DNA from: Gammaproteobacteria bacterium Ga0074134
GTDB taxonomy: Bacteria > Pseudomonadota > Gammaproteobacteria > Ga0077554 > Ga007554
Assembly (NCBI GenBank): GCA_001464965.1
Contig: LNEJ01000049.1
Span: forward strand, 43,199-107,198
Direction: 5' to 3'
DNA: 64,000 nt
Part shown: in pieces, positions 1 to 64,000 of the stretch
Layout of the letters: every line of letters starts with the position of its first letter
Position numbering within the stretch: the stretch's first letter is position 1
Program-made: the position numbers and the translations under genes
The notes under the pieces: model-generated
Database searches by the model: none
Told to the model about the DNA's origin: nothing
The model's input: only the letters and a program-made list of their open reading frames with translations

Positions 1-411
1 GCACTGCTGGCTGAATGCCAGCCCCGCAGCGGGGTTGCGTTGCCCCCGATCATGGCCTCCGACCGCGATGCGGGCGCGATTCGCATGGCGCAGGAAAATG
101 CCGGGCGCGCCGGAGTGGCGCAGCATATCCAATTCACGTGTCAGGCTGTTTCGGCGGTCAGTCCGCCTGCCGGGACCGGCTGGATTGTCACCAACCCGCC
201 TTATGGTGTCCGCGTCAGCAGCAATAAGGACCTGCGCAATCTGTATGCCCAGCTTGGCAACGTGCTGCGCGCCAAGTGTCCCGGCTGGCACGCCGCTATT
301 CTATGCAATGACCTGATGCTGCTGGGGCAAACGCGCCTTGCGCTGGATACTTCTCTCTCGGTGCTGAATGGAGGCATCAAGGTGCGGCTGGCAAGAGGCC
401 TGGTAACGTAA
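1..411 (+). CDS. Class I SAM-dependent RNA methyltransferase (RlmL/THUMP-type), 5' truncated by window edge
   Basis: Frame open from base 1; motif IVTNPPYGVR typical of N6/N2 nucleic-acid MTases of the RlmL group. Confidence 0.78.
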   Translation, partial: ALLAECQPRSGVALPPIMASDRDAGAIRMAQENAGRAGVAQHIQFTCQAVSAVSPPAGTGWIVTNPPYGVRVSSNKDLRNLYAQLGNVLRAKCPGWHAAILCNDLMLLGQTRLALDTSLSVLNGGIKVRLARGLVT

Positions 412-436
412 AAAGGTAAGGCCATGAAAACTCCTT

Positions 437-600
437 GAACTTTTTCCGGCAACCCATATCTTACTTAGTAAGTGCAATTCGTTTGCACTCTTCCGCCCCA
501 CCCCCTCCCGGGACGGAAGCCCCCCTATGCCCGGCTCCCCCAAGCCGGGTGTTTTTGGCCCCGGAAGCCTTCCTCAAGGCGCCGGGGCCTTATTTTTTTG
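437..600 (+). ncRNA. Structured element, copy 1 (hairpins plus rho-independent terminator)
   Basis: GAACTTTTTC start, GTGCAA/TTGCAC hairpin, TTCCGcCCC/GGGaCGGAA stem, CCCGGCT/AGCCGGG stem, then GGCCCCGG...CCGGGGCC followed by TTATTTTTTT. Confidence 0.45.
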
Positions 601-674
601 TGAAAAAATAACATTAAAAATCAATTTGTTGTGAATGCAGTCAGGGCTGAGGGGCACTTTTTGCATAAATTTCC

Positions 675-853
675 GAACTTTTTCTGATATCCAACTGTCT
701 CAGGTAGGGAGTGCAGTATTTTTGCACCTTTCCGTCCTACCCCTCCCAGGACGGAAATCCCCCTTTGCCCGGCTCCCCCAAGCCGGGCAATTTTTGGGCT
801 CCGGTCTTTCCATGCCTCATGCGTGGACAAAGCCGGGGCCTATTTTTTTTGTG
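675..853 (+). ncRNA. Structured element, copy 2 of the same architecture
   Basis: Same order: GAACTTTTTC, GTGCA...TGCAC, TTCCGTCCT/AGGACGGAA, CCCGGCT/AGCCGGG, GGCTCCGG...CCGGGGCC then TATTTTTTTT. Confidence 0.45.
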
Positions 854-1643
854 CTCCACGTTTTGTTTTGCCAAGCATTTCTGATATTGCCAATAGCTCC
901 TGTTCGGTCAACCGGCGGTTTTGCCCCTTAGGTAACGCCCCCAGAGTCACTGGGCCGATGGCCACTCGCACCAGACGCAGCACTTCGGCGCCCATCGCCA
1001 CGAGCATGCGCCGAATCTGGCGGTTTATCCCCTCGTGGAGCACGATTTCCAGCCAGCAATTTTTTTCACCGCTGCGCAACAGCCCCGCTGCCGCAGCGCG
1101 CGCCACGGTGCCGTCTTCCAGTGTCACCCCTTGCCGCAGGCGCGCGAGATCGGCCTCTTCCAGGCGCCTGTTAACCTGCACGTGATAGGTTTTGGGCAAG
1201 TGACTGGCGGGGTCCAGAATGCGCTGCGCCCAGGCAGTGTCATTAGTGAACAGGATCAGCCCCTCACTGGCCTTGTCCAGCCTGCCCACCGGAGCGAGCC
1301 AGGCATCCCCGGCGTCTGGCAGGCATTCATAGACCGTTGCCCGATCATGCTCGTCGCGAGCGGTGGTCACCAGGCCGCGCGGCTTGTTCACCGCCAGATA
1401 GTGTTTTGCGGCTTCTCCCAGCGGCTTTTCATCCACAACAAGCCTTGCCCTTTCCATATTGATGCGCAGGTTCGGGTCCATGACAACACGCCCATCGACC
1501 CTCACCCGGCCTGCCTCGATCATGCTCACCGCGACTGTGCGCGAGGCCAAGCCTAGCTTGGAAAGGGCGCGGGCGAGGCTGACCAGGCCGGGTTTGCCGG
1601 CGGGTTTGTACCTGGTAGTGGGATTGGACATGGGGGATATCAT
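840..1643 (-). CDS. rluB: RsuA/RluB-family pseudouridine synthase
   Basis: S4-like N-terminus, GRLDKASEGLILFTND and EGINRQIRRM motifs. Confidence 0.88.
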   Translation of the reverse strand: MISPMSNPTTRYKPAGKPGLVSLARALSKLGLASRTVAVSMIEAGRVRVDGRVVMDPNLRINMERARLVVDEKPLGEAAKHYLAVNKPRGLVTTARDEHDRATVYECLPDAGDAWLAPVGRLDKASEGLILFTNDTAWAQRILDPASHLPKTYHVQVNRRLEEADLARLRQGVTLEDGTVARAAAAGLLRSGEKNCWLEIVLHEGINRQIRRMLVAMGAEVLRLVRVAIGPVTLGALPKGQNRRLTEQELLAISEMLGKTKRGAQKK

Positions 1644-2041
1644 AGCAAAATGGGAAGGTACCCCGCCCCATTGATGCCGGGCTTTGTTTCATTGAGGCCA
1701 GGACAAAACTCTTTCAATCAATCAACAAAACCCAACAACGCACCGCCTGAGTAATACCTCACAATTTACCTTCGCTCGGACTCATGTCTGGATTGGAAAA
1801 TATTTCAGGTATTGCGAGCCATGTTAGCAACAAATAGACTTGCCCGGTTTCTCCGTGGGGTAGAAAGCCGGTGGAGTCCATAGATACCGAGCTTTACCCA
1901 TCCGTCTTTGTCATGTCACCAAGCGGGCGGGGATTTTTGTCCAGGCTCTCAGCTTGAATCGCAGCCGTTGCGACCGGTGGCGTGGTAAGCTGGCGCGTCC
2001 CATTTTTTCGTGCATTCAACACCCCGCCTGAATACATCATG

Positions 2042-2890
2042 ATGAACGCAAGCCCGCAGTTACCATGGGACCCGGAGTTTCCGTCCCGCTCCCCCCTCTA
2101 TGAGCCCTTGCGCCGATGGGCGGATGTGTTCTCGGCGTTTAGAAATGCATGGCCTGGGCTGGATGATTATCAGCGCGTGCTGGATGGCCACGGCGAGCCG
2201 ATTCTCACCGCGACGGGTAAGCCGATAAAAATCGTCAAGCAGGACGCGGCGCCTGGCTGCTTTGAAGAGCATTATGCACCGAGAATCTATTTCACGGGCG
2301 AGATACAAACCCGGACCGGAAATTGGCATGATTTTTTTCAATTTCTCACATGGGTTGTATTTCCAAAAACGAAGGCCGCGATTAATGCCATTCATATTCC
2401 TGCAGCCAGGCAGCGTCTTTGTGGCGCGGCTGAGCCGGGGCGCCGCTCGGCAATTGAAAATATGCTTTCATTGTTTGATGAAGGTGGAGCCATTGTTGTT
2501 TCTTCGGATAAATCCTTGCTGCAATTGATCCGTGACTTTCGTTGGAAAACGTTGTTCTGGGAACGGCGCGACGAGCTTGCCGCAAAGCTGCAGTGCATCA
2601 CCTTTGGTCATGCGCTGTATGAAAAGGCCCTGGCGCCTTATGTTGGCATGACGGCCAACTGCATACTGCTGCCGGTTGACGACGATTTCTTTTGCAAAGA
2701 ATTGGCTGAGCAATTAGCCTGGCTTGATACATCAGTGGCGCAACTGTTCGCCACTGGCGAGGCACTGAGCCAGCCCAAGGATCTGCACCCCCTGCCTATA
2801 CTCGGCTTGCCTGGCCTCGATCCTGACAATGAGCAGGAAACGTATTACGGCAATACCGGATATTTCAGGCCTGCACGCAGGCCGCGATAA
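2042..2890 (+). CDS. DUF3025-like protein
   Basis: NWHDFFQFLTWVVFPKTKAAINAIH motif; start probably at the internal MNASPQL. Confidence 0.7.
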   Translation: MNASPQLPWDPEFPSRSPLYEPLRRWADVFSAFRNAWPGLDDYQRVLDGHGEPILTATGKPIKIVKQDAAPGCFEEHYAPRIYFTGEIQTRTGNWHDFFQFLTWVVFPKTKAAINAIHIPAARQRLCGAAEPGRRSAIENMLSLFDEGGAIVVSSDKSLLQLIRDFRWKTLFWERRDELAAKLQCITFGHALYEKALAPYVGMTANCILLPVDDDFFCKELAEQLAWLDTSVAQLFATGEALSQPKDLHPLPILGLPGLDPDNEQETYYGNTGYFRPARRPR

Positions 2891-3053
2891 TGAAGCGTAT
2901 TGCGCCCAGCCGTGAAAATGGATGTTGCATCTGCGCCTAGCCTACTCTATGTTATGAAGGGCGCCCGGAAATGGGCCTCGATCCATGCTGGAGGTTCCTT
3001 ATAAATGTGGGAATAAGGATAGAAGCAGATACGCTACCAAAAGGAGATAGGAT

Positions 3054-3929
3054 ATGAAACTTCGAATAACAATCGATATTTTTAGCGGCCGCCCAAACCC
3101 GGTCATCGAGCTTGATGATGCAGATAGCCGCGCAGCGCTCCAACGATTACTTCCCTCCCGGGTACTTAAAAGAGCCGAACAACGAGCACCTGCAGATACG
3201 CTTGGTTATCGCGGCTTGGTGATCGAACAGATCGGTGCCGGCTCAAAAAAACTTCCAAAACAGTTTCGCCTGCTGAACGGTAAATTGCTGGGCGAGAATA
3301 TCGCACACCGCGTTGGTGATGAAGCATTCGAAGATTTCATCTTTGCCGATAAAAAGCGCATCCAGGCGCTAAAGGTTGGTACAGGTTTCGAAACATATCT
3401 TTCCAAGGAGCTTGAGCGTTACCGGCGTCTGGAGGCAGCATACATGCCGTCGAAGGAGCGATGGCCGGTTTTGAAGAAATGTCCATGCGCGCCCATCTAC
3501 GAACCCGCCTGGTGGAATGATGGCGGAGCGCGGCAATGGAATAACAACTGCTACAATTACGCCACCAACTATCGAACAGACACGTTCGCGCAGCCCGGCC
3601 TCGCTGCAGGAGCCATGTATGCCGCCTTGACCTGTCCAGACGTCTGGGGAGCGGCCCAAAAGGATGAGCTTATCCCGCAGAAGATCAAGAACATCACCTG
3701 CCCCAAAGTGGGCCACCTTGTCGCATTGGTGATCGCACCCGGTTGGGATTTCCACTGGTACCGGCTAGGCCCCAACATGCGATGGTCACACAAGCCGGGC
3801 GGGACGCCGGTCACTAACCTGGATAACAGCGGCCATATCATCCCTGATCCGCGGACGGCGGATCGTGGCCCCTACACGCAGTTCTGTGGCTTCATGCTGG
3901 TTATGCATGGACACATCAAGATCCGGTAA
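3054..3929 (+). CDS. Hypothetical protein with N-terminal IDIFSGRPNP motif
   Basis: 291-aa ORF with upstream aaggag; no family recognised. Confidence 0.7.
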   Translation: MKLRITIDIFSGRPNPVIELDDADSRAALQRLLPSRVLKRAEQRAPADTLGYRGLVIEQIGAGSKKLPKQFRLLNGKLLGENIAHRVGDEAFEDFIFADKKRIQALKVGTGFETYLSKELERYRRLEAAYMPSKERWPVLKKCPCAPIYEPAWWNDGGARQWNNNCYNYATNYRTDTFAQPGLAAGAMYAALTCPDVWGAAQKDELIPQKIKNITCPKVGHLVALVIAPGWDFHWYRLGPNMRWSHKPGGTPVTNLDNSGHIIPDPRTADRGPYTQFCGFMLVMHGHIKIR

Positions 3930-4263
3930 TGAGGGCAAACAATGGATTGCGACCGCTCTGGTTTATTCAGGGCGCCGCAATCCATCGTGGCGCGTGAATG
4001 AGGAGCACGCCCGGCAGCTTCAGCAGATATGGGGCGAGCTTGAGCTCTATCCCGGTGAATTTAGCAAACCCAAAGCGCTTGGATATAGCGGTTGTACGCT
4101 GCTTGCTCCGGGCGGTGATCAGTGGCTGGCTTATGGTGATGTGGTGTCGCGAAGCCACGGCGACGGCATTGAATTACGCTCTGATCCAGAGCGGCGGTTC
4201 GAAAAGGCAGTGCTCTCTTCAGCGCCTGCGCAGAGCTTGCCGCCGTGGACGCCATCAGCCTAG
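3907..4263 (+). CDS. Hypothetical protein with N-terminal SGRRNPSW motif; overlaps the previous CDS
   Basis: ORF in a different frame with motif related to the neighbouring protein; start uncertain. Confidence 0.5.
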   Translation: MDTSRSGNEGKQWIATALVYSGRRNPSWRVNEEHARQLQQIWGELELYPGEFSKPKALGYSGCTLLAPGGDQWLAYGDVVSRSHGDGIELRSDPERRFEKAVLSSAPAQSLPPWTPSA

Positions 4264-4415
4264 CAGTGGAATCAGGCCTGTTGAATTCATGTGGCATATC
4301 CGCTCGCTGAGGGTTTGAAGATCGCGCCGCGTAACCAAAAATGAAGCGTGACCGTCCCTGTGACGCCCTGGTTCAGCTACAATAACCACCTTTCCCAAGC
4401 CGCCATGATCCCTGA

Positions 4416-6509
4416 ATGTCCGAATTAAATCCCCGCCAGCGTGCCGCCGTGCGGCATCTTGATACTCCGTTGCTGGTGCTCGCCGGTGCGGGCAGCGGCA
4501 AGACGCGCGTTATTACGCAAAAGATTGCCTATCTGATCCAGGAGTGCGGCATCGCGCCGCGCCATATCGCCGCCGTGACATTTACCAACAAGGCCGCCCG
4601 CGAGATGAAAGAGCGCGCGGGCAAGCTGCTGGGCGGCAAGGACAGCCGCGGACTGATGGTGTCCACCTTTCATACCTTGGGGCTGAACATCATCCGCCGC
4701 GAGCTCAAGGCGCTGGGATACCGCCCGGGATTCTCGATTTTTGATGCGCAGGACTCCGCCACCCTGCTGCGCGACCTGATGCACAAAGGATTTTCCGACG
4801 CGCAGGGACGCGCTAGTGCCGCAGGAGGCAGGATGCCGGGAGCGGCCGGTGACGGCGAACAAACAGAAAAAGTTCAATGGCAAATCTCGCGCTGGAAAAG
4901 CACGCTGGTCAATCCAGAGCAGGCATTGGAGCTGGCGGGTGGTGATGCCATGCTGACCGCCGCCGCGGCGATCTATGGCGAATACGAGCGCCACCTCAAG
5001 GCGTATAACGCCATGGATTTCGATGACCTGATCTTAAAGCCGGTGACCCTGTTCGCAAGCCATCCGGAAATCCTTGATGCCTGGCAAAACCGTATCCGCT
5101 ATCTGCTGGTGGATGAGTATCAGGATACCAATGCCAGCCAGTACCGCATGGTGCGGCTGCTGACCGGTCCGCGCGGGGCGCTCACCGTGGTGGGTGATGA
5201 TGACCAATCCGTCTATGCCTGGCGTGGCGCGCAGCCGGAGAATCTCGCCCTGTTGCAAAACGATTTCCCGCGTTTGACGGTGATCAAGCTGGAGCAGAAT
5301 TACCGCTCCACTGGCTGCATCCTCAAGGCCGCCAATCACCTGATCGCCAACAACCCCCATGTCTTCGAGAAAGCGCTGTGGAGCGACAAGGGTTTTGGTT
5401 CGCAGATCCGTGTGATTCAGGCGCGTAATGACGAGCATGAGGCGGAGCGGGTAGTGTCGGAACTGGTCAGCCACAAGTTCAAGCACCGCACCGAATTTCG
5501 TGATTATGCGATTCTCTATCGCGGCAATCATCAGTCTCGCCTCTTTGAGCGCATCCTGCGCGAACAGCGCATCCCCTATTTTCTGAGTGGCGGCACCTCG
5601 TTTTTCGCGCACACCGAAGTCAAAGACATCATGGCTTACCTGCGCCTGCTGGTGAATCAGGACGATGACAGCGCGTTTCTGCGCGTGGTGAACACGCCGC
5701 GCCGCGAGATCGGCCCCACCACGCTGGAAAAACTCGCCGACTATGCCAGTGCGCGCGGCACCAGTCTGCTGACTGCGAGTTTCGAGCTGGGTCTGGAACA
5801 GCATCTGTCCGAGCGTGCCGTCACCAAGATCCGCTATTTTTCTGAGTGGCTGGTGGATCTGGGGGATCGTGCCAAGCGTGGCGACCCCATCGCCGCAGTC
5901 AAGGACATGATCCGCACGATGGATTACGAAACCTGGCTCAAGGACACCTGCAAGGATCTCAAGACCGCCGAGCGGCGCATGGAAAATGTCAACGAACTGG
6001 TCGCCTGGTTGCAACGCCTGCACGAACCGTCCGAAGGTTTTGGTGAAAATCAGCAGGAAAAGAGCCTGGCAGATCTGGTTTCGCATATGGCGCTGATGGA
6101 CATCCTGGATCGCGGCGAGGACGAAAACACCAGTGATTGTGTACACCTGATGACATTGCATGCCGCCAAGGGACTGGAGTTTCCGCATGTTTTTCTGATC
6201 GGCATGGAAGAGGAGCTGCTGCCGCACCGCACCAGCATCGAGGACGGCAATGTGGAAGAGGAGCGGCGGCTGGCTTATGTTGGCATTACCCGCGCCCGTG
6301 AAACACTCACCTTTACCCTTGCCGGACAGCGCAAACGCTACGGCGAGATGATCGCCTGCGAGCCTAGCCGGTTTTTGAAAGAATTGCCGGCAGAGGATCT
6401 GGTATGGGAAGGCAGAGGGATCGAGGTTGATCCGCAGCAGCGCCAGGAACGCGGCCAGGCGCACCTGGCGAATCTGCGCAATTTGCTGGGGGGTGCATTG
6501 AATGAATGA
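4416..6509 (+). CDS. rep: ATP-dependent DNA helicase Rep (UvrD/Rep superfamily)
   Basis: AGAGSGKTRVI Walker A, DEYQDTN, VGDDDQSVYAWRGA, LMTLHAAKGLEF. Confidence 0.95.
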   Translation: MSELNPRQRAAVRHLDTPLLVLAGAGSGKTRVITQKIAYLIQECGIAPRHIAAVTFTNKAAREMKERAGKLLGGKDSRGLMVSTFHTLGLNIIRRELKALGYRPGFSIFDAQDSATLLRDLMHKGFSDAQGRASAAGGRMPGAAGDGEQTEKVQWQISRWKSTLVNPEQALELAGGDAMLTAAAAIYGEYERHLKAYNAMDFDDLILKPVTLFASHPEILDAWQNRIRYLLVDEYQDTNASQYRMVRLLTGPRGALTVVGDDDQSVYAWRGAQPENLALLQNDFPRLTVIKLEQNYRSTGCILKAANHLIANNPHVFEKALWSDKGFGSQIRVIQARNDEHEAERVVSELVSHKFKHRTEFRDYAILYRGNHQSRLFERILREQRIPYFLSGGTSFFAHTEVKDIMAYLRLLVNQDDDSAFLRVVNTPRREIGPTTLEKLADYASARGTSLLTASFELGLEQHLSERAVTKIRYFSEWLVDLGDRAKRGDPIAAVKDMIRTMDYETWLKDTCKDLKTAERRMENVNELVAWLQRLHEPSEGFGENQQEKSLADLVSHMALMDILDRGEDENTSDCVHLMTLHAAKGLEFPHVFLIGMEEELLPHRTSIEDGNVEEERRLAYVGITRARETLTFTLAGQRKRYGEMIACEPSRFLKELPAEDLVWEGRGIEVDPQQRQERGQAHLANLRNLLGGALNE

Positions 6510-6670
6510 GAACGCATCCCTTACTTCAAACCCCGAAGAATGATTGACCGAGCATGGTGATGCCTCGTATCACCATGCCTTAAGGCCTGTCTGTGAATAC
6601 ATCATCCCTGCGTTGCTGCGCCAAAACACGCCAGACAGTACCCACAGGGCAGATTGCAGTCCATACAAAT

Positions 6671-7903
6671 TCACAACCCCAATCCCCTCGCTAATCTCGG
6701 CAGCTTGCCTACCAGCCCCATGGTCTGGCGCGCCAGCAGGTGTTTCAGCGGCGGCAGCAGGTCCACGGCCAGTAATCCCAGGTTGCGCCCCAGCGCGAAC
6801 GGTGCAAGCGGGTTGGTGAAGATGCGTACCAGGCTGTCGGTGAAGGCAATGGCGCGCATCTGATCGGCGCGGCGCCAGGCAGCGTAGTGGTTGAGCACGT
6901 CGAGGCTGCCGATGTCGCGGCCGGCGCGTTGCGCCTCGACAATGACCTGGGCAAGCGCAGCGGCATCGCGCAGGCCGAGATTGAAACCTTGGCCTGCGAT
7001 GGGGTGCAGGGTGTGGGCGGCATTGCCGATCACGGCAAGGTGTGGACGCACGTGTTCGAGCGCGCGGGTCAACACCAGCGGGTAAGCGTGGCGCGTGCCA
7101 GTTTGTTGCAATCTGCCCAGGCGGTGGCCAAAGGCGTGCTGTAATCCTGAGAGGAAGGTCTCATTGGACAGGCTCATGATGGCGTCAGCTTGGCCGCTGG
7201 AAACTGTCCACACCACGGCGCAGCGGTTATCGCTCATCGGCAGCATGGCGATGGGGCCGGTGGAGGTGAAGCGCTCGTAGGCAACGTTGTTGTGCGGGCG
7301 CTGCGGCGTGATGTTGGTGATGATGGCGGTCTGGTGGTAATCCCAGGCGCGGGTGGGAATCTTGAGCTGTTCACGCACCGCCGATTTGCCGCCGTCCGCC
7401 GCCACTACCAGGCGCGCGGTGAGGGTACGCTGCCCGCCATTTTGGTCCACGACCACCTGTGAGTGGCCGGCGCTGGTGGTAATGGCGACAAGCTGGGCCG
7501 GGCAGATCTGGTCAACATGGGGGAGGGTGCGAAGCGCTTGCATGAGCGTTTGGCCGAGCGTTCGGCTCACCACGACATAACCCAGCGCCTCGACACCTTC
7601 ATCCACACAGTCGATGTGCGTGACGCCGAAATGGCCGCGGTCGGAGACATGGATCTTTTTGATAGGGGTGGTAGCTCCGGCCAACGCAGGCCACAGACCC
7701 ATGCCCTCGAAGATGCGCCGCGATCCGTAGGCGAGCGCCAGGGTACGGTCATCGTAACTGGGCTGCACCTGCGCGGATGCGTTAAACGGCACGGCCTCAA
7801 TGATGCCGATGCGCAACGTGCTATTGCCCAGCGCGCATGCAAGGCTCGCGCCCACCATGCCGCCGCCGATGATCAGGATGTCATAATCGGTGGATGCGGA
7901 CAT
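6671..7903 (-). CDS. UbiH/UbiF/VisC/COQ6-family FAD-dependent hydroxylase
   Basis: GGGMVGASLACAL dinucleotide fold, VIGNAAHTLHPIAGQGFNLGLRDAAAL. Confidence 0.92.
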   Translation of the reverse strand: MSASTDYDILIIGGGMVGASLACALGNSTLRIGIIEAVPFNASAQVQPSYDDRTLALAYGSRRIFEGMGLWPALAGATTPIKKIHVSDRGHFGVTHIDCVDEGVEALGYVVVSRTLGQTLMQALRTLPHVDQICPAQLVAITTSAGHSQVVVDQNGGQRTLTARLVVAADGGKSAVREQLKIPTRAWDYHQTAIITNITPQRPHNNVAYERFTSTGPIAMLPMSDNRCAVVWTVSSGQADAIMSLSNETFLSGLQHAFGHRLGRLQQTGTRHAYPLVLTRALEHVRPHLAVIGNAAHTLHPIAGQGFNLGLRDAAALAQVIVEAQRAGRDIGSLDVLNHYAAWRRADQMRAIAFTDSLVRIFTNPLAPFALGRNLGLLAVDLLPPLKHLLARQTMGLVGKLPRLARGLGL

Positions 7904-7909
7904 GGATGA

Positions 7910-9226
7910 TCAGCCCGACGGTTGAGCCATGAGGGCTTCGATGTCCGCGACCGTCTTGGGTGCGGCGGCGGTGAGCACTTCGTGTCCGTCCTTCGTCACC
8001 AGCACGTCATCCTCGATGCGGATACCGATGTTCCACCATTTTTTCGGTACACCCTTGCTTCCTGCCGGGATGTAAAGGCCGGGCTCGACAGTTAGCACCA
8101 TGCCCGCTTCCAGCGCGCGCCATTTTCCACCCACCTTGTATTCACCTACGTCATGCACATCCATGCCCAGCCAGTGGCCGGTGCGGTGCATGTAAAATCT
8201 GCGATGGGCTTCGTCCTTGATGAGCTGCTTGGGCTTGCCTTTGAGCAGACCCAGCTCTATCAATCCTTCGGTCAGGACGCGCACCGCGGCCTCGTGCGGT
8301 TCGTTCCAGTGGTTGCCCGGCCGCACCTTGTCGATGGCGGCAAACTGGGCGGCCAGCACAATTTCGTAGACGGCCTTTTGCTCGGGGCTGAAACGGCCAT
8401 TGACCGGAAAGGTGCGTGTGATATCGGCAGCGTAACAGTCAAATTCCGCGCCTGCGTCGATCAGCAGCAGATCGCCGTCGTTGAGGCTGGCGTTGTTGTC
8501 TGTGTAGTGCAGGGTGCAGGCATTGCCGCCGCCGCCCACGATGGAGCTGTAGGCAGGAAAGCGGCAACCCTCCCGCACAAATTCATGCAGCAGCTCGGCC
8601 TCGACCTGGTATTCCATCATGCCCGGACGGCAGCTCTGCATGGCGCGGCGGTGGGCTGCCGCCGACACCTTGGCCGCGTAACGCATGGCGCTAATCTCGG
8701 CCTTGCTTTTGAACAGGCGCATCTCGTGCAGCGGCTGCTCCAATGCGACAAACTCCGCCGGGGCATGCACGCCGGTGCGCGCCTTGTGGCGCACCTGATT
8801 CAGCCATGCCATGACCTGTTGATCGAAGGCCTGCCGTTGCCCCATTGCATAAAAGACCCGCCGCCGGTTTTCCAGCAGGCCGGGCAGCACCTTGCCGATA
8901 TCGCCGATGGGAAATGATTCGTCGGCGCCATACAGCGCGCGCGCGCCCTCCTGGCCCGCACGGGCGCCGGTCCATATCTCCATCTTCGGGTCGCGCTCGC
9001 GGCAAAACAGGATGTATTCGCCTTCTTTGCGTCCCGGCACCAGCACCGCCACCGCCTCCGGCTCGGCAAAGCCCGTCAGATAATAAAAATCGCTGTCGGG
9101 ACGATACGGGTATTCGCTGTCGCGGTTGCGCAACGCATGGGGCGCGGCGGGCAGTATGGCAACCCCGTCATGGCCGATTTTGCGCATCAAACGTGCGCGG
9201 CGCTGTGCGAATTCTTTGATATTCAT
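7910..9226 (-). CDS. pepP: Xaa-Pro aminopeptidase
   Basis: M24 motifs IDAGAEFDCYAADITRTFPVNGRF, HRTGHWLGMDVHDVG; start taken at internal MNIKEFAQRR. Confidence 0.94.
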   Translation of the reverse strand: MNIKEFAQRRARLMRKIGHDGVAILPAAPHALRNRDSEYPYRPDSDFYYLTGFAEPEAVAVLVPGRKEGEYILFCRERDPKMEIWTGARAGQEGARALYGADESFPIGDIGKVLPGLLENRRRVFYAMGQRQAFDQQVMAWLNQVRHKARTGVHAPAEFVALEQPLHEMRLFKSKAEISAMRYAAKVSAAAHRRAMQSCRPGMMEYQVEAELLHEFVREGCRFPAYSSIVGGGGNACTLHYTDNNASLNDGDLLLIDAGAEFDCYAADITRTFPVNGRFSPEQKAVYEIVLAAQFAAIDKVRPGNHWNEPHEAAVRVLTEGLIELGLLKGKPKQLIKDEAHRRFYMHRTGHWLGMDVHDVGEYKVGGKWRALEAGMVLTVEPGLYIPAGSKGVPKKWWNIGIRIEDDVLVTKDGHEVLTAAAPKTVADIEALMAQPSG

Positions 9227-9254
9227 TGAGGAGGATTTATTCACAGGCAGGCTC

Positions 9255-9836
9255 TCAATGCACGATGACATCATCGGGGCGCGGCTGCTTTATGGCGCGC
9301 AGCTCTTCACGGATCAGCAATACGCCCATGCGGACGTATTCAACGATTTCGATAAAGGCGTCTTCGTCTTCGGCGGATGCGTCACTGTCTTCGGTGTCGA
9401 TGTGGGTGATCTCTGTCATGTCCCTGATGATTTCGGCGCTGGCTTCGGGTACCTGCTCCAGGTTTTTGAGGCCGCCCATGCTCAGCCCCAGCAGAAAACT
9501 CTGACACCACTCGGCCAGCGCGGCGGCACGCATGGCGAGGGGTTGGTCGTCGTCGGGCAATAATGGCTCAAAACCGTAATCAGGGTCGTTCAGTTGATCG
9601 AGCACTCGCCCAAGCAGCGCGCTCAACAGAGACCTCCCTTCTTCCGTCAAGGCGACTTCCGTATCCGGCGTGCCGCCCAATACATAGGATATCCATGCGG
9701 CGCTGTCCACTGTATCCTGCGCGCACAGCAGGCCGCTGAGTAGGCCATGGCATTCGGCCGCATCGACCGAGGATCCGACACGATGCAGCACTTCATTGAT
9801 TTGATCGAAATCGGTGGGTTGGATATCAGCAGACAT
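9255..9836 (-). CDS. UPF0149 / YgfB-family protein
   Basis: AAECHGLLSGLLCA and CQSFLLGLS motifs; syntenic with pepP. Confidence 0.9.
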   Translation of the reverse strand: MSADIQPTDFDQINEVLHRVGSSVDAAECHGLLSGLLCAQDTVDSAAWISYVLGGTPDTEVALTEEGRSLLSALLGRVLDQLNDPDYGFEPLLPDDDQPLAMRAAALAEWCQSFLLGLSMGGLKNLEQVPEASAEIIRDMTEITHIDTEDSDASAEDEDAFIEIVEYVRMGVLLIREELRAIKQPRPDDVIVH

Positions 9837-9927
9837 GGGGTGGCTCCGTATTGTTATACGCTATGCTATCATCGTACACGCCGTATCGAAACACTTGCCT
9901 TGACCCTGTTAAATAGCCATTCTACTA

Positions 9928-10179
9928 TTGATGACCATGAAATCCGTGAAACCTGACAACTCAACCCGCGCCATTGAGCAGGATCTGCGCAGCCTTGAAT
10001 TTCGTATTGAAGAGCTGATTCAGGTATGCGAGCGCCTGAAAGAAGAAAACACCCTGTTGCGCAGCCAGAACGCCAAACTGGCCGCGGAGCGCGCCGAACT
10101 GGCAAAAAAAACCGAGTTGGCCAGCACGCGTGTGGAATCCATGATCATGCGCTTCAAATCCATGGAGTATGACGCATGA
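9928..10179 (+). CDS. TIGR02449-like coiled-coil protein (ZapB-like)
   Basis: Short coiled coil immediately upstream of and overlapping zapA. Confidence 0.75.
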   Translation: MMTMKSVKPDNSTRAIEQDLRSLEFRIEELIQVCERLKEENTLLRSQNAKLAAERAELAKKTELASTRVESMIMRFKSMEYDA

Positions 10180-10490
10180 GTGGTGACATGGTGGCGGTGG
10201 ATGTTCGCGTACTGGATAAAGAGTATCGCGTGGCATGCCCAGAGGACGAACGCGACGAGCTGCTTGCCTCGGCGCGCTACTTGAACGATAAAATGAAGGA
10301 AATACGCGATACCGGCAAGGTGATCGGTGCAGATCGCGTGGCCGTGATGGCGGCGCTGAACATCGCACACGAGCTGTTGCTAAGCAAATCCCACAAGGAT
10401 GATTATGCCCAGTCGATCACCCATCGGATAAAATTGCTGAGCAACAAGATCGACACAGCCCTCGTCAACGGAAAGCAGATAGAACTGTAA
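10176..10490 (+). CDS. zapA: Cell division protein ZapA
   Basis: VDVRVLDKEYRVACPEDE...; position before 6S RNA and fau. Confidence 0.92.
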   Translation: MSGDMVAVDVRVLDKEYRVACPEDERDELLASARYLNDKMKEIRDTGKVIGADRVAVMAALNIAHELLLSKSHKDDYAQSITHRIKLLSNKIDTALVNGKQIEL

Positions 10491-10560
10491 CCTGTCTTTT
10501 TGTCCGGCCGCCCTTTTCAGAATCATGGCACCAGCCATGGTTTTCAGTTAGAATCAAATT

Positions 10561-10756
10561 TGGACATCCCCTGCGGTGCCCGTGCTGGGCTGGGTCATTT
10601 CTTGAGCCTAATTTAGGACCCCGGGAACTTGTTTGCTTGATGCTGGTGTGCATGCCCGCCTCCGAGCGGGAAGCCTGATACATCGCACAGGTACCCACTT
10701 GAACCTTTGGTTCAAGAACGAAGGCCCATAACGTCACAGGCGGAGGATGTCCTCCT
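10561..10756 (+). ncRNA. ssrS: 6S RNA
   Basis: Terminal pairing ggacatcc/ggatgtcc, cttgaaccTTTGGttcaag segment, gcatgcccgcctccgagcgggaagcc; canonical zapA-ssrS-fau location. Confidence 0.9.
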
Positions 10757-10783
10757 TTATCAACAATAACACCGAGAATTGCG

Positions 10784-11419
10784 GTGGCCTCTTTGAATCC
10801 CACCCCGTCGGCCACCCAGGCCAGACCTGAAATACGCAAACAGATGCGCGCCAGGCGCGCCGCGCTCAGCACAACGGAGCGTGATGCCGCTGCATTTCAG
10901 GTGGCGCGCCGGGTCGCCCGCTTCAAGATTTTTCAGCACAGCCGCCATATCGCCTGCTATCTTCCCCAAAACGGCGAGCTTGACCCCACGCCATTGATGC
11001 GGCGCGCCTGGGCCATGGGCAAGATCTGTTACCTGCCTGTGCTAAACACCCTGCACGCCAACCGGCTGTGGTTTGTGCCGTATGTTGAAGGCGACCCGCT
11101 CATTCCCAATCGCTTTGGCATTCCCGAGCCACGCCTGTCAATCCGCAACCGAAGGCCCGCCTGCGCACTGGATCTTGTTCTCACACCGCTGGTCGCCTTC
11201 GATGAACATGGCAACCGTCTCGGCATGGGCGGTGGTTTTTATGATCAGACTTTTTCATTTCTCAGACGCCGCCATCACTGGCGCAAGCCTCGCCTGCTGG
11301 GTATTGCCTATGACTTTCAACGAGTGGAGGGGTTGCAGAGTTGCGAGTGGGATGTGCCGCTTTATGCAGTAGCTACCGAGGCCAGGTTGTACCTTCCAAC
11401 ATCAAGAGATAAGACATGA
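10784..11419 (+). CDS. fau: 5-formyltetrahydrofolate cyclo-ligase
   Basis: LTPLVAFDEHGNRLGMGGGFYDQTF motif. Confidence 0.93.
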   Translation: MASLNPTPSATQARPEIRKQMRARRAALSTTERDAAAFQVARRVARFKIFQHSRHIACYLPQNGELDPTPLMRRAWAMGKICYLPVLNTLHANRLWFVPYVEGDPLIPNRFGIPEPRLSIRNRRPACALDLVLTPLVAFDEHGNRLGMGGGFYDQTFSFLRRRHHWRKPRLLGIAYDFQRVEGLQSCEWDVPLYAVATEARLYLPTSRDKT

Positions 11420-11874
11420 ACTACTGGCTCATGAAATCCGAACCCGACACATTCAGCCTGGATATGCTCATCCATAGACCGCAACAGACCGAGCACTGGG
11501 ACGGCGTGCGCAATTATCAGGCACGCAACATGCTGCGTGACCAGATGAAGCTGGGAGACCAGGCATTTTTCTATCACTCCAATTGCAAAACACCTGGCAT
11601 CGCGGGCATTGTTGAAATTGTCAGGGAAGGCTATCCTGACTTCACGGCCTTCGATCCCAACGATCCGCATTATGATCCGAAGAGCAATCCGGCGCGTCCG
11701 CAGTGGTATATGGTGGATGTGTGTTATACGCTTTCCTTCAGCCGCGTTATCAGCCTCAGTGAACTCAAAGAGCATGCCGCATTGCACAATATGCCGCTGC
11801 TGCAGCGTGGCTGTCGGCTCTCAGTTATGCCTGTAAGCGCGCAAGATTGGGATTATATTTTGAAATTGGAATGA
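11416..11874 (+). CDS. EVE domain-containing protein
   Basis: MNYWLMKSEPDTFS ... WDGVRNYQARNMLRDQMKLGDQAFFYHSN; ATGA overlap with upstream gene. Confidence 0.93.
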   Translation: MNYWLMKSEPDTFSLDMLIHRPQQTEHWDGVRNYQARNMLRDQMKLGDQAFFYHSNCKTPGIAGIVEIVREGYPDFTAFDPNDPHYDPKSNPARPQWYMVDVCYTLSFSRVISLSELKEHAALHNMPLLQRGCRLSVMPVSAQDWDYILKLE

Positions 11875-12006
11875 ATTAGTTCACAAAAAATTAAAGTGAT
11901 TTGACTGAAAGTACGATATAAAGAGCGTTAGCACTTTAGAAGTTTGTGCAAACTTGTTTATACTTAGCTCCGTACATTTATGTACATTCAACATGGAGGA
12001 AGCAAA

Positions 12007-12243
12007 ATGGCCGTAAAAAAAGCCGCAGTAAAGAAGAAAGCAGCGCCCGCTAAAAAAGCAGCGCCCGCTAAAAAGAAGGTGGCGCCTGCCAAAAAGGCGG
12101 CTCCTGTGAAGAAAGCAGCTCCTGCTAAAAAGGCAGCTCCTGCAAAGAAAGCAGCTCCTGCCAAAAAGGCAGTTGTTAAAAAGAAGGCTGCTCCAGCCAA
12201 GAAAGCAGCACCCAAGAAGAAAGCCGCTCCCAAGAAGAAGTAA
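12007..12243 (+). CDS. Histone H1-like Lys/Ala/Pro-repeat protein
   Basis: Repeated KKAAPAKKAAPAKK units from start to stop; upstream aggagg. Confidence 0.85.
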   Translation: MAVKKAAVKKKAAPAKKAAPAKKKVAPAKKAAPVKKAAPAKKAAPAKKAAPAKKAVVKKKAAPAKKAAPKKKAAPKKK

Positions 12244-12263
12244 TCCTGGGTTAGGCTGGCAGC

Positions 12264-12298
12264 AAAAAAAGGCCCGCTTATGCGGGCCTTTTTGTTTG
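12264..12298 (+). terminator. Rho-independent terminator
   Basis: aaaaaaaGGCCCGCttatGCGGGCCtttttgttt directly after the H1-like gene. Confidence 0.85.
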
Positions 12299-12311
12299 GG
12301 CGGAAATCAGC

Positions 12312-13823
12312 TTAACTGAGAAATAGCTTGTATGCAGGATTTTCTGTTTCGTCCTGGTACTCGTAGCCCACCTCTGCGAGAAAAGACTGGAAGCTGGGCG
12401 TCTCTTCAGGAGGCACTTGAACACCCACCAATACCCGTCCATACGCCGCACCGTGATTGCGGTAATGAAACATGCTGATGTTCCAGCGCTGCCCCATCTT
12501 GTTGAGAAACCGCAACAGGGCACCGGGCCGCTCCGGGAATTCGAAACGGTAGATGACTTCGTGCTCAACGGCGGGGGGATGTCCGCCCACCATGTAGCGC
12601 ACATGCAGCTTTGCCACTTCGTTGTCCGTCATGTCGGTCACAGGATAACCTTGTGCCTGCAGCCGTTCGATGATGCTGCTCTTCTCCGCTTCACCGTGGC
12701 CCAGCTTTATGCCCGCGAACACATGGGCCTGATTGGGGTCGGAATAGCGATAGTTGAATTCCGTAATGCTGCGCTCCCCAAGGGATTCGCAAAACTGCCG
12801 GAAGCTGCCGGGACGCTCGGGGATCGTCACTGCGATAATCGCCTCGTGGCGTTCGCCCACTTCGGCGCGTTCCGCGATGTGGCGCAGCCGGTCAAAATTC
12901 ATATTGGCGCCACTGTCGATAGCCACCATATTTTTGTTCTCCAGCCCCTCTCTCGCCACATACTTTTTTAGCCCTGCCACTGCCAGCGCACCGGCGGGTT
13001 CGGCGATGGAACGGGTATCGTCAAAGATATCCTTGATCGCGGCGCAGATCTCATCGGTACTGACGAGGATGATTTCGTCGACGCACTGGCGTGCAATGCG
13101 GAAAGTTTCGGCACCCGCCTGCCGCACAGCCACACCGTCGGCGAAGATCCCTACATGATCCAGCGTCACACGCTCGCCGGTGCGCAGCGCCTGGTACATG
13201 CTTGCCGCATCCTCCGGCTCGACACCGATGATCTTGATCTCCGGCCAGAGGTATTTCACATACGCGGATACACCGGCAATCAACCCGCCGCCGCCCACAG
13301 GGATAAAAATCGCGTGCAAAGGATCGGTGTGCTGGCGCAGGATCTCCACCCCGATGGTGCCTTGCCCGGCGATGACATCAGGATCGTCGTAAGGGTGAAT
13401 AAACACCATGCCATTATCTTCGGCCAGCTGCGCCGCATGTTGATAGGCCTCGTCATAAGTGTCGCCATGTAGCGCAATGGTCGCGCCCAGACTGCGCACC
13501 GAGGCCACTTTTATATCCGGGGTGGTGCGCGGCATGACGATCAGCGCCGGGATGCCCAGCTTACGCGACGCCAGCGCTACCCCTTGGGCATGATTGCCCG
13601 CCGAGGCTGTGATCACGCCGTTTTGCGCCGAATCCGGCGGCAGATTCACAATCTTGTTGTATGCGCCGCGCAGCTTGAAGGAAAACACTGGCTGCAGATC
13701 CTCGCGCTTGAGCATTACCCGGTTGCCCAGCCGCTGCGACAGCGTGCGCATCAGATCCAGCGGCGTTTCCTGCGCCACATCGTAAACGCGCGCAGTGAGA
13801 ATTTTTTCAATGTAATTTTTCAT
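12312..13823 (-). CDS. ilvA: Threonine ammonia-lyase, biosynthetic
   Basis: KREDLQPVFSFKLRGAYNK PLP motif, two C-terminal ACT-like regulatory domains. Confidence 0.95.
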   Translation of the reverse strand: MKNYIEKILTARVYDVAQETPLDLMRTLSQRLGNRVMLKREDLQPVFSFKLRGAYNKIVNLPPDSAQNGVITASAGNHAQGVALASRKLGIPALIVMPRTTPDIKVASVRSLGATIALHGDTYDEAYQHAAQLAEDNGMVFIHPYDDPDVIAGQGTIGVEILRQHTDPLHAIFIPVGGGGLIAGVSAYVKYLWPEIKIIGVEPEDAASMYQALRTGERVTLDHVGIFADGVAVRQAGAETFRIARQCVDEIILVSTDEICAAIKDIFDDTRSIAEPAGALAVAGLKKYVAREGLENKNMVAIDSGANMNFDRLRHIAERAEVGERHEAIIAVTIPERPGSFRQFCESLGERSITEFNYRYSDPNQAHVFAGIKLGHGEAEKSSIIERLQAQGYPVTDMTDNEVAKLHVRYMVGGHPPAVEHEVIYRFEFPERPGALLRFLNKMGQRWNISMFHYRNHGAAYGRVLVGVQVPPEETPSFQSFLAEVGYEYQDETENPAYKLFLS

Positions 13824-13845
13824 GGCTATAAGTTATCACAATGGT

Positions 13846-15186
13846 TTAATGAGGCGAATCCATGATTTCCACTCTCCCCACAAAGCGAATCGCGGCAAAG
13901 CGTCGTTGCAGGGTTTTGCTGTAAAAATTCGCTATTTGTACCCCGTCGCTGTAGCGGATGCGGGCGTTGACCGTGTATCCACCCTTGGCGGCGGCCAGCC
14001 ATTCCTCGCCATTGGGCGAGTCCACCCGCAGATAGCTATACATCGCGGTGTCGATCACCTCCGCGATCACACTTTCATTGGGCAGCGAGATGATGGCGGC
14101 GGGTGCGGATGCCGCCGTGTTTTGCCGCTGCTTGCTGGCCTCTGCCATGCCGAGGAAACCGATATCGCCCGCATCGTTGAAGGTGGCGTAAGAAGCGGTG
14201 TTGTAATAGCCGCTCGCGTTGGTGCCGCCGAGCAGGTAAACCCAGTCCTTGTATATCACGACGCCGGCGTCGGCGCGGCTTGCCGGTAGTGGTGTAGTGG
14301 CCTGCCAGGATTGTAGCGCGCCATCCGCAGCGACGCTGGTTTTCTCGATGCTATCGAGATAGACAAGATTGTTGATGCCGCCTATCGCATATACATGCGC
14401 GCCGTGGGTGATGGCCGAGAGGCCGTAGCGCCCCGTTGCCAAAGGAGGTGCCTGCCGCCATTGCAGAGGTGCCCCACCAGCATTCAATGTGGCCCATTCC
14501 ACCTCAGGCTGGCCAGTAGCCTGGCTTAGCGCATGCCCGCCGATGGCGAACATGGCGCCATTGGTTTGTGTCACGGCATGGACATATCGCGGCAGGGTAA
14601 GATGTTGCGGCTCCAGTGTCCATTTGCCGAGACTGCCATCCGGCAGGATCTCCGCCCGCTCCACCGTATCCAGCAATGCCCCGCTGTAGCCGCCCAGTGC
14701 ATAAATATAGCGCCCCGCTATCGCCAGCTTGGCGCAACGGCGGGGAGAGACCAGCGCGTGTTTTTCCTTCTTCCAGGGGCCGAGGCCACCCTCCGGCAAA
14801 ATACGCGCACGCTCGACGGAGCGCAGCAGATGGCTGCCGTTGGGGCCATTGCCACCGCCTACGGCATAGACAAAGCCGTTGTGCGGCACCGCTGAAAAGA
14901 AGCCGCGCTCTTCTTTCAAGCGCGCGGTGTTGCGCCATGGAGCAAGAGAGCCGTCCGGCTGTATGCGGGCGTATTCGGCGGAAAATAAAAAACGCCTGCC
15001 ATCAATACCACCGATGACATATATCACACCATTGGCCTCAATCGCCGCGGCGCCCGCCCGCGGGGTGGTGAGCGGCGCGGTATCCTGCCAGCCGGGAATC
15101 CAGGATTGTTGCGCGAGGAGTTGCGCAGCAACTGCGGTAAAAGGCATTGCCATGCTGAGCAGGATGGCTTTGAATAGCGTTTTCAT
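13846..15186 (-). CDS. Secreted kelch-repeat protein
   Basis: Signal peptide MKTLFKAILLSMAMPFTAVAA; repeated YAIGG/YVIGGI blades; start at internal MKTLF. Confidence 0.82.
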   Translation of the reverse strand: MKTLFKAILLSMAMPFTAVAAQLLAQQSWIPGWQDTAPLTTPRAGAAAIEANGVIYVIGGIDGRRFLFSAEYARIQPDGSLAPWRNTARLKEERGFFSAVPHNGFVYAVGGGNGPNGSHLLRSVERARILPEGGLGPWKKEKHALVSPRRCAKLAIAGRYIYALGGYSGALLDTVERAEILPDGSLGKWTLEPQHLTLPRYVHAVTQTNGAMFAIGGHALSQATGQPEVEWATLNAGGAPLQWRQAPPLATGRYGLSAITHGAHVYAIGGINNLVYLDSIEKTSVAADGALQSWQATTPLPASRADAGVVIYKDWVYLLGGTNASGYYNTASYATFNDAGDIGFLGMAEASKQRQNTAASAPAAIISLPNESVIAEVIDTAMYSYLRVDSPNGEEWLAAAKGGYTVNARIRYSDGVQIANFYSKTLQRRFAAIRFVGRVEIMDSPH

Positions 15187-15187
15187 T

Positions 15188-17254
15188 TCAGTGATTCGCA
15201 GACAACGCTGCCTGCAATGCCTCTGCCGTCTCCAGCGGCGCGCTGCATGCGAGCCCATCGCAGACATAGGCAACAACGCCGTCACGAGATTTGCATTGCG
15301 CGAGAGTGCCCGGCAAGCCGGCCGCATCCGTGGGAATGGCGAGGGTAAGACGGCGCGGGGTGTAGTCCTGCCCGCCTATAGCCTGCCATTCAGTCATTGC
15401 ATCCAATGCGCCACGCAGGATGACTGTTTGCGGCGGCTGCAGGTATTCCTCCGCGGCCAGTAGCAGCGCATTGTGCGCGTAGGGGATTTCCGTCACGGCA
15501 GGCCAAGCGGCCTTCAGCGTGCGTGCGGCGGCATCGAGATAACGGGTTTCACCGAGTAGATGGCCCAGCCGTCCCAGCACAAACGCGGCGATTCCGTTGC
15601 CGGATGGCAGGGCATCATCACCTAGTGGTTTGGGGCGGTGGATAAGCTTCTCATGGTCGCCAGCGGTGAAGAAAAAGCCACCCTGCTTTTTATCTTCGAA
15701 GTGCGTAAGCACCGCTTCGGCGAGTGCGATGGCAAAGCTTAGATCGCCATCGCGCCAACGCGCCTGTAGCAGTTCAAGGATGCCGTCGATCAGGAAAACG
15801 TAATCATCCAGATACGCCGGGAGCGTTGCCTGGCCATCCTTATAAGCCGCCAATAACCGGCCATCGCGCCACAAATGCGCCTGGATAAAGTCTAGCGCCC
15901 GCTGTGCCGAGCCGATATGGCCGGGCTGATTCAAGTGACGGCCTGCCGCAGCCATGCCTTTGATCATCAGGCCGTTCCAGGCAGTGAGGATTTTTTCGTC
16001 GCGTCCGGGGTGGACGCGCTTTTGGCGCACGGCAAACAGTGTGGCGCGCGCGGTATCGAGCAGCGCAGTGGCCTGCGCCTCACTCATGGAGAACTCGCCG
16101 GCCAGTGTACTGATGTCCTGATATACGTGCAGGTGCCACTGGCCTTCGAAATTGGCGGGTTGATCGAGGCCGAAGCGGCGAGCGAAGAGAGGGTAGGCGT
16201 CTGCATCGAGCAGCGCTTTGACCTCCTCCCGGTCCCACGCATAAAACTTGCCTTCGTGTCCTTCGGAGTCGGCATCCAGCGTCGAGTAATAACCACCTTG
16301 CGGTGATTGCATCTCGCGCATCACCCAGGCAGCGCTTTCCTCCGCGACGCGTTTGAACAACGGCTCGCGCGTGGCCAGCCATGCCTCGCTGTATAACGCA
16401 AGCAGCGGCCCGTTGTCATACAGCATTTTCTCAAAGTGCGGAATCATCCACAGCTCGTCCACCGAATAACGGCAGAAGCCGCCGCCGAGCTGGTCGTATA
16501 AGCCACCCTGCGCCATCCGGGTGAGCGTGAAGCGGGCCATGGACAACGCCTTGTCGTCCGCCCGGCCGGTGGCGGCCCAGTGGCGCAGCAGGCGCTCGAT
16601 ATGAGTGGGGTGGGGAAACTTGGGCGCACGGCCAAATCCGCCGTGGTGGGCATCGAAGCTCTGCTCAAGTTGACGGCGCGCAATGTCGAGCGCCGCGGCA
16701 TTGATTTCTCCACCACCCATGGGCGCCATGCTCTCCAGGGCATTTATCAGAGACGCATTTTGCTGCCGGACCTCCTCCGGGTGTTCGCGGTAAAACGCCT
16801 CAATGCGTTGCAACAGCTCCTTGAATCCCGGCAGGCCATAGCGCGGCTCCCTGGGGAAATAGGTGCCGGCAAAAAATGGCGCGTGATCATCCGGGGTGAG
16901 GAATACCGTAAGCGGCCAGCCACCGCCTCGCTGTGTCAGCAACTGGTGCGCGGTCTGATAGATTTTGTCGAGGTCGGGGCGTTCTTCACGGTCCACCTTT
17001 ATGTTCACGAACAGCGCGTTCATAACCTGGGCGGTTGCTTCGTCCTCAAACGATTCGTGAGCCATCACGTGACACCAATGGCACGCGGAATAGCCTATCG
17101 AAAGCAGTATCGGCTTGTTCTCGCGCAGCGCCTTGTCCAGCGCTACTTGGCTCCACGGATACCATTCCACCGGATTGTGCGCGTGCTGGAGCAGATAGGG
17201 ACTGGTTTCGTCGATCAGGTGATTAGCGGTAGAGGCGGGAGCGGCCTTATTCAT
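15188..17254 (-). CDS. Thioredoxin-domain protein of the YyaL/SSP411 (DUF255) family
   Basis: [24 protein letters not shown] ... [17 protein letters not shown]. Confidence 0.95.
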
Positions 17255-17332
17255 TGAAAGTCTTCCGCGATTTGATTTATAAAGGTGCGCTGTGGCTTGG
17301 GACGGCGCGGTGGCTACTTCGCCGTCCGTTGG

Positions 17333-17477
17333 TTAAAATGACTGCACCAGGCCACCGATGCCACCGGCCTGGTTATTGTTCAACAGATCCATGACACCAT
17401 CCAGCAAGCTGGATTGCCCACTGCTTTGGCCAGTCAATTTGCCGATAGCCCCCCGCTATGTTATCGAATAAGCCCAT
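17333..17477 (-). pseudogene. Truncated and frameshifted YidB/DUF937-like remnant
   Basis: MGLFDNIAGG in one frame, then IGKLTGQSSGQSSLLDGVMDLLNNNQAGGIGGLVQSF* in another. Confidence 0.5.
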
Positions 17478-17732
17478 AATCTTCCCATCCATTGAGCGCT
17501 CAAAACAGCGGTGTAGCCACGAAAACCTCTGTGACATTCAGCGACCTTACCAGTGTAGCCTTTGTCTACAATCATCACCATGCGATTTTTTTCAGGCTTT
17601 TTCCTGCGCTCCGCCAGAAGGTTGATGGCAGCGCCTCCATTTTTGGTAAGCCGCAGGCGCGAAATGGAGTTCGCCGCCATAGCGATTTTGATAGTATTGG
17701 CAGGTGAATAGCCTCTAATCGACATTACAACC

Positions 17733-18140
17733 ATGCCAACCATCAAATTACCACGCCCATTGGTGAATCAATTGCTGCACCAAGCCCAGCTTGCCGCTGA
17801 CAGGGAGATGTGCGGCCTGATCGGCGCACGCGGGGGTAACCCATCACATTGCTACCCGGTTGCCAATGTTGCGTCCTCGCCCCAGGTGCAATATGTCATG
17901 GACCCCAAGGGGCAGATCGACGCCATGCGTCAGATGCGCGAACGCGGCGAGGAATTGTTTGCCATTTACCATTCACACCCGGCTTCCCCGGCGCTGCCAT
18001 CGGCGATGGATATTGACGAGGCGGCGTATCCCGGCGTGCTTTACCTGATTATTTCATTAAACACCAAGGGTGTGCTGGAAATGCGGGGGTTTCGTTTGGC
18101 AGGCCCGGATGTTGCCGAGGTAATGCTCGAATTACAATAA
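17733..18140 (+). CDS. M67 (JAMM/MPN) family metallopeptidase
   Basis: CGLIGA...YHSHPASPALPSAMDIDEA JAMM motif. Confidence 0.93.
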   Translation: MPTIKLPRPLVNQLLHQAQLAADREMCGLIGARGGNPSHCYPVANVASSPQVQYVMDPKGQIDAMRQMRERGEELFAIYHSHPASPALPSAMDIDEAAYPGVLYLIISLNTKGVLEMRGFRLAGPDVAEVMLELQ

Positions 18141-18151
18141 TCCTAAAAACC

Positions 18152-19123
18152 TCAGTTCTGTTTTTCCCGTGACTGGAGCACAAGTATATGTTGCAGGGTT
18201 TCCTCATAGCTTGCCAGCAGCGGGCCACCCAGGCTCACGGCACGCCGTGCGGCTTGTTCGGCTTCTTGCAAGCGGCCCTGTTCGGCGAGCACCTGCGCCA
18301 GGTTATTGAAGGCGGGGGCGAGAGCGGGGTTGGCCAGCGTAACTTGCCGGTAGGCCTGTTCCGCGCCGGATAGATCTTTAATCGCATACAGGCTGTTGCC
18401 CAGGCCCATGCGTGCCGCCGCGCTGTCCGGCCAGCGCACCAATGCACTGGCATAGGCGGTTTTGACCTCTTGCCAGCGTTGCAGCCGCTCCAGCCCAGCA
18501 ACGGCCCGCAGATAAGGTATTTCCTCCGCGCTTGCAGGCAGGCGATCTGAGGGCAAGGCAACCATTGCCCAATAGTCACCGCGCCTCCAGGTGCGTTCGA
18601 ACAGCTTGAACGGCACAACATGCCGCCGTTCGCGGCCCGAGCGCAGGATGACCAAATCCTGGCTGAGGTCAAACCCCACCACCACGGCGTAATGCCATTT
18701 GGTATACCAGCTTAACCCCAGGTTCTGTAAAACCAGTACCGGATTGCCCGCCCGGACTTCGGCGAGCAGCGTCTCAAGCCTGGGCTGGATGAGATACGGG
18801 ATACGCCCGGCGCGGCGGGTAGCGGCGAGCAGCTCCACTTGCAGGCTGCCCTGCCGCTCCGGCAGATACACCTGGGGTGCCAACGCTTCGGGGGTGACGC
18901 TAACGCCCGACCAGTTCAGCACCGTGGCCAGCGCAGCCGGGCCGCACTGAAAATCTTCCTGTGGAAAAAAGGGAACGGCGGTCAGCTCCACCGGCGGCCC
19001 GATTACATCGGGCGATTTCCGCAGATGGTCAATTTGCAGGGGCACGCCGCATCCTGTAACGAGCAGCGCCGCTATCAGCCAACAAGCCGCCCGGAGCGCT
19101 CCGGGCGGCTGTATGGTCAGCAT
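18152..19123 (-). CDS. PA2778-type C39-like cysteine peptidase with TPR tail
   Basis: Lipobox VTGCG; FFPQEDFQCGPAALATVLNW; C-terminal TPR repeats. Confidence 0.85.
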   Translation of the reverse strand: MLTIQPPGALRAACWLIAALLVTGCGVPLQIDHLRKSPDVIGPPVELTAVPFFPQEDFQCGPAALATVLNWSGVSVTPEALAPQVYLPERQGSLQVELLAATRRAGRIPYLIQPRLETLLAEVRAGNPVLVLQNLGLSWYTKWHYAVVVGFDLSQDLVILRSGRERRHVVPFKLFERTWRRGDYWAMVALPSDRLPASAEEIPYLRAVAGLERLQRWQEVKTAYASALVRWPDSAAARMGLGNSLYAIKDLSGAEQAYRQVTLANPALAPAFNNLAQVLAEQGRLQEAEQAARRAVSLGGPLLASYEETLQHILVLQSREKQN

Positions 19124-19135
19124 GGTGGGAAAGGA

Positions 19136-19540
19136 TTAACGTCTGTGTTTAACAAACGGGAAAATGTTGGTCAGGCCCAGAATATCCGTAATCAGCAGAA
19201 TGATGAAGATAGCGAACAATATGCCCACCACGCTATCACCGCCTGCCGGCAACTGATCCATCTGGCCCGCCAGGGTGCGCATCTCGGCATCGGTGAGGCT
19301 GTTCACGCGCGCCTTGGCCTGCTCCGCATCAACGCCATAAGCCACCAACTGCTCCTGAACGTCCTTTCTTTCCAGCAGTTTCAGAATATGCGCACGATCC
19401 TGCTGCGCCTGCTCGGAACTTACCAGAGATTCGGTACCTACAATGCCAGCCTGAGCGGCGGGCAGCTGAACACCAAGCCAGAGAAAGGCGAGGATCACAA
19501 AGTGACTAATGGGTTTGGCGATGCGACGAAGTTTTTCCAT
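19136..19540 (-). CDS. PA2779-family protein
   Basis: Adjacent partner of the PA2778-type peptidase; signal peptide, C-terminal TM segment VGILFAIFIILLITDILGLTNIFPF. Confidence 0.83.
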   Translation of the reverse strand: MEKLRRIAKPISHFVILAFLWLGVQLPAAQAGIVGTESLVSSEQAQQDRAHILKLLERKDVQEQLVAYGVDAEQAKARVNSLTDAEMRTLAGQMDQLPAGGDSVVGILFAIFIILLITDILGLTNIFPFVKHRR

Positions 19541-19775
19541 GAAGAGATCTCCTTGGTTTTAGGGTTAGATTAAAAGCCTGCTCTTTTACAAAAGACCTTA
19601 CTCATATCGGCCAATATGTGAATTTATTAAAGAACCTCATATTTCTCAATAGGTATTGTAACGCAGCGATGTCTCGCCGTTGTGCTCTCACCGCAGGTGA
19701 TGGTGGCTGCGTCCGCCCTGGATTCATTTGTTTGACACACCACTGCATTGCGCCCTCCGCCATTTCCAGGATAAA

Positions 19776-19814
19776 AAAGCCCGGCTGATGATGGATCAGC
19801 CGGGCTTTTAGTCT
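19776..19814. terminator. Bidirectional-looking intrinsic terminator
   Basis: aaaaaAGCCCGGCTGAtgatggaTCAGCCGGGCTtttag. Confidence 0.75.
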
Positions 19815-19836
19815 CAAACCCAAAAATGCCGGACTA

Positions 19837-21177
19837 TTACTTCTGGATGCGCAGCTCTACACGGCGGTTTGCGGAGCGCCCCTCTTCCGTTTTGTTGTCG
19901 GCCACCGGATCTTCCTGACCATAACCCTTGGCGGTCAGGTTCGCGGCATTCACGCCCTTCGACACCAGGTAGTGCATCACGGCCTCGGCGCGCTGCTGCG
20001 ACAATTTCTTGTTCTTGGCAGCAACACCTCGGTTGTCGGTATGTCCAGCCACTTCCGCTTTGATGTCGCTGTGTTTGACCAGGGTTGCAGCGGCTTCATC
20101 CAGGACAGCCAGTGAACCCGGCGTCAGCTGCGCGGAGTTGGTGGAGAACCTTACGCCCTTGAGCTCGATAACACCGGCAATCTCACAACCGTTATCATCC
20201 ACTTTCGCGGCACCTTTGCTGTCCGGGCAGCGGTCTTTGCTATCCACCACGCCGTCGCCATCGCTGTCCAGTTCACAGCCATCGGCATTCACCTTCGCAC
20301 CCGCAGGGGTGTTGGGGCAACGGTCTTTGCTATCCACCACGCCGTCACCGTCACCATCCATCTCGCAGCCGTCGGCATTCACTTTCGCACCCGCAGGGGT
20401 GTTGGGGCAACGGTCTTTGCTGTCCACAACACCATCGCCATCGCTGTCCAGTTCACAGCCGTCGGTGTTCACTTTCGCACCAGCGGGGGTATTGGGACAG
20501 CGGTCCTGGCTGTCGATCACGCCATCACCATCGCTATCCACCGGCGGCTTGGGGGCAGCCGCTGCAACAACAGGAGCCGCGGCAGCTGCCGGCACAACAG
20601 CCTTTGCCTTCGCTCCCAGCGGGATGGACAGACCCAGGTTCAGTATCCAATCGCCAAAACGATTCTGGTTGGCAACACTCTTATCGTCTTTGTCGTAGCG
20701 GTAACGCACATCGGCGCGCAGCGCCAAGGCATCTTCTACCAGACTGGTCATGAATCCCAGGCCGACATTCGCCATGGGATTCGTGCTTTTTTCGCCGGAC
20801 ACGCTGGTTCTGAGCGCGCCAGCGCCCAGTACGGCATAGGGCGCAAAAGCGGCATCCCGGTCAAAGAAATACAGGCCGTCGATGCCCAAGCCACGCTGTT
20901 TGAACTTGTCCGAGCTGTTCTTCATGTCGAGGTCGTCCGCAACCAGATTGGCCTCGATGTTCCACGATTCACTGACCGGTTTGCCAATACCCAACTGAAG
21001 CCCCGGGCTGTTTTTAGCGTCGCGGTCTTTATCAGGCTTGATGTAACTAAGCCCGGGGGCAATATACCAGCGATCATCGACATCGGCCGCCTGGACGTGG
21101 GAGGCCAGCGCAATCGCGCTTAAGGCCAACCCTGATACCAGAGTTTTTTTCACATTTAGTTTCCTTGGGTATCTCAT
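19837..21177 (-). CDS. OmpA-family outer membrane protein with thrombospondin type 3-like repeats
   Basis: [30 protein letters not shown] repeats; C-terminal OmpA peptidoglycan-binding domain. Confidence 0.92.
   Translation of the reverse strand: [446 protein letters not shown]
20215..20545 (-). repeat. In-gene tandem repeats of about 99 bp (TSP3-like Ca-binding units)
   Basis: Near-identical copies of [29 protein letters not shown]. Confidence 0.9.
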
Positions 21178-21303
21178 ACGGATGCTCCTTTTCTATGTGG
21201 GGTTGACAAATTCTTGCATTCTTCTTCCGCAGCGAAACAGGTCTGGAATTAACCAGAACGCGGATCATATCATGCTGATGCCGATAGCGTATCAGGTGAA
21301 TCA

Positions 21304-21960
21304 TCAAGCCAGTTTGCGCACGCCTTCAGCGGTGCCTAACAGCAGCACATCGGCAGAGCGGATGGCGAACAGACCATTGGTGACCACGCCCGCGATGTTG
21401 TTCAGCTCCGCTTCCAGCCGCGCCGGCTCCATAATACTCAGGCCATGCACGTCGAGGATAATATTCCCATTGTCTGTCACAAAACCTTCGCGCAGCACAG
21501 GCTTGCCGCCGATCTTGACGATCTCGCGCGCGACATAGCTGCGTGCCATTGGAATTACCTCGATGGGCAGGGGGAACGCGCCCAGCACGTCGACCAGCTT
21601 GGATTCATCGGCTATACAAACGAATTTTCTGCTGGCCGCAGCCACAATCTTCTCGCGCGTCAACGCCCCACCGCCGCCTTTGATAAGCTGCAAATAACGG
21701 TTGGCCTCGTCAGCCCCGTCGACATATACGCCGATTTCATTTACGGAATTCAGGTCGAACACCGGGATGCCATGCCCTTTCAGGCGCTCGGCGGTAGCCA
21801 CCGAGCTTGCGACCGTACCTTCGATCTTGTGCTTGATGCCTGCCAGGGCGTCAATAAAAAAATTGGCGGTGGAGCCGGTGCCCACCCCGACCACAGCGCC
21901 GGCCTCGACATACTCCAGCGCGGCCAGCGCAACCGCCTTTTTCATTTCGTCTTTTGTCAT
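21304..21960 (-). CDS. rpiA: Ribose-5-phosphate isomerase A
   Basis: [17 protein letters not shown] and [14 protein letters not shown] motifs. Confidence 0.96.
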
Positions 21961-22033
21961 AATCCTTCTCCTCGAACCACACTTTTTTTCAGAATATACA
22001 TCTCTGAAGACAAGATGTCATGCGCTATGATCA

Positions 22034-22615
22034 CTACCACCACGCGGGGCCGGAGCCTTCGTGCGGCACGCTATGGCAGCGTTCGCAGACAAACAGGCTG
22101 AAGGACACCTTGTCGTGGCAACGGCCGCAAAATTCCCCCTTGAGAATTTTTTCCATTGAAATGCGATTGGCGCCGCGCTGCGGAACGAAAATCGCCGAGT
22201 GGCAATTGCTGCACGCAAGCCATTCGGTATGGGCGCGATGCGGAAACCGCACCCAGGGCATTTGCGCGGTATTTTTTAACATGATGTCGAGATCCATCTC
22301 CTGCATGACCTCCTTGCCACCGTACTCATCCCCATCAATGCTCTTGCGGGGATTTATCAGTCCTTGGCGCAGGGTTTTTACCCAATCCACCTCGCCACGC
22401 CGGTCTTTCGGAAAATTGGACAGCGCCTCTGCCGGTTGCTGAAGTTTGGTAATGGCGGGGTTGGCGGGATCACGAATACCGTCTTCGGCCAATGGCGTTA
22501 ATGGCGGCACATTCTTGATGCGCCATCGCTCCTCCGCCACGCCGATGCAACACCATAGCGTTGCCGCGAAAACCATTCCTGCCGTGCCAAATTTCAACCA
22601 TCCACGTTTGTGCAT
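22034..22615 (-). CDS. c(7)-type triheme cytochrome domain protein
   Basis: Signal/anchor N-terminus and three CxxCH motifs (CSNCH, CGRCH, CERCH). Confidence 0.82.
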   Translation of the reverse strand: MHKRGWLKFGTAGMVFAATLWCCIGVAEERWRIKNVPPLTPLAEDGIRDPANPAITKLQQPAEALSNFPKDRRGEVDWVKTLRQGLINPRKSIDGDEYGGKEVMQEMDLDIMLKNTAQMPWVRFPHRAHTEWLACSNCHSAIFVPQRGANRISMEKILKGEFCGRCHDKVSFSLFVCERCHSVPHEGSGPAWW

Positions 22616-22878
22616 TATCTTTCACCCGTTGCGATGGACGAACTATCGAGAAAACCTGGCTTCTTCTGCCGGGGCAGCCGCCTGATCTCCCATTCGGCAC
22701 GAGATGCGCTTGAACGATCCGGGTAAGACTTCGCCCCTACCAGCCGCACGGGCGGGTTGCCCCGCGTGTACTTTGCACCCTTGCCGTCAACATGCGCCTG
22801 ATACCGCGCAGCGAGATCATTGGTGATTCCGGCATAGAGTGCGCCGTTGCGACATTCGATCAGATAAAGAAACCACAT
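22615..22878 (-). CDS. GIY-YIG nuclease family protein
   Basis: WFLYLIECRNGALYAGITNDLAARYQAH; start uncertain (possible longer start near 22911). Confidence 0.88.
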   Translation of the reverse strand: MWFLYLIECRNGALYAGITNDLAARYQAHVDGKGAKYTRGNPPVRLVGAKSYPDRSSASRAEWEIRRLPRQKKPGFLDSSSIATGER

Positions 22879-22903
22879 TAATCTTTTCCGGCGCGCTTGA
22901 TCG

Positions 22904-24004
22904 TCAGGCATTCTCAAGAAACGGATAATCCGTATAACCTGCGGCACTGCCCCCATAAAACGTGGAGGGATCAGGTGTGTTGAGCGGCGCGCTACGGGCG
23001 AAACGCAACGGCAAATCAGGATTGGCGAGGAACAACACACCGAAAGCAACCAGGTCCGCCGCACCCGCCGCTAGCGCCGCATTGGCGCGCGCCAGGTCAT
23101 ACCCGGCGTTGGTCATGTATACACCCTTCCAGATGCGTCTCAGCTTGAGCAGATCAAAGGCAGGGCCGGCGGCACCGGGCGCCTCTTTACCTAATTCAGT
23201 CACATGCAGATAGCCCAGCCCAAAGCGATTGAGCTGCTCCACTACATAGCTAAACGTGGCTTCGGGGTTCGAGTCGCGCATGTCATTGAAGGGTTGCAGT
23301 GGCGAGAGGCGGATACCTACACGCTCTGCACCCCACACCGAACACACTGCCTCGGTCACTTCGAGTATCAGGCGCGCACGGTTTTCAATCGGGCCGCCAT
23401 ACGCGTCGGTGCGCTGGTTGCTACCGTCGCGCAGGAATTGATCAAGCAGATAACCGTTGGCACCGTGGATTTCCACGCCATCGAAGCCCGCCGCAAGCGC
23501 ATTGCGCGCACCACTGCGGTATTGCTCGATAATGCCGGGGATCTCGGAAATATCCAGCGCCCTTGGCGTAACAAAATCTTTCGGACCCTCGTAGGTAAAG
23601 GCCTGGCCCTCTGGCCTGATCGCTGACGGCGCCACCGGCAGCACCCCACCTGGCTGAAGCGAGGGATGCGATATGCGCCCCACATGCCAGAGTTGCAGAA
23701 AGATCCTTCCGCCGCGCGCATGTACCGCATCGGTTACATGCCGCCACCCTTCAATCTGTTCCGCGCTATGGATGCCGGGCGTGGCGGGATAACCCACCCC
23801 CTGCGGCGAGATCTGCGTCGCCTCGGTGATGATCAGTCCCGCTGTCGCACGCTGCGCGTAATGCTCCACGTTCAAGGGTTGCGGCACATTGCCCTCGCCC
23901 GCGCGGTTGCGCGTCATCGGAGCCATCGCGATGCGGTTAGGCAGCGTATAGGGTCCAACCTGAACAGGCGTAAAAAGATCAATCTTCTCTGGTGTCGTGC
24001 TCAT
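22904..24004 (-). CDS. Old yellow enzyme / alkene reductase
   Basis: LPNRIAMAPMTRNRA, FDGVEIHGANGYLLDQFL, PEATFSYV. Confidence 0.95.
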   Translation of the reverse strand: MSTTPEKIDLFTPVQVGPYTLPNRIAMAPMTRNRAGEGNVPQPLNVEHYAQRATAGLIITEATQISPQGVGYPATPGIHSAEQIEGWRHVTDAVHARGGRIFLQLWHVGRISHPSLQPGGVLPVAPSAIRPEGQAFTYEGPKDFVTPRALDISEIPGIIEQYRSGARNALAAGFDGVEIHGANGYLLDQFLRDGSNQRTDAYGGPIENRARLILEVTEAVCSVWGAERVGIRLSPLQPFNDMRDSNPEATFSYVVEQLNRFGLGYLHVTELGKEAPGAAGPAFDLLKLRRIWKGVYMTNAGYDLARANAALAAGAADLVAFGVLFLANPDLPLRFARSAPLNTPDPSTFYGGSAAGYTDYPFLENA

Positions 24005-24121
24005 ATATCGTATCCCTTTATAGTTGAGTCGCGTTGTTAAACCTAGAGGCGAGGGCCTCTGTCATGATGCTTAATTCTACCTTTTCCATGTGATGAGTGG
24101 TGAATTGTGGTGCGGGTTTGT

Positions 24122-24901
24122 TCAGGCTTTTTTACGCTCAAAGATCATGTCCCATATCCCGTGCCCCAGCCGCTGCCCGCGCCGCTCGAATTTGGTGAGG
24201 GGGCGGTACTCCGGGCGGGGCACGAATTGTTTCTCTCCCGCCACATTGGTGAAATCCTGTGCGGCGTTCATCACTTGCAGCATGTGCCGGGCATAATCCT
24301 CCCAGTCGGTAGCCATGTGGAAACGCCCGCCGGGCTTAAGTTTGCTGGCAACCAGCGCGGCGAAGGCGGGATTGACGATGCGCCGTTTGTGATGGCGACG
24401 TTTGGGCCAAGGGTCGGGGAAGAACAGGTATACGGCGTCCAGGGAGGCGGCGGGCATGCGTTTTTCGAGCAGTTCAACGGCATCGCTGCTGATCACGCGC
24501 ACATTGTTTAATTCCAGCGCGTGCGCCTTTTGCATGAAGCTGCCGACACCGGGGCTATGCACCTCGATGCCGAGATAATCATTCTCCGGATGGGCATGGC
24601 CCATGCCCGCCAGCGCGTCGCCCATACCAAAACCGATCTCCAGATGGCATGGCGCGGCACGCCCAAACAGCGCCTCAAAATCCAGCACATCCGCGTCCTC
24701 ATCCACACCATATTTTTCCCAGAACGTTTCCAACGCCATGCGCTGGGCATCAGTCATGCGGCCTTCACGCAGCACGAAGCTGCGGATGGGGCGGATCTTT
24801 GGGGTGCCGGTCACGATTGTTCCTGTAAATTTGCCATTTGAGAGGCGCGCCAAGCCTTTAGAAAATCGCGGGCGTAGTATACTTGAAAAATGACTAGCCA
24901 T
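24122..24901 (-). CDS. trmB: tRNA (guanine-N7-)-methyltransferase
   Basis: LEIGFGMGDALAGMG, FPDPWPKRRHHKRRIV. Confidence 0.95.
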   Translation of the reverse strand: MASHFSSILRPRFSKGLARLSNGKFTGTIVTGTPKIRPIRSFVLREGRMTDAQRMALETFWEKYGVDEDADVLDFEALFGRAAPCHLEIGFGMGDALAGMGHAHPENDYLGIEVHSPGVGSFMQKAHALELNNVRVISSDAVELLEKRMPAASLDAVYLFFPDPWPKRRHHKRRIVNPAFAALVASKLKPGGRFHMATDWEDYARHMLQVMNAAQDFTNVAGEKQFVPRPEYRPLTKFERRGQRLGHGIWDMIFERKKA

Positions 24902-25648
24902 AATTGTGAAGATTTAACCGGCAAGGTGGCGCTCATCACCGGCGCGGCACATCGCATTGGCGCTGTTACCGCACGCATCTTGCACGAGGCAGGCGCAAAC
25001 CTGGTGCTGCACTATCGCTCATCTTCCGGCACCGCTCACGCGCTTCGGGATGACCTCAACGCCCGCCGCGCGGGTTCGGTGGTGTTGGCGCAGGCCAATC
25101 TGCTGGATACATCCAATCTGCCGCGTCTGGTGCAGCATGCCATGGACACCTGGGGGCGGCTCGATGTGCTGGTGAATAATGCCTCAAGTTTTTACCCCAC
25201 ACCGGTGGGAGGCGTTACTGAGGCACAGTGGGATGACCTGACAGGCACTAACCTCAAGGCACCGTTCTTTCTATCCCAGGCGGCCGCGCCCCATCTTGCG
25301 CATCATCACGGTTGCATCGTCAATATTGTGGATATCCACGCCGACCGCCCCCTCAAGTCGCACCCGGTGTATAGTCTGGCCAAGGCGGGGTTAGTGATGC
25401 TCACCAAGGCTTTGGCGCGCGAGCTTGGCCCCGATGTGCGCGTCAATGCCGTGGCCCCAGGCGCAATCCTGTGGCCGGAAAATAGCATGGCCGAGGAGAC
25501 CAAGCAGCACATCCTCTCCCGCACCGCGCTCAAGCGTCAAGGCCGCCCGGAAGACATCGCCAAAGCCGTGCTGTTCCTGATCCGTGATGCTGCGTACACC
25601 AGCGGGCATGTGCTCACGGTGGACGGCGGACGGTCGCTGAGCATTTAA
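24890..25648 (+). CDS. SDR-family pteridine reductase-like protein
   Basis: ALITGAAHRIGAVTARILHEAG, VYSLAKAGLVMLTKALARELG, NAVAPGAILWPE. Confidence 0.85.
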   Translation: MTSHNCEDLTGKVALITGAAHRIGAVTARILHEAGANLVLHYRSSSGTAHALRDDLNARRAGSVVLAQANLLDTSNLPRLVQHAMDTWGRLDVLVNNASSFYPTPVGGVTEAQWDDLTGTNLKAPFFLSQAAAPHLAHHHGCIVNIVDIHADRPLKSHPVYSLAKAGLVMLTKALARELGPDVRVNAVAPGAILWPENSMAEETKQHILSRTALKRQGRPEDIAKAVLFLIRDAAYTSGHVLTVDGGRSLSI

Positions 25649-25732
25649 CGATCTGTCCATGGCTACCAACAACGAAGGGGATTTTATATGTTATCCGGCA
25701 TTGCAAGAAGAGAATCGGGTTCAGCCCGCGCC

Positions 25733-26911
25733 ATGAAGACCCCGCACCTCGACTTGCTGCTGGACATCCTCGCCCAGCCCACCGCTCCCTTTCGCGAGGA
25801 GCATGTTATCGCCACCGTGACCCGTGTGCTGGAACAGGCGGGGGTGCCGTTCTTTGCCGACCCGCTGGGTAATCTGGTCGTCGGCGCAGCATCGCACGCC
25901 GAATACCTGCGTCTGGTACGGGGAGAGCGGAGCGAGGGGCCAAGCACTGAGCCGTTACGGGTATTTATCGCGCATATGGATCATCCAGGGTTTCATGGGG
26001 TGGAGTGGCTTTCCCCGCGCCGCCTCAAGGTGCAGTGGCATGGCGGCGCGCCAGTCAAGCATCTGACAGGCGCATCGGTGTGGCTGGCCGATAGCCATGG
26101 CTGGACAGGATCGGGCACGCTTTCCCGCGTCAAGCTCACCGCCTCGAAACGCAGTATCGACACTGCCGAGGTACACATCAGTACCCCGCTGGATTTACCC
26201 GCCAACAGGCTGTACGGCGGTTTTCAATTCCGCGCCCCGGTATGGCGCAGCGGCAAAAGGCTTTATACCAAGGCCGCCGATGATCTGGTAGGTGTATTTG
26301 CCATTGTTGCCACCGCGCTCGCCTTGTTCGGCAAGCGTCGCGCCGCACAACCGATACCGTTCCTGGGCCTCCTCACCCGCGCTGAAGAGGTTGGCTTCAT
26401 CGGTGCCATCGGCCATTTCGAGCTTGGCTGGCTCGCCCAGAGCCAGGGGCGGCGGCCCGTCGTGTGCGTGAGCCTCGAAGCATCCCGCACACTGCCCGGC
26501 GCGATTGTAGGCAAGGGACCCGTGGTGCGCCTTGGCGACCGGCGCACCGTGTTCAACCCAGGCACGCTCAAGGTGCTTGCCGACGTGGCGGAACAGATCC
26601 TGCCCGGCAGCCACCAGCGCCGCATCATGGACGGCGGAACCTGCGAAGCGACCGCCGCGACCGCCTACGGCTTTCCCTCCATCGGCATCTCGGTGCCGCT
26701 CGGCAACTACCATAACCAGGGCTTCGAAGGCGGCCCCGATTGCAAACGGCCCGGCGGCCCGGCCCCTGAATTTGTCCATCTGGATGACATCGCAGGCGAG
26801 CTTGATCTGTGCCGCGCCCTTATGAAAACCGGCCTGCCGTGGGACGACCCCTGGAAAAAACAGCGCCAACTTTTGCAAAAAAACCTGCGTCACTACCGTA
26901 AACTCTTGTAA
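25733..26911 (+). CDS. M42/M28-like zinc aminopeptidase family protein
   Basis: IAHMDHPGFHG, KAADDLVGVFAI, TRAEEVGFIGAIGHF, GGTCEATAATAYGFPSIGISVPLGNYHNQ; start at MKTPHL likely. Confidence 0.8.
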   Translation: MKTPHLDLLLDILAQPTAPFREEHVIATVTRVLEQAGVPFFADPLGNLVVGAASHAEYLRLVRGERSEGPSTEPLRVFIAHMDHPGFHGVEWLSPRRLKVQWHGGAPVKHLTGASVWLADSHGWTGSGTLSRVKLTASKRSIDTAEVHISTPLDLPANRLYGGFQFRAPVWRSGKRLYTKAADDLVGVFAIVATALALFGKRRAAQPIPFLGLLTRAEEVGFIGAIGHFELGWLAQSQGRRPVVCVSLEASRTLPGAIVGKGPVVRLGDRRTVFNPGTLKVLADVAEQILPGSHQRRIMDGGTCEATAATAYGFPSIGISVPLGNYHNQGFEGGPDCKRPGGPAPEFVHLDDIAGELDLCRALMKTGLPWDDPWKKQRQLLQKNLRHYRKLL

Positions 26912-26920
26912 GACCTCCAC

Positions 26921-28222
26921 ATGCCGATGAAACACCGCCAAAACACCGCCGCCACACCCCCCCGCCATACTCAAATCCAGCAAGCCATCGAGCTGCTGCG
27001 CATTATCCTCAGCCAAGGCGGCCGCCCCGCCGACAAACACATGGAGGCCTACTTCCGTCAGCACAGAAACATGGGCGGACGCGACCGGGGGTTTGCCGCC
27101 GAAACCGTCTATGGCTGCCTGCGGCGACGGCGTTTTCTGGAATATCTCGCACAGGACACCTCAAGCGAGGCGCTGGTGATGGCCTATCTGCTAGCGACGC
27201 AAGGCTGGAGCGCGCGGGCGCTTACGGAAGCGGGTTTTGAGGGAGCAGTAGACGCGCTGGTCACCAGGGTACGCACCCTGGATAAATCCACTCTGCCGCT
27301 GGAAGTGCGCACCGATCTGCCCAACTGGCTGCTCGAACGGCTGCTCGCGCAACTCGGCGAGGCCGAAACCATCACATTGGCCGACGCCCTCAACCAACCC
27401 GCTCCTGTCGATTTGCGCGTCAACACCCTCAAGGCCGACCGTGACACCGTGGCACGGCGCCTCGCCGAGGAAGGCTTTCCTGTTGAATCAACCCCCTATT
27501 CTCCCGCGGGCCTGCGGCGAAACGAACGAACACCGTTGTTCAACAGCGCCAGCTTCAAGGAAGGTTTGTTTGAGATCCAGGATGAAGGCAGTCAATTGCT
27601 GAGCCTGTTGCTTGAACCCCGGCGGCGCGAGATGGTGGTGGATTTCTGCGCCGGGGCGGGGGGGAAGACCCTACATCTGGGTGTGCTGATGGCCAATACC
27701 GGTACGCTGTATGCTTTCGACACGTCACCAAAACGCCTGGAAGGCATGAAGCCCCGCCTCATTCGTGCCGGACTCGACACCGTGCGCATGATCACCATCG
27801 CCCACGAGCGCGATATGCGCGTGCAACGCCTGCATGGCAAGATTGATAGGGTGCTGGTGGATGCCCCCTGTTCCGGCACTGGCACGCTACGGCGCAACCC
27901 GGATATCAAATGGCGGGAGATCAACCTGCCGGAGATCATCGCCACGCAACAACGCATCCTTGCCGCCGCCGCGAACCTGCTCAAGCCCGGCGGGCGCCTG
28001 GTCTATGCCACATGCAGCCTGCTGACGGAAGAAAACGAAGATATCGTGCGCGGCTTCCTCGCGCAAAACCCCGGCTTCCACGCACTGCCCGTTCAGGACA
28101 TCCTGGCACGCCGGCAGATCCATATCGAAAACAGCAACGGCGCGGATGGCGCGCTACGCCTGTATCCCCACCGCCACGGCACCGACGGGTTTTATGCGGC
28201 TGTCCTGGAGAGGGCCAAGTAG
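26921..28222 (+). CDS. RsmB/NOP-family rRNA (cytosine-C5) methyltransferase
   Basis: DFCAGAGGKTLHLG, VDAPCSGTGTLRRNPDIKW, YATCSLLTEENEDIV. Confidence 0.92.
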   Translation: MPMKHRQNTAATPPRHTQIQQAIELLRIILSQGGRPADKHMEAYFRQHRNMGGRDRGFAAETVYGCLRRRRFLEYLAQDTSSEALVMAYLLATQGWSARALTEAGFEGAVDALVTRVRTLDKSTLPLEVRTDLPNWLLERLLAQLGEAETITLADALNQPAPVDLRVNTLKADRDTVARRLAEEGFPVESTPYSPAGLRRNERTPLFNSASFKEGLFEIQDEGSQLLSLLLEPRRREMVVDFCAGAGGKTLHLGVLMANTGTLYAFDTSPKRLEGMKPRLIRAGLDTVRMITIAHERDMRVQRLHGKIDRVLVDAPCSGTGTLRRNPDIKWREINLPEIIATQQRILAAAANLLKPGGRLVYATCSLLTEENEDIVRGFLAQNPGFHALPVQDILARRQIHIENSNGADGALRLYPHRHGTDGFYAAVLERAK

Positions 28223-28362
28223 TGTTTTACAGAGGATCTAAAAAAATAACTCCGGAAACTGTGACGAAGTTCATAGTTAAAACGACAGTTTGGGACTAGA
28301 CTCCCAAAAAATATGATTGCATAATCTGTATTGTGATTTTTTCGTCAAAGGAGAGAAAAACC

Positions 28363-28686
28363 ATGAGCCGTATAAATTTTGCCGGATTGGTGTTGGTGGT
28401 GTCGGCAAGCTTGATTGCCCCGGCACACGCGGACGGTGTGGATGGCAGCGCAGTGATCGGCGGCGCCCTGGGCGGTGCTGCTGGCGCAGCGATTGGCTCG
28501 GCAGCGGGCGGACGCAACACGGCTATTATCGGAAGCGCTATCGGCGCCGCGGCAGGCACGGCGATAGCCACCCAAAGGCATGAGCGTGATTATCGTGACC
28601 GCGGCCGGCATCGCGGTGACCATAGGCATCGTGGCAACCACCGTGGGCATCACAAGGGACACAGGCACGATCACCATGACGATTAA
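28363..28686 (+). CDS. Secreted glycine-zipper protein with His/Arg-rich C-terminal tail
   Basis: Signal peptide, GGALGGAAGAAIGSAAGG zipper, tail HRGDHRHRGNHRGHHKGHRHDHHDD; RBS ggagag. Confidence 0.8.
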   Translation: MSRINFAGLVLVVSASLIAPAHADGVDGSAVIGGALGGAAGAAIGSAAGGRNTAIIGSAIGAAAGTAIATQRHERDYRDRGRHRGDHRHRGNHRGHHKGHRHDHHDD

Positions 28687-28731
28687 GCCGCGCCTGGCTT
28701 GATCCCAAACGGCCCCTGCCGGGGGCCGTAC

Positions 28732-30054
28732 TTATTTTAGCCAGCCATTGACCTGTTCAAGGTCGGCCAGCGAGATCATCCCTGCGGCCTGCTTCAGGCG
28801 CAGGGTGTTGACCAGGTAGTCATAGCGTGCGCGCGACAAATCGCGTTTGGCGCGGTACAGGTCGCGCTGCGAGTTCAGCACATCAATAGTGGTTCGGGTG
28901 CCGACCTCCATCCCGGCCTCGGTGGCGTCCAGCGCGCTCTGGCTGGATACCACGGCCTGCTTCAGCGCCCCGACGCGGCTGATGCTGGCGGTTACATTCA
29001 GGTAGCTGTCGCGGGTCTGGCGTGAAGCGGCACGGGTTTGCTGTTCCTGGGTTTCCATGGCCTGATTGAGACGATATTGCGCCTCGCGGATGCGCGAGCT
29101 GACCGCGCCGCCCTGGTAGAGTGGTACGCTCAGCTGCAAGCCGATCGCGCTATCCAGCGTTTCTCTGGCACCAAAAGCACCCCCGGAAAATCTTGAATAG
29201 CCGTGGCTTGCCACCGCATCTACCACCGGATAATGACCGGAGCGCTGCAGGTCGATGGTTTGGCTGGCGACTTCCGTGGCAGCTTGGGCTGATATCAGTT
29301 GAAAATTCTGTTTGAGGGCTGTATCCACCCATTTCTCCACGTCCTGCGGGTCAGGCGATGCCAGCGGTATTTGTTCAGCCAGGCCACGCAGGGATTCGGG
29401 GAGCGTGCCGGTTACCTCGCGCAACGCCTCGCGGTTACTGGACAGGAGTTTTTGCGCATCAACCTCTTGGCTTACCGCCAGGTCAAAGCGAGCCTGGGCC
29501 TCGTTCACATCCGTGATGGCTACCAGCCCCACATCGAAACGCCGTTGCGTCTGCTCCAGTTGGCGCCCTATCGCCTCTTTTTCGGCGCGCGCGAACTCCA
29601 CTGTGTCGGCGGCCGCCAGCACCTCGAAATAACGCTCAGAGACCCGCAGCAGCAGAGCCTGCTGTGCTGCGTTATAGTCCGCCTCAGCCTGGCGGGTACG
29701 GGCGTCCGTCTGACGCAACTGCACATAGTAATCGCGGTGATAAATAGGCTGATTGAGGTTGAGAGTCAAACCTTCATTGGTAAAATTGAACGTGCCGCCA
29801 CGACCCAAAAAACCGCCGCTCAAAAATTCCTGCCGGCTGCGAGTGATATTGGAATTGAGGCTCAGCTGCGGACGAAACAACGCCAGACGCTGATTGCGCG
29901 TCTCCTGTACCGCCTGCCACGCCGCTTCAGCGGCTTTGACCTGGGGGTCGCTGTCAACCGCGAGGCGATAGGCGTCGAGCAGATTTTCCGCATTTGCGCT
30001 GGAGGCAATAGCCAGCAGCGTTGCAATCAAGAGCGGAGAGTTTTTTTTGATCAT
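28732..30054 (-). CDS. tolC: TolC-family outer membrane efflux protein
   Basis: Signal peptide; LLDAYRLAVDSDPQVKAAEAAWQA...; VGTRTTIDVLNSQRDLY. Confidence 0.94.
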   Translation of the reverse strand: MIKKNSPLLIATLLAIASSANAENLLDAYRLAVDSDPQVKAAEAAWQAVQETRNQRLALFRPQLSLNSNITRSRQEFLSGGFLGRGGTFNFTNEGLTLNLNQPIYHRDYYVQLRQTDARTRQAEADYNAAQQALLLRVSERYFEVLAAADTVEFARAEKEAIGRQLEQTQRRFDVGLVAITDVNEAQARFDLAVSQEVDAQKLLSSNREALREVTGTLPESLRGLAEQIPLASPDPQDVEKWVDTALKQNFQLISAQAATEVASQTIDLQRSGHYPVVDAVASHGYSRFSGGAFGARETLDSAIGLQLSVPLYQGGAVSSRIREAQYRLNQAMETQEQQTRAASRQTRDSYLNVTASISRVGALKQAVVSSQSALDATEAGMEVGTRTTIDVLNSQRDLYRAKRDLSRARYDYLVNTLRLKQAAGMISLADLEQVNGWLK

Positions 30055-30065
30055 GGGGGCAGCTC

Positions 30066-30392
30066 TTAGTAGGTGGGCATGTTCGGGTCAACGTCGCGTG
30101 CCCAGGCGGCGACGCCGCCTGTCAGGTTGACAATATTTGTGAACCCCGCCTGCTCCAGATAGACGGCCACACGCTGGCTGCGCATCCCGTGATGGCAGAT
30201 GACGATAGTCTCCTGCTGTGCGTCGAGATCACGGCAGACAGCGGGCACCTGTGACATGGGGATATTCCGCGAACCTTCGATATGACAGGTTTGAAATTCC
30301 CAGGGTTCGCGTACGTCCAGCAGCAAAGGTGCCGGATTGGCCTGTTCAAGGTATTGTTTAAGTTGGGTGGCGGTGAGGTGATTCATGGCCAT
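30066..30392 (-). CDS. Rhodanese-like domain protein
   Basis: LLDVREPWEFQTCHIEGSRNIPM, ICHHGMRS active site. Confidence 0.93.
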   Translation of the reverse strand: MAMNHLTATQLKQYLEQANPAPLLLDVREPWEFQTCHIEGSRNIPMSQVPAVCRDLDAQQETIVICHHGMRSQRVAVYLEQAGFTNIVNLTGGVAAWARDVDPNMPTY

Positions 30393-30434
30393 GCTCCACT
30401 ATATATTAGAGATAAATTATATTCTAATAATTAC

Positions 30435-31076
30435 TTAGAATACAAATTGGGGCGGCTGTCCGGCGTGCAGCAGTGCCGCGACGCTGGTTTCAAAAAGGCT
30501 CTCCCGCGCCCCGCCATGAGTGACGAGAACGGCTTCCATCACTGGCGGTTCACCGAGGATTGCCACCATGCGGCCGCCGGGTTTCAGCGCGCGCAGAAAA
30601 GATTCCGGCAGCACGGGAAGTGAGCCGGTAATGGCTATGACATCGTAAGGGCCGTGTTTATCCCATCCCTTGGCGGCGTCGCCGGTTTCCAGCGTCACGT
30701 TATGGATACTGTGTCCGCTGAGTGCGCGTTGCGTGCTCTGTACGAAGTCAGGGAGGATGTCCACGCTGTATACATGCTTGCCCAGCTTGGCCAGCAACGC
30801 TGTGAAATAACCACTGCCTGTTCCGACCTCCAGTATAATGTCAGAGGGTTCGATGGCCAGCGCCTGCAACAGCCGCGCCTCAACCTTGGGCTCCATCATC
30901 ATCTGGCCGTGGCCAAGGGGGATCATGATGTCGGCAAATGCCAGGTCGCGGTACTGCGCGGGGACAAACTCTTCACGCCGGGTGCTCGTGATCAGGTCAA
31001 GAATGCCCGGATCCAGCACCTCCCATGTGCGGATCTGCTGTTCGACCATGTTAAAGCGGGCTTGTTCTACGTCCAT
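30435..31076 (-). CDS. Protein-L-isoaspartate O-methyltransferase family protein
   Basis: MVEQQIRTWEV, LEVGTGSGYFTALLAKLG. Confidence 0.9.
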   Translation of the reverse strand: MDVEQARFNMVEQQIRTWEVLDPGILDLITSTRREEFVPAQYRDLAFADIMIPLGHGQMMMEPKVEARLLQALAIEPSDIILEVGTGSGYFTALLAKLGKHVYSVDILPDFVQSTQRALSGHSIHNVTLETGDAAKGWDKHGPYDVIAITGSLPVLPESFLRALKPGGRMVAILGEPPVMEAVLVTHGGARESLFETSVAALLHAGQPPQFVF

Positions 31077-31227
31077 CCTTATCCACCATTTTTCTAAAAA
31101 AGAGGCTAAACGGGTAGGTTAAGCGGTTTGTATGCCGGACACAAGGCGCATTCGGCTTGCAAATTGCCGCTACATAATATAATTTTGGGCTAAATTCGGC
31201 TAGCGGGGGTTATTAGCGCCCCTGCGC

Positions 31228-31312
31228 GCCTGCTGGGGGTGCCTCGTATCAGGCGAGGCTGAGATATACCCTTTGAACCTGATCCGGTTAATTCTGGCGT
31301 AGGGAAGCAGTA
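31228..31312 (+). promoter_or_regulatory. TPP riboswitch (THI element)
   Basis: gggggtgcc...ggctgagatatacccttTGAACCTGATccggttaattctggcgtagggaa, upstream of thiC. Confidence 0.95.
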
Positions 31313-31431
31313 TCACAATGCAGTTTTCGCCTGTGACATCTGTTCACGGGATGCCGATACCATTTCCCATTCCTTCCCTGCGCTTATTTCCGAATACGGT
31401 AGTGTTTGCCGGATCCTTTGTAGAGGAATAG

Positions 31432-33309
<1,878 letters not shown>

Positions 33310-33438
33310 AATTATCCTGGAAACGGCCGTTGACTGCTTCTTTGGACGATCAGTAATATGTTTCAGAGGGGTTTTGTCACACCCTGCCGTTTCTAGGATT
33401 ATCGAAGCGGGGCGGGCACCCGGTGTCCGTCCCTTTTC

Positions 33439-33846
33439 ATGGAAAATATTATGGCCGCTGTCATCCCCATTTACCCTGCAATCCCGTCCGAGCTCAAGTG
33501 CGGCTATTGCACCAACTCCAAGTGCTGCACCTACATCACCCAACACATCGCCACCCCGCGCTCCAAGCACGATTTTGACCACCTGCTGTGGCAGGTGTCG
33601 CATCAGAACGTCAATGTATACAAGGACAAGGACGGCTGGTACCTGCTGGTAAACAATACCTGCCTGCATCTCCAGCCCGGCGGGCGTTGCGGCATCTATG
33701 AAACGCGGCCCGAGGTGTGCCGCAACCACTCCAATGACTACTGCGAATACGACGCCCCCGCCGAGGACGGCTTCGAGCTGTTTTTCGATGGCTATGAAGC
33801 GTTGCTTAAATACTGCAAAAAACGCTTCAAAGGCTGGGGGAAATAG
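33439..33846 (+). CDS. YkgJ-family cysteine cluster protein
   Basis: CGYCTNSKCCTYIT, CGIYETRPEVCRNHSNDYCEYD. Confidence 0.92.
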   Translation: MENIMAAVIPIYPAIPSELKCGYCTNSKCCTYITQHIATPRSKHDFDHLLWQVSHQNVNVYKDKDGWYLLVNNTCLHLQPGGRCGIYETRPEVCRNHSNDYCEYDAPAEDGFELFFDGYEALLKYCKKRFKGWGK

Positions 33847-33978
33847 TCGCGGGTCTCCGCGTCAAAGGGTGGGTTTACCCAAAGGGCAGCGCGAAGCCTG
33901 CTCCCAGCGCCATCGCGGGCGGCGATGGAGGTAAAGCATGGCTGGCGAGAACTGCCCCCCTTATCGCTATCGTGGTCT

Positions 33979-34014
33979 GTCCCCTATTTCCTTAGTGTCC
34001 CCTATTTCCTTAGT
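33979..34014. repeat. Perfect 18-bp tandem direct repeat
   Basis: gtcccctatttccttagt x2. Confidence 0.9.
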
Positions 34015-34032
34015 AGTAGTAAACCCTCAGGA

Positions 34033-34797
34033 CTATGGATTTCCCCGTGTTGGTCGACGGCGCTGCTTGGCGGCGGCCAGCAAGCCAAGACCACCCCCCA
34101 GCAACAGCATGAGTGAGCCGGGTTCTGGCACGGTTGCAGCCTTCGTGGTAACGCTCACGTTCAGGTTATCCATAGCCCATGATTCATCGGCGAGACTCTG
34201 GTTGCCCGGGCCAAAAATGAAAAACTCAATGGTTGCTGATGAAGCCGTATGCGCAAAGTTGGCAAAGACTGGATCGGCTCCGAAATTATAGGCGCTGTCG
34301 GTGTAAAAACTGCCAGGGCCAGAAAACCCCAGGTCGACGTGACGGGCGAGCTCTACGCCAGCAGGTGGAACATAGCTCTGGATCTGACTCGGTAATGCAT
34401 TGGCAAATGATTCGCTAAACAGTGTATTGCCATCAAATACGATTTTGAAGAAATCACCCGATGGAAATGTACCGGTGCCGTCAAGCGAATCAATGGCCGC
34501 GAACAGGAATGCGAGACTGATGGTGTCATGGGCAGGCAGGTTGTTAAGTGTCAGCGTCACGGTATTGCCGGTGGCACTGCGCAGGAAGTTTCCGCCAAAC
34601 TGATTACCCACGGGGCCAAGTCCGGCGTACCCTTGAACACCAGTGAGCGTAGCACTGCCTGGTGAAATTTCTGAGGGTAGAGTTCCGTTAAAATCCGTAG
34701 AGAATACAGTAATGGGTGCGGAGAACGCTGTGCTGGAAAATCCAGCGCAGAGACTAAGGGTGATTGCCGTAGCAAGGAATTGTTTGCGTAGTAACAT
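34033..34797 (-). CDS. PEP-CTERM sorting domain protein
   Basis: Signal peptide; C-terminal VPEPGSLMLLLGGGLGLLAAAKQRRR. Confidence 0.9.
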   Translation of the reverse strand: MLLRKQFLATAITLSLCAGFSSTAFSAPITVFSTDFNGTLPSEISPGSATLTGVQGYAGLGPVGNQFGGNFLRSATGNTVTLTLNNLPAHDTISLAFLFAAIDSLDGTGTFPSGDFFKIVFDGNTLFSESFANALPSQIQSYVPPAGVELARHVDLGFSGPGSFYTDSAYNFGADPVFANFAHTASSATIEFFIFGPGNQSLADESWAMDNLNVSVTTKAATVPEPGSLMLLLGGGLGLLAAAKQRRRPTRGNP

Positions 34798-35499
34798 AGT
34801 GTTCTCCAGTGAGAAGTTATGCCGAAATTTTAAGTTGATGCGGCCACAGGAAAGCTATTGGAGCGACACAAGTTTCAATTTCAGGCAGGGGATCAATATC
34901 CCCGCGTCTAAAATTATGTGCAAAGATAGCGCCAATAAAATTTTATTATTATAAATCAGGTTGGTATATATTTTTTTGTGATGATGGTAAATAAGGAGAT
35001 GTAAAGTTTATCGACATATTTTCTTTGTACAACGATATCATAATGATGCTATAATGTGAATATTATTATAATATTATCAATTGCTTAGTCGTAATTTTCA
35101 GGATTTTAGGCTTGATATGGGCGTTGTAAGATTTTCCGACATATTGAATTAACCTCGGCCAATGGGCGAGGGGGTGCTCTGCACCCTGAGCAAGGCTTTT
35201 TTACGTTGATGCTGCCAGAGACGATAGCCTAAAAGAATGGCCAACGCGCGTAAGGCGTAATGGTAGGGCGTCAATAGGCGTAGCCGTATTGCGCCGGATG
35301 TAAACGCGAAGTGGGAGAGTGCGCTCGGCACGCGCACCCAAACCGATCAACGAATTGGCGATGCCAAAAAAACGAACACACACTGACAAGGAGAGCAACG
35401 GGTAGAGTAGAGAGCAGGCTACTTATTCCGTAGGCCCGACATATCTGTTACCGCCCCTTTCGTTTGGCGGTGCCTCATTAGCCTTGCTATAGTCCACAT

Positions 35500-35640
35500 C
35501 GCCTGCCCTCCCTCATCAAACCGTACGTGCAATTTTCCCGCATACGGCTTTCCGATGTTCTTCACACCAAGGCATACGCAGTTTTGCCCGTCCTGTGTTT
35601 GTTAGCGCGACTGAGGTGATCGCGTCTGCGCACTCGCCAT
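35500..35640 (-). mobile_element. Possible group II intron remnant (no RT ORF visible)
   Basis: Minus strand reads gaaagccgtatgcgggaaaattgcacgtacggtttgatgagggaggg, resembling the GAGCCGTATGCGGGAAAA..GCACGTACGGTT segment of bacterial group II introns. Confidence 0.45.
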
Positions 35641-35837
35641 CGAGCACGTAATGAGCGATGGTAGACCCCCTCATCTACACGCCGTCATCATCCCGCCCCC
35701 CCCCGAGGCGCACACCCCACCCAACCCAAAGCGCGAATTTCCCCGCGCCCGCCACGAATCCCAGGCGTATTTTCCGTGGCGGGCGAAGCGGCTCGATGGA
35801 AAAAGCGACTGGCCGTAAGGTGAAAAGGGCTGACCGT

Positions 35838-36755
35838 CTACGCGTCAAACAATCCGTCGACCGACAGGTAGCGTTCGCCGCTATCGTAGCAGAAGGTTAA
35901 TACGCGGCTGCCATCCGCCATGTCGGGCAGCTTTTGGGCAACGGCGGCAAGGGAGGCGCCGGAGGATATGCCGATGAAGATGCCTTCTTCTTTGGCGCAA
36001 CGGCTGGCATAACGAAATGCGTCCGTATGATCGACCTGGATAATGCCGTCCAGAATCTCCGTGTTAAGAATCGCGGGCACGAAGCCCGCGCCGATCCCCT
36101 GGATGGGATGCGGGCCACGCGCTCCACCACTGAGCACCGGAGATGCGGCCGGTTCCACCGCGAACACCTTGAGGCCTGGGTTTGCCTGCTTCAATATCTC
36201 GGCGCAGCCCGTGATATGGCCGCCCGTGCCAACCCCCGTAATGAGGTAATCAATACCTTCGGGGAAATCGGCAAGGATCTCGCGCGCCGTGGTTTGGCGA
36301 TGCACCTCGGGATTAGCTTCGTTCTCAAACTGCTGCGGCATCCAGGCGTTCTTCGTTTCGGCCATGAGTTCATTTGCGCGTTCGATCGCGCCTGGCATTC
36401 CCTTTTCTTTTGGCGTGAGCACCAACTGCGCGCCGAGGGCGGCCATGTAGCGGCGCCGCTCGATGGACATGGATTCGGGCATCGTCAGAATCAGCCGGTA
36501 TCCACGCGCCGCAGCCACTATGGCCAGACCGATGCCGGTATTGCCGGAGGTCGGTTCGATGATCACGGTATCTTTATTGAGCAATCCTTTGCGCTCGGCG
36601 GCATCTATCATGGCAACGGCGATACGATCCTTGATGCTCCCGCCAGGATTCGCACGTTCCAGCTTCATCCAAACCTCTATGCGCTTATCAAACAGCCGGT
36701 TGATACGCACATGGGGGGTATGGCCGATGGTTTCCAGAATATTAGCCGCTTTCAT
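35838..36755 (-). CDS. cysK: Cysteine synthase
   Basis: [36 protein letters not shown]. Confidence 0.95.
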
Positions 36756-36817
36756 GGTTTCCCTCTCTGTGTATGTGTGGATTCTGAACGGACGCGCCAG
36801 TGTACACCTATATCACT

Positions 36818-38491
36818 TCAATCCGTTACCGCCCCTTGGCTGGCGCTGGACACCAGTCTGGCGTATTTCGCCAGCACGCCGCGGGTATAACGGGGTTTGG
36901 GCGGCTGCCAGCTCGCACGGCGACGCGCGAGCTCTTCATCGGAGACGTTGAGTTGCAGCAGCCGTGCTTCGGCATCAATGGTGATGCTGTCACCCTCTTG
37001 CACCAAAGCGATGGCGCCACCCACCGCGGCTTCAGGGGCGACGTGGCCGACGACCATGCCATAGGTGCCGCCGGAGAAACGTCCGTCTGTAATGAGGCCG
37101 ACGCTGTCACCTAATCCTTCACCGATGATGGCAGAAGTAGGGGAGAGCATTTCACGCATGCCCGGGCCTCCTTTGGGGCCTTCGTAACGGACCACAACCA
37201 CATCGCCCGCCTTGATTTTTTGGTCAAGGATGGCTTGCATGCAGGCTTCTTCGGAGTCATACACGCGTGCCGGGCCAGTGATTTTAGCGTTTTTCACACC
37301 GGTGATCTTGGCCACGGCGCCTTCGGTTGCCAGATTGCCTTTGAGAACGGCCAGATGCCCTTGTGCGTACACGGGGCTGTTCCAGGGGCGAATCACATCC
37401 TGATCGGCGCGTGGCTCGGCGGGTATGTCCTCCAAGACTTCGGCGATGGTCTGGCCGGTGATGGTGAGCGCGTCGCCGTGCAGCAGGCCGTGATCAAGCA
37501 GCATTTTCATGACTTGCGGCACACCACCTGCACGGTGCAGATCCGTCGCCACGTATTTTCCGGAAGGCTTCAGATCGCACAGCACCGGCACACGGCCACG
37601 CATTGTTTCAAAGTCATCTATACTCAATTCCACGCCAGCGGTGTGTGCAATGGCCAGAAAGTGCAGCACGGCATTGGTGGAACCGCCTACGGCCATGATG
37701 ACGGCGATGGCGTTTTCGATGGACTTGCGGGTGATGATGTCCAGAGGCAGGATTTGTTTTTTGATGGCCTGCACCAGCACTTCGGCGGATTTGGCGGTAT
37801 TTTCGGCCTTCTCTGCATCTTCCGCCGCCATGGTGGAGGAATACGGCAGACTCATGCCCATCGCTTCAAAGGCCGAGGACATGGTATTGGCGGTAAACAT
37901 GCCGCCGCACGACCCCGCGCCGGGACAGGCGTTGCGCTCGATACCCGTCAATTCTTCTTCGTCGATTTTATGCGCGGTGAATTGGCCTACCGCCTCAAAA
38001 GCACTCACCACGGTGAGATCGCGCCCACGGTAATGGCCGGGCTTGATGGTGCCTCCGTACACGAAAATCGCGGGGATATTCAAGCGGGCGATGGCGATCA
38101 TTGCGCCCGGCATGTTTTTGTCGCAACCACCAATAGCGATAACACCGTCCATGCTCTGGCCGTTGCACACGGTTTCGATGGAGTCAGCAATCACTTCGCG
38201 CGAAACTAGCGAATATTTCATGCCCTCCGTGCCCATGGATATGCCATCGGAAATGGTGATGGTGCCGAACAGCTGCGGCATCGCGCCCGCCCTCTTCAGC
38301 GCCTGCTCCGCACGCGCCGCGAGGCTGCCTATGCCCATATTGCACGGTGTAATGGTGCTGTGGGCATTGGAAATGCCGACGATAGGCTTGTCGAAGTCCC
38401 CATTGGTAAAACCCACAGCGCGCAACATGGCGCGGTTAGGAGAGCGCTGCACGCCTTGAGTGACTGTTTTGCTTCTGCGATTGTCGGACAT
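36818..38491 (-). CDS. ilvD: Dihydroxy-acid dehydratase
   Basis: [35 protein letters not shown]. Confidence 0.97.
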
Positions 38492-38745
38492 GGTTATATT
38501 CCTTGATGAAGAGAAAAATGCAGGCAGATCTTGCTGGGAATTATCAGTGATATTGGGTCAAGAAGAAAGCGGAAGTCGCAGACGTAGGTCAGGCAACCGG
38601 TTCGCGCCAACCTGACCCGCCGCCCTGTGTCCTCTGTGGCAAGAACCTGTTCACGATTTCGATCAAGGGACGTAGCGCAAGGCAAAAATGGCCGAAAAAG
38701 CGGAGCATACACGGAGTATGTGAGCACAAGAGGCCACAAAAGAAC

Positions 38746-41142
38746 CTACCGCGTCAGCCCCATATACAGCATCGGCAATTTCTCCGGCAGGCGCTGCACA
38801 TGATCCACCACCATGTAGTTCTTCGCACCAAAAATGCGTGACACGTATTGGTCGGCATGGGGGTCGAGGCTCATGCAATAGGTGAGAATGCCATTGCGAT
38901 TCATCTCTTCCACCGACTTTTTGGCGTCGAAGCGCAGGTATTGCGGGTCACGCACATCGACATCGGCAGGCTCGCCATCGGTGATAACCAGCAGTAGTTT
39001 TTTGCCGGACGACTGATGCTTCAGGAACTGGCCGGCGTGGCGGATCGCCGTGCCCATGCGCGTCGAGAGCTGCCCGGTCATGCCCGCGATTCTGGCCCTG
39101 GCCTTCTCGTCATAAGGCGCGCCGAAATCCTTGAAGCGGTAGTATTCCACGTCATGGCGGCCATTGGAGGCGAACCCATGAATGGCAAACGGATCGCCGA
39201 TCTTGTTCATGGCATCGGCGAGCAGCACCGTGGCCTCGCGTGACAGCGAGAGCACCGAACTCTCCGAACCACGCACCAGCTCGTTGGTGGACTCAGACAG
39301 ATCCAGCAATACCAGAACCGACAAATCACGCACCTTGCGGATATTGCGCATCATGATGCGCGGGTCGGGCATTTCGCCCTGGCGTATTTCGATCATGGCG
39401 CGAATCGCGGCGTTGATGTCGATCTCGTCGCCATCCTCCTGCTTGCGCAGGCGCTGCACACCCTGCGGCTGCATGGCCTCGATCAGATATTTCAGGCGGC
39501 TGATGATGGGCTTGTTCTTGGCCACAATGTCATCAACGACGGACAAGTCACCAAACTGAGTACGCTTTTCCAGCAACGTGCACCAGCTCGGGCGCTCCAG
39601 CTGGATCTGGTAATCCCATTCGTGGTAGTGATAGGGCGGGGAAACCGGCTCCTTGCCTTCCATTTCATTATAGCTCTTGCCCTCGTCCTCGTAGGGAAAC
39701 AGCTCGGTGGGCAGCACCCAGATCTCCTCGGCGTCATCGCCCGCCGTCTCCACGTCGATCTCGTTGACGAACTCCATCAGGCTGACATGCTTGCGCACCT
39801 GCTTGGACGCGCCCCAGGTGGCCTCCAGGCTTTTGGCAAAATCGAATTCCTCGAACTCCCAGAAATAGCGGTTGTCATCGCGGTAGGGCGCACGCAGCAC
39901 ATCGGTGCGCGGATTAAAGGCAAGCCGCATCTGCGTAAGATCATGCGCCAAGGTAACGCCGATGTCCCAGGAGATCCGGTTGGTGTCCAGCGGCGACCCG
40001 CCTCCCGCCACACTCGCAGAACCCTGCGCTGGCGCTCTTCCCTGTGCAGCGTCGGCGAGGTTTTGCTGTGCCTGCCGGAACAGGTCGCGGCCCTTTTGAA
40101 TCCACTCATGATCGTCATGATAATCGGGATCGAGCAGCGCCCGCGCCAAGCGATTGAGATAATCACCTACGCTTGCCTGCTGGTCAGGGGTAATGTTGTG
40201 TAGCACGGCCCACAGTTGGCGCAAACCGGGGAAGGCGTTGATCGCGAGCTGCTCCACCCGCGCGTCCTCGATGACAGAGACCACCGCCATTTGCAGCGGG
40301 TTCAGACTTTCCGCGGAGATGGGCGCGCGCGAATAGACGATATGAGCGGCGGCATGCGCCGCAGTAGCACGGTAAAGTTCAAGGCCGGGGATGCCCTCGA
40401 AATCATCGTAGGCGTCCGGCAGATGAATGAAATAATTCTCGATGAAGGGCTGGTAACCCTCGCGGTTCTCGAAATCGCCGCTGGTGGGGCGCATAAAGAA
40501 ATCCCGGCCCCACAAGGCACGCAAGTAGATGTTGATGCGCCGCTGCACATCCACAAACAGCGTACCCTTGCGCTCCTTTTGCAGCACCGCCAGCGCTTCT
40601 TTGCTTTCCAGCCCAAAATACCGGACCTGCTCGGGATAATCGGTGCGGTGCGCCTGCGCGCCCCATAGCGCCCAGCGCCGCAGGCCACCCAAGGTAAGCT
40701 GGCTAAACAGCACGTCTAGCTTGTCCAGCATCGGACGCAGCCCACGCGGTGCCTGGGCGATCAGGTGATTGAGCAATTGCAGGTAGCCACGGAACAACTG
40801 CTCATCGCCCAGCCGCTTGGCGGCGACAGGCGCGGTGGCGAAAATCATCTCGATCACCGCACCGCTGGTCTTGGACGCCATCATCATCGCGGTCTGCACC
40901 AGATCAGGCACGGCGTCCTCGCCGATTTCCCGCGCCACCTCCGGAGCCTCCTGGATATAGGTGATGACCAGCTCGATACCGCGCCCAAGGTTCTTCAGGC
41001 CCTTTGCGCCTTGCAGGTAATCTTCCAGCCCTCTCGGGCTGAACACCTTTGTCGCCTCCTGCCACGAAGCACGCAGTACGCCCGCAGCGTGCTCACCCAG
41101 TTCGTCGAGGATATCCTGATAGTCTTCGAGATTGATTGCCAT
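38746..41142 (-). CDS. cbbO: CbbO: Rubisco activase accessory protein with VWA domain
   Basis: NorD-like C-terminal VWA (VLVLLDLSESTNE, LLVITDGEPADVDV); adjacent to cbbQ and cbbLS. Confidence 0.93.
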   Translation of the reverse strand: MAINLEDYQDILDELGEHAAGVLRASWQEATKVFSPRGLEDYLQGAKGLKNLGRGIELVITYIQEAPEVAREIGEDAVPDLVQTAMMMASKTSGAVIEMIFATAPVAAKRLGDEQLFRGYLQLLNHLIAQAPRGLRPMLDKLDVLFSQLTLGGLRRWALWGAQAHRTDYPEQVRYFGLESKEALAVLQKERKGTLFVDVQRRINIYLRALWGRDFFMRPTSGDFENREGYQPFIENYFIHLPDAYDDFEGIPGLELYRATAAHAAAHIVYSRAPISAESLNPLQMAVVSVIEDARVEQLAINAFPGLRQLWAVLHNITPDQQASVGDYLNRLARALLDPDYHDDHEWIQKGRDLFRQAQQNLADAAQGRAPAQGSASVAGGGSPLDTNRISWDIGVTLAHDLTQMRLAFNPRTDVLRAPYRDDNRYFWEFEEFDFAKSLEATWGASKQVRKHVSLMEFVNEIDVETAGDDAEEIWVLPTELFPYEDEGKSYNEMEGKEPVSPPYHYHEWDYQIQLERPSWCTLLEKRTQFGDLSVVDDIVAKNKPIISRLKYLIEAMQPQGVQRLRKQEDGDEIDINAAIRAMIEIRQGEMPDPRIMMRNIRKVRDLSVLVLLDLSESTNELVRGSESSVLSLSREATVLLADAMNKIGDPFAIHGFASNGRHDVEYYRFKDFGAPYDEKARARIAGMTGQLSTRMGTAIRHAGQFLKHQSSGKKLLLVITDGEPADVDVRDPQYLRFDAKKSVEEMNRNGILTYCMSLDPHADQYVSRIFGAKNYMVVDHVQRLPEKLPMLYMGLTR

Positions 41143-41324
41143 GTTTCAAGGGTCCAGAGGTCAGAGATCAGTGCGTGGGCCAAATCAAACGTTGCGGATC
41201 CGGCATGCCGCATGATCGAATCCATTGGCTCCGCCTGCGGCATGAGCCAACCTACGCATCTCCAGTGGCCGGGAATCGGGGGCAGCCAGGGGCGCGGCTT
41301 TCACCGCCCCCAGTCTCCTGATGC

Positions 41325-42128
41325 CTAAAAAAACGTCGTTACCGCCGCATCCAGCGCATCGCGCATATCGGGGTCGTCGGTGATCGGACGCACCAGGGTA
41401 ACGCGGCAGGCGTTTTGCGGATCAACGCCCTTGGCGATGAGCGAGCCTGCGTATACCAGCATGCGGGTAGAAATGCCTTCATCCAGGCCGTGCCCCTTAA
41501 GGTTGCGGGCACGCTCGGCGATGTTCACCAGCTTGCCTGCGACATCATTGCTGACGCCGGTTTCATGCGCCACGATCTCGGTTTCGACATCATGCGACGG
41601 ATAGTTGAAATCCAGCGCGCCGAAACGCTGCTTGGTGGATTGTTTCAGATCCTTCATCAGGCTCTGATAGCCCGGATTATAGGAGATGACCAGCTGGAAA
41701 TCGGGATGGGCCTGCACCAGCTCGCCTTTCTTTTCCAGTGGCAGTATGCGGCGCGCATCGGTGAGCGGATGAATCACCACCGTAGTGTCCTGGCGCGCCT
41801 CGACGACTTCATCAAGGTAGCAGATCGCACCATAACGGGCGGCGATGGCGAGCGGTCCGTCCTGCCAGCGCGTGCCGCTGGCATCGAGCAGGAAGCGCCC
41901 CACCAGATCGGAGGCTGTCATGTCTTCATTGCAGGCGACGGTGATCAGCGGCTTGCCGAGTTTCCACGCAATGTATTCGACAAAGCGCGTCTTGCCGCAG
42001 CCGGTCGGGCCTTTCAACATCATCGGCATGCGCACGGAATAGGCCGCCTCATACAGCTCGATTTCATCCGCAACCGGGTGATAATAGGGTTTTTCTGTTA
42101 CCAGGTACTGCTTGATCACGTCGTTCAT
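41325..42128 (-). CDS. cbbQ: CbbQ: MoxR-family AAA+ Rubisco activase
   Basis: [36 protein letters not shown]. Confidence 0.95.
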
Positions 42129-42149
42129 GGTTCACTTGCTCCAAAATGT

Positions 42150-42220
42150 TTAACCACCAAGGCGCCAAAAATCTTGCGCTTTAAATTCTTGGGCGGCGCT
42201 CTGGCGCCATGGTGATTAGG
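42150..42220. repeat. Intergenic hairpin of about 70 bp
   Basis: taaccaccaaggcgcc ... ggcgccatggtgatta, 14/16 paired. Confidence 0.75.
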
Positions 42221-42378
42221 CCGAATGTTTCATAAATTCGCGTGATGATCGCGCAGGATTTTGTTTTACAGGGGAATTTTGCGAGGGAACGGCGTAGTGA
42301 TTGATACGTCCGGCTGAGCAAAAATTTTCTGTAAAACAAAAGACTAGCGAGGGCGCACGAATTTATGAAACATTCGGG
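42221..42378. repeat. MITE-like nested inverted repeat (family 2) between cbbS and cbbQ
   Basis: ccgaatgtttcataaattcg (42221-42240) is perfectly inverted at 42358-42377; inner ttttgttttacag/ctgtaaaacaaaa. Confidence 0.85.
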
Positions 42379-42391
42379 TTATACCCATCTC

Positions 42392-42436
42392 CAAAAAAAA
42401 CCCCCGCCACCTTGCGGCAACGAGGGTTCTTTCATA
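42392..42436 (-). terminator. Intrinsic terminator after cbbS
   Basis: Minus strand: aaccctcgttgccgcaaggtggcgggggttttttttgg. Confidence 0.75.
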
Positions 42437-42469
42437 TGCAGGGGCGGCGGACTCGCCGCCCTTACAGAT

Positions 42470-42826
42470 TTAAACCGTCTTACCGCGATAGACAACCATG
42501 GCAGCACCCTGGGACTGGGCAAAATTGTCATACCCAATCAGGCGGATGTGGTTATCGGGGTTGGCCCTGTGGCAAGCCTCGGCTTCAGCCAGGATCTTGT
42601 TCACGTCGGTCTCGCCGAACATCGGCAGTTTCCACATATACCAGTAGTCATCCATCAGGTTTTCTGGCTCGACGTGCTCAACGGCCGGGTTCCAGCCCTT
42701 TTTGACGAGGTATTCCACCTGCTTGCGGATGTCGTCCTGCGTCATCGCCGGCAGGTAGGAGAAGGTCTCGAACTTGCGGCTGGCGGGATCGCTCAGGCGT
42801 GACTTGTAATCTTGCATTTCACTCAT
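42470..42826 (-). CDS. cbbS: Rubisco small subunit, form IA (IAq-type N-terminus)
   Basis: [47 protein letters not shown]. Confidence 0.97.
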
Positions 42827-42847
42827 TTTTCAACTCCTCTGTGTGTG

Positions 42848-42874
42848 GTAGGGTGCGTTTCACGCACCCTACGT
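42848..42874. repeat. Short hairpin repeat (family 3) between cbbL and cbbS
   Basis: gtagggtgcgtttcacgcaccctac. Confidence 0.85.
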
Positions 42875-42884
42875 TGCTGCATGT

Positions 42885-44309
42885 TTATTTGTGTGCCACG
42901 TCCAGCTTGTCGACGGTATCGAACTCGAACTTGATCTCTTTCCATGTTTCCATGGCGATCTTCAGTTCGGGGCTGCTCTGAGCGGCCTTGGTCAGAATTT
43001 CCTTGCCAACCTTCTCGATCTCAATACCTTCGTTACGTGCCTTCACGCAGGCTTCCAGTGCCACACGGTTGGCCGCGGCGCCCGCCGCGTTGCCCCAGGG
43101 ATGGCCCAAGGTGCCGCCACCGAACTGCAGAACGGAGTCATCGCCAAAGATGCTAACCAGCGCCGGCATGTGCCAGACATGGATACCGCCAGAAGCCACG
43201 GCGAACACGCCGGGCATGGAGCCCCAGTCCTGATCGAAGAAAATGCCGCGTGAACGGTCTTCAGGAATGAAAGACTCACGCAGAATATCGATCCAGCCCA
43301 GGGTCGCTTCGCGGTCGCCTTCCAGCTTGCCAACCACGGTACCGGTGTGCAGATGGTCACCGCCGGACAGGCGCAGGATCTTGGCCAGCACGCGGAAGTG
43401 AATACCGTGGTGCGGGTTGCGGTCAAGCACGGCGTGCATGGCGCGATGGATGTGCAGCAGCATGCCGTTGTCACGGCACCAGTTGGCCAGACCCGTGTTG
43501 GCGCAGAAACCGCCAGTGATGTAATCGTGCATGATGATCGGCGCGCCGATTTCTTTGGCATGCTCGGCACGCTTGTACATCTCTTCCGGGGTGGGGGCCG
43601 TTACGTTCAGGTAGTGGCCTTTGCGCTCGCCGGTCTCACGCTCCGCCTTGATGGTAGCTTCTTGCACGAAGTCAAAGCGCTGCCTCCAGCGCATGAAGGG
43701 CTGGCTGTTGATGTTCTCATCGTCTTTGGTGAAATCCAGACCACCACGCAGACATTCGTATACGGCGCGGCCGTAGTTCTTGGCGGACAGGCCGAGCTTG
43801 GGCTTGATGGTGCAACCCAGCAAAGGACGGCCGTACTTGTTCATGATGTCGCGCTCAACCTGGATACCCATGGGCGGGCCGCCGCAGGTCTTGACGTAGG
43901 CGATGGGGAAGCGCACGTCTTCCAGACGCAATGCACGCACGGCCTTGAAGCCGAACACGTTACCCACCAGCGAGGTGAAGACGTTGACCACGGAACCTTC
44001 TTCGAACAGGTCAATGGGGTAGGCAATAAAGGCGTAATAGCAGGTATCGTCGCCAGGCACGTCTTCGATGCGGTAAGCGCGGCCTTTGTAATAATCCATG
44101 TCGGTCAGCAAGTCGGTCCACACCGTGGTCCAGGTGCCGGTAGAAGATTCAGCGGCCACGGCAGCGGCAGCCTCTTCACGATCTACGCCAGGCTGCGGGG
44201 TGATCTTGAAGCAGGCCAGGATATCGGTGTCCAGGGGGGTGTATTCCGGCATCCAGTACGTTTGACGGTACTCTTTAACGCCGGCGTTGTATTTCTTTGC
44301 AACTGCCAT
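42885..44309 (-). CDS. cbbL: Rubisco large subunit, form IA
   Basis: [41 protein letters not shown] region, [12 protein letters not shown]-like segment. Confidence 0.98.
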
Positions 44310-44527
44310 AGGTGACTCCTTCTAGGGGATGGAAAATTTTTTCGATTATTCAGTCAAAACGTCCCACGCAAACTATCCCGAGCGGGGCCCGCTGTAAGGT
44401 ATTTCTGGTGAGCCGGAAAATCAACACTACCTTAGTGGACATTACTATGCCAACTTTTGATTATAAATAATATTCAGTATTTTTTATTATCAGCATAAGA
44501 TATTCTTATCTATATGAGCATCATATT

Positions 44528-45508
44528 ATGATGAAGAATATCACGCTCCGCCAGCTTAGAGTATTCGAGGCCGTCGCGCGCCACTCCAGTTACACACGCG
44601 CCGCCGACGATCTGCATTTGACGCAACCAGCGATCTCCATGCAGATCAAACACCTGGAAGACAATGTCGGTCTGCCGCTGTTTGAGCAGATCGGCAAGCG
44701 TATTTATCTGACCGAGGCGGGACGCGAGCTTCATCACTACAGCCGCCTTGTCATGCAACAACTCACCGACGCCGATGCGGTATTGTCGGAACTCAAGGGG
44801 GTGACGCGCGGGCGGCTCAACATCTCGGTGGTCAGCACCGCCAAACACTTTGCCCCTTATCTCCTTGCCATTTTCAGCAAACGCTTTGAAGGGGTGACGG
44901 TCAGCCTGAATGTCACCAACCGCGAGACGCTGCTGCGCCAGCTTGCTTCCAACGAGCGGGATATGGTGATCATGGGCGTGCCCCCCAAGCAGAACGATAT
45001 CGTCGCCGAGCCGTTTATGGAAAACCCGCTGGTGGTGATTGCGCCCTACGATCATCCGCTGCGCCAGGAGCGCAACATTCCGCTGGAGCGGCTGCAACAC
45101 GAGACCTTTCTGATGCGCGAGCAGGGCTCCGGCACGCGCATCGCCATGGAGCGGTTCTTTGCGGAACACAATATTCACCTGATCAGCGGCATGGAGATGG
45201 ACAGCAACGAGGCCATCAAACAGGGGGTGCAGGCCGGGCTGGGGCTGGGGATCGTTTCCGTTCATACCGTCAACCTGGAAATAGAGGTCAAACGCCTTGC
45301 CATTCTCGATGTCGCCTCGTTCCCAATCGTCCGCCAGTGGTATCTGGTCCACCAGCGCGACAAACGCCTCTCCCCGGTGGCCCAGGCGTTCAAGGAGTTT
45401 ATTCTGAACGAGGCCAAGGGACTGCTGGAGGCCATGCGTGGCGGGGGAGTTCCGGCACAGGTGTCGAACAAGAGCAAAAAGACCGCAAGCGCGAAGAAAA
45501 ATCCGTAG
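44528..45508 (+). CDS. cbbR: LysR-family regulator CbbR (copy 1), divergent from cbbL
   Basis: MKNITLRQLRVFEAVARHSSYTRAADDLHLTQPAISMQIKHLE. Confidence 0.92.
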   Translation: MMKNITLRQLRVFEAVARHSSYTRAADDLHLTQPAISMQIKHLEDNVGLPLFEQIGKRIYLTEAGRELHHYSRLVMQQLTDADAVLSELKGVTRGRLNISVVSTAKHFAPYLLAIFSKRFEGVTVSLNVTNRETLLRQLASNERDMVIMGVPPKQNDIVAEPFMENPLVVIAPYDHPLRQERNIPLERLQHETFLMREQGSGTRIAMERFFAEHNIHLISGMEMDSNEAIKQGVQAGLGLGIVSVHTVNLEIEVKRLAILDVASFPIVRQWYLVHQRDKRLSPVAQAFKEFILNEAKGLLEAMRGGGVPAQVSNKSKKTASAKKNP

Positions 45509-45518
45509 CAGCAACATA

Positions 45519-45830
45519 TCAGGGCAAATCTTTCTGCCTGCGCATTACCTCGGTATCGGAGACCAGCGCCATCAGGTGATGGCCGCGGCGTATCATCTTG
45601 GCCAGATCCTCCATGACCTCATTGAGCCGCTCCGGGGGCACGACCATCAGAAACAGGATATTGCTGTCGATGTCCATCAACCCATGCTGAATGCCGGAAG
45701 CCCCGGCGCCGCGTGCATCCACCACTGTGTACCCGCTCACCGAATGACGCTTCGATAGTTCGATAAACTGCGCCTCAAGCTCCGCCGTCGCAATGATACG
45801 GACCAATTTCTCTGCTACTAATTTCACCAT
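45519..45830 (-). CDS. PII-like signalling protein (SbtB/CPII type)
   Basis: VDARGAGASGIQHGLMDIDSNILFLMVVPPERLNEVME; immediately downstream of sbtA-type gene. Confidence 0.83.
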   Translation of the reverse strand: MVKLVAEKLVRIIATAELEAQFIELSKRHSVSGYTVVDARGAGASGIQHGLMDIDSNILFLMVVPPERLNEVMEDLAKMIRRGHHLMALVSDTEVMRRQKDLP

Positions 45831-45862
45831 ACTCTTTCCCCCGGGTACCTATCTCATGCAGC

Positions 45863-46840
45863 CTAGCGCGCAAGCCATTGAGCCAATTCATAATACAGCG
45901 GAATACCGAAGATGACATTAAACGGAAAGGTCACCCCCAGCGACAATGTCAGGTAAAAGGACGGGTTGGCCTCGGGGATCGCCAGCCTCATGGCGGGCGG
46001 CACCGCGATGTAGGAGGCGCTCGCAGCCAGCACTGCAACGAGAGTGACACCACCCACGCTGAACCCCAGAATGGCGTGCCCCACCAGCAGGCCGATTGCC
46101 CCGCCGATCAACGGCATGATTATCCCAAAACCCACCAGAAACACACCCACCTTGCGGAACTCACCGATGCGCTTGGCCGCTTCCAAGCCCATTTCCAGCA
46201 GGAACAGCGACAGGACGCCCATGAATATTTGATCATAAAACGGCATGATTTTTTTCAGGCTGGCGGGCGTGGCGACCACCCCCACCACGATTGCACCAAG
46301 AAGGAGAATCACGCTGCCGTTGGTAAAGGCATCCCGGAGAAGTTCCCTCGTCACCGAGTGGCCACCGCCATTACTCTGCACCTCCGTACCCACACGCGAA
46401 AACTTGGCCAGCAACAGGCCGATGATGATCGCCGGGGACTCCATGATGGCGAGCATGATGATCGGATAGGTTTCATGGGCGACGTTCTGCACTTCCAGGA
46501 ATGCCAGGGCGGTCAGAAACGTACCCGCGCTGACCGAGCCGTAATGGGCGGCGATCGCCGATGAATTCAGGGGGTCGATGCGCCCCAGCCAGCGCAGGAT
46601 GGCGTAGGCCAGCAACGGTAGCAAAAAACCCAAGGCAAGCGCGGCCACCACTGCATCGACCGCCGCACCGAAGTCCGCCTTGGCCAGCTCAATCCCCCCG
46701 TGCAGCCCAATCCCCAGCAACAAGTAAATGGACAAGGTCTTGGATAGATCTGCGGGAAACTTGAGATCGGAGCGTATCACCTGCGCGAGGAATCCAAGCG
46801 CAAAAAACAACACCGCCGGAATGAGAAGATTGGAAAGCAT
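45863..46840 (-). CDS. sbtA: SbtA-type sodium-dependent bicarbonate transporter
   Basis: Ten-TM protein; SSAIAAHYGSVSAGTFLTAL and AASASYIAVPPAMRLAIPEANPSFYLTLSLGVTFPFNV motifs. Confidence 0.93.
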   Translation of the reverse strand: MLSNLLIPAVLFFALGFLAQVIRSDLKFPADLSKTLSIYLLLGIGLHGGIELAKADFGAAVDAVVAALALGFLLPLLAYAILRWLGRIDPLNSSAIAAHYGSVSAGTFLTALAFLEVQNVAHETYPIIMLAIMESPAIIIGLLLAKFSRVGTEVQSNGGGHSVTRELLRDAFTNGSVILLLGAIVVGVVATPASLKKIMPFYDQIFMGVLSLFLLEMGLEAAKRIGEFRKVGVFLVGFGIIMPLIGGAIGLLVGHAILGFSVGGVTLVAVLAASASYIAVPPAMRLAIPEANPSFYLTLSLGVTFPFNVIFGIPLYYELAQWLAR

Positions 46841-46935
46841 CGTACACCTGCCTCGTTTTAATGCGTTAGCGAAAACATCAGGCTAATGATGCATTGGAAA
46901 GTGGATAAATAAAAATAAGAAATAAATTACCTTTA

Positions 46936-46953
46936 GATAGATATATATCTATC
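46936..46953. promoter_or_regulatory. 18-bp perfect palindrome upstream of sbtA
   Basis: GATAGatatatatCTATC. Confidence 0.55.
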
Positions 46954-47020
46954 ATTTGGGGGCAGCACTGCTAATCATACAGCTTGCCATTTTCGTTCAG
47001 TTTACCCGCCCCCTATGTTG

Positions 47021-49297
47021 TCAAGCTGAGCCCGCTCGTGTACGCGCCTTATCACACAAATCGGTGAACGAGAATAATACCGGGATCGTGCTGGCCTGCT
47101 CCAACTCTTTGTCCGGCCTGAACGCCAGAACAAAATTTCCGCGCACCTCCATGTAAAATTTCGGATTGTCCATAAAGAACTGAACCAGCTCGTCAGTCAG
47201 GTAGCCCCGTATGTCGGCGTCATGCTTGGTGTAAACACGATAGATCTCGGAGAATTCCTGGTGATCGTCAAAGGCCACCTCCCGGTAGCCGACCAGATAG
47301 CGTTCAAGGTAGTGCGCTGGCGCCACAATGAAATCCGGAATCGCCTTTTCCAGCGGACCTACGATGACCAGCGTGTGGCGATGCTCCGAGTAATAGTCCG
47401 GCGCACGTGTGTGGCTATAGTCAAACAATTTGACCTGACGGCCTTTATACAGGCCACTCATGACGTTGCGTTTTTGCTTGTTATCGCCACGGCGAAAGTA
47501 AACAAAGTCTTGCGCATTCAAGGTGGTTTCGATGCCCGGCGAAAACGCCAGATCATATCGTCCGGCGATCTCGCTCATCTGCTGCTGGCGCTCTGATAGC
47601 GTCTCTTCCTGCCGCATCAGCTGGACGTCAGGCATGCGCGCAGACAGGGAGTGCTGCGAGAAGGGGTAATAATTCTCCATCCCCTGGATAGTACATGATT
47701 TCCCTTCGCGCAAACATTCTTCACGGAAATGGTGCAAATATTCCATTGCAGTGTGATCAACAATCTTGCCAGACTCGGTGACCACCAGCGCCACATCGGC
47801 ATGCCTGGGGAGTAGTGCGAGCACCTTGTCCAGGTGCAGCAGGTTAAAGCAGACGACCGACGAGAGTGATACTTCACAGGTTTCCTTTCCTGCATGCTCA
47901 ATGGTTTTTACCTTGATCACAGGGCTTTTCAGCACCCCGGATAGATGTCCCCGTAAAAATTCAAACGAACGCACGAAGGTAAAGTGCCCCCTGAGCACAT
48001 ACCTGAAAGAAGGCATCAGCAGATAAAGCAGCAGCAAAAACTCAGCCAGTACACCGAGCAATATCCCCATCAGGAGATCGGTCACAAGAATGGCGGTTAT
48101 CGTGCCCACAAAAATGACAAACTGATCTTTACCTATGCTATAGGTTTTACTGAACACGCCCGGCTGACACAAGCGCCATCCCACATAGGTGATGATCGCC
48201 GCCAGGGTGGCCAGAGGAATACGATTAATCAACGCTGTGCCCAACAGGGTAAATATCAGCAAAAATACCGCGTTGTAGGCATTAGCCCACAAGGTGCGCC
48301 CGCCAGCGTCGATATTCGCCCGGCTTTTTACTCCGCCGGGGATAATGGTCAAGCCTCCCGCCAGGCTGGACAACATATTGGAGACACCCATCGCGCGCAA
48401 CGTGACATTGGGGTTCGACTTTCGTTGAAACGGATCGATCTTGTCCACCGCCGCAATGGTGGCAAGCGACTCGATGCCATCGATAAGGGTCAGCGTAATC
48501 ACAATGACGATGACACTCCACCAGAGCTCCTGCCTCTCCCAGACACCGCTGAAATCCGGCAAAGTGACGCCATGGAGAATTTGATCCGGCACCTTGATCA
48601 ATTGATTTGGCGCGAGCTGGAACAGGTAGCCAAGGACAATGCCGACGCCCGCCACCAGCACTGGCGCGGGCAGCCGCTTAAGCCAATGATTTTTGCTGCG
48701 GTTGAAGAAAAACATCAAGAACAGGCATATCGCGCCGAGCAGGAACACTTTCACATCAAGGCGCAGAAAATAGCCGGGCAGCTTGGCCAGCGCAGCCAAT
48801 ATGCTTTTGGTAGGCGTGGCTGAGACACCGATCAGCAACGGAAACTGCTTGATGATAATCATCACACCGATTGCCGCGAGCATGCCCTCCACCACTGTGG
48901 CGGGCAGGAAAATGGCATATTTGCCCGCCTTCAGCGCGCTCAATGTCACCTGGATCATGCCCGTCAGGCAGATGGCAACCAGCAACAGCGGATAACCCGC
49001 CGCCAGATCGCCACTGCCCAGCGTGAGCATGCCCGCCAGCAGCGCGGGGGCCAAGCCTGCCGCTGGCCCGCTGATGGTCACATAGGCGCCACCCAGCAAA
49101 GGGAAGACCAAACCCGCGATGATTGCGGAAATAAGCCCGGCCACAGGCGGAGCACCCGAGGCAATAGCAATGGCCAAAGAAAGCGGCAGTGAAACCATGG
49201 CCACCTGCAAACCGGCAAGCATGTCATAGCGCCAGTGACGCAGGCCTTTTATGCCGTTTTGCGGCTGGACAGCCGGTGCGTTCGTGACCTCACTCAT
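47021..49297 (-). CDS. SulP-family anion (bicarbonate) transporter with C-terminal soluble extension
   Basis: SulP core (GLQVAMVSLPLSLAIAIASG, NMLSSLAGGLTIIPGGVKSRANIDAGGRT), cytosolic region, then about 180 extra residues. Confidence 0.93.
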   Translation of the reverse strand: MSEVTNAPAVQPQNGIKGLRHWRYDMLAGLQVAMVSLPLSLAIAIASGAPPVAGLISAIIAGLVFPLLGGAYVTISGPAAGLAPALLAGMLTLGSGDLAAGYPLLLVAICLTGMIQVTLSALKAGKYAIFLPATVVEGMLAAIGVMIIIKQFPLLIGVSATPTKSILAALAKLPGYFLRLDVKVFLLGAICLFLMFFFNRSKNHWLKRLPAPVLVAGVGIVLGYLFQLAPNQLIKVPDQILHGVTLPDFSGVWERQELWWSVIVIVITLTLIDGIESLATIAAVDKIDPFQRKSNPNVTLRAMGVSNMLSSLAGGLTIIPGGVKSRANIDAGGRTLWANAYNAVFLLIFTLLGTALINRIPLATLAAIITYVGWRLCQPGVFSKTYSIGKDQFVIFVGTITAILVTDLLMGILLGVLAEFLLLLYLLMPSFRYVLRGHFTFVRSFEFLRGHLSGVLKSPVIKVKTIEHAGKETCEVSLSSVVCFNLLHLDKVLALLPRHADVALVVTESGKIVDHTAMEYLHHFREECLREGKSCTIQGMENYYPFSQHSLSARMPDVQLMRQEETLSERQQQMSEIAGRYDLAFSPGIETTLNAQDFVYFRRGDNKQKRNVMSGLYKGRQVKLFDYSHTRAPDYYSEHRHTLVIVGPLEKAIPDFIVAPAHYLERYLVGYREVAFDDHQEFSEIYRVYTKHDADIRGYLTDELVQFFMDNPKFYMEVRGNFVLAFRPDKELEQASTIPVLFSFTDLCDKARTRAGSA

Positions 49298-49404
49298 CTC
49301 CGTTCACTCTAGGGTATGTCATGCACACCGTGCCGTATTAAGTATGTGCTGCCGAGAATACCTTCAAAAATAGATAAATATAATTATATTTTTATGATTA
49401 TCTT

Positions 49405-49422
49405 GATAGGATTTTATCTATC
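49405..49422. promoter_or_regulatory. 18-bp GATAG-N8-CTATC inverted repeat in the sulP/cbbR2 divergent region
   Basis: gataggattttatctatc. Confidence 0.55.
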
Positions 49423-49478
49423 ATATACAGATACTTTAGCAAATCATTCGCGGCCGGATATTTTTCAGGAGTCAAATT

Positions 49479-50456
49479 ATGAGACACGCCACGTTCCGCC
49501 AACTCAAGGTTTTCGAAACCATCGCGCGCCACCTTAGTTTTACCCGTGCGGCGGAAGAGCTCTTCCTCACCCAGCCGACCGTTTCCATGCAGATCAAGCA
49601 GCTCACCGACATCGTGGGCCTGCCCTTGCTCGAGCAGATCGGCAAGCGCATCCATCTTACCGATGCGGGGCGCGAACTCTACACAACCTGCCAGGAAATC
49701 TTCGGTAGTCTCGAGCGCTTCGAGATGACGATAGCTGACCACAAGGGGTTGAAAAAAGGCCGGTTGCGCCTTGCTGTTATCACCACGGCAAAATATTTTG
49801 CGCCACGTGTACTCGGCCCATTCTGCCAGCGTTACCCAGGCATCGATATCTCACTCAAGGTCACCAACCGCGAGCGCGTGCTGGAGCGCTTGAGCGAAAA
49901 CATGGATGATCTCTACATCCTGGGCCAGCCACCGGGAAATCTCGGAACAAACTTCCAGCCCTTCATGGAAAATCCTCTGGTGATGGTGGCGCGCGCCGAT
50001 CACCCCTTGGCAAAAAGGAAAAACATCCCCTTGCAACGTATCGCCGAAGAGCCGTTTATCATGCGTGAACCTGGCTCGGGCATACGTCAGGCAACGCAAC
50101 AACTTTTCGAGGACAACGGCATATCGCTGCGGGTCAGGATGGAGCTGGGCAGCAACGAGGCCATCAAGCAGGGTATCGCGGGCGGGCTGGGGATAGCGGC
50201 ACTGTCGGTACATACCCTGGCATTGGACTGGACCTCCGGGGAATTCGCAATTCTCGACGTGGAGGGCTTCCCCATTCTGCGCCATTGGTACATTGCTTAC
50301 CCTGGCGATAAAAAGCTGTCGGTCGTTGCACAGGCATTCTATGATTACCTGCTTAACGAAGGAAGACAGGTCGCCGAGGCGCCCTTTAATGATTCCCGGA
50401 TCGTTTGGCCCGAAAAAATACTAAAGGCAATTAAAGCGCCATTGCCGATGGCTTGA
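49479..50456 (+). CDS. LysR-family CbbR-like regulator (copy 2), divergent from sulP
   Basis: MRHATFRQLKVFETIARHLSFTRAAEELFLTQPTVSMQIKQL. Confidence 0.91.
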   Translation: MRHATFRQLKVFETIARHLSFTRAAEELFLTQPTVSMQIKQLTDIVGLPLLEQIGKRIHLTDAGRELYTTCQEIFGSLERFEMTIADHKGLKKGRLRLAVITTAKYFAPRVLGPFCQRYPGIDISLKVTNRERVLERLSENMDDLYILGQPPGNLGTNFQPFMENPLVMVARADHPLAKRKNIPLQRIAEEPFIMREPGSGIRQATQQLFEDNGISLRVRMELGSNEAIKQGIAGGLGIAALSVHTLALDWTSGEFAILDVEGFPILRHWYIAYPGDKKLSVVAQAFYDYLLNEGRQVAEAPFNDSRIVWPEKILKAIKAPLPMA

Positions 50457-50592
50457 GCTGGTCTTGCGCAGTGCGGTGTCACGCTTCGCTCATGTGCAAC
50501 AAGCACACTACGCTCAGCGTTCCTTGCCCTGCGCCTCCTGTATATGCAGGGCGGCCTCCGTCGCAGGGATTATTTATTCACAGGCAGGCTCT
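50455..50592. repeat. Right half of dispersed repeat family 1
   Basis: Matches 63639-63762: gcgcagtgcggtgtcacgcttcgctcatgtgcaacaagcacactacgctcagc...cgcagggattatttattcacaggcaggctct. Confidence 0.88.
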
Positions 50593-50777
50593 TAATCCGG
50601 CCAAACCCGCTCCGGGTGGAGATTGTTCCGCGCATCATCCCGGCCCGAGGCAGGCGGCTGATCACTTTTGCGCGTGGCCTGTGGCCGCGCTGGCATCGAG
50701 GAGGGCGCCATGGGCGGTTCCTGTGATTTTTTAGCTTGACGCACGCCAGCGGCCAGCTTGGTTTCCAGTTTTTTCAT
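50592..50777 (-). CDS. mcdB: Candidate alpha-McdB (carboxysome positioning adaptor)
   Basis: 61 aa, charged/disordered, overlaps ParA-type gene by ATGA, ends in ...ERVWPD with C-terminal Trp. Confidence 0.65.
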   Translation of the reverse strand: MKKLETKLAAGVRQAKKSQEPPMAPSSMPARPQATRKSDQPPASGRDDARNNLHPERVWPD

Positions 50778-51412
50778 AGATCCAGTATCTCCTCAATGAT
50801 GGCGTCAATTTCCGCGGCAGCGGGTTTGCCGCGATTCGCGAGCTCATACACACTCGCCCCTTCCAGCGCCGCGTTGCGATAGATGGCGCGGCGCTGCACG
50901 GCGTTTTTCAGTGCCGGGATGTCAAATTCAGCGAGCGCCTGCTGCATGGAGCGTGACAACGCATTACGCATTTCAAGCTGATTGAGAATTAAATACGCTT
51001 GTAAATTGCGATTCTCCTGTTTTGCGTTTTCAACCGCCTTGGCCATGCGTACGCTCGCCCATAAATCCATGGGTGACGGCAATACCGGGATCAGCACCCT
51101 GTCCGCCGCCACCATCGCCAGCCGCACGGCGTCGCTCTCCAGCGTCGGCGGACAATCCACCACGATATATTGATAATCCTGCCGGAAACGCCCGATTTCC
51201 CGGCTCAGGCTACCTGCCACTGCGATTACCGTGGCGGGATAGGCTCGTTCATCCGGCGCCAGGCGCGCCCACTGGCTGGCGGATCCCTGCGGGTCGGCAT
51301 CCACCACCAAGGTACGGCCACGGCGAGCCAAGCCCGCCGCCAGATTCATGGTGAGCGTAGTTTTGCCCGTACCACCCTTCTGATTCGCTATCGCAAACAC
51401 CTGTGTGGGCAT
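50774..51412 (-). CDS. mcdA: ParA-type ATPase, McdA-like
   Basis: MPTQVFAIANQKGGTGKTTLTMNLAAGLARRG deviant Walker A; in the cso operon; start at internal MPTQVF. Confidence 0.9.
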   Translation of the reverse strand: MPTQVFAIANQKGGTGKTTLTMNLAAGLARRGRTLVVDADPQGSASQWARLAPDERAYPATVIAVAGSLSREIGRFRQDYQYIVVDCPPTLESDAVRLAMVAADRVLIPVLPSPMDLWASVRMAKAVENAKQENRNLQAYLILNQLEMRNALSRSMQQALAEFDIPALKNAVQRRAIYRNAALEGASVYELANRGKPAAAEIDAIIEEILDL

Positions 51413-51422
51413 ATGTCGTGCC

Positions 51423-51710
51423 TTACGTAGCGTCTGAATTTTCGCAGAAGACATCAATCTCGTGCGCAAATGCGATATCGATGGGACTTATGGTCTTTCC
51501 GTCACGCGCATCAATGGTTATATTGACATAGGTGGTGCCAAAACTGCTGCTTGGGTAATAGCCCTCGCGTTCCGACAAGGCGGCCAGCCAATCGAGAAAG
51601 CGGCGGGTCTCGGCGTAGGATGGAAAAGCCAGGCGGCGGCTGAGCGAGGCAGGTTTGTCGCGTTGCTCCCATGCCGCTGAGAGGGTGCTTTGAGCGCGTT
51701 CGTCGTGCAT
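51423..51710 (-). CDS. Pterin-4a-carbinolamine dehydratase-like Rubisco assembly factor (acRAF)
   Basis: LAFPSYAETRRFLDWLAALSEREGYYPSSSFGTTYVNITIDA; cso operon context. Confidence 0.85.
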   Translation of the reverse strand: MHDERAQSTLSAAWEQRDKPASLSRRLAFPSYAETRRFLDWLAALSEREGYYPSSSFGTTYVNITIDARDGKTISPIDIAFAHEIDVFCENSDAT

Positions 51711-51714
51711 GGCG

Positions 51715-52149
51715 TTACACCTGTTTCATTAGTGACTGTTGCAGCTTATCAATATGCCGGAGATGTGCGATCTCTTCTTCAAGTATAGCCGCAAACAGAG
51801 CACGATTTTCAAAATCTCGGGTACGCTCGCAATAATCCGCCGCTTCCTCGTACAAACGCACGGCCTCCAGTTCGATGGCGCGATTGATATCGAATATCTC
51901 TGGCAGTGTTCTGCCCAGCCTGACAGGGATAAGCTGGGTAGCGTTGGCGGTGGCGCCGTACATCAGCATGCGCTCCATGAGACGCTCGGCATGGATCAGC
52001 TCCTCCTCCACATCACGGCGGAATTGTTCGCTGAGTTCAGCCATACCCCACAACGCGGTAAGTCTGGACTGCATGAGGTATTGTTGCACCGCCGCCATTT
52101 CATGGCTTAGCGCACGGTTAAGAAAACCAATCAGGCGCGGGTTTGGCAT
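51715..52149 (-). CDS. Ferritin-like / bacterioferritin-type protein of cso operon
   Basis: NRALSHEMAAVQQYLMQSRL...EEELIHAERLMERMLMYG...EEEIAHLRHI. Confidence 0.88.
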   Translation of the reverse strand: MPNPRLIGFLNRALSHEMAAVQQYLMQSRLTALWGMAELSEQFRRDVEEELIHAERLMERMLMYGATANATQLIPVRLGRTLPEIFDINRAIELEAVRLYEEAADYCERTRDFENRALFAAILEEEIAHLRHIDKLQQSLMKQV

Positions 52150-52249
52150 TATGGAATCAGCCTCTTTGCGCTGCCGATGTCATGCCGGAAGCAGCCGCCA
52201 TAAGCGAACGCACTACAGCGTGCCTGATTATGGCGGCTTTCCCTCATCA

Positions 52250-52588
52250 TCAGCTGCGAACTTGCGTGATTTCCGCGTCACGTCCGCCTTCGCCATCCGG
52301 CGTTTGCGGCAGGATGTTTTCTACTTCACTGTGCACGCGCGCGATGATGTGCGCCGCCACCAGTCCGTCGCCGACGCGCTCGCAGGCATCCGCACCGGCA
52401 CGCACAGCGGCGTTAACTGCGCCGGTTTCACCGCGCACCAGCACAGTGACATAGCCGCCGCCCACGAACTGACGCCCGATCAGACGCACTTCCGCTGCCT
52501 TGGTCATGGCATCCGCCGCTTCGATGGCAGGCACCAGACCACGCGTTTCAATCATACCCAATGCAATACCATGAAAAGTATTTGCCAT
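52250..52588 (-). CDS. csoS1: Carboxysome shell hexamer protein CsoS1 (C-terminally extended paralogue)
   Basis: BMC domain GIALGMIETRGLVPAIEAADAMTKAAEVRLIGRQFVGGGYVTVLVRGETGAVNAAVRAGADA plus extra tail. Confidence 0.96.
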   Translation of the reverse strand: MANTFHGIALGMIETRGLVPAIEAADAMTKAAEVRLIGRQFVGGGYVTVLVRGETGAVNAAVRAGADACERVGDGLVAAHIIARVHSEVENILPQTPDGEGGRDAEITQVRS

Positions 52589-52652
52589 TTCTTATTTGCT
52601 CCTCAAAAATAATAACTACCCGTATTCAAACCAAGCCTGCGGCTTGTTCAAT

Positions 52653-52955
52653 TCAGCCCGCCGTAGGCTTGCTGGGCAAAATATTTTCCACTTCATTGTG
52701 CACGCGCGCGATGATGTGGGCTGCCACCAGGCCGTCGCCAACACGCTCGCAGGCATCCGCGCCGGCACGCACAGCGGCGTTAACCGCGCCGGTTTCGCCG
52801 CGCACCAGCACGGTGACATAGCCGCCGCCGACGAACTGACGCCCGATCAAACGCACTTCTGCCGCTTTGGTCATGGCATCCGCCGCTTCGATGGCGGGCA
52901 CCAAACCACGCGTTTCAATCATACCCAATGCAATACCAGTCACTTCGTTAGCCAT
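52653..52955 (-). CDS. csoS1: Carboxysome shell hexamer protein CsoS1
   Basis: BMC domain nearly identical to neighbours. Confidence 0.96.
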   Translation of the reverse strand: MANEVTGIALGMIETRGLVPAIEAADAMTKAAEVRLIGRQFVGGGYVTVLVRGETGAVNAAVRAGADACERVGDGLVAAHIIARVHNEVENILPSKPTAG

Positions 52956-53002
52956 GTCTATTCCTCACTTGTCTCATTAAAGAAGTTAAAAAACGAAAAC
53001 CT

Positions 53003-53302
53003 TTACTCGCCAGGACGTGTCGGCAGAATGTTTTCCACCTCGCTATGCACGCGCGCGATGATGTGCGCCGCCACCAGGCCGTCACCAACACGCTCGCAGG
53101 CATCCGCACCAGCACGTACAGCAGCGTTGACTGCGCCGGTTTCGCCGCGCACCAGTACGGTTACGTAGCCACCACCCACGAATTGACGCCCGATCAGACG
53201 CACTTCCGCTGCCTTGGTCATGGCATCCGCCGCCTCGATGGCAGGCACCAGGCCACGCGTTTCGATCATGCCCAATGCAATCCCATACCGTTCATTTGCC
53301 AT
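53003..53302 (-). CDS. csoS1: Carboxysome shell hexamer protein CsoS1
   Basis: BMC domain nearly identical to neighbours. Confidence 0.96.
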   Translation of the reverse strand: MANERYGIALGMIETRGLVPAIEAADAMTKAAEVRLIGRQFVGGGYVTVLVRGETGAVNAAVRAGADACERVGDGLVAAHIIARVHSEVENILPTRPGE

Positions 53303-53357
53303 TTACACTACCTCTCTTTCTCGTAAAATAAAAAATTACACCCAAAAAAATCTTGAC

Positions 53358-53642
53358 TCATGCCACCTTTTTCACAGATGCACTGTCGCCTGCTTCTTCC
53401 GGATCCCACTGGTCTATAATCCCGCCAATCGCAAGATCAGTAAGAACCTTGTAGTTGCCCATGGCGTAGCGCGCTGCCGAACCGCTTGCCGTGAAAACCC
53501 ATTTTCCTGGCGGCACACCCACAGGATCGCTCGCCACGCTGAGCTTGCCTTTGGCGTCGCGCATGATACGCAGCGAGGCACCGTATAAACCCGGAATGCG
53601 GCGGGTTACGACCAGCTCATCAACCACCTGCAAGATGTCCAT
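53358..53642 (-). CDS. csoS4B: Carboxysome vertex pentamer CsoS4B
   Basis: EutN/CcmL-type: VVDELVVTRRIPGLYGASLRIM...GSAARYAMGN. Confidence 0.94.
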   Translation of the reverse strand: MDILQVVDELVVTRRIPGLYGASLRIMRDAKGKLSVASDPVGVPPGKWVFTASGSAARYAMGNYKVLTDLAIGGIIDQWDPEEAGDSASVKKVA

Positions 53643-53645
53643 CGG

Positions 53646-53894
53646 TCATTCTTCCTTCCAGTGATCAATAATGCCGACGATGGTGGCGTCACTCGGATAC
53701 TCCTTGCTGCCCGCCGCCTCGCGGGCCGCCGAACTGCCCACCACAATCACCCAGTCACCGGGAATACATCCCACCGCATCGACTGCGACACTGCGCCCAC
53801 CACTCTTCTCTTTCACTACCAGCAGGGGCTTGTGTCCCATTTCTCTGATGCGATTTGTGGAAACCAATGTCTTTTCTACCTGACAAATCTTCAT
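53646..53894 (-). CDS. csoS4A: Carboxysome vertex pentamer CsoS4A
   Basis: EutN/CcmL-type: MKICQVEKTLVSTNRI...VGCIPGDWVIVVGSSAAREA. Confidence 0.95.
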   Translation of the reverse strand: MKICQVEKTLVSTNRIREMGHKPLLVVKEKSGGRSVAVDAVGCIPGDWVIVVGSSAAREAAGSKEYPSDATIVGIIDHWKEE

Positions 53895-53911
53895 GTTCCA
53901 CTCCAGTAAAT

Positions 53912-55516
53912 CTAGTGACCGTTATCTACTGCCTCATCATTGAGCATTTCTATCCGGCTGCCAGGCATTTTATCCTGTACCGCCATTGCACATACCAACA
54001 GCCCTCTTTGCTTCAGCTCGCTGTATCGCGCTTCAATCGCCACCTTCACGCGCTGGCACTGCGCCATGATGCGCTGTTTCGATCCCGGCACCCGGCTGTC
54101 ATAGCGATAGTGAACGATGATCGGGATAGGCAAGCCATGCGTTACATTCAGCTTCGTGAAAATCTTGATGCCGATATCAAGGTCCGCTGCGCCTTCCTCC
54201 ACGGTATACATCGCTGCGTAATAGGTGAGGTTGCGTATCTGCACCTCTTCAAAGCCTTCGCCCACGCTGATAAACAATTCATTGTGGCCGATGTCGGAAT
54301 AACGCCCGCCGTGGTTCTGGCGCACATATTCGATCTGCGACAAGTTGTTAATGAGCAATGATGCCATCAGCCGCAACATGCCTTCGTGCGGCGCACCGTT
54401 GCCTTGCGCCCAACCCTCGGCACGGGCCGCCTCCTGAATCGCCCGATGCACATATAAATGCGCATTTCCTACATCCAACCCCGCGCTCTGGCGATACAAT
54501 TCCGCGCTATCGACATAACGAAACAGGCTCATCGCGCCATCCGCATCCGGGACGTGTACCTTGATACTGTCAGTGTCTGTATCCACACCGATCAGCAATG
54601 TGTCCACCGACGCGCCGCAGCAGAAGCTGTTCTCTATCGCCTGGCGGAAGGCGACCAGCCGGTTCAGTGCTGCCTCGGCGGCATCGCGCTCGTTGCTGCC
54701 GTGCGCGGCACAACCCTCATGCGCCGGATCAGAACTGCTCCAGTGATACACGGCAATCTTCAGATAGCGCGTGCCGGCATCCGGCAGACTGGGCTTACCC
54801 TCGCGATGGCGGTAAAACTCGGTGCGCATCCAATGCCTGACATTCGCTTCCACATCGAACATCGCGCCGGCATAGGACTTTCTGCGCACCGCGCCATACG
54901 GCAGACGCAACACAAATGTCACCAGCCCCATCAGCCGCCCGTCCGCGCACGGCGAAAAATCTACCTCGTGAAAACCGCAGTCGAACAATGAGCACAACGT
55001 CTGCTCCATCGTTACCTGCTGCCGCGCCTGTTCATCGCAAAACCGCTCCGCCGCCCAATGAAAGGCATGAAACACACAGTGCGCATACAATGTACGCATG
55101 TCCAGCTGCTCCACCCAGGCATCCTCAAGGATGTTCGCCGGCAGAGCAAAACCCAGCCGGGCAGAGGCAACATTCTGGGCTTGCTCGACAAAGCCTGGTT
55201 CGTGCTGGATTGCTGCGATTTCCTTGAGCACTGGAATAATCGCGGCAAACTTGTCCTTCACCGAACGCTCGTAATCGAACAAACGCCGGTTTTCTTCTAC
55301 ATTGGCCAAGGGGTGAAGCGCATTCCCTCTTTCGCTCCCGCCAGCCACATCCCAGGTAGGGTCCGATGGCGATGCCGCAACCGTGGCGGCCTGAGTGGTG
55401 GCGGCGTGCCGATATGGCATCGCCGCGTGGCGCGTACCCAGGCCATAGGGTCCAGCACGCTGGGCGCCCCTGCCATGCGATGTACGATTTCTGAGGCTCA
55501 TTTCCCGCTCACCCAT
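53912..55516 (-). CDS. csoSCA: Carboxysomal carbonic anhydrase CsoSCA
   Basis: HPLANVEENRRLFDYE...; position between csoS2 and csoS4A; start may be MSLRNRTSHGRG. Confidence 0.95.
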   Translation of the reverse strand: MGEREMSLRNRTSHGRGAQRAGPYGLGTRHAAMPYRHAATTQAATVAASPSDPTWDVAGGSERGNALHPLANVEENRRLFDYERSVKDKFAAIIPVLKEIAAIQHEPGFVEQAQNVASARLGFALPANILEDAWVEQLDMRTLYAHCVFHAFHWAAERFCDEQARQQVTMEQTLCSLFDCGFHEVDFSPCADGRLMGLVTFVLRLPYGAVRRKSYAGAMFDVEANVRHWMRTEFYRHREGKPSLPDAGTRYLKIAVYHWSSSDPAHEGCAAHGSNERDAAEAALNRLVAFRQAIENSFCCGASVDTLLIGVDTDTDSIKVHVPDADGAMSLFRYVDSAELYRQSAGLDVGNAHLYVHRAIQEAARAEGWAQGNGAPHEGMLRLMASLLINNLSQIEYVRQNHGGRYSDIGHNELFISVGEGFEEVQIRNLTYYAAMYTVEEGAADLDIGIKIFTKLNVTHGLPIPIIVHYRYDSRVPGSKQRIMAQCQRVKVAIEARYSELKQRGLLVCAMAVQDKMPGSRIEMLNDEAVDNGH

Positions 55517-55526
55517 TCAATCCAGA

Positions 55527-58352
55527 TTATCCGCGCGCACCACCCGAGATCGTGATAGCCGCGCCGCTGCCCGTGTTGCCGCTGCTACCGGTGACACGGC
55601 TTGGCGCCACTTGCGGTTTCTCCATGTCCTTGAAGTTACGCGCACCCACTGCGACTGGCATGTCGCGCGACTCGCCACGCTGGGTCATGTTGCGCCGCGC
55701 GGCCCAGGATCCCTCGGTGCCGGTCACCCGGCTGCCACGCTGCCAATCATCGCCAGTAATGGCGCGCCCATTCTCACGCCCCTCACCGGTAACGCGCTTG
55801 CGCTCGGGTTCAGATTCGAGAGCAACGGGTACGGCGCCTGCCGCAGAATAACCCCGTGCAGCGGTCACGCCCTCGTCAGCGGTGTAGCGGAACTCCGGCG
55901 TGCCGGAAATCAGCCCCGCCGCCAAGGTTACCGGCCCGGTGACCCGTCCGCTGCTGGCATAGGCCGTGCCGGTAATGCGCTGGGTTTGGCGCGTCTGCGC
56001 GCTACGCGCAGGGGTGGTGACGCTAAAATCCGTGCTCGGCACCCGTGGCGATGGCGATGCAGCCGCCCTTGCAGCAGAGAGTGTCACCTGAGAACGGGTA
56101 CCGCTGCCATCGGCTGGGCCGGACACCCGATGATGCGCGTTCATGACTGACGCGGCGGCTGTATCGCACTGCCCCGCAAACTGATCCGCGCCCACATAAG
56201 GGGTACCGCTGACCGGCATGCACACGCCCCGCCCGCCACCCGTCATGCGGCCGTTGATGCCCGGCTGGATGCCGGTCAGCGCCGATCCCGGCGTGCTGCG
56301 CAACGTCCGGACACGCTCCTGACTGGCGGCCGCTTCATCACTCTGGCAAAAAGCAGCGTACTGATCAGGGCCGATATACTCCGTGCCGGTAATCGGCTTG
56401 CAGCCGCCATACTCATCACCCGTCACCTTGCCACTGCGCCCCAACTGGGTGCCGGATACCTGCTGCTGATGCCAGGTGCGTGCAACTCCCACCTTTGCCG
56501 GGCTAGACGCGGGCTTGCTGCCACACAATGTCTGGTACTGCTCTGCGCTAACATACTCTGTGCCGGTGACGGGTTTGCACGCGCCGTACTCGTTGCCTGT
56601 CACTCTTGAGCTGCGATCCACGTCTGTACCGGTTATCCCGCGTTCGCTTAAGGTGTGCGTCAATCCCACTTTGGCAGGCGCACCCGGCTCGGCACATAAC
56701 CGACCGGACTGGTTGGGGGTGTAATATTGCGTGCCCGTAAGCTGCCGGCATGAGCCGGGTTCATCGCCAGTCACACTTACGCTTCGTCCGACTGCCGTAC
56801 CTGTCAGCCCCTGGCCGCCGAGCGTTGCCATCTCCTGCACCTTGCGTGGTCCCGCTACGGAATCGGCGGCACAAAAAGACTTGAATTGCTCCGCTCCAAG
56901 ATATTCGGTGCCTGTCACCGGCGTGCATGCGCCATGCTCATCGCCGGTGACTTTCACTGAACGTCCCACCTGTGTTCCTGACACGGCAAGCCCATGGGAT
57001 GTCCGCGTGACACCCACCTTTTTAGGAGCGTCGCCACTCTCTTCGCTCGCGCACGGCACGGCGGATGCCTTCGGATTCAGGTATTCATCACCTGTAATGG
57101 CGCGGCACGAGCCTGTCTCGTCTCCTGTCACCTTCGAGCTGCGGCCCACCTCGGCGCCAGTGACGGTTTGTCCGCGCCCTGTTTGCACGGCGCTCACTTT
57201 GGCTGGGGCAGCCGCCAGACGTTCAGCGCAAAACTCATCGAAGCGCTCGGCGCCGATGTATTCCGTGCCTGTGACGGATTTGCAGGCGCCATGTTCATCG
57301 CCCGTTACTTTCATGCTGCGGCCTACCTCTGCGCCCGTGACCGCCTGGCCACGCCCGGTACGGGTCATGCCTACCTTGGCGGCGTTCGCCGCCGGGCGGG
57401 TGCCGCAGAAGCCTTCGTATTGATCCAATGAGATATATTCGGTGCCGGTGATGGCGCGGCAAGTGCCTGGCTCATTGCCTGTCACCTTGGTGCTGCGCTC
57501 CACGCGCGTGCCGCTGATAAGCTGGCCGCGCAGCGTTGAAGACTCCTCAACCTTGGCAGGAACATCGGCCGATTCTGCAGCTGGGCGCACCCGTCCAGAG
57601 GGACGGCAGGTAGCCTGACTGCCACGGCCAAGCCTGCATAACTCTTCACGGCGCGCGCGCGCGATATCGCGTCCCGACAAGCCCTTGGCGGCAGCATTCT
57701 TCCATGCCCCTTCGCGCCCCTTGACCACTTCCGCCCTGGTCACGCCAGTGGTCTTGCCCAACGCTGCCTTACCGTGATTCGCCAGCGCCTGTCTTCGCGC
57801 AAGGCACAAGGCGCGGACTGTCGACACGACGGGGCTGTCAACGCCGGTATTCGCCTCCACTGTCTCGCATATCTGATCCAACTGGGCCTCAGCCTGAAGC
57901 ACCGTCGTGGCCTCGGGAGACTGGCCGGGCTTGCAGCCACAACCACAACCTTCTTTTTTGGCGGCCGACGCCTCAACGGGCAGCTCCGCAGCTGCTGTAT
58001 TCACCTGCGCGGGTTCCGCAACTGCGGGCCGGGACCTGCCCTGCTGCACCGCCTTTAACCCCGCCTTGCCATTTTGCGCAAGCGCCTGGCGCCGTGCGCG
58101 GGCACGTTCACTGCCACTCATGCTGTTTGACGAGGAGGACGGGGCCGGCAGTGTTTGTGTGACTGGTGCGGCCTGGGCTTTTACTTCAGCAGGTTTTTCT
58201 GCGGGTTTTGCAGGGCTAGGCGCGCTGCGCATCGCTGTCGGCTTGCTTGCTGCCAGTCCTGCCTTGCCATTGCTCGACAAGGCACGACGGCGCTGCAAAG
58301 CGATATCCCGCCCGGAGGCAGGCGCTGGTACGTTGTTTGTCGCTTCATTCAT
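55527..58352 (-). CDS. csoS2: Carboxysome assembly scaffold CsoS2
   Basis: N-terminal RRRALSSNGKAGL-type repeats, about 8 middle VTGDExGxCxxVTGTEY repeats, C-terminal VTGSSGNTGSGAAITISGGARG; start at internal MNEATNN. Confidence 0.96.
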   Translation of the reverse strand: MNEATNNVPAPASGRDIALQRRRALSSNGKAGLAASKPTAMRSAPSPAKPAEKPAEVKAQAAPVTQTLPAPSSSSNSMSGSERARARRQALAQNGKAGLKAVQQGRSRPAVAEPAQVNTAAAELPVEASAAKKEGCGCGCKPGQSPEATTVLQAEAQLDQICETVEANTGVDSPVVSTVRALCLARRQALANHGKAALGKTTGVTRAEVVKGREGAWKNAAAKGLSGRDIARARREELCRLGRGSQATCRPSGRVRPAAESADVPAKVEESSTLRGQLISGTRVERSTKVTGNEPGTCRAITGTEYISLDQYEGFCGTRPAANAAKVGMTRTGRGQAVTGAEVGRSMKVTGDEHGACKSVTGTEYIGAERFDEFCAERLAAAPAKVSAVQTGRGQTVTGAEVGRSSKVTGDETGSCRAITGDEYLNPKASAVPCASEESGDAPKKVGVTRTSHGLAVSGTQVGRSVKVTGDEHGACTPVTGTEYLGAEQFKSFCAADSVAGPRKVQEMATLGGQGLTGTAVGRSVSVTGDEPGSCRQLTGTQYYTPNQSGRLCAEPGAPAKVGLTHTLSERGITGTDVDRSSRVTGNEYGACKPVTGTEYVSAEQYQTLCGSKPASSPAKVGVARTWHQQQVSGTQLGRSGKVTGDEYGGCKPITGTEYIGPDQYAAFCQSDEAAASQERVRTLRSTPGSALTGIQPGINGRMTGGGRGVCMPVSGTPYVGADQFAGQCDTAAASVMNAHHRVSGPADGSGTRSQVTLSAARAAASPSPRVPSTDFSVTTPARSAQTRQTQRITGTAYASSGRVTGPVTLAAGLISGTPEFRYTADEGVTAARGYSAAGAVPVALESEPERKRVTGEGRENGRAITGDDWQRGSRVTGTEGSWAARRNMTQRGESRDMPVAVGARNFKDMEKPQVAPSRVTGSSGNTGSGAAITISGGARG

Positions 58353-58595
58353 GCTTGCATACTCAACCAATTTGGATTTAACCTCACGGCAGATCAAATC
58401 AATCTCCGCGCCTCGCCCGGCGTTGACACTAAGGAAACTCTCGCAAATATCCTTACCTATGGCACGACTATACAATCCGCGCACATATAAATAACAATCA
58501 GTAATAAATATTATTTTTATAGGTTTTTTACTATGCAGGTTCTATCAACGGTGTAGCAACCTGATTTCAGCAAGATATTTTTACAAGGATACGCT

Positions 58596-59042
58596 ATGAC
58601 GTTACGCGGTATCAATCATGTTGTCCTCAAGGTGCGCAACTTGCACGCATCCGATCATTTTTACCGGGAGATCCTCGGCATGGAACGCGTCGGCGAACGA
58701 GGCAAGATGTGGTTTTACCGCGCGGGAGGGCATCACCATGACTTGGCCCTGGTGGAAATTGGTACACGCGCCGTGCCCCCGCAAGCGCAGCACACGGGCC
58801 TGTTCCACTTTTGTATCGATGTCAGCGACGAACCGGCGCTGGCGCAGCTTTACAAGCGTTGCCAGTCCAGCGGCGCCACTCTTTTAGGCACAGTGGATCA
58901 CACCATAATGCGGTCATTTTATGTGCAGGACCCGGATGGCAACGTGGTGGAGCTGGGCGTGGATGTGCCGCAGGAGCAATGGGCGCAGAATGCGGCGCCT
59001 TTTGCCAGGGATACGGCCTATGTCTTGCCCGGAGACGACTGA
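58596..59042 (+). CDS. VOC-family (glyoxalase/bleomycin resistance) protein
   Basis: LRGINHVVLKVRNLHASDHFYREILGMERVGER; DPDGNVVELGVD. Confidence 0.92.
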   Translation: MTLRGINHVVLKVRNLHASDHFYREILGMERVGERGKMWFYRAGGHHHDLALVEIGTRAVPPQAQHTGLFHFCIDVSDEPALAQLYKRCQSSGATLLGTVDHTIMRSFYVQDPDGNVVELGVDVPQEQWAQNAAPFARDTAYVLPGDD

Positions 59043-59815
59043 TTGCGCCATTTCGCAGTCGCAATACAATAATAGCGGAATAGCGCGGGCAAAAGCAAAG
59101 CGTTAGTATTTTCCAATCCAGACATGAGCCTGAGCAAGGGTATGGGTGAGATATTGCTCAGGCGGCGCAATGTTGGGTTTTGTTAATCAATTGAAAGAGC
59201 GTTGTCCGTGCCTCGTTGAGGCGTTGGGCGGCGTCATTATCACTGCATTCGGCGGCCATTGTATCCAGTTTTTTCAAGGTCATCCCCGGCGTGAAATGGC
59301 TTTCCACGTTAGGCTCATATTGGACAAGGCTGGTACTTTCCAATTCAGCAATGGGTCTGCGTGAGGGTGAGTGGGCCTTTTTAGTCGACTGGTGATTTGG
59401 TCTTTTGATTGAGCGAGACGGTTGCGTCCTTTCATTTTGCGCGAAAAATTGGCTTCGTTCCCCTCCGTTTGGCATGCCCTCCGGGCCTGGGGAAGAACTC
59501 CCGCAGATTAATGCACAAGATATGGTGTATTTCCATAGCGCGTCACGGCGCCCGTATCTTGCTGAATACTAATGCGTTTTCTGTGATTACCTCTTTTTAT
59601 GTAACGTATCATATTGTTTTTAATGAATTAAAAAATACATCCCTACGCCTGCTCACACCTGTTGACACAGGCAGGAGTGGGCGCTAACCTTCTCGTCACA
59701 GCACAATATATTGTGTTTGTCTGAATTCAGCCAAATAAGCCATAGTCAAGCGGCCCCATGCACCGTGGGCTTGCCGCGACGTGCGAAAAACAAACGATAA
59801 AGGGAGCATACGTCC

Positions 59816-61969
59816 ATGAAGGTTGCCCATCTCAAGGCCATTTCGAATGCCGATACCGTCATCGAGCTTCAGCCCGCATCTTTTGATATCTGGGATAAAA
59901 AGTATCGCCTGAAGAAGAAAGACGGCACTGTCATCGACGAAACGCTCGATCACACCTACCGGCGCGTTGCCCGCGCCCTGGCCGATGTGGAAGATACTGA
60001 AGAGAAACGCAGCGAGTGGTACGACAAGTTTCTGTGGGCGCTGCGCCGTGGCGCGATACCTGCCGGCCGTATCGTTTCCAACGCCGGCGCCCAGGCCTAC
60101 AAGCCGTCAACCTCCACGATCAACTGCACGGTGTCCGGCACCATTCAAGACTCCATGGACAATATCCTGGGAAAGGTGCATGAGGCAGGCCTGACCCTGA
60201 AGGCCGGTTGCGGCATTGGCTATGAATTTTCCACTCTGCGCCCCAAGGGCGCGTTCGTCGCCGGTGCCGGCGCGTATACCTCCGGCCCGCTGTCGTTCAT
60301 GGACATCTACGACAAGATGTGTTTCACCGTCTCCTCCGCCGGCGGCCGTCGCGGCGCCCAGATGGCGACCTTTGACGTAAGCCACCCGGACGTGCTCGAC
60401 TTCATCCGAGCCAAGCGCGAAAACGGCCGTCTGCGTCAGTTTAACCTGTCGTTGCTGGTGACGCGAGAATACATGGAGGCCGTCAAGAATGACGCGGACT
60501 GGCCGCTGGTGTTCCCGCTCGACGCCAAGGAGATCGACAGCGACGGTATCGATGTCAACGACCCGAAGCAGGTGGTCTGGCGCGAGTGGCCGACCAAGGA
60601 CAAATACCTGTCCAACGACCAGGGGCTGGTCGCATGCAAGATCTATCGCACCATCCGCGCGCGCCGCTTGTGGGACGCGATCATGACCTCCACCTATGAT
60701 TTCGCCGAGCCGGGCTTTATCCTGATCGACAACGTCAACGAGATGAACAACAACTGGTTCTGCGAAAGCATCCGCGCCACCAATCCCTGTGGTGAGCAAC
60801 CGCTTCCTCCCTATGGTGCCTGTCTGCTGGGCTCGATTAACCTGACCAATTTCGTGCGCAATGCGTTTACGTCCAAGGCCAGCTTTGACTGGGACGAATA
60901 CCGCCGCGCCGTGGCGATCTTCACCCGTATGCTGGATAACGTCGTCGAGATCAGCGGCCTGCCCCTGGAGCAGCAGCGCGAAGAGATCAAGAGCAAACGC
61001 CGCCACGGCATGGGTTATCTGGGTCTGGGCTCCGCCATAACCATGCAGTGCATGCGTTACGGCTCGCAGGAATCGCTGGAGTTCACCGAGCAGGTCACCC
61101 GCGAAATGGCGCTGACCGGCTGGCAGGTGGGCGCCGAATTGGCCCAGGAAAAGGGCGCGGCGCCGGTATTGAATCAGGAATTCACTGTAACGGGCGAGAT
61201 GCTGCGCAAGCGGCCGGAGATGGTGAAAGACGGATTTAAGATAGGCGATACCGTGCTGGGCAAGGTGCTGCTGGCCAAATACAGCCGCTACATGCAGCGC
61301 ATCGCCGAGGTCGACCCTGCTCTGGTGGAAGCTATCGCCGAACACGGTGCGCGCTTCACCCACCACAGCTCCATCGCCCCCACCGGAACCATCTCGCTGT
61401 CGCTGGCCAATAACGCCAGTAACGGTATCGAGCCAAGCTTCGCGCACCACTATGCGCGTAACGTGATCCGTGAAGGCAAGAAGTCCAAGGAAAAGGTCGA
61501 TGTTTATTCCTATGAATTGCTGGCCTACCGTTCTTTGATCAACGACAAGGCCATGCCTTACTCCGACAAGGAAGACGAGCAACTGCCGGAGTACTTCACC
61601 ACCGCCGATCACATCACGCCGAAAGAACATGTAGACGTGCAGGCCGCCGCGCAGAAATGGATCGACTCGTCCATCTCCAAGACCGCCAACGTGCCAACGG
61701 ATTATCCCTACGACGAATTCAAGGGCATCTACCTCTACGCCTATGAGCAAGGACTGAAGGGTTGCACCACCTTCCGCTTCAATCCTGAAGCGTTCCAGGG
61801 CGTGCTGGTGAAAGAGAGTGATCTGGAGGGCACCACCTACCGCTTCACTCTGGAAGACGGCACCGTGCTGGAGGTCAAGGGTAACGAGGAGATCGAATAC
61901 GACGGAGAAATCCACACCGCCGCCAACCTGTTCGATGCCCTGAAAGAAGGCTACTACGGCAAGTTCTAA
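59816..61969 (+). CDS. nrdJ: Class II (B12-dependent) ribonucleotide reductase, large part (NrdJa)
   Basis: NCTVSGTIQDSMDNIL, NPCGEQPLPPYGACLLGSINL, ISLSLANNASNGIEPSFA. Confidence 0.95.
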   Translation: MKVAHLKAISNADTVIELQPASFDIWDKKYRLKKKDGTVIDETLDHTYRRVARALADVEDTEEKRSEWYDKFLWALRRGAIPAGRIVSNAGAQAYKPSTSTINCTVSGTIQDSMDNILGKVHEAGLTLKAGCGIGYEFSTLRPKGAFVAGAGAYTSGPLSFMDIYDKMCFTVSSAGGRRGAQMATFDVSHPDVLDFIRAKRENGRLRQFNLSLLVTREYMEAVKNDADWPLVFPLDAKEIDSDGIDVNDPKQVVWREWPTKDKYLSNDQGLVACKIYRTIRARRLWDAIMTSTYDFAEPGFILIDNVNEMNNNWFCESIRATNPCGEQPLPPYGACLLGSINLTNFVRNAFTSKASFDWDEYRRAVAIFTRMLDNVVEISGLPLEQQREEIKSKRRHGMGYLGLGSAITMQCMRYGSQESLEFTEQVTREMALTGWQVGAELAQEKGAAPVLNQEFTVTGEMLRKRPEMVKDGFKIGDTVLGKVLLAKYSRYMQRIAEVDPALVEAIAEHGARFTHHSSIAPTGTISLSLANNASNGIEPSFAHHYARNVIREGKKSKEKVDVYSYELLAYRSLINDKAMPYSDKEDEQLPEYFTTADHITPKEHVDVQAAAQKWIDSSISKTANVPTDYPYDEFKGIYLYAYEQGLKGCTTFRFNPEAFQGVLVKESDLEGTTYRFTLEDGTVLEVKGNEEIEYDGEIHTAANLFDALKEGYYGKF

Positions 61970-61987
61970 TCTGAAGCAATAATTATT

Positions 61988-62015
61988 AGTAGGGTGCGTC
62001 CCACGCACCCTACTG
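61988..62015. repeat. Short hairpin repeat (family 3) between nrdJa and nrdJb
   Basis: agtagggtgcgtcccacgcaccctact. Confidence 0.85.
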
Positions 62016-62066
62016 AAATGGAATAAAACCCCTGAGGAACGAAACCACCCTCACTGGAGAAACAAC

Positions 62067-62759
62067 ATGGCTATCAAGATAGAAAAGAAAATTGTGAAGT
62101 ACAGCGTGGTCAAGGACGAGGAGAAGGCTACTGCCGCCCCTGCCGAGGAATCCACCGCTGCCAAGGTAGTGCAGATGCACGAAAAGCTTGAGCGGCCCGA
62201 GGTGCTGATCGGCTCCACCTACAAGATCAAAACCCCGCTCACCGAGCATGCCCTGTATGTCACCGTCAACGATGTGGTGCTCAACCCCGGCACCGATGAT
62301 GAATTGCGCCGTCCCTTCGAAGTCTTCATCAACTCGAAGAACATGGACCACTTCCAGTGGATCGTCGCCCTCACCCGCATCATTTCCGCCGTGTTCCGCA
62401 AGGGCGGTGATGTCACCTTTCTGGTGGAAGAGCTGCGTTCCGTATTCGACCCGCGCGGCGGCTACTTCAAGAAGGGCGGCAAATACATGCCTTCACTGGT
62501 CGCCGAGATCGGTGACGTGATTGAACGCCACATGCGCATGATAGGCCTGCTGAAGGACGACACTCTTGACGAGCACCAGAAGAAACTGATCAACGAAAAA
62601 CGCGCCGAATTCGAATCCATGCTGCACAAGGCCGAAGACAGCGAAAGCGGCAGCTTCCCCAGCGGCGCCCAGCTCTGCGGAAAATGCAACACCAAGGCCA
62701 TGATCAAAATGGATAACTGCATGACTTGCCTGAATTGTGGCGATTCAAAATGTGGCTAA
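62067..62759 (+). CDS. NrdJb: C-terminal part of split class II ribonucleotide reductase
   Basis: RPFEVFINSKNMDHFQWIVALTRIISAVFRKGGDVTFLVEEL; C-terminal CGKCNTKA...CMTCLNCGDSKCG. Confidence 0.88.
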   Translation: MAIKIEKKIVKYSVVKDEEKATAAPAEESTAAKVVQMHEKLERPEVLIGSTYKIKTPLTEHALYVTVNDVVLNPGTDDELRRPFEVFINSKNMDHFQWIVALTRIISAVFRKGGDVTFLVEELRSVFDPRGGYFKKGGKYMPSLVAEIGDVIERHMRMIGLLKDDTLDEHQKKLINEKRAEFESMLHKAEDSESGSFPSGAQLCGKCNTKAMIKMDNCMTCLNCGDSKCG

Positions 62760-62888
62760 AGGCGGGACGGCTGGCGCAGCCAGCGAGGGTAAAGAAAACC
62801 AGCGTGTTGCCCGTCGTGAAAGCACGCGCTTGCTGAAGCGCTTGTAATACTTGGGTTTGTAAAGTCATGCTCATGCCTCCACGATCCC

Positions 62889-63491
62889 ATGCTTAAAATC
62901 GGCTTGACCGGTGGCATCGGTAGCGGCAAAACCACCGTGGCGGACTGTTTCGCCTCGTTGGGTGCGCCGGTCATCGACGCCGATAAAATATCCCATGAAT
63001 TGACAGCCCCCGGACAACCCGTGCTGCGGGATATCGTCAGCACCTTTGGGCAGAATATCCTGAAGGACGATGGGCAGCTCGATCGTGCATGGCTACGCAC
63101 TGTCGTTTTCAATGACGCCGCGCAGCGCAAGCGGCTTGAGGGAATCCTGCACCCCCGGATCCGCGCCGAGATGCGCCGTCGCATTGCCGATATCGAAGCA
63201 AGCACCGCTCCCTACTGCATACTCTCCATCCCCCTGTTGCTGGAAACCGGACAAACCGATATGGTGGACCGCATTCTCGTGGTGGACACCCCTGAAGACC
63301 TGCAATACCAGCGTGTGCGCGCACGCAGTGGCCTGCCGGATGCCGAAATCGCCGCGATCATCCATGCCCAAGCCAGCAGAGAGCAGCGCCTGGCGGCAGC
63401 GGACGATATCATCGTCAATGATCGCGGGCTGGAAGAGCTGCGCCAGCACGTCCTTGAGTTGCATCAGCACTATCTGAAACCTTCGGGTTAG
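62889..63491 (+). CDS. coaE: Dephospho-CoA kinase
   Basis: MLKIGLTGGIGSGKTTVADCFASLGAPVIDADKI. Confidence 0.96.
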   Translation: MLKIGLTGGIGSGKTTVADCFASLGAPVIDADKISHELTAPGQPVLRDIVSTFGQNILKDDGQLDRAWLRTVVFNDAAQRKRLEGILHPRIRAEMRRRIADIEASTAPYCILSIPLLLETGQTDMVDRILVVDTPEDLQYQRVRARSGLPDAEIAAIIHAQASREQRLAAADDIIVNDRGLEELRQHVLELHQHYLKPSG

Positions 63492-63495
63492 GTTC

Positions 63496-63762
63496 AGCGC
63501 CTGCCTGTGAATAAATCATCCCTGCGTTGCTGCCCCAAAACACGCCAGGCAAGGCGCGAGACGCAAAATATGGTTTGTGCTAGTGAGCGGCGAGCAACGC
63601 CGCATGGCGTGTTTTGGGGCGCAACCCGAAGGGACGGGGCTGGTTTTGCGCAGTGCGGCGTCACGCTTCGCTCATGTGCAACAAGCACACTACGCTCAGC
63701 CTTCCTTGCTCTGCGCAAAACCAGCTCCCGTCGCAGGGATGATTTATTCACAGACAGGCTCT
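63496..63762. repeat. MITE-like element, full copy of dispersed repeat family 1
   Basis: About 31-bp terminal inverted repeats (29/31) at 63496-63526 and 63732-63762, with two internal hairpins. Confidence 0.9.
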
Positions 63763-63828
63763 CATATCGCGGGCGCGGTTCCGGCCATCAGTGTCGCCTT
63801 GTAACGACTTCCCCGTAATTTTTTTATC

Positions 63829-63855
63829 GCACGAATTTATGAAATATCCGGGTTA
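63829..63855. repeat. Solo terminus of repeat family 2
   Basis: gcacgaatttatgaaatatccgggtta, 25/27 match to 42355-42381. Confidence 0.75.
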
Positions 63856-64000
63856 ATGTTTTACACTCTCTGTTTATTTATTCAAATTATCAGGTATAGT
63901 GCCTAGATACTGTCGTCACAAGATGTGTCAAAATGCGGTTTTCGTTCAAGAGTCCATAACCGAATGCTAGCCACCCTTCATCGACACGACATCTCTGACA

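Follow-up and report, generated by a model that had tools for sequence, protein, structure and literature searches.

An open reading frame on the minus strand (47021-49297) of the 64,000-nucleotide stretch of DNA analysed here, the window, encodes a 758-residue protein which consists of a SulP membrane core, a STAS domain and a further C-terminal domain, termed X in the following. Upstream of this gene and on the same strand lies a carboxysome cluster (50774-58484) with the order parA, acRAF-like, bacterioferritin-like, three csoS1 genes, csoS4B, csoS4A, csoSCA and csoS2, in which csoSCA was assigned by PF08936 (E 1.4e-50) and the other genes by sequence recognition and by their conserved order in relatives. 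When parA is taken to start at its upstream TTG codon, its frame and the acRAF-like one overlap at 51423-51469; with a more internal start, of the kind present in L028, there would be no overlap. Downstream of the SulP gene and likewise on the minus strand are the genes for an sbtA-type bicarbonate transporter (45863-46840; Pfam Sbt_1, E 9.5e-116) and an sbtB-like PII protein (45519-45830; Pfam P-II, E 2.9e-13), followed by cbbL, cbbS, cbbQ and cbbO (38746-44309), which were recognised by sequence and keep their order in relatives of the same genus. Two LysR-type regulator genes, both with Pfam HTH_1 and LysR_substrate matches, are encoded on the plus strand. One of them (44528-45508) is probably CbbR-like as judged by its position, and the second (49479-50456) is divergent from the SulP gene. 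The gene order of the whole region is kept in three genomes of the same genus (L027, L028 and L046); in other families the genes occur in a different arrangement.

The protein belongs to the SulP (SLC26-type) anion transporters. Its single Pfam match is Sulfate_transp at residues 24-398 (PF00916, E 2.7e-51), with a score of 174.9 bits against a cut-off of 23.2, and the best sequence match in the PDB is the SulP membrane domain 6ki1 (E 2.2e-29). From the Pfam match and the PDB alignment (residues 20-410) we placed the membrane core at residues 24-430 (48008-49228, minus strand). The divergent STAS domain at residues ~431-556 (47630-48007, minus strand) stays below Pfam detection when the window protein is scanned as a single sequence. 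Its assignment as the C-terminal cytoplasmic STAS domain of the SulP / SLC26 family is therefore indirect and comes from relatives: three aligned relatives match PF01740 (best 3.9e-8), and the alignment profile finds 3oir, the STAS structure of a SulP sulfate transporter, with an E-value of 0.0021. In an alignment of 23 relatives domain X starts at about residue 563, which gives a length of ~195 residues (563-758; 47024-47611, minus strand). A preliminary description of this DNA had already noted an extra domain after the SulP core and STAS region, in the interval 47021-47557 (residues 580-758). Our analysis bears this out, and the three peptides quoted there are present letter for letter in the 758-residue frame.

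No Pfam or NCBIfam model scored above its cut-off when X was scanned as the window domain and in a set of 23 X sequences, and sequence searches of the PDB gave no confident family. The nearest family is DUF3137 (PF11335), itself of no known function, which resembles the C-terminal half of X weakly and in 6 of the 23 sequences (best E 3.3e-5). All scores checked lay below its curated gathering cut-off of 26.1 bits, with 14 bits for X of the window (E 0.045-0.049) and 24 bits for the best single relative checked. We also considered a SulP-carbonic anhydrase fusion; no carbonic anhydrase family of Pfam or NCBIfam was found in the 23 X sequences, and by this sequence comparison X does not appear to be a carbonic anhydrase domain. 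Two scans of viral contigs revealed no relative, and a viral structure library gave no significant match.

X is conserved. In comparisons of the window with three close relatives, dN/dS as estimated by a simple counting method was 0.06-0.09 for X, 0.06-0.07 for the membrane core and 0.05-0.08 for STAS, and X is therefore under purifying selection. Matches outside the genus reach E-values down to about 1e-52 and include other families and phyla. Since X recurs in this way and is constrained, it is more than a chance extension of one reading frame. Between families it diverges faster than the membrane core, with roughly 40-50% vs 66-71% identity. Within the gammaproteobacterial clade R602, R603, D626, H629, Y635, Y636, H641 and E717 are invariant. 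Several of these lie in the motif DYSHTxAPxYYxxxxHT (residues 626-642; 47372-47422, minus strand), whose named positions are identical in an alignment of 8 representative gammaproteobacterial proteins and which differs in X of Bacteroidota.

The fusion of X to SulP was found in 14 of 274 sampled Gammaproteobacteria, spread over 10 families; stand-alone X occurred in three. In the family of the window genome, 7 of 8 genomes, this one included, carry X on a SulP protein. In a phylum-wide sample X turned up in just 2 of 249 genomes, the window genome among them. Among Bacteroidota the fusion was detected in 8 of 248 genomes, a count that takes in the centre genome G279, with open frames of 736-767 residues, and stand-alone X in one. 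Two different SulP-X genes can coexist in one genome, as seen in the Flavobacteriales genome G280 with its second, contig-cut copy (L076, 1834-3063). A tree built from 50 SulP membrane cores placed all X-bearing proteins inside one clade (100/100), within which the gammaproteobacterial SulP-X proteins formed a clade of their own. The SulP clade comprises 25 rows with X and 3 without, a distribution for which two state changes suffice, e.g. one gain and one loss. One protein without X, encoded behind dabA-dabB in L006, is a SulP of 529 residues that ends after STAS; its genome is devoid of any X match, and this case is likely a loss of X. The preliminary description had left room for X being part of the standard SulP architecture, which it is not, as it is limited to one clade of the tree. 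No description of the SulP-X architecture was found in the literature searched, and we regard it as a new variant of the already known SulP transporter family.

It had also been suggested that X resembles stand-alone uncharacterised bacterial proteins, and such proteins were indeed identified (L020-L022 and L059). They are 227-251 residues long and consist of one N-terminal hydrophobic helix, a stretch of basic residues (e.g. KRRR) and X. Because the basic residues follow the helix, the positive-inside rule places X of these proteins in the cytoplasm. In the fusion, X has the same starting point as the soluble part of these proteins. In L073 (5000-6426) a stand-alone X gene abuts the gene of a membrane-anchored LytTR regulator end to start, which suggests an operon. 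The only relative in the plasmid collection is a Nostoc protein in which X sits behind a DUF3592 domain; it is encoded on a plasmid of Nostoc carneum (L050, 5425-6477) and carries the annotation "hypothetical protein".

The genomic surroundings of SulP-X differ between the two phyla. csoSCA is present in 13 of the 14 gammaproteobacterial SulP-X genomes vs 53 of all 274. By a hypergeometric test P is 1.7e-9, and 2e-7 when the own genus is left out; both values assume that genomes are independent, an assumption that does not hold for related ones. In Gammaproteobacteria the SulP-X gene often adjoins cso, sbtA and sbtB. In G019 it is located 0.84 Mb from the cso locus, and in G075 it lies mid-contig with cso on another contig. 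In Bacteroidota no cso or cbb genes were found in the neighbouring stretches read, and two of the SulP-X genes adjoin dabA-dabB (L072, 862-8620, and L074, 5851-13053); the same pair stands beside the SulP gene without X in L006 (5511-11551). Other Bacteroidota SulP-X genes adjoin a universal stress protein gene (L067, L069, L070, L071, L075 and L077) and, in L067, L069, L070 and L071, also a Na+/H+ exchanger gene. Neighbours were assigned by family scan in L069, where a TrkA-N domain was confirmed, and named by resemblance in the remaining loci. X is thus not specific to carboxysomes, and the theme common to SulP-X loci is inorganic carbon and pH. A survey of this architecture near cbb and cso genes, as proposed in the preliminary description, supports the linkage to cso in Gammaproteobacteria but not its specificity, given the other contexts in Bacteroidota.

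Conversely, not every SulP at a cso locus carries X. Near csoSCA of 40 cso-bearing genomes without SulP-X, 10 SulP frames were identified, distributed over 9 loci. None of the nine complete frames has X: two are BicA-like by motif and seven have a long insert. The tenth ends at a contig end, so that X is not assessable there. Hence, at least three SulP lineages occur at cso loci, and X is the mark of one of them. The insert (L140, L143 with two copies, L147, L148, L152 and L156) comprises ~100 polar, coiled-coil-like residues in the middle of the membrane core and splits the Pfam match in two.

A structural comparison of the C-terminal domain, which had been recommended earlier, yielded one significant match. 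AlphaFold2 models were built for X of the window (pLDDT 59, pTM 0.59) and for X of the Flavobacteriales locus L004 (pLDDT 72, pTM 0.71). The confidence of the former is low and that of the latter higher. The two domains are 27% identical, and the models are not fully independent since both were built on the same five-sequence alignment. Among 350,542 PDB chains Foldseek returned 6t84, the structure of TtfA, as the sole match with E < 0.001 for both models. For the window domain the E-value was 1.0e-4 with a probability of 1.00 and TM scores (query/target) of 0.54/0.59, the next match having E 0.18; for L004 the values were 1.5e-5, 1.00 and 0.59/0.64, the next E-value being 0.41. The superposition is moderate (TM 0.54-0.64, rmsd 4.8-5.5), and the structural alignment contains 12-15% identical residues. 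We take 6t84, released in December 2019, to postdate the AlphaFold2 training set, so that recall of this structure by the model is unlikely. At the sequence level three profiles of X relatives missed 6t84 at E <= 10. Taken together, the models, which are of modest confidence, predict a TtfA-like fold for X, and a common ancestry of X and TtfA appears probable on this structural basis.

TtfA (MSMEG_0736 / Rv0383c), the trehalose monomycolate transport factor A, is a membrane-anchored mycobacterial factor that co-purifies with MmpL3 and is required for transport by it (PMC6593404). Its N-terminus forms a membrane helix (residues 2-24) and its C-terminus is cytoplasmic; the essential region spans residues 1-205, and by BLAST it was found in mycolate producers only (PMC6593404). 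The fold is called atypical in the title of the structure paper. In a review, a direct binding of TtfA to MmpL3 was doubted and the mode of action of TtfA was regarded as unsettled (PMC7458404).

With respect to the substrate, the window protein is not a BicA, as it scores 149 bits with the NCBIfam BicA equivalog compared to a cut-off of 880. Moreover, it has Glu276 at the position held by Asp, presumably a cation-site residue, in the IDALLT motif of BicA-type proteins. Owing to the low score and this replacement, sodium coupling should not be assumed. Bicarbonate is a plausible substrate by analogy, considering the locus with cso, cbb and sbtA-sbtB and a carboxysome-adjacent SulP of Thiomicrospira pelophila, which rescues the growth of carbonic-anhydrase-null E. 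coli and raises internal inorganic carbon (PMC12628692). In particular, the ability of the T. pelophila protein to support such a strain makes bicarbonate likely.

In our view, the gene rather probably encodes a SulP transporter, most likely for bicarbonate, which carries a TtfA-fold domain in cis after STAS. X would be located on the cytoplasmic side, against STAS and the membrane core of the SulP dimer, and may, in analogy to TtfA and MmpL3, control the transport activity or the assembly of a bicarbonate-type SulP. As the fused X starts at the same point as the soluble part of the stand-alone proteins, the SulP-STAS part would replace their membrane anchor. The related dabAB-linked SulP of L006 does without X, which indicates an accessory rather than a catalytic role in transport.

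Other functions of X were taken into account. It could bind a small ligand, such as a nucleotide or another signal of the carbon status, and gate the transporter in the way SbtB acts on SbtA. An SbtB-like PII protein is encoded nearby, and the invariant polar and aromatic residues of X would suit a binding site; these residues could equally well be structural, the Pfam and NCBIfam searches linked X to no known ligand-binding family, and the TtfA crystal structure has no obvious lipid pocket according to a review (PMC7458404). We therefore consider ligand gating unlikely. Somewhat less likely still is a docking function, in which X links the transporter to carboxysomes or to another component of the CO2-concentrating system, e.g. 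SbtB, and allows local delivery of bicarbonate. This idea would fit the strong genomic association of SulP-X with cso, sbtA and sbtB in Gammaproteobacteria and the motif that is invariant in representatives of this group and different in Bacteroidota. However, the architecture is shared by Bacteroidota, where the stretches read contain neither cso nor cbb genes; this demotes a carboxysome-specific docking, and the SulP-X genes of G019 and G075 are found outside the cso locus.

Finally, X might be nothing more than a non-specific extension of the C-terminus that plays no part in transport, as its divergence between families and the existence of a related SulP without X could suggest. We consider this very improbable, because dN/dS of X about equals that of the membrane core, X has been kept across two phyla within one SulP clade and it also exists independently as stand-alone proteins. 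Accessory control of a SulP transporter by a TtfA-like X is the reading we prefer. A wider proposal is more tentative: TtfA could possibly belong to a widespread superfamily of transport-factor domains located close to the membrane on its cytoplasmic side. Its members would occur in Gammaproteobacteria, Bacteroidota and Cyanobacteria as proteins of their own with a membrane anchor and, in SulP-X, fused to a bicarbonate transporter gated by the domain. If the TtfA-like reading of X is right, TtfA, which is essential and whose mechanism is unclear, gains tractable relatives in non-pathogenic bacteria. In SulP-X the factor would be joined one-to-one to its transporter and thus be open to a simple deletion study. 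In addition, X would set a class of carboxysome-adjacent SulPs that have an accessory domain of their own apart from the BicA-like and other classes that lack it, a distinction that bears on the choice of bicarbonate transporters for transfer into other hosts.

Compared with known systems, the window protein shares the membrane core, the STAS domain and the location in a CO2-concentrating locus with SulP/SLC26 transporters including BicA and the T. pelophila SulP, for some of which bicarbonate uptake has been published; it differs from SulP/SLC26 proteins including BicA by the domain after STAS. This domain resembles TtfA in its predicted fold, in its similar length and in presumably serving a membrane transporter, and the stand-alone X proteins likewise combine a single membrane helix at the N-terminus with a cytoplasmic domain. 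In contrast, TtfA is a separate protein that serves the RND lipid transporter MmpL3, whereas the X domain considered here forms part of a SulP anion transporter.
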